Under the pieces are notes generated by a model. That model had not been told where the DNA came from, made no database searches, and saw nothing but the letters and a program-made list of their open reading frames with translations. DNA of 6,192 bases. Origin: Chloroflexota bacterium. GTDB lineage: Bacteria > Chloroflexota > Anaerolineae > UBA4142. Below, in pieces: positions 1 through 6,192 of the stretch (its first letter is position 1; each line of letters opens with the position of its first letter). The stretch spans positions 1 through 6,192 of the forward strand of contig JAMCRS010000110.1 of NCBI GenBank assembly GCA_023380675.1, in the 5' to 3' direction. A program made the position numbers and the translations under genes.

Positions 1-95
1 CGGCCAAGGCAATCTCGACTATCTGATTCCCGGTCTGCTCGGTTTCTTGACGGGCGCGATCATTTACGGCGCGACCTACCAGTCCGTATTCCCGG
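1..95. repeat. Left-end fold-back: inverted copy of 1513-1607
   Basis: Every base from 1 to 95 is the reverse complement of 1607 down to 1513; identity stops abruptly at 96/1512. The copied part is the middle of the second YeeE/YedE gene, so the contig begins with a backwards piece of a gene lying 1.4 kb inside. The junction cuts the molybdopterin oxidoreductase frame. Because the other contig end shows the same architecture with an unrelated sequence, a chimera of amplification or assembly is much more likely than a biological duplication. Identity reaches base 1, so the true arm could be longer than what is visible. Confidence 0.95.
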
Positions 96-1301
96 GTACG
101 CCGGATGCGGCGGCGATCCCAGCGAGATACCGCTCTCGCCTGCGGACGGGAACAGTCCGCCCGGCTGCTCCCAGTTAGCGCAGATCGCGTTGACGATGGC
201 CATCGCACGCTCTGCCTGGAACGAGTTGACAAAGTTGGACGTGCGCCAGTTGTTGTGGACGAACGCATGCGGAGCCGCGTGGGCGAATTCGCGCGCGATG
301 CGGCGAATCGTCTCAGCCGGAATCTCGGTCTTGCTCGCCGCCCATTCCGGCGTGTACGGCTTGATCGCTTGCGCCAGATCGTCGAAGCCGACCGTGTATT
401 TCGCGACGAAGGCCTTGTCGTACAGTTCCTCCGTGACGAGCACTTGCAGCATGGCGAGGAAGAACGCCAGGTCGGTGCCGGGGCGAATCGCCAGCCATTC
501 GGTCGCCTTCGAGGCTGTTTTTGTGAATCGGGGGTCGAGCACCACCACCTTGGCGCCGCGCGCGATCGCCTCGATCATCTGCTGTGTCTCGGAATTGGAG
601 ATCGCTTCCGCGAGATTGCGCCCGGCGTAGACGATGTATTGGACCGCGCTGTAATCGCGGTCCGGCTCTTGCATTCCGAACGTCATCAGATTGGCCAGGA
701 TCATCGCATTGAAGCAGAGGGAACGCTGCGTCCCGTAGTTGGGTGAGCCGAACGCACGCAGGAGATTCTCGAATTGCGTCTGCGCGAGGTTGTGGGTCGA
801 CGAGAACACCATCGTCTCCGCGCCGAACTGCTGCTTGATCGCCTGCATCTTTTGCGCCGTGTAGTCCAGCGCGTCCTCCCACGAGATCCGTTTCCACAAG
901 CCGCTCCCGCGGTCGCCCGCCCGCATCATCGGAAAACTCAGGCGGTCGGGATCGTACAGCGTCGCGACGCCGGCCTGTCCGCGCGGGCAAAGCATCCCGT
1001 TCGAGTGCGGATGGTTCGGATTGCCGTCGAGCTTGTACACCTTGCCGTCTTTGATTTTCGCGCGCACGCCGCAGCGCCACACGCATTGCTCGCACAGCGT
1101 ATAGACCTCACGGTCGAACGTCACGGGCGGCAGATTGGCGTTGCCGCGCGACGCGGGCGTGCCGCTGCCGAGCAGCCACGGCGCAAGGGGGACCGAGCTG
1201 AGCGCCAGCCCGCCCAACGCGGCGGTGCTCAACCCCAGAAATTCGCGGCGGGATACTTGCCAATCGAATATGTCGCCGACTTTGATTTCACGATCACGCA
1301 T
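60..1301 (-). CDS. Tat-exported molybdopterin oxidoreductase, polysulfide/thiosulfate reductase-type catalytic subunit (C-terminus missing)
   Basis: Catalytic subunit of a complex iron-sulfur molybdoenzyme that should act outside the cytoplasmic membrane. The ATG at 1301 is chosen because a GGAG lies just upstream and a twin-arginine signal follows at once (SRREFLG, residues 17-23, then a hydrophobic stretch to about 45). A [4Fe-4S] motif is seen at Cys70, Cys73, Cys77 and Cys105 (CEQC, C, then MLCPRG). Cys196 in RSLCFN is the likely Mo ligand, as in polysulfide/thiosulfate reductases and periplasmic nitrate reductase. Homologous-looking sequence ends near residue 402 (base 96). The remaining residues to the stop at 60 come from the fold-back and are not native. 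Family members usually have 700 or more residues, so roughly half is absent. It lies 53 bases after the YeeE/YedE pair, which suggests a sulfur substrate (inference). Arsenate, tetrathionate or other oxyanions are alternatives; the specificity-determining half is not visible. Confidence 0.9.
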   Translation of the reverse strand: MRDREIKVGDIFDWQVSRREFLGLSTAALGGLALSSVPLAPWLLGSGTPASRGNANLPPVTFDREVYTLCEQCVWRCGVRAKIKDGKVYKLDGNPNHPHSNGMLCPRGQAGVATLYDPDRLSFPMMRAGDRGSGLWKRISWEDALDYTAQKMQAIKQQFGAETMVFSSTHNLAQTQFENLLRAFGSPNYGTQRSLCFNAMILANLMTFGMQEPDRDYSAVQYIVYAGRNLAEAISNSETQQMIEAIARGAKVVVLDPRFTKTASKATEWLAIRPGTDLAFFLAMLQVLVTEELYDKAFVAKYTVGFDDLAQAIKPYTPEWAASKTEIPAETIRRIAREFAHAAPHAFVHNNWRTSNFVNSFQAERAMAIVNAICANWEQPGGLFPSAGESGISLGSPPHPAYPGIRTGRSRRK

Positions 1302-1354
1302 GACGCACACTCCAATGCACGATGCAATACTCGATATCTCCGCACGGGTGCGGA

Positions 1355-1912
1355 TTACGAATTCACCTTGTCTTTTCGCAGCTCGCCGTGCCGTTCGAGA
1401 AAGTAGAGCAGCGTGAGCGTCGCCGACACGAACAGGAGCACCGTCAGCCACAGGTTGATGTCCAGGGCGGTCGGCAGGATCGCGTTGCCAAAGTTGGCGA
1501 TCGCGGAGATGGCCGGGAATACGGACTGGTAGGTCGCGCCGTAAATGATCGCGCCCGTCAAGAAACCGAGCAGACCGGGAATCAGATAGTCGAGATTGCC
1601 TTGGCCGCTTCCAGCGGCGCACGTGCCCGGTCAGAAGCCGGCGCCGGCCATGCCGACGCCAAAGATCAATCCTCCCACCAGATTGCCAACGACGAACGTG
1701 GCGGGGACGGCCGGCAGCTGTGTGATGCCCGCCGTGTTCAGTGCGAACACGCCGACCATCGAGACGGCGAGTGCCGTCATCATGAACTTCAACACGGCGA
1801 GATCGGTAAAGCGAAAGACATTGACGATCTTGTGATACTTGCTCAGGCCGGCCTTTTGCAGCGACCAGCCAAAGCCGATGCCGAGCGCCAGCGGCAGGAT
1901 AATGTCGTTCAC
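1355..1912 (-). CDS. YeeE/YedE-family sulfur transport protein, second component; selenoprotein with Sec94 encoded by in-frame TGA
   Basis: Integral membrane protein of the YeeE/YedE family (thiosulfate/sulfur-species import in characterised members). A GTG start at 1912 overlaps the preceding stop (TAGTG), implying translational coupling. Residues 12-58 show the family signature: GFGWSLQKAGL, then a KxxxxFRFTDLAVLKFMMTA-like stretch. Residues 76-93 lead into the core motif, where the normal Cys of CPGT is a TGA codon (1633-1631), giving GFUPGTC at 92-98. The same frame continues without another stop to TAA at 1357-1355, adding 91 residues with two more membrane helices and a charged C-terminus (ERHGELRKDK). 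Total 185 residues including Sec. An SECIS-like hairpin follows the TGA. A Cys-to-stop sequencing error is the alternative, but the hairpin argues against it. A separate gene starting at TTG 1561 is unlikely, since family homology covers the region between. Bases 1513-1607 recur inverted at the contig start. Confidence 0.85.
1604..1618 (-). promoter_or_regulatory. Bacterial SECIS-like hairpin for Sec insertion at TGA 1633-1631
   Basis: On the mRNA strand, GCCGCU-GGA-AGCGGC forms a perfect 6-bp stem with a GGA loop. Counting from the base after the UGA, the stem occupies positions 13-18 and 22-27 and the loop 19-21. Bacterial SECIS elements lie in the coding sequence just downstream of UGA, with the apical loop roughly 16-37 nt away and a G in its first two loop bases; this hairpin meets both conditions. 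The lower stem is weak (C-C mismatch directly below). The hairpin lies inside coding sequence (encoding AAGSG), so it is not a terminator, and no U-tract follows. Confidence 0.7.
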
Positions 1913-2436
1913 TAGAATTTCCTCCAATACATCAGGATGGCGGTGGGAATGCCCGATGCGAACATGCCCCCCATGAAGATAAAGGCGGCCGGCGCGAGAA
2001 ACAAGCCGCCGCCGACGGCCAGCCCGCTGGTGCAGCCGCCGGCAATGCCGGCGCCGTATTCCAGGATGATGCCGCCGAGAAACGCGATCGCCCAGCGCTT
2101 GCGGACGGAGTCGCCGAATACCTTGCGCCACTGCGCGTCCGGCACTGCCGCCAGCTTGAAATCGCCGGAGAGCTTGGCGGATAGGAACGCGCCGGCGACT
2201 ATGCCAGCCAGCAGCACGACCTCCCACGAAATCCCCGGCGGCATTACGAACTTGAAGTACGTATTGCCTGCCAGCGCCGGCGCAACAGCCTGTGCGACCA
2301 GACCGGCGACGTTCTCGAACGCGCCGGAGGCGCCGGGAATCACGCCGGCGACGGCGATGCTGAGGATGTAGACGACGCCCAGCAGCGCGCCGGCCAGGTA
2401 GGGTGACCATTCTTTTTGCTTCAACAGTGCAATCAC
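1912..2436 (-). CDS. YeeE/YedE-family sulfur transport protein, first component
   Basis: Membrane protein of 174 residues, one half of a split YeeE/YedE transporter; the other half follows with a one-base overlap. The GTG start at 2436 is supported by GAGGGG about seven bases upstream; no in-frame ATG is better placed. Predicted helices lie at about 12-34, 71-89, 114-131 and 146-168. The diagnostic motif is GGIILEYGAGIAGGCTSG (residues 121-138), with the conserved cysteine at 135. In characterised YeeE/TsuA proteins such cysteines line the thiosulfate path. Here the first half keeps its Cys while the partner carries Sec at its corresponding motif. Residues 90-112 form a polar segment between helices. 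The gene starts 75 bases after the cytochrome gene and is probably co-transcribed with it. The exact substrate (thiosulfate, other sulfane sulfur, possibly selenium species) cannot be decided from sequence. Confidence 0.9.
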   Translation of the reverse strand: MIALLKQKEWSPYLAGALLGVVYILSIAVAGVIPGASGAFENVAGLVAQAVAPALAGNTYFKFVMPPGISWEVVLLAGIVAGAFLSAKLSGDFKLAAVPDAQWRKVFGDSVRKRWAIAFLGGIILEYGAGIAGGCTSGLAVGGGLFLAPAAFIFMGGMFASGIPTAILMYWRKF

Positions 2437-2511
2437 GGTTTTCCCCTCATGCGAATTGTGAATTGCGGGCCGTCTCGATGCCCGGCCTCAATTCGGATTT
2501 CGCGATTTGTT

Positions 2512-3462
2512 CTACGCCTTCATTTCCTTCGCGAGCGCGAGCAGCGCCGCAAGCGCTTTCTGATCGCTCTCGCTCAGCGCTGCGAGCGACCGCAAGTCCG
2601 CGCGGCCGATCGCCTTCAGGACCTTGGGTCCCTTTTCCCGATCCGAGAGCAGCCGTGTGACTGCGTCGAGCGTCGCCGGATCGTTCGCGGCGAGCAGGGG
2701 CAGCAGCGCCTCGAGCTCGGGCCGTGCGACCAACTGCTTCGGCAGGTTGAGCGCCGCGCCTTCCGGCGTCGCCGATACGAGCACCGGCATTGCCTGCCAA
2801 CGCCGGAGGGTTAGCACGAGGCGCTCGAACGGACGCTCGTAGTACCAGACCAATCCACCCAATACCAGCAGCATGACGACGATCAAGCCGACCACGGCCA
2901 AGTTGCCCAGGATGTTGGGGGGAGGCAGATTCAACCCTGCGTACGCTTTGTTCAAATCGATCGTCTGGCCGCCTGTCGGTTCGGCGGGGCCGCACGGCGC
3001 AACCGCCGCTGCCGTTGTCGTCACAGCGTGTGTTGCGACGGTCGTCGTGATAGCGCCGGCCCCGGCGGGCGCGGCGCCGCTGGGCGCCGTCGCGGCGCCA
3101 ATTGTCTTGCCGAGCGCGCTCGCATACGTTTGCGCTCTTGCCTCATAATCATTCGGGTGGCACGACTGGCAGCTCCCTTTCACGTCCGCAAGCGGGTCGA
3201 TCAGGCCGGCGTGTGCGCTCGCTTCGTCCTTTGCTTTCACGTTGCCGGCGTGGCAGAACTCGCAAAAGTCGCCGAACGCGTGCTGGGAGTGCCACGCGCC
3301 CTTTGTGCTGACCGGGTCCTTGGCCTGGGTCTCGTGGCAGCTCTTGCACGACGACGCGGACGAGCCGCACTGCGCGGCGGCCGGACGGGGCCAGGTCAAC
3401 GCCGCGATCAAAGCGAGCGCGCTCGTCACGAGTAAGAGAAATCCAATGTGTTTCTTGTGCAT
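2512..3462 (-). CDS. Membrane-anchored triheme cytochrome c with cytoplasmic helical C-terminal domain
   Basis: A 316-residue electron carrier. The ATG at 3462 is preceded by AGAGGAG at a somewhat long spacing. Residues 1-31 form a Sec-type signal peptide ending PAAAQ. Three heme c sites follow: CKSCH (39-43), CEFCH (67-71) and CQSCH (98-102). Extra histidines (58, 61, 84) could serve as distal ligands. Residues 112-165 are an Ala/Thr/Pro/Gly-rich linker. A single transmembrane helix lies at about 184-207, followed by roughly 110 residues that are Leu/Ala-rich and probably helical on the cytoplasmic side, with no motif I recognise. The topology places the hemes outside, where they could exchange electrons with the exported molybdoenzyme encoded downstream. 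First gene after the leader terminator, so it is the gene that read-through control would act on. Heme sites are certain; the redox partner is inferred. Confidence 0.88.
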   Translation of the reverse strand: MHKKHIGFLLLVTSALALIAALTWPRPAAAQCGSSASSCKSCHETQAKDPVSTKGAWHSQHAFGDFCEFCHAGNVKAKDEASAHAGLIDPLADVKGSCQSCHPNDYEARAQTYASALGKTIGAATAPSGAAPAGAGAITTTVATHAVTTTAAAVAPCGPAEPTGGQTIDLNKAYAGLNLPPPNILGNLAVVGLIVVMLLVLGGLVWYYERPFERLVLTLRRWQAMPVLVSATPEGAALNLPKQLVARPELEALLPLLAANDPATLDAVTRLLSDREKGPKVLKAIGRADLRSLAALSESDQKALAALLALAKEMKA

Positions 3463-3501
3463 GAATCCGACTGCTCCTCTCGGATATTACCGATCAAAAG
3501 A

Positions 3502-3537
3502 AAAGCCCGAGTGACAACGGGCGTCACTCAGGGCTTT
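3502..3537 (-). terminator. Strong intrinsic terminator between regulator and cytochrome genes; possible attenuator
   Basis: On the minus strand AAAGCCC plus GAGTGAC pairs with GTCACTC plus GGGCTTT: 14 base pairs broken only by one bulged base, around a 7-base loop. TTTTCTTTTG follows immediately. It lies 253 bases after the regulator's stop and only about 40 bases before the cytochrome start. It could simply end the regulator transcript, but any transcript starting in the gap must also pass it, so it could gate expression of the redox operon. In the plus direction the trailing T run is short, so termination there would be weaker. Confidence 0.8.
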
Positions 3538-3557
3538 CATCACCTTGCGAGCTCTTG

Positions 3558-3633
3558 CTGGTTAGAACCTGGAGATGCTTCAGCACACCTCGTAATCACG
3601 CAGCCGAGTTGCTTCGGCGCGAATCGAAACCAG
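3558..3633 (-). ncRNA. Candidate structured leader RNA (three-way junction) upstream of the terminator
   Basis: On the minus strand CTGGTT (3633-3628) pairs with AACCAG (3563-3558). This closes a region holding two hairpins: GCCGA-AGCAAC-TCGGC (3618-3603), and a bulged hairpin with a TGAA loop (about 3591-3572). The arrangement of a closing stem, two arms and a terminator 20 bases later resembles riboswitch or attenuator leaders. I do not recognise any known class. The fold is by eye, without energy or covariation support, and I found no clear antiterminator pairing. Confidence 0.3.
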
Positions 3634-3789
3634 TCTTTATGAGTATCTGTGTACCACGTGCAGTCCTAAAAGTACATTAAATCGAAGCGCCAAACCCTCT
3701 CGCATCGCGTCGCCGCCGCGTCCGTTCTCGTATTTGGGGTGCGCGGTGCGATCTCTTCTCCCTGGCGGAGCGAGGCCGCTGAGCCATCT

Positions 3790-4575
3790 TCACGCCGTGG
3801 GGGAGCCGGCGATTTCCGCGACCTTCTTCAGCCGCGTAAGCAGTTCGAGCCGTTCCTGGCCGATGTGCGAATACGTGTCCGCGACAAGTTGCAGCAAATT
3901 GAGCAGGCGTTCAGCCTGGCCCTTTTGCAGCACCCGCGCGTCTCTTGCGGCGTGCGTCAGATCGTTCTCGTCCACGTCACAGGCGTGCGCCAGCTTGGCG
4001 ATGTGCGCCGGGGCGCGCAGCGACGAGGCATCATCGACCATGAATTGCCCGACGAAGCACATGGCGACTAACTGCCCGTTCACGACGACCCGTCCACCCG
4101 CGTATGTGAAACCGGCGTGGCACATTTCAAGACGCGACTGCGGGTCGTTTCGGTTGGCGAGCCTTTTCCACGATGCTTCACAGCGCAACCGGCCCTTTTC
4201 GGACCCGAGCATCAAATTGCAGAATGAACACGAATTGCTCACCGGCGTCTGAGGCTTGCCGTTCAGGTCTGTCGTCACCGCGCCGACCATGCTTGTCTGT
4301 GCGAATACCTCCTGAATCGGTTGGAGGCAATAGAGCGGCAGGACTTGGACGTCGATCGGCGGAGTGGTTTCCCCACCGGCGCCAGACCTCTTCGATTCGG
4401 CCGGCGGCGCCGGTTTCTGCTCGCCCAACCATTTGTCGATCACCTGCCGCGGAAAACGCCATTGACCGCCGACACGCATGCCGGACAGTCGACCATCGTT
4501 GAGCATTCGATAGATGGTCGTTCGGTCGACTTGCAGCAGGTCCATTAGCTGCTTTGTGGTCAGCAGGTCTTCCAT
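3790..4575 (-). CDS. Transcriptional regulator: excisionase/MerR-type HTH fused to PocR sensory domain
   Basis: A 261-residue one-component regulator, cytoplasmic. Residues 3-53 form the HTH_17/excisionase-type DNA-binding domain (LTTKQLMDLLQVDRTTIYRM, then GRLSGMRVGGQWRF and VIDKWL). Residues 54-75 are a Pro/Ala/Gly linker. Residues about 79-185 match a PocR ligand-sensing domain, with conserved cysteines Cys116 and Cys119 (CSFC), Cys132 (RLRCEASW) and Cys152 (MCHAGF), then VVNGQLVAMCFVGQF. The last 60 residues are helical. PocR domains sense small hydrocarbon-type ligands in known cases, but the Cys cluster could also bind metal or respond to redox or sulfur state (inference). The ATG at 4575 is used because the HTH begins right after it; its ribosome site is poor (GGTGTGGG). 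TTG at 4608 would add 11 residues. It is encoded upstream of, and in the same direction as, the sulfur-redox genes, so it is their probable regulator. Confidence 0.88.
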   Translation of the reverse strand: MEDLLTTKQLMDLLQVDRTTIYRMLNDGRLSGMRVGGQWRFPRQVIDKWLGEQKPAPPAESKRSGAGGETTPPIDVQVLPLYCLQPIQEVFAQTSMVGAVTTDLNGKPQTPVSNSCSFCNLMLGSEKGRLRCEASWKRLANRNDPQSRLEMCHAGFTYAGGRVVVNGQLVAMCFVGQFMVDDASSLRAPAHIAKLAHACDVDENDLTHAARDARVLQKGQAERLLNLLQLVADTYSHIGQERLELLTRLKKVAEIAGSPTA

Positions 4576-4598
4576 GCACCCACACCATACATCTGGTT

Positions 4599-4638
4599 GC
4601 AATAGCAATCAATAGCATATTTGGTCAAAATAGGTCAA
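4599..4638 (-). promoter_or_regulatory. Putative regulator promoter with tandem TTGACC repeats
   Basis: On the minus strand TTGACC occurs twice, ten bases apart (4638-4633 and 4628-4623). Each is followed after an 18-base spacer by a TATTG-type hexamer (TATTGA at 4614-4609, TATTGC at 4604-4599). The region is strikingly AT-rich against the GC-rich surroundings and lies 24-63 bases upstream of the ATG at 4575. It may be two overlapping sigma70-like promoters, or a pair of operator half-sites on one helix face for autoregulation. Read by eye only. Confidence 0.4.
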
Positions 4639-5257
4639 AATTTGATACACAGCCGGGCCACATCTTGCAGAGCACGTATCTCGACCGCGACTCGTTCTGT
4701 CTGATCGAACTAACGCGCCCGGCGAGTTAGCTGTTGCTCAGAGGGGATTGGGCTTGCGCCCTCAGACGAGAATCGAAAACCGCCAAACGACCTGACAAGT
4801 CACTTGGCGGTTTGCTTTGGATTTACCCCGTGCGCAGCCGAACCTCATGCGGGATCGGTTGCGCGTCCTGACGGCGGCCGGCCTTTAGGTCTGTTACACG
4901 CGGACCCAAACACGATCCAACTGCTAACGCGTTCCTGTCGCAAATTTCGGCAACGCGATCTGTCCGAGATGCTTTGCACCTCTAGCTGAAAGTATCCGCC
5001 GACCAGCTTCGTCTCTCCCGGGCCGCCCGGTCCTGGTCTCGCCGGCGTCGGCCGCGGCGGCAAATCGGCCTGCGCCGCCTGCACCGTCGTTAGCGTCGTA
5101 GGGGGTGGATGATTCTGAATCACCCGGCAGTTGCATTAATCGCGAGGTCGTGTAAACTGTCGCTCCATTCCATTCGTACGCTACGGATTCGAGTTGCGAT
5201 GCGCCCCATCTATCGAGTTTCGTGTGTTCTGGTAATCCTCCGTCATTCCCATGGCAT
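4639..5257. other. Intergenic region between divergent loci, no supported gene
   Basis: No reading frame here has both a credible start and family-like protein sequence. Overlapping frames of 60-130 codons exist on both strands. The most placeable is a minus-strand GTG frame (5123-4845), Pro/Gly-rich in its first third, which ends 32 bases before the hairpin at 4813-4777; it lacks a ribosome site and I do not call it. Small hairpins such as GGGC-TTGC-GCCC (4750-4761) and CTAAC/GTTAG (4710-4730) are present. I tried to read the 4715-4790 stretch as a tRNA and could not. Promoters for the plus-strand genes at 5258 presumably lie near the right edge but are not obvious. Confidence 0.6.
4777..4813. 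terminator. Terminator-like hairpin in the intergenic region
   Basis: AAACCGCCAA pairs perfectly with TTGGCGGTTT (10 bp), with GAC/GTC able to extend the stem across a two-base mismatch. On the minus strand the stem ends in TTTT; on the plus strand GGTTTGCTTT follows. It therefore resembles a bidirectional intrinsic terminator. No confident gene ends next to it on either strand, so it may mark the end of an unrecognised small gene or RNA, or insulate the divergent loci. Confidence 0.55.
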
Positions 5258-5701
5258 ATGGTGAACAACTCGAAAACGACCAGTCGCCGGACGTCTGGCG
5301 CCCTGCTTAGCGGTGCGATCATCGCGTTGTTCGCGGCTCAAATCGTTGTCGGGGCAGTGCACTTGGAGAACACCGCCGCGACAATGCTGATCGCGCCAAG
5401 CCTCACTTACACGGACAAGATGTATGTGCAGTGGCGTGACGTGTACGTCCTCCTCGACTTTGTGAGTCGCGAGACTCCGCCTACCGCCGTCATTCTCATG
5501 CCAGAAGACGAAAGGCCTGAGTTCGATCAGTATTTCCTATTTCCGCGTCGCGTGATCTACGGAAACGACGCCGCGCTGCGAGACAACCCACAGATCGACT
5601 ATGTTCTCATCGTCGGTGAGTATCCACAGTTCGCCGTCGAGGGCTCTAGAATCATGCTGGACGGTACCCACGGGCTGGTCCGGCTGGACAAGTCTAGATG
5701 A
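5258..5701 (+). CDS. Hypothetical membrane-anchored extracytoplasmic protein, coupled to downstream GT-C-like gene
   Basis: A 147-residue protein I cannot assign to a named family. The ATG at 5258 is preferred because it directly precedes a short basic, polar segment (NNSKTTSRRTSG) and one hydrophobic helix at about residues 14-36, so the rest faces outside. GTG 5222 is an alternative, and neither has a clear ribosome site. The outer domain has a conserved-looking core: DFVSRETPPTAVILMPED, then FDQYFLFPRRVIYG at about 89-102, and DYVLIVGEYP at about 117-126. That Y-FLFPRRV / D-YVLIVG pattern resembles small extracytoplasmic partners or domains found beside polytopic glycosyltransferase-like proteins (inference). 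Its stop overlaps the next start (ATGA), so the pair is translationally coupled. Bases 5491-5576 recur inverted at the contig end. Confidence 0.7.
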   Translation: MVNNSKTTSRRTSGALLSGAIIALFAAQIVVGAVHLENTAATMLIAPSLTYTDKMYVQWRDVYVLLDFVSRETPPTAVILMPEDERPEFDQYFLFPRRVIYGNDAALRDNPQIDYVLIVGEYPQFAVEGSRIMLDGTHGLVRLDKSR

Positions 5702-6186
5702 TCGTCGTCGCCTTGGTAGTGGCTTTGTCCTCGCTCGGATGGGTGGCGACTGGCGCGCTGTCTTCCGACCTGGACCCGCTCGAACGATTTGGACTGGCGT
5801 ATGGGATCGGCAGCGGTATTTTGACGCTCGGAGTCTTTCTCGGTGCGGTCTTTGGGGTTGCGATCATCCTACCGAGTGTGGCCGCGATCTACCTTCTGTT
5901 GTTGCTTGCCGCCGCGTGGCTCTTGCGCCGGCGCGGCGGTCTGTTGGTTCCGTCGGTGCGCGTGCTCCGATTTGACTTGGCGCAATTCGTCATCGCCGGA
6001 TCGATCGCGTTGGTTCTCGCCGTGTCATTCGCCGCGGCCGCCTACTGGCCGCCCTACATGTGGGATTCCCTTGCGGTCTGGGCGCTCAAGGGTAAGGTGA
6101 TCGCCGCGCGGCGTCGTTTCCGTAGATCACGCGACGCGGAAATAGGAAATACTGATCGAACTCAGGCCTTTCGTCTTCTGGCATGA
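5698..6186 (+). CDS. Polytopic membrane protein, GT-C/ArnT-like glycosyltransferase type (C-terminus missing)
   Basis: N-terminal part of an integral membrane protein. The ATG at 5698 overlaps the upstream stop by four bases. Native sequence covers about residues 1-136; from base 6106 the frame runs into the fold-back and ends at 6186 in roughly 25 spurious Arg-rich residues. Four helices are visible: about 1-21, 31-53, 54-77 and 96-118. The loop DPLERFGLAYGIGSG after the first helix, and the WPPYMWDSLAVWALKGKVI segment after the fourth, look like lipid-linked-sugar GT-C proteins. In those proteins an acidic residue in the first large outer loop and a W-x-K pattern recur. This fits cell-envelope glycan assembly with its coupled partner, but too little is present to name an enzyme. 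Confidence 0.65.
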   Translation: MIVVALVVALSSLGWVATGALSSDLDPLERFGLAYGIGSGILTLGVFLGAVFGVAIILPSVAAIYLLLLLAAAWLLRRRGGLLVPSVRVLRFDLAQFVIAGSIALVLAVSFAAAAYWPPYMWDSLAVWALKGKVIAARRRFRRSRDAEIGNTDRTQAFRLLA

Positions 6187-6191
6187 GAATG
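6106..6191. repeat. Right-end fold-back: inverted copy of 5491-5576
   Basis: Bases 6106-6191 are the exact reverse complement of 5576 down to 5491. Only the very last base of the window (6192) does not continue the match. Past the inner edge one mismatch (6105/5577) is followed by four more matching bases (6101-6104), possibly junction microhomology. The copied segment is the middle of the upstream small membrane-protein gene. It truncates the polytopic membrane protein. Its sequence is unrelated to the left-end repeat, so the two are not terminal repeats of one transposon. Confidence 0.95.
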
Positions 6192-6192
6192 G

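Follow-up and report, generated by a model that had tools for sequence, protein, structure and literature searches.

A half-size YeeE/YedE membrane protein of Chloroflexota and Bacillota as a predicted selenoprotein encoded beside a PsrA/PhsA-like molybdoenzyme

A gene for a YeeE/YedE family membrane protein on contig JAMCRS010000110.1 of a Chloroflexota bacterium (assembly GCA_023380675.1) is interrupted by a single TGA codon, which raises the question of whether this codon ends the gene, marks it as defective or is decoded as selenocysteine (Sec). The window, that is, the whole stretch of DNA that was analysed, has a length of 6,192 nucleotides, and its features are collected in Table 1. A sequence-only reading had proposed that the gene runs through the TGA and that Sec takes the place of a functional cysteine of the family. 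The minus-strand frame on which the proposal depended was reproduced: it runs for 185 codons from GTG 1912-1910 to a TAA at 1355, and TGA 1633-1631 is its sole in-frame stop. The read-through protein matches PF04143 over residues 29-181 (77.6 bits against a cut-off of 27). This match spans the TGA, so the family-like sequence that had been noticed beyond the codon is confirmed on both sides of it. The evidence described below indicates that this half-size YeeE/YedE protein is almost certainly a selenoprotein, as predicted from sequence.

Table 1. Features of the 6,192-nucleotide window discussed in the text
Feature	Position	Strand	Basis or remark
PsrA/PhsA-like molybdopterin oxidoreductase, N-terminal part (translated stretch)	132..1301	(-)	cut at chimeric end
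N-half subunit, YeeE/YedE (PF04143), 185 aa, predicted Sec at residue 94	1355..1912	(-)	ORF, Pfam, alignment
bSECIS-like hairpin: 6-bp stem, loop GGA, 18 nt after TGA	1604..1618	(-)	hairpin search, shuffles
In-frame TGA, putative Sec94 codon, aligned with TsuA Cys91	1631..1633	(-)	codon survey, alignment
C-half partner, YeeE/YedE, GGCTSG Cys135 corresponding to TsuA Cys293	1912..2436	(-)	Pfam, alignment
Three-CxxCH haem protein, membrane segment by eye only	2512..3462	(-)	conserved upstream of pair
Regulator, HTH_17 and PocR sensory domain	3790..4608	(-)	Pfam; relative upstream of pair in 8/54 fetched loci

The contig itself is chimeric. Positions 1-95 of the window are a perfect (100%) inverted copy of 1513-1607, and positions 6101-6191 are a 99% inverted copy of 5491-5581; inverted contig ends of this kind resemble chimeras that arise from whole-genome amplification or assembly. 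The TGA at 1633-1631 falls outside both inverted arms. Two ORFs lie at 5222-6186 on the plus strand, the second of which runs into the inverted contig end, and neither has a Pfam or NCBIfam match at an E value of 0.001. An Rfam search of the window returned nothing at an E value of 5 or better, and none of the NCBIfam selenoprotein models matched the window protein at an E value of 0.001.

Whether Sec-containing YeeE/YedE proteins had been described before was a point that the sequence-only reading could not verify. One had been catalogued already, WP_012471001.1, which appears in a 2022 catalogue (PMC9312934) and in a 2026 catalogue (PMC13188914), but its motif is a different one. By its catalogue entry, WP_012471001.1 belongs to the same Pfam family and is likewise a predicted selenoprotein. 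The motif entered for it in 2026 is GUxSG, whereas GUxSG occurs at 0 of the 51 Sec sites assembled here, in which the residues following U are PGT. The GUxSG motif would instead suit the GGCTSG of the partner protein or the GGCASG of the thiosulfate transporter TsuA. PMC13188914 credits the entry to PMC2398784 and PMC5029168, and the terms YeeE, YedE, DUF395 and COG2391 are absent from the main texts of both. Searches of open-licence papers brought up no description of the UPGT form. A membrane transporter had also been called an unusual place for Sec; this holds, but the case is not unique, as PMC13188914 lists a few further predicted Sec transporters for which no role has been worked out.

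Relatives of the window gene were picked by a genome scan with six peptide patterns from the window protein. Further homologs with an in-frame TGA, for which the sequence-only reading had suggested a search, exist: the codon at the Sec94 site is TGA in 41 of 54 genomic relatives, TGC or TGT in 13, and TAA or TAG in none, although, because the patterns were derived from the window protein, 41:13 is not a population ratio. None of the Sec-type genes among the 54 contains a second TGA in the matched stretch. In samples drawn by phylum, a close relative was found in 8 of 400 evenly drawn genomes of Chloroflexota (the phylum of locus L001), with an internal TGA in 6, and in 10 of 398 genomes of the phylum of the Desulfosporosinus locus L038 (scores above 230 bits), with TGA in 9. 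The phylum samples supplied 11 genes that were new to the first set (9 with TGA, 2 with TGC), and the total rose to 51 Sec sites, including the window, and 15 Cys sites. The Sec codon recurs in two phyla, Chloroflexota and Bacillota.

The motif at the Sec site is G[F/Y/T]UPGT in all 51 cases. The UxxxC pair that had been pointed out in the window (Sec94 and Cys98) is present there, but it does not stand as a general feature, since the residue at +4 from Sec is Cys in 36 of the 51 proteins and Leu in the other 15, which come from Desulfosporosinus and its close kin and have a Cys at +8; the UxxxC pair is therefore a feature of lineages. Beyond the subfamily, 21 weaker matches (up to about 129 bits) from the phylum of L038 were searched for Sec at this motif, with at most eight candidates scored per genome. 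Nineteen are free of internal stops, the TGA of G467 is the end of a Cys-type gene rather than a Sec site, and G836 has two internal TAA codons. In the phylum of L051, PF04143 occurs in at least 93 of 282 genomes among the matches listed. Seven loci from this phylum were read, of which six had been picked out by a TGA and one by a TAG; the CPGT site was found in six and is Cys in all six, and the GCxSG site typical of the partner is Cys in all seven.

Selection acts on both sides of the codon. For the 15 gene pairs compared, every computable dS far exceeds the corresponding dN on either side of the TGA; for the window and L001 the dN/dS values are 0.132/0.984 before the TGA and 0.109/0.666 after it. 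A tree of 62 rows, built by a quick method, implies eight switches between the Sec and Cys states, of which four or more fall on well supported branches. The genes at L024:3761 (TGT) and L033:6280 (TGA) are sisters with a protein identity of about 99%, and the Sec/Cys codon is the only difference in 42 aligned bases. A hairpin for which a Cys codon would have no use survives in the gene at L024, and its persistence points to a recent change from Sec to Cys.

A search of protein databases with the read-through form returned 765 relatives, and among the 120 listed the residue at the site is Cys in 117 and Trp in 3, a listing biased by gene callers that stop at TGA. This agrees with the placement of the TGA at the Cys of the CPGT motif by the sequence-only reading. 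P0003 and two others have the Trp, perhaps because their genes were called with TGA as Trp (code 4). A search with the 93 residues preceding the TGA returned 1407 proteins. The best 120 of these, the window protein among them, all terminate just before the Sec site, in GAGF, AAGF or GSGF, as judged from the protein records alone; 119 are 93 aa long and one is 98 aa long. Because these best 120 of 1407 records end before the codon, the second half of the protein is absent from their annotation. Two of the 93-residue stumps, P0168 and P0185, are named YeeE/YedE by their source databases. P0168 is also found in nr, as a YeeE/YedE family protein, and is the only one of the 120 listed records in nr.

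The genomes of relatives possess the machinery for Sec insertion. The search covered 49 relatives' genomes, those of L039, L041, L043, L047 and L048 being left out, and detected selB above its cut-off in 43, selA in 43 and a tRNA-Sec above 60 bits in 42. Each of the 36 Sec-type genomes has two or more of these three genes. Neither selA nor selB nor a clear tRNA-Sec was detected in G010, G014 and G018, which are Cys-type genomes (3 of the 13; Fisher p 0.016). Eleven further genomes, 9 of the Sec type and 2 of the Cys type, were searched for selB and tRNA-Sec, and both are present throughout. The machinery is also kept by 12 of the 15 Cys-type genomes. The limit of 60 bits for tRNA-Sec was set by us, the Rfam limit being 47 bits, at which 45 of the 49 genomes pass, including G010 (48.9) and G014 (47.5). 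The higher limit was adopted because hits of the size of those in G010 and G014 also occur beside a clear tRNA-Sec elsewhere and in control genomes. Of 14 controls, 5 reach 47 bits for tRNA-Sec, 2 reach the cut-off for selB and 1 reaches that for selA. The hits of 47.5-48.9 bits in G010 and G014 are presumably other long-arm tRNAs.

Bacterial SECIS (bSECIS) elements are described in PMC13188914 as hairpins located 16-37 nt after the UGA that have a stem of at least 4 bp, a loop of 3-9 nt with a G in its first two places and an energy of -7.5 kcal/mol or lower. The window hairpin (Table 1) falls within all of these limits, the energy of the isolated hairpin being -8.7 kcal/mol. For the counts across genes, a hairpin was defined by the same loop and spacing and by a stem of at least 6 bp, with energy left out. 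Such a hairpin is present in 42 of 42 Sec genes, compared with 12.0 expected from synonymous shuffles, and in 4 of 13 Cys genes, compared with 3.5 expected. In 39 of the 42 genes the distance from the UGA to a hairpin with a GG loop is 17-19 nt; in L005, L011 and L030 the longest stem lies further on. The shuffle P for the stem of individual genes ranges from 0.013 (window) to 0.553 (L052); since the stem of a single gene is often reachable by synonymous shuffles, the strength of the signal lies in the set. For 39 of the 42 the isolated hairpin lies within the -7.5 kcal/mol limit, and it is weaker in L002 (-6.0), L004 (-7.3) and L005 (-7.3). The mean folding-energy z relative to synonymous shuffles is -1.77 for the Sec set and -0.23 for the Cys set; taken alone, the window hairpin stretch has an ordinary folding energy (z -0.06).

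A fixed six-pair model of the hairpin, derived from the very sequences that were scored with it, has all six pairs formed in 32 of the 42 Sec genes. Over the Sec set 93.4% of cells are paired, against a shuffled mean of 80.5%, and 40 cells are changed on both sides, against a shuffled mean of 14.6; 0 of 500 shuffles were as high in either measure. Slid versions of the model reach 75.4% paired at most, and the Cys set does no better on the model than its shuffles (67.9% against 67.2%). Of the five covariation measures, two did not rise above the shuffles: the count of pairs showing two-sided change (3) and that of further pair types (7). At two of the three pairs the two-sided changes separate the Desulfosporosinus group from all others, and thus represent few events. 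In the nine Sec genes found later the best stem is 5-8 bp, with at least 6 bp in eight and 5 bp in the ninth; the two later Cys genes have best stems of 5 bp (31 nt from the codon) and 2 bp.

These results bear on three readings in which the TGA is not a Sec codon. The window is a low-quality record, being a chimeric contig with inverted ends, and a sequencing error, or a true stop in a pseudogene, could be suspected for that reason. However, the TGA recurs at 50 further loci in many assemblies, some of them of named isolates, 119 other proteins among the best 120 of 1407 stop at the identical place, and purifying selection continues past the codon; an error or a pseudogene is thus very improbable, and at the level of the family this reading is refuted. 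Decoding of UGA as tryptophan, or readthrough by an ordinary tRNA, would be in line with the three listed full-length homologs that have Trp at the site, unless these stem from code 4 gene calls. It is hardly credible given the Cys in the other 117, the hairpin, the Sec machinery and the lack of a second TGA in the matched stretches of the Sec genes. Moreover, TGA ends 82 of the 296 ORFs that belong to clusters common to at least five loci, in 37 of 42 Sec loci, a count that leaves out the N-half genes. General use of UGA as another amino-acid codon, which the sequence-only reading had listed as a refuting finding, is contradicted by this count, and TGA is an ordinary stop in these loci. The UGA might also end a first peptide, with translation restarting downstream to yield a transporter in three pieces, and in a mechanical ORF list a second ORF does begin soon after the TGA in several loci. 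Against such a restart, the interruption is TGA in all 51 genes and never TAA or TAG, the Cys-type genes are continuous, and the hairpin and machinery suit Sec decoding, which makes it most unlikely. Sec in place of a functional Cys, by comparison, is upheld by the codon alternation, the hairpin, the machinery of relatives, the use of TGA as an ordinary stop and the recurrence in two phyla.

The Sec protein would be one half of a channel. The stop codon of the C-half gene and the GTG start of the N-half gene overlap by one base. The C-half (174 aa) scores 60.9 bits with PF04143, against the cut-off of 27, and on this profile of 310 positions the N-half covers 10-160 and the upstream C-half covers 171-307. 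Sequence profiles place Sec94 in the column of Cys91 of TsuA and Cys135 of the partner in the column of TsuA Cys293, the latter by a weak match (E 0.0077). The Cys of the partner's GGCTSG motif is kept in 54 of 55 loci, including the window (one is unreadable), and in 11 of 11 later loci. Both Cys91 and Cys293 of TsuA are reported to be indispensable (PMC11582611). The pair resembles TsuA/YeeE of Spirochaeta thermophila (PDB 6leo, 8j4c) in having equivalents of both cysteines, and differs from it in consisting of two half-size proteins rather than one, in having Sec for Cys91 and in lacking a counterpart of Cys22. It falls outside the full-length TsuA/SoxT type, which is a single protein of 330-350 aa with three conserved Cys, and the N-half scores far under the cut-offs of the TsuA models (37.7 of 400 bits for NF052577 and 37.8 of 645 for NF041049). 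No TusA-like protein was found among the operon proteins that were annotated.

Short paired proteins of this family, PmpA and PmpB, are proposed in PMC11582611 to form heterodimers in which PmpB corresponds to the N-half and PmpA to the C-half. By their description, the PmpA/PmpB pairs of Serratia and others are likewise split, with one conserved Cys per half; the proteins here are 185 and 174 aa rather than about 130, have Sec in the N-half and are encoded in an operon that includes a PsrA/PhsA-like enzyme. Structure models of the two halves were poor (pLDDT 65.0 and 49.5), and a fold search of the PDB with the first model gave 28 matches, none at an E value of 0.001 or better. These models have no bearing for or against a channel fold, and the mapping rests on sequence profiles, from which it is very likely that the N-half and C-half form a split TsuA-like channel.

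The gene pair adjoins a PsrA/PhsA-like gene in both Chloroflexota and Bacillota. The usual order is triheme protein, C-half, Sec N-half, PsrA/PhsA-like molybdoenzyme, FeS protein and NrfD-type membrane protein, often followed by a cytochrome b and a multihaem cytochrome. The triheme protein has three CxxCH motifs in all 50 cases counted. In 55 loci, many of them incomplete, the clusters include the molybdoenzyme in 52, the FeS protein in 41, the NrfD type in 38, cytochrome b in 28 and the multihaem cytochrome in 23. Three of the 55 have no PsrA-like gene: in L025 and L037 the contig breaks off behind the N-half, and the third, L051, is a Cys-type locus. Of the 11 later loci, 10 encode the molybdoenzyme; the exception is L057 (G482:C13:34000-46000), where the Sec gene and its partner occur with triheme-like and cytochrome b genes and without a PsrA-like gene within 12 kb. 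Compared with PsrA/PhsA systems, this operon adds the triheme protein, the transporter pair and often cytochrome b.

The best solved match of the molybdoenzyme is PsrA 2vpw, filed as a thiosulfate reductase, and the Cys at chain position 173, which we take to be the Mo ligand, is conserved. The scores with the PhsA model NF012032 (cut-off 694 bits) are all under the limit, at 593.8 for L007, 617.8 for L038 and 377.8 for the window fragment. The enzyme of L007 scores 21.5 bits for a twin-arginine start, just below the Pfam limit of 22.7. From its sequence the molybdoenzyme likely has such a start, and it is probably exported. At the operon ends of L013:11281-12315 and L054:10887-12167 there are cytochromes that resemble ExtP/ExtQ and ExtM, with scores under the curated cut-offs.

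In the mechanism proposed here, UGA 1633-1631 would be decoded as Sec with the aid of the hairpin just downstream. Sec94 would replace the pore cysteine that corresponds to TsuA Cys91, and the adjacent C-half would provide the second, Cys135. The two halves together would form a path across the inner membrane for a sulfur species, be it sulfane sulfur, polysulfide or thiosulfate, and the pair would work beside the PsrA/PhsA-like enzyme with its FeS, NrfD-type and cytochrome subunits. Sec is more acidic and more nucleophilic than Cys and is ionised at neutral pH. An ionised Sec may outpace Cys in binding and releasing sulfane sulfur. Since the operon also encodes a Psr-like respiratory complex, the pair most likely moves the substrate, the product or a signal of that complex. 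We infer Sec insertion, transport, its substrate and direction, and the benefit of Sec from the genomic data. The best explanation as a whole, a Sec-containing N-half of a two-subunit sulfur channel beside a Psr-like enzyme, is considered likely; a sulfur species is the probable cargo, and a direct link of the pair to the Psr-like enzyme seems reasonably probable.

The cargo of the selenoprotein could instead be selenium, or the protein could sense selenium status, so that the transporter would regulate itself through Sec decoding. In the same superfamily, YedE has been linked to the use of selenium and occurs in archaea as a split protein (PMC5322559), and the operon cytochromes similar, below cut-off, to ExtP and ExtM recall selenite/tellurite reduction. 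Selenium as the cargo is unlikely, however, in view of the score with the selen_YedE_FdhT model (NF033796; 27 of 350 bits, far under the cut-off), the PsrA/PhsA nearest match of the neighbouring molybdoenzyme and the occurrence of Cys-type genes of this operon in G010, G014 and G018, where selA, selB and a clear tRNA-Sec are lacking.

According to PMC2398784, most selenoproteins of known function are oxidoreductases. Here Sec would sit at the equivalent of a TsuA pore cysteine reported to be indispensable (PMC11582611), and the conserved operon provides a concrete setting for a predicted Sec transporter. There is about an even chance that these genes represent a large, mis-annotated class of channels in which a selenolate in the permeation path makes sulfur transport dependent on selenium, tied to Psr/Phs-like respiratory complexes in Chloroflexota and Bacillota. 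If the proposal is true, the repeated natural Sec/Cys swaps would allow a direct test of what Sec contributes to a transporter, the near-identical pair L033/L024 being a natural experiment on Sec in a sulfur transporter. Regulators encoded upstream of the pair are of the ArsR type in 28 loci and have a PocR domain in 9, including the window, and both kinds are found in L002, L005 and L011.
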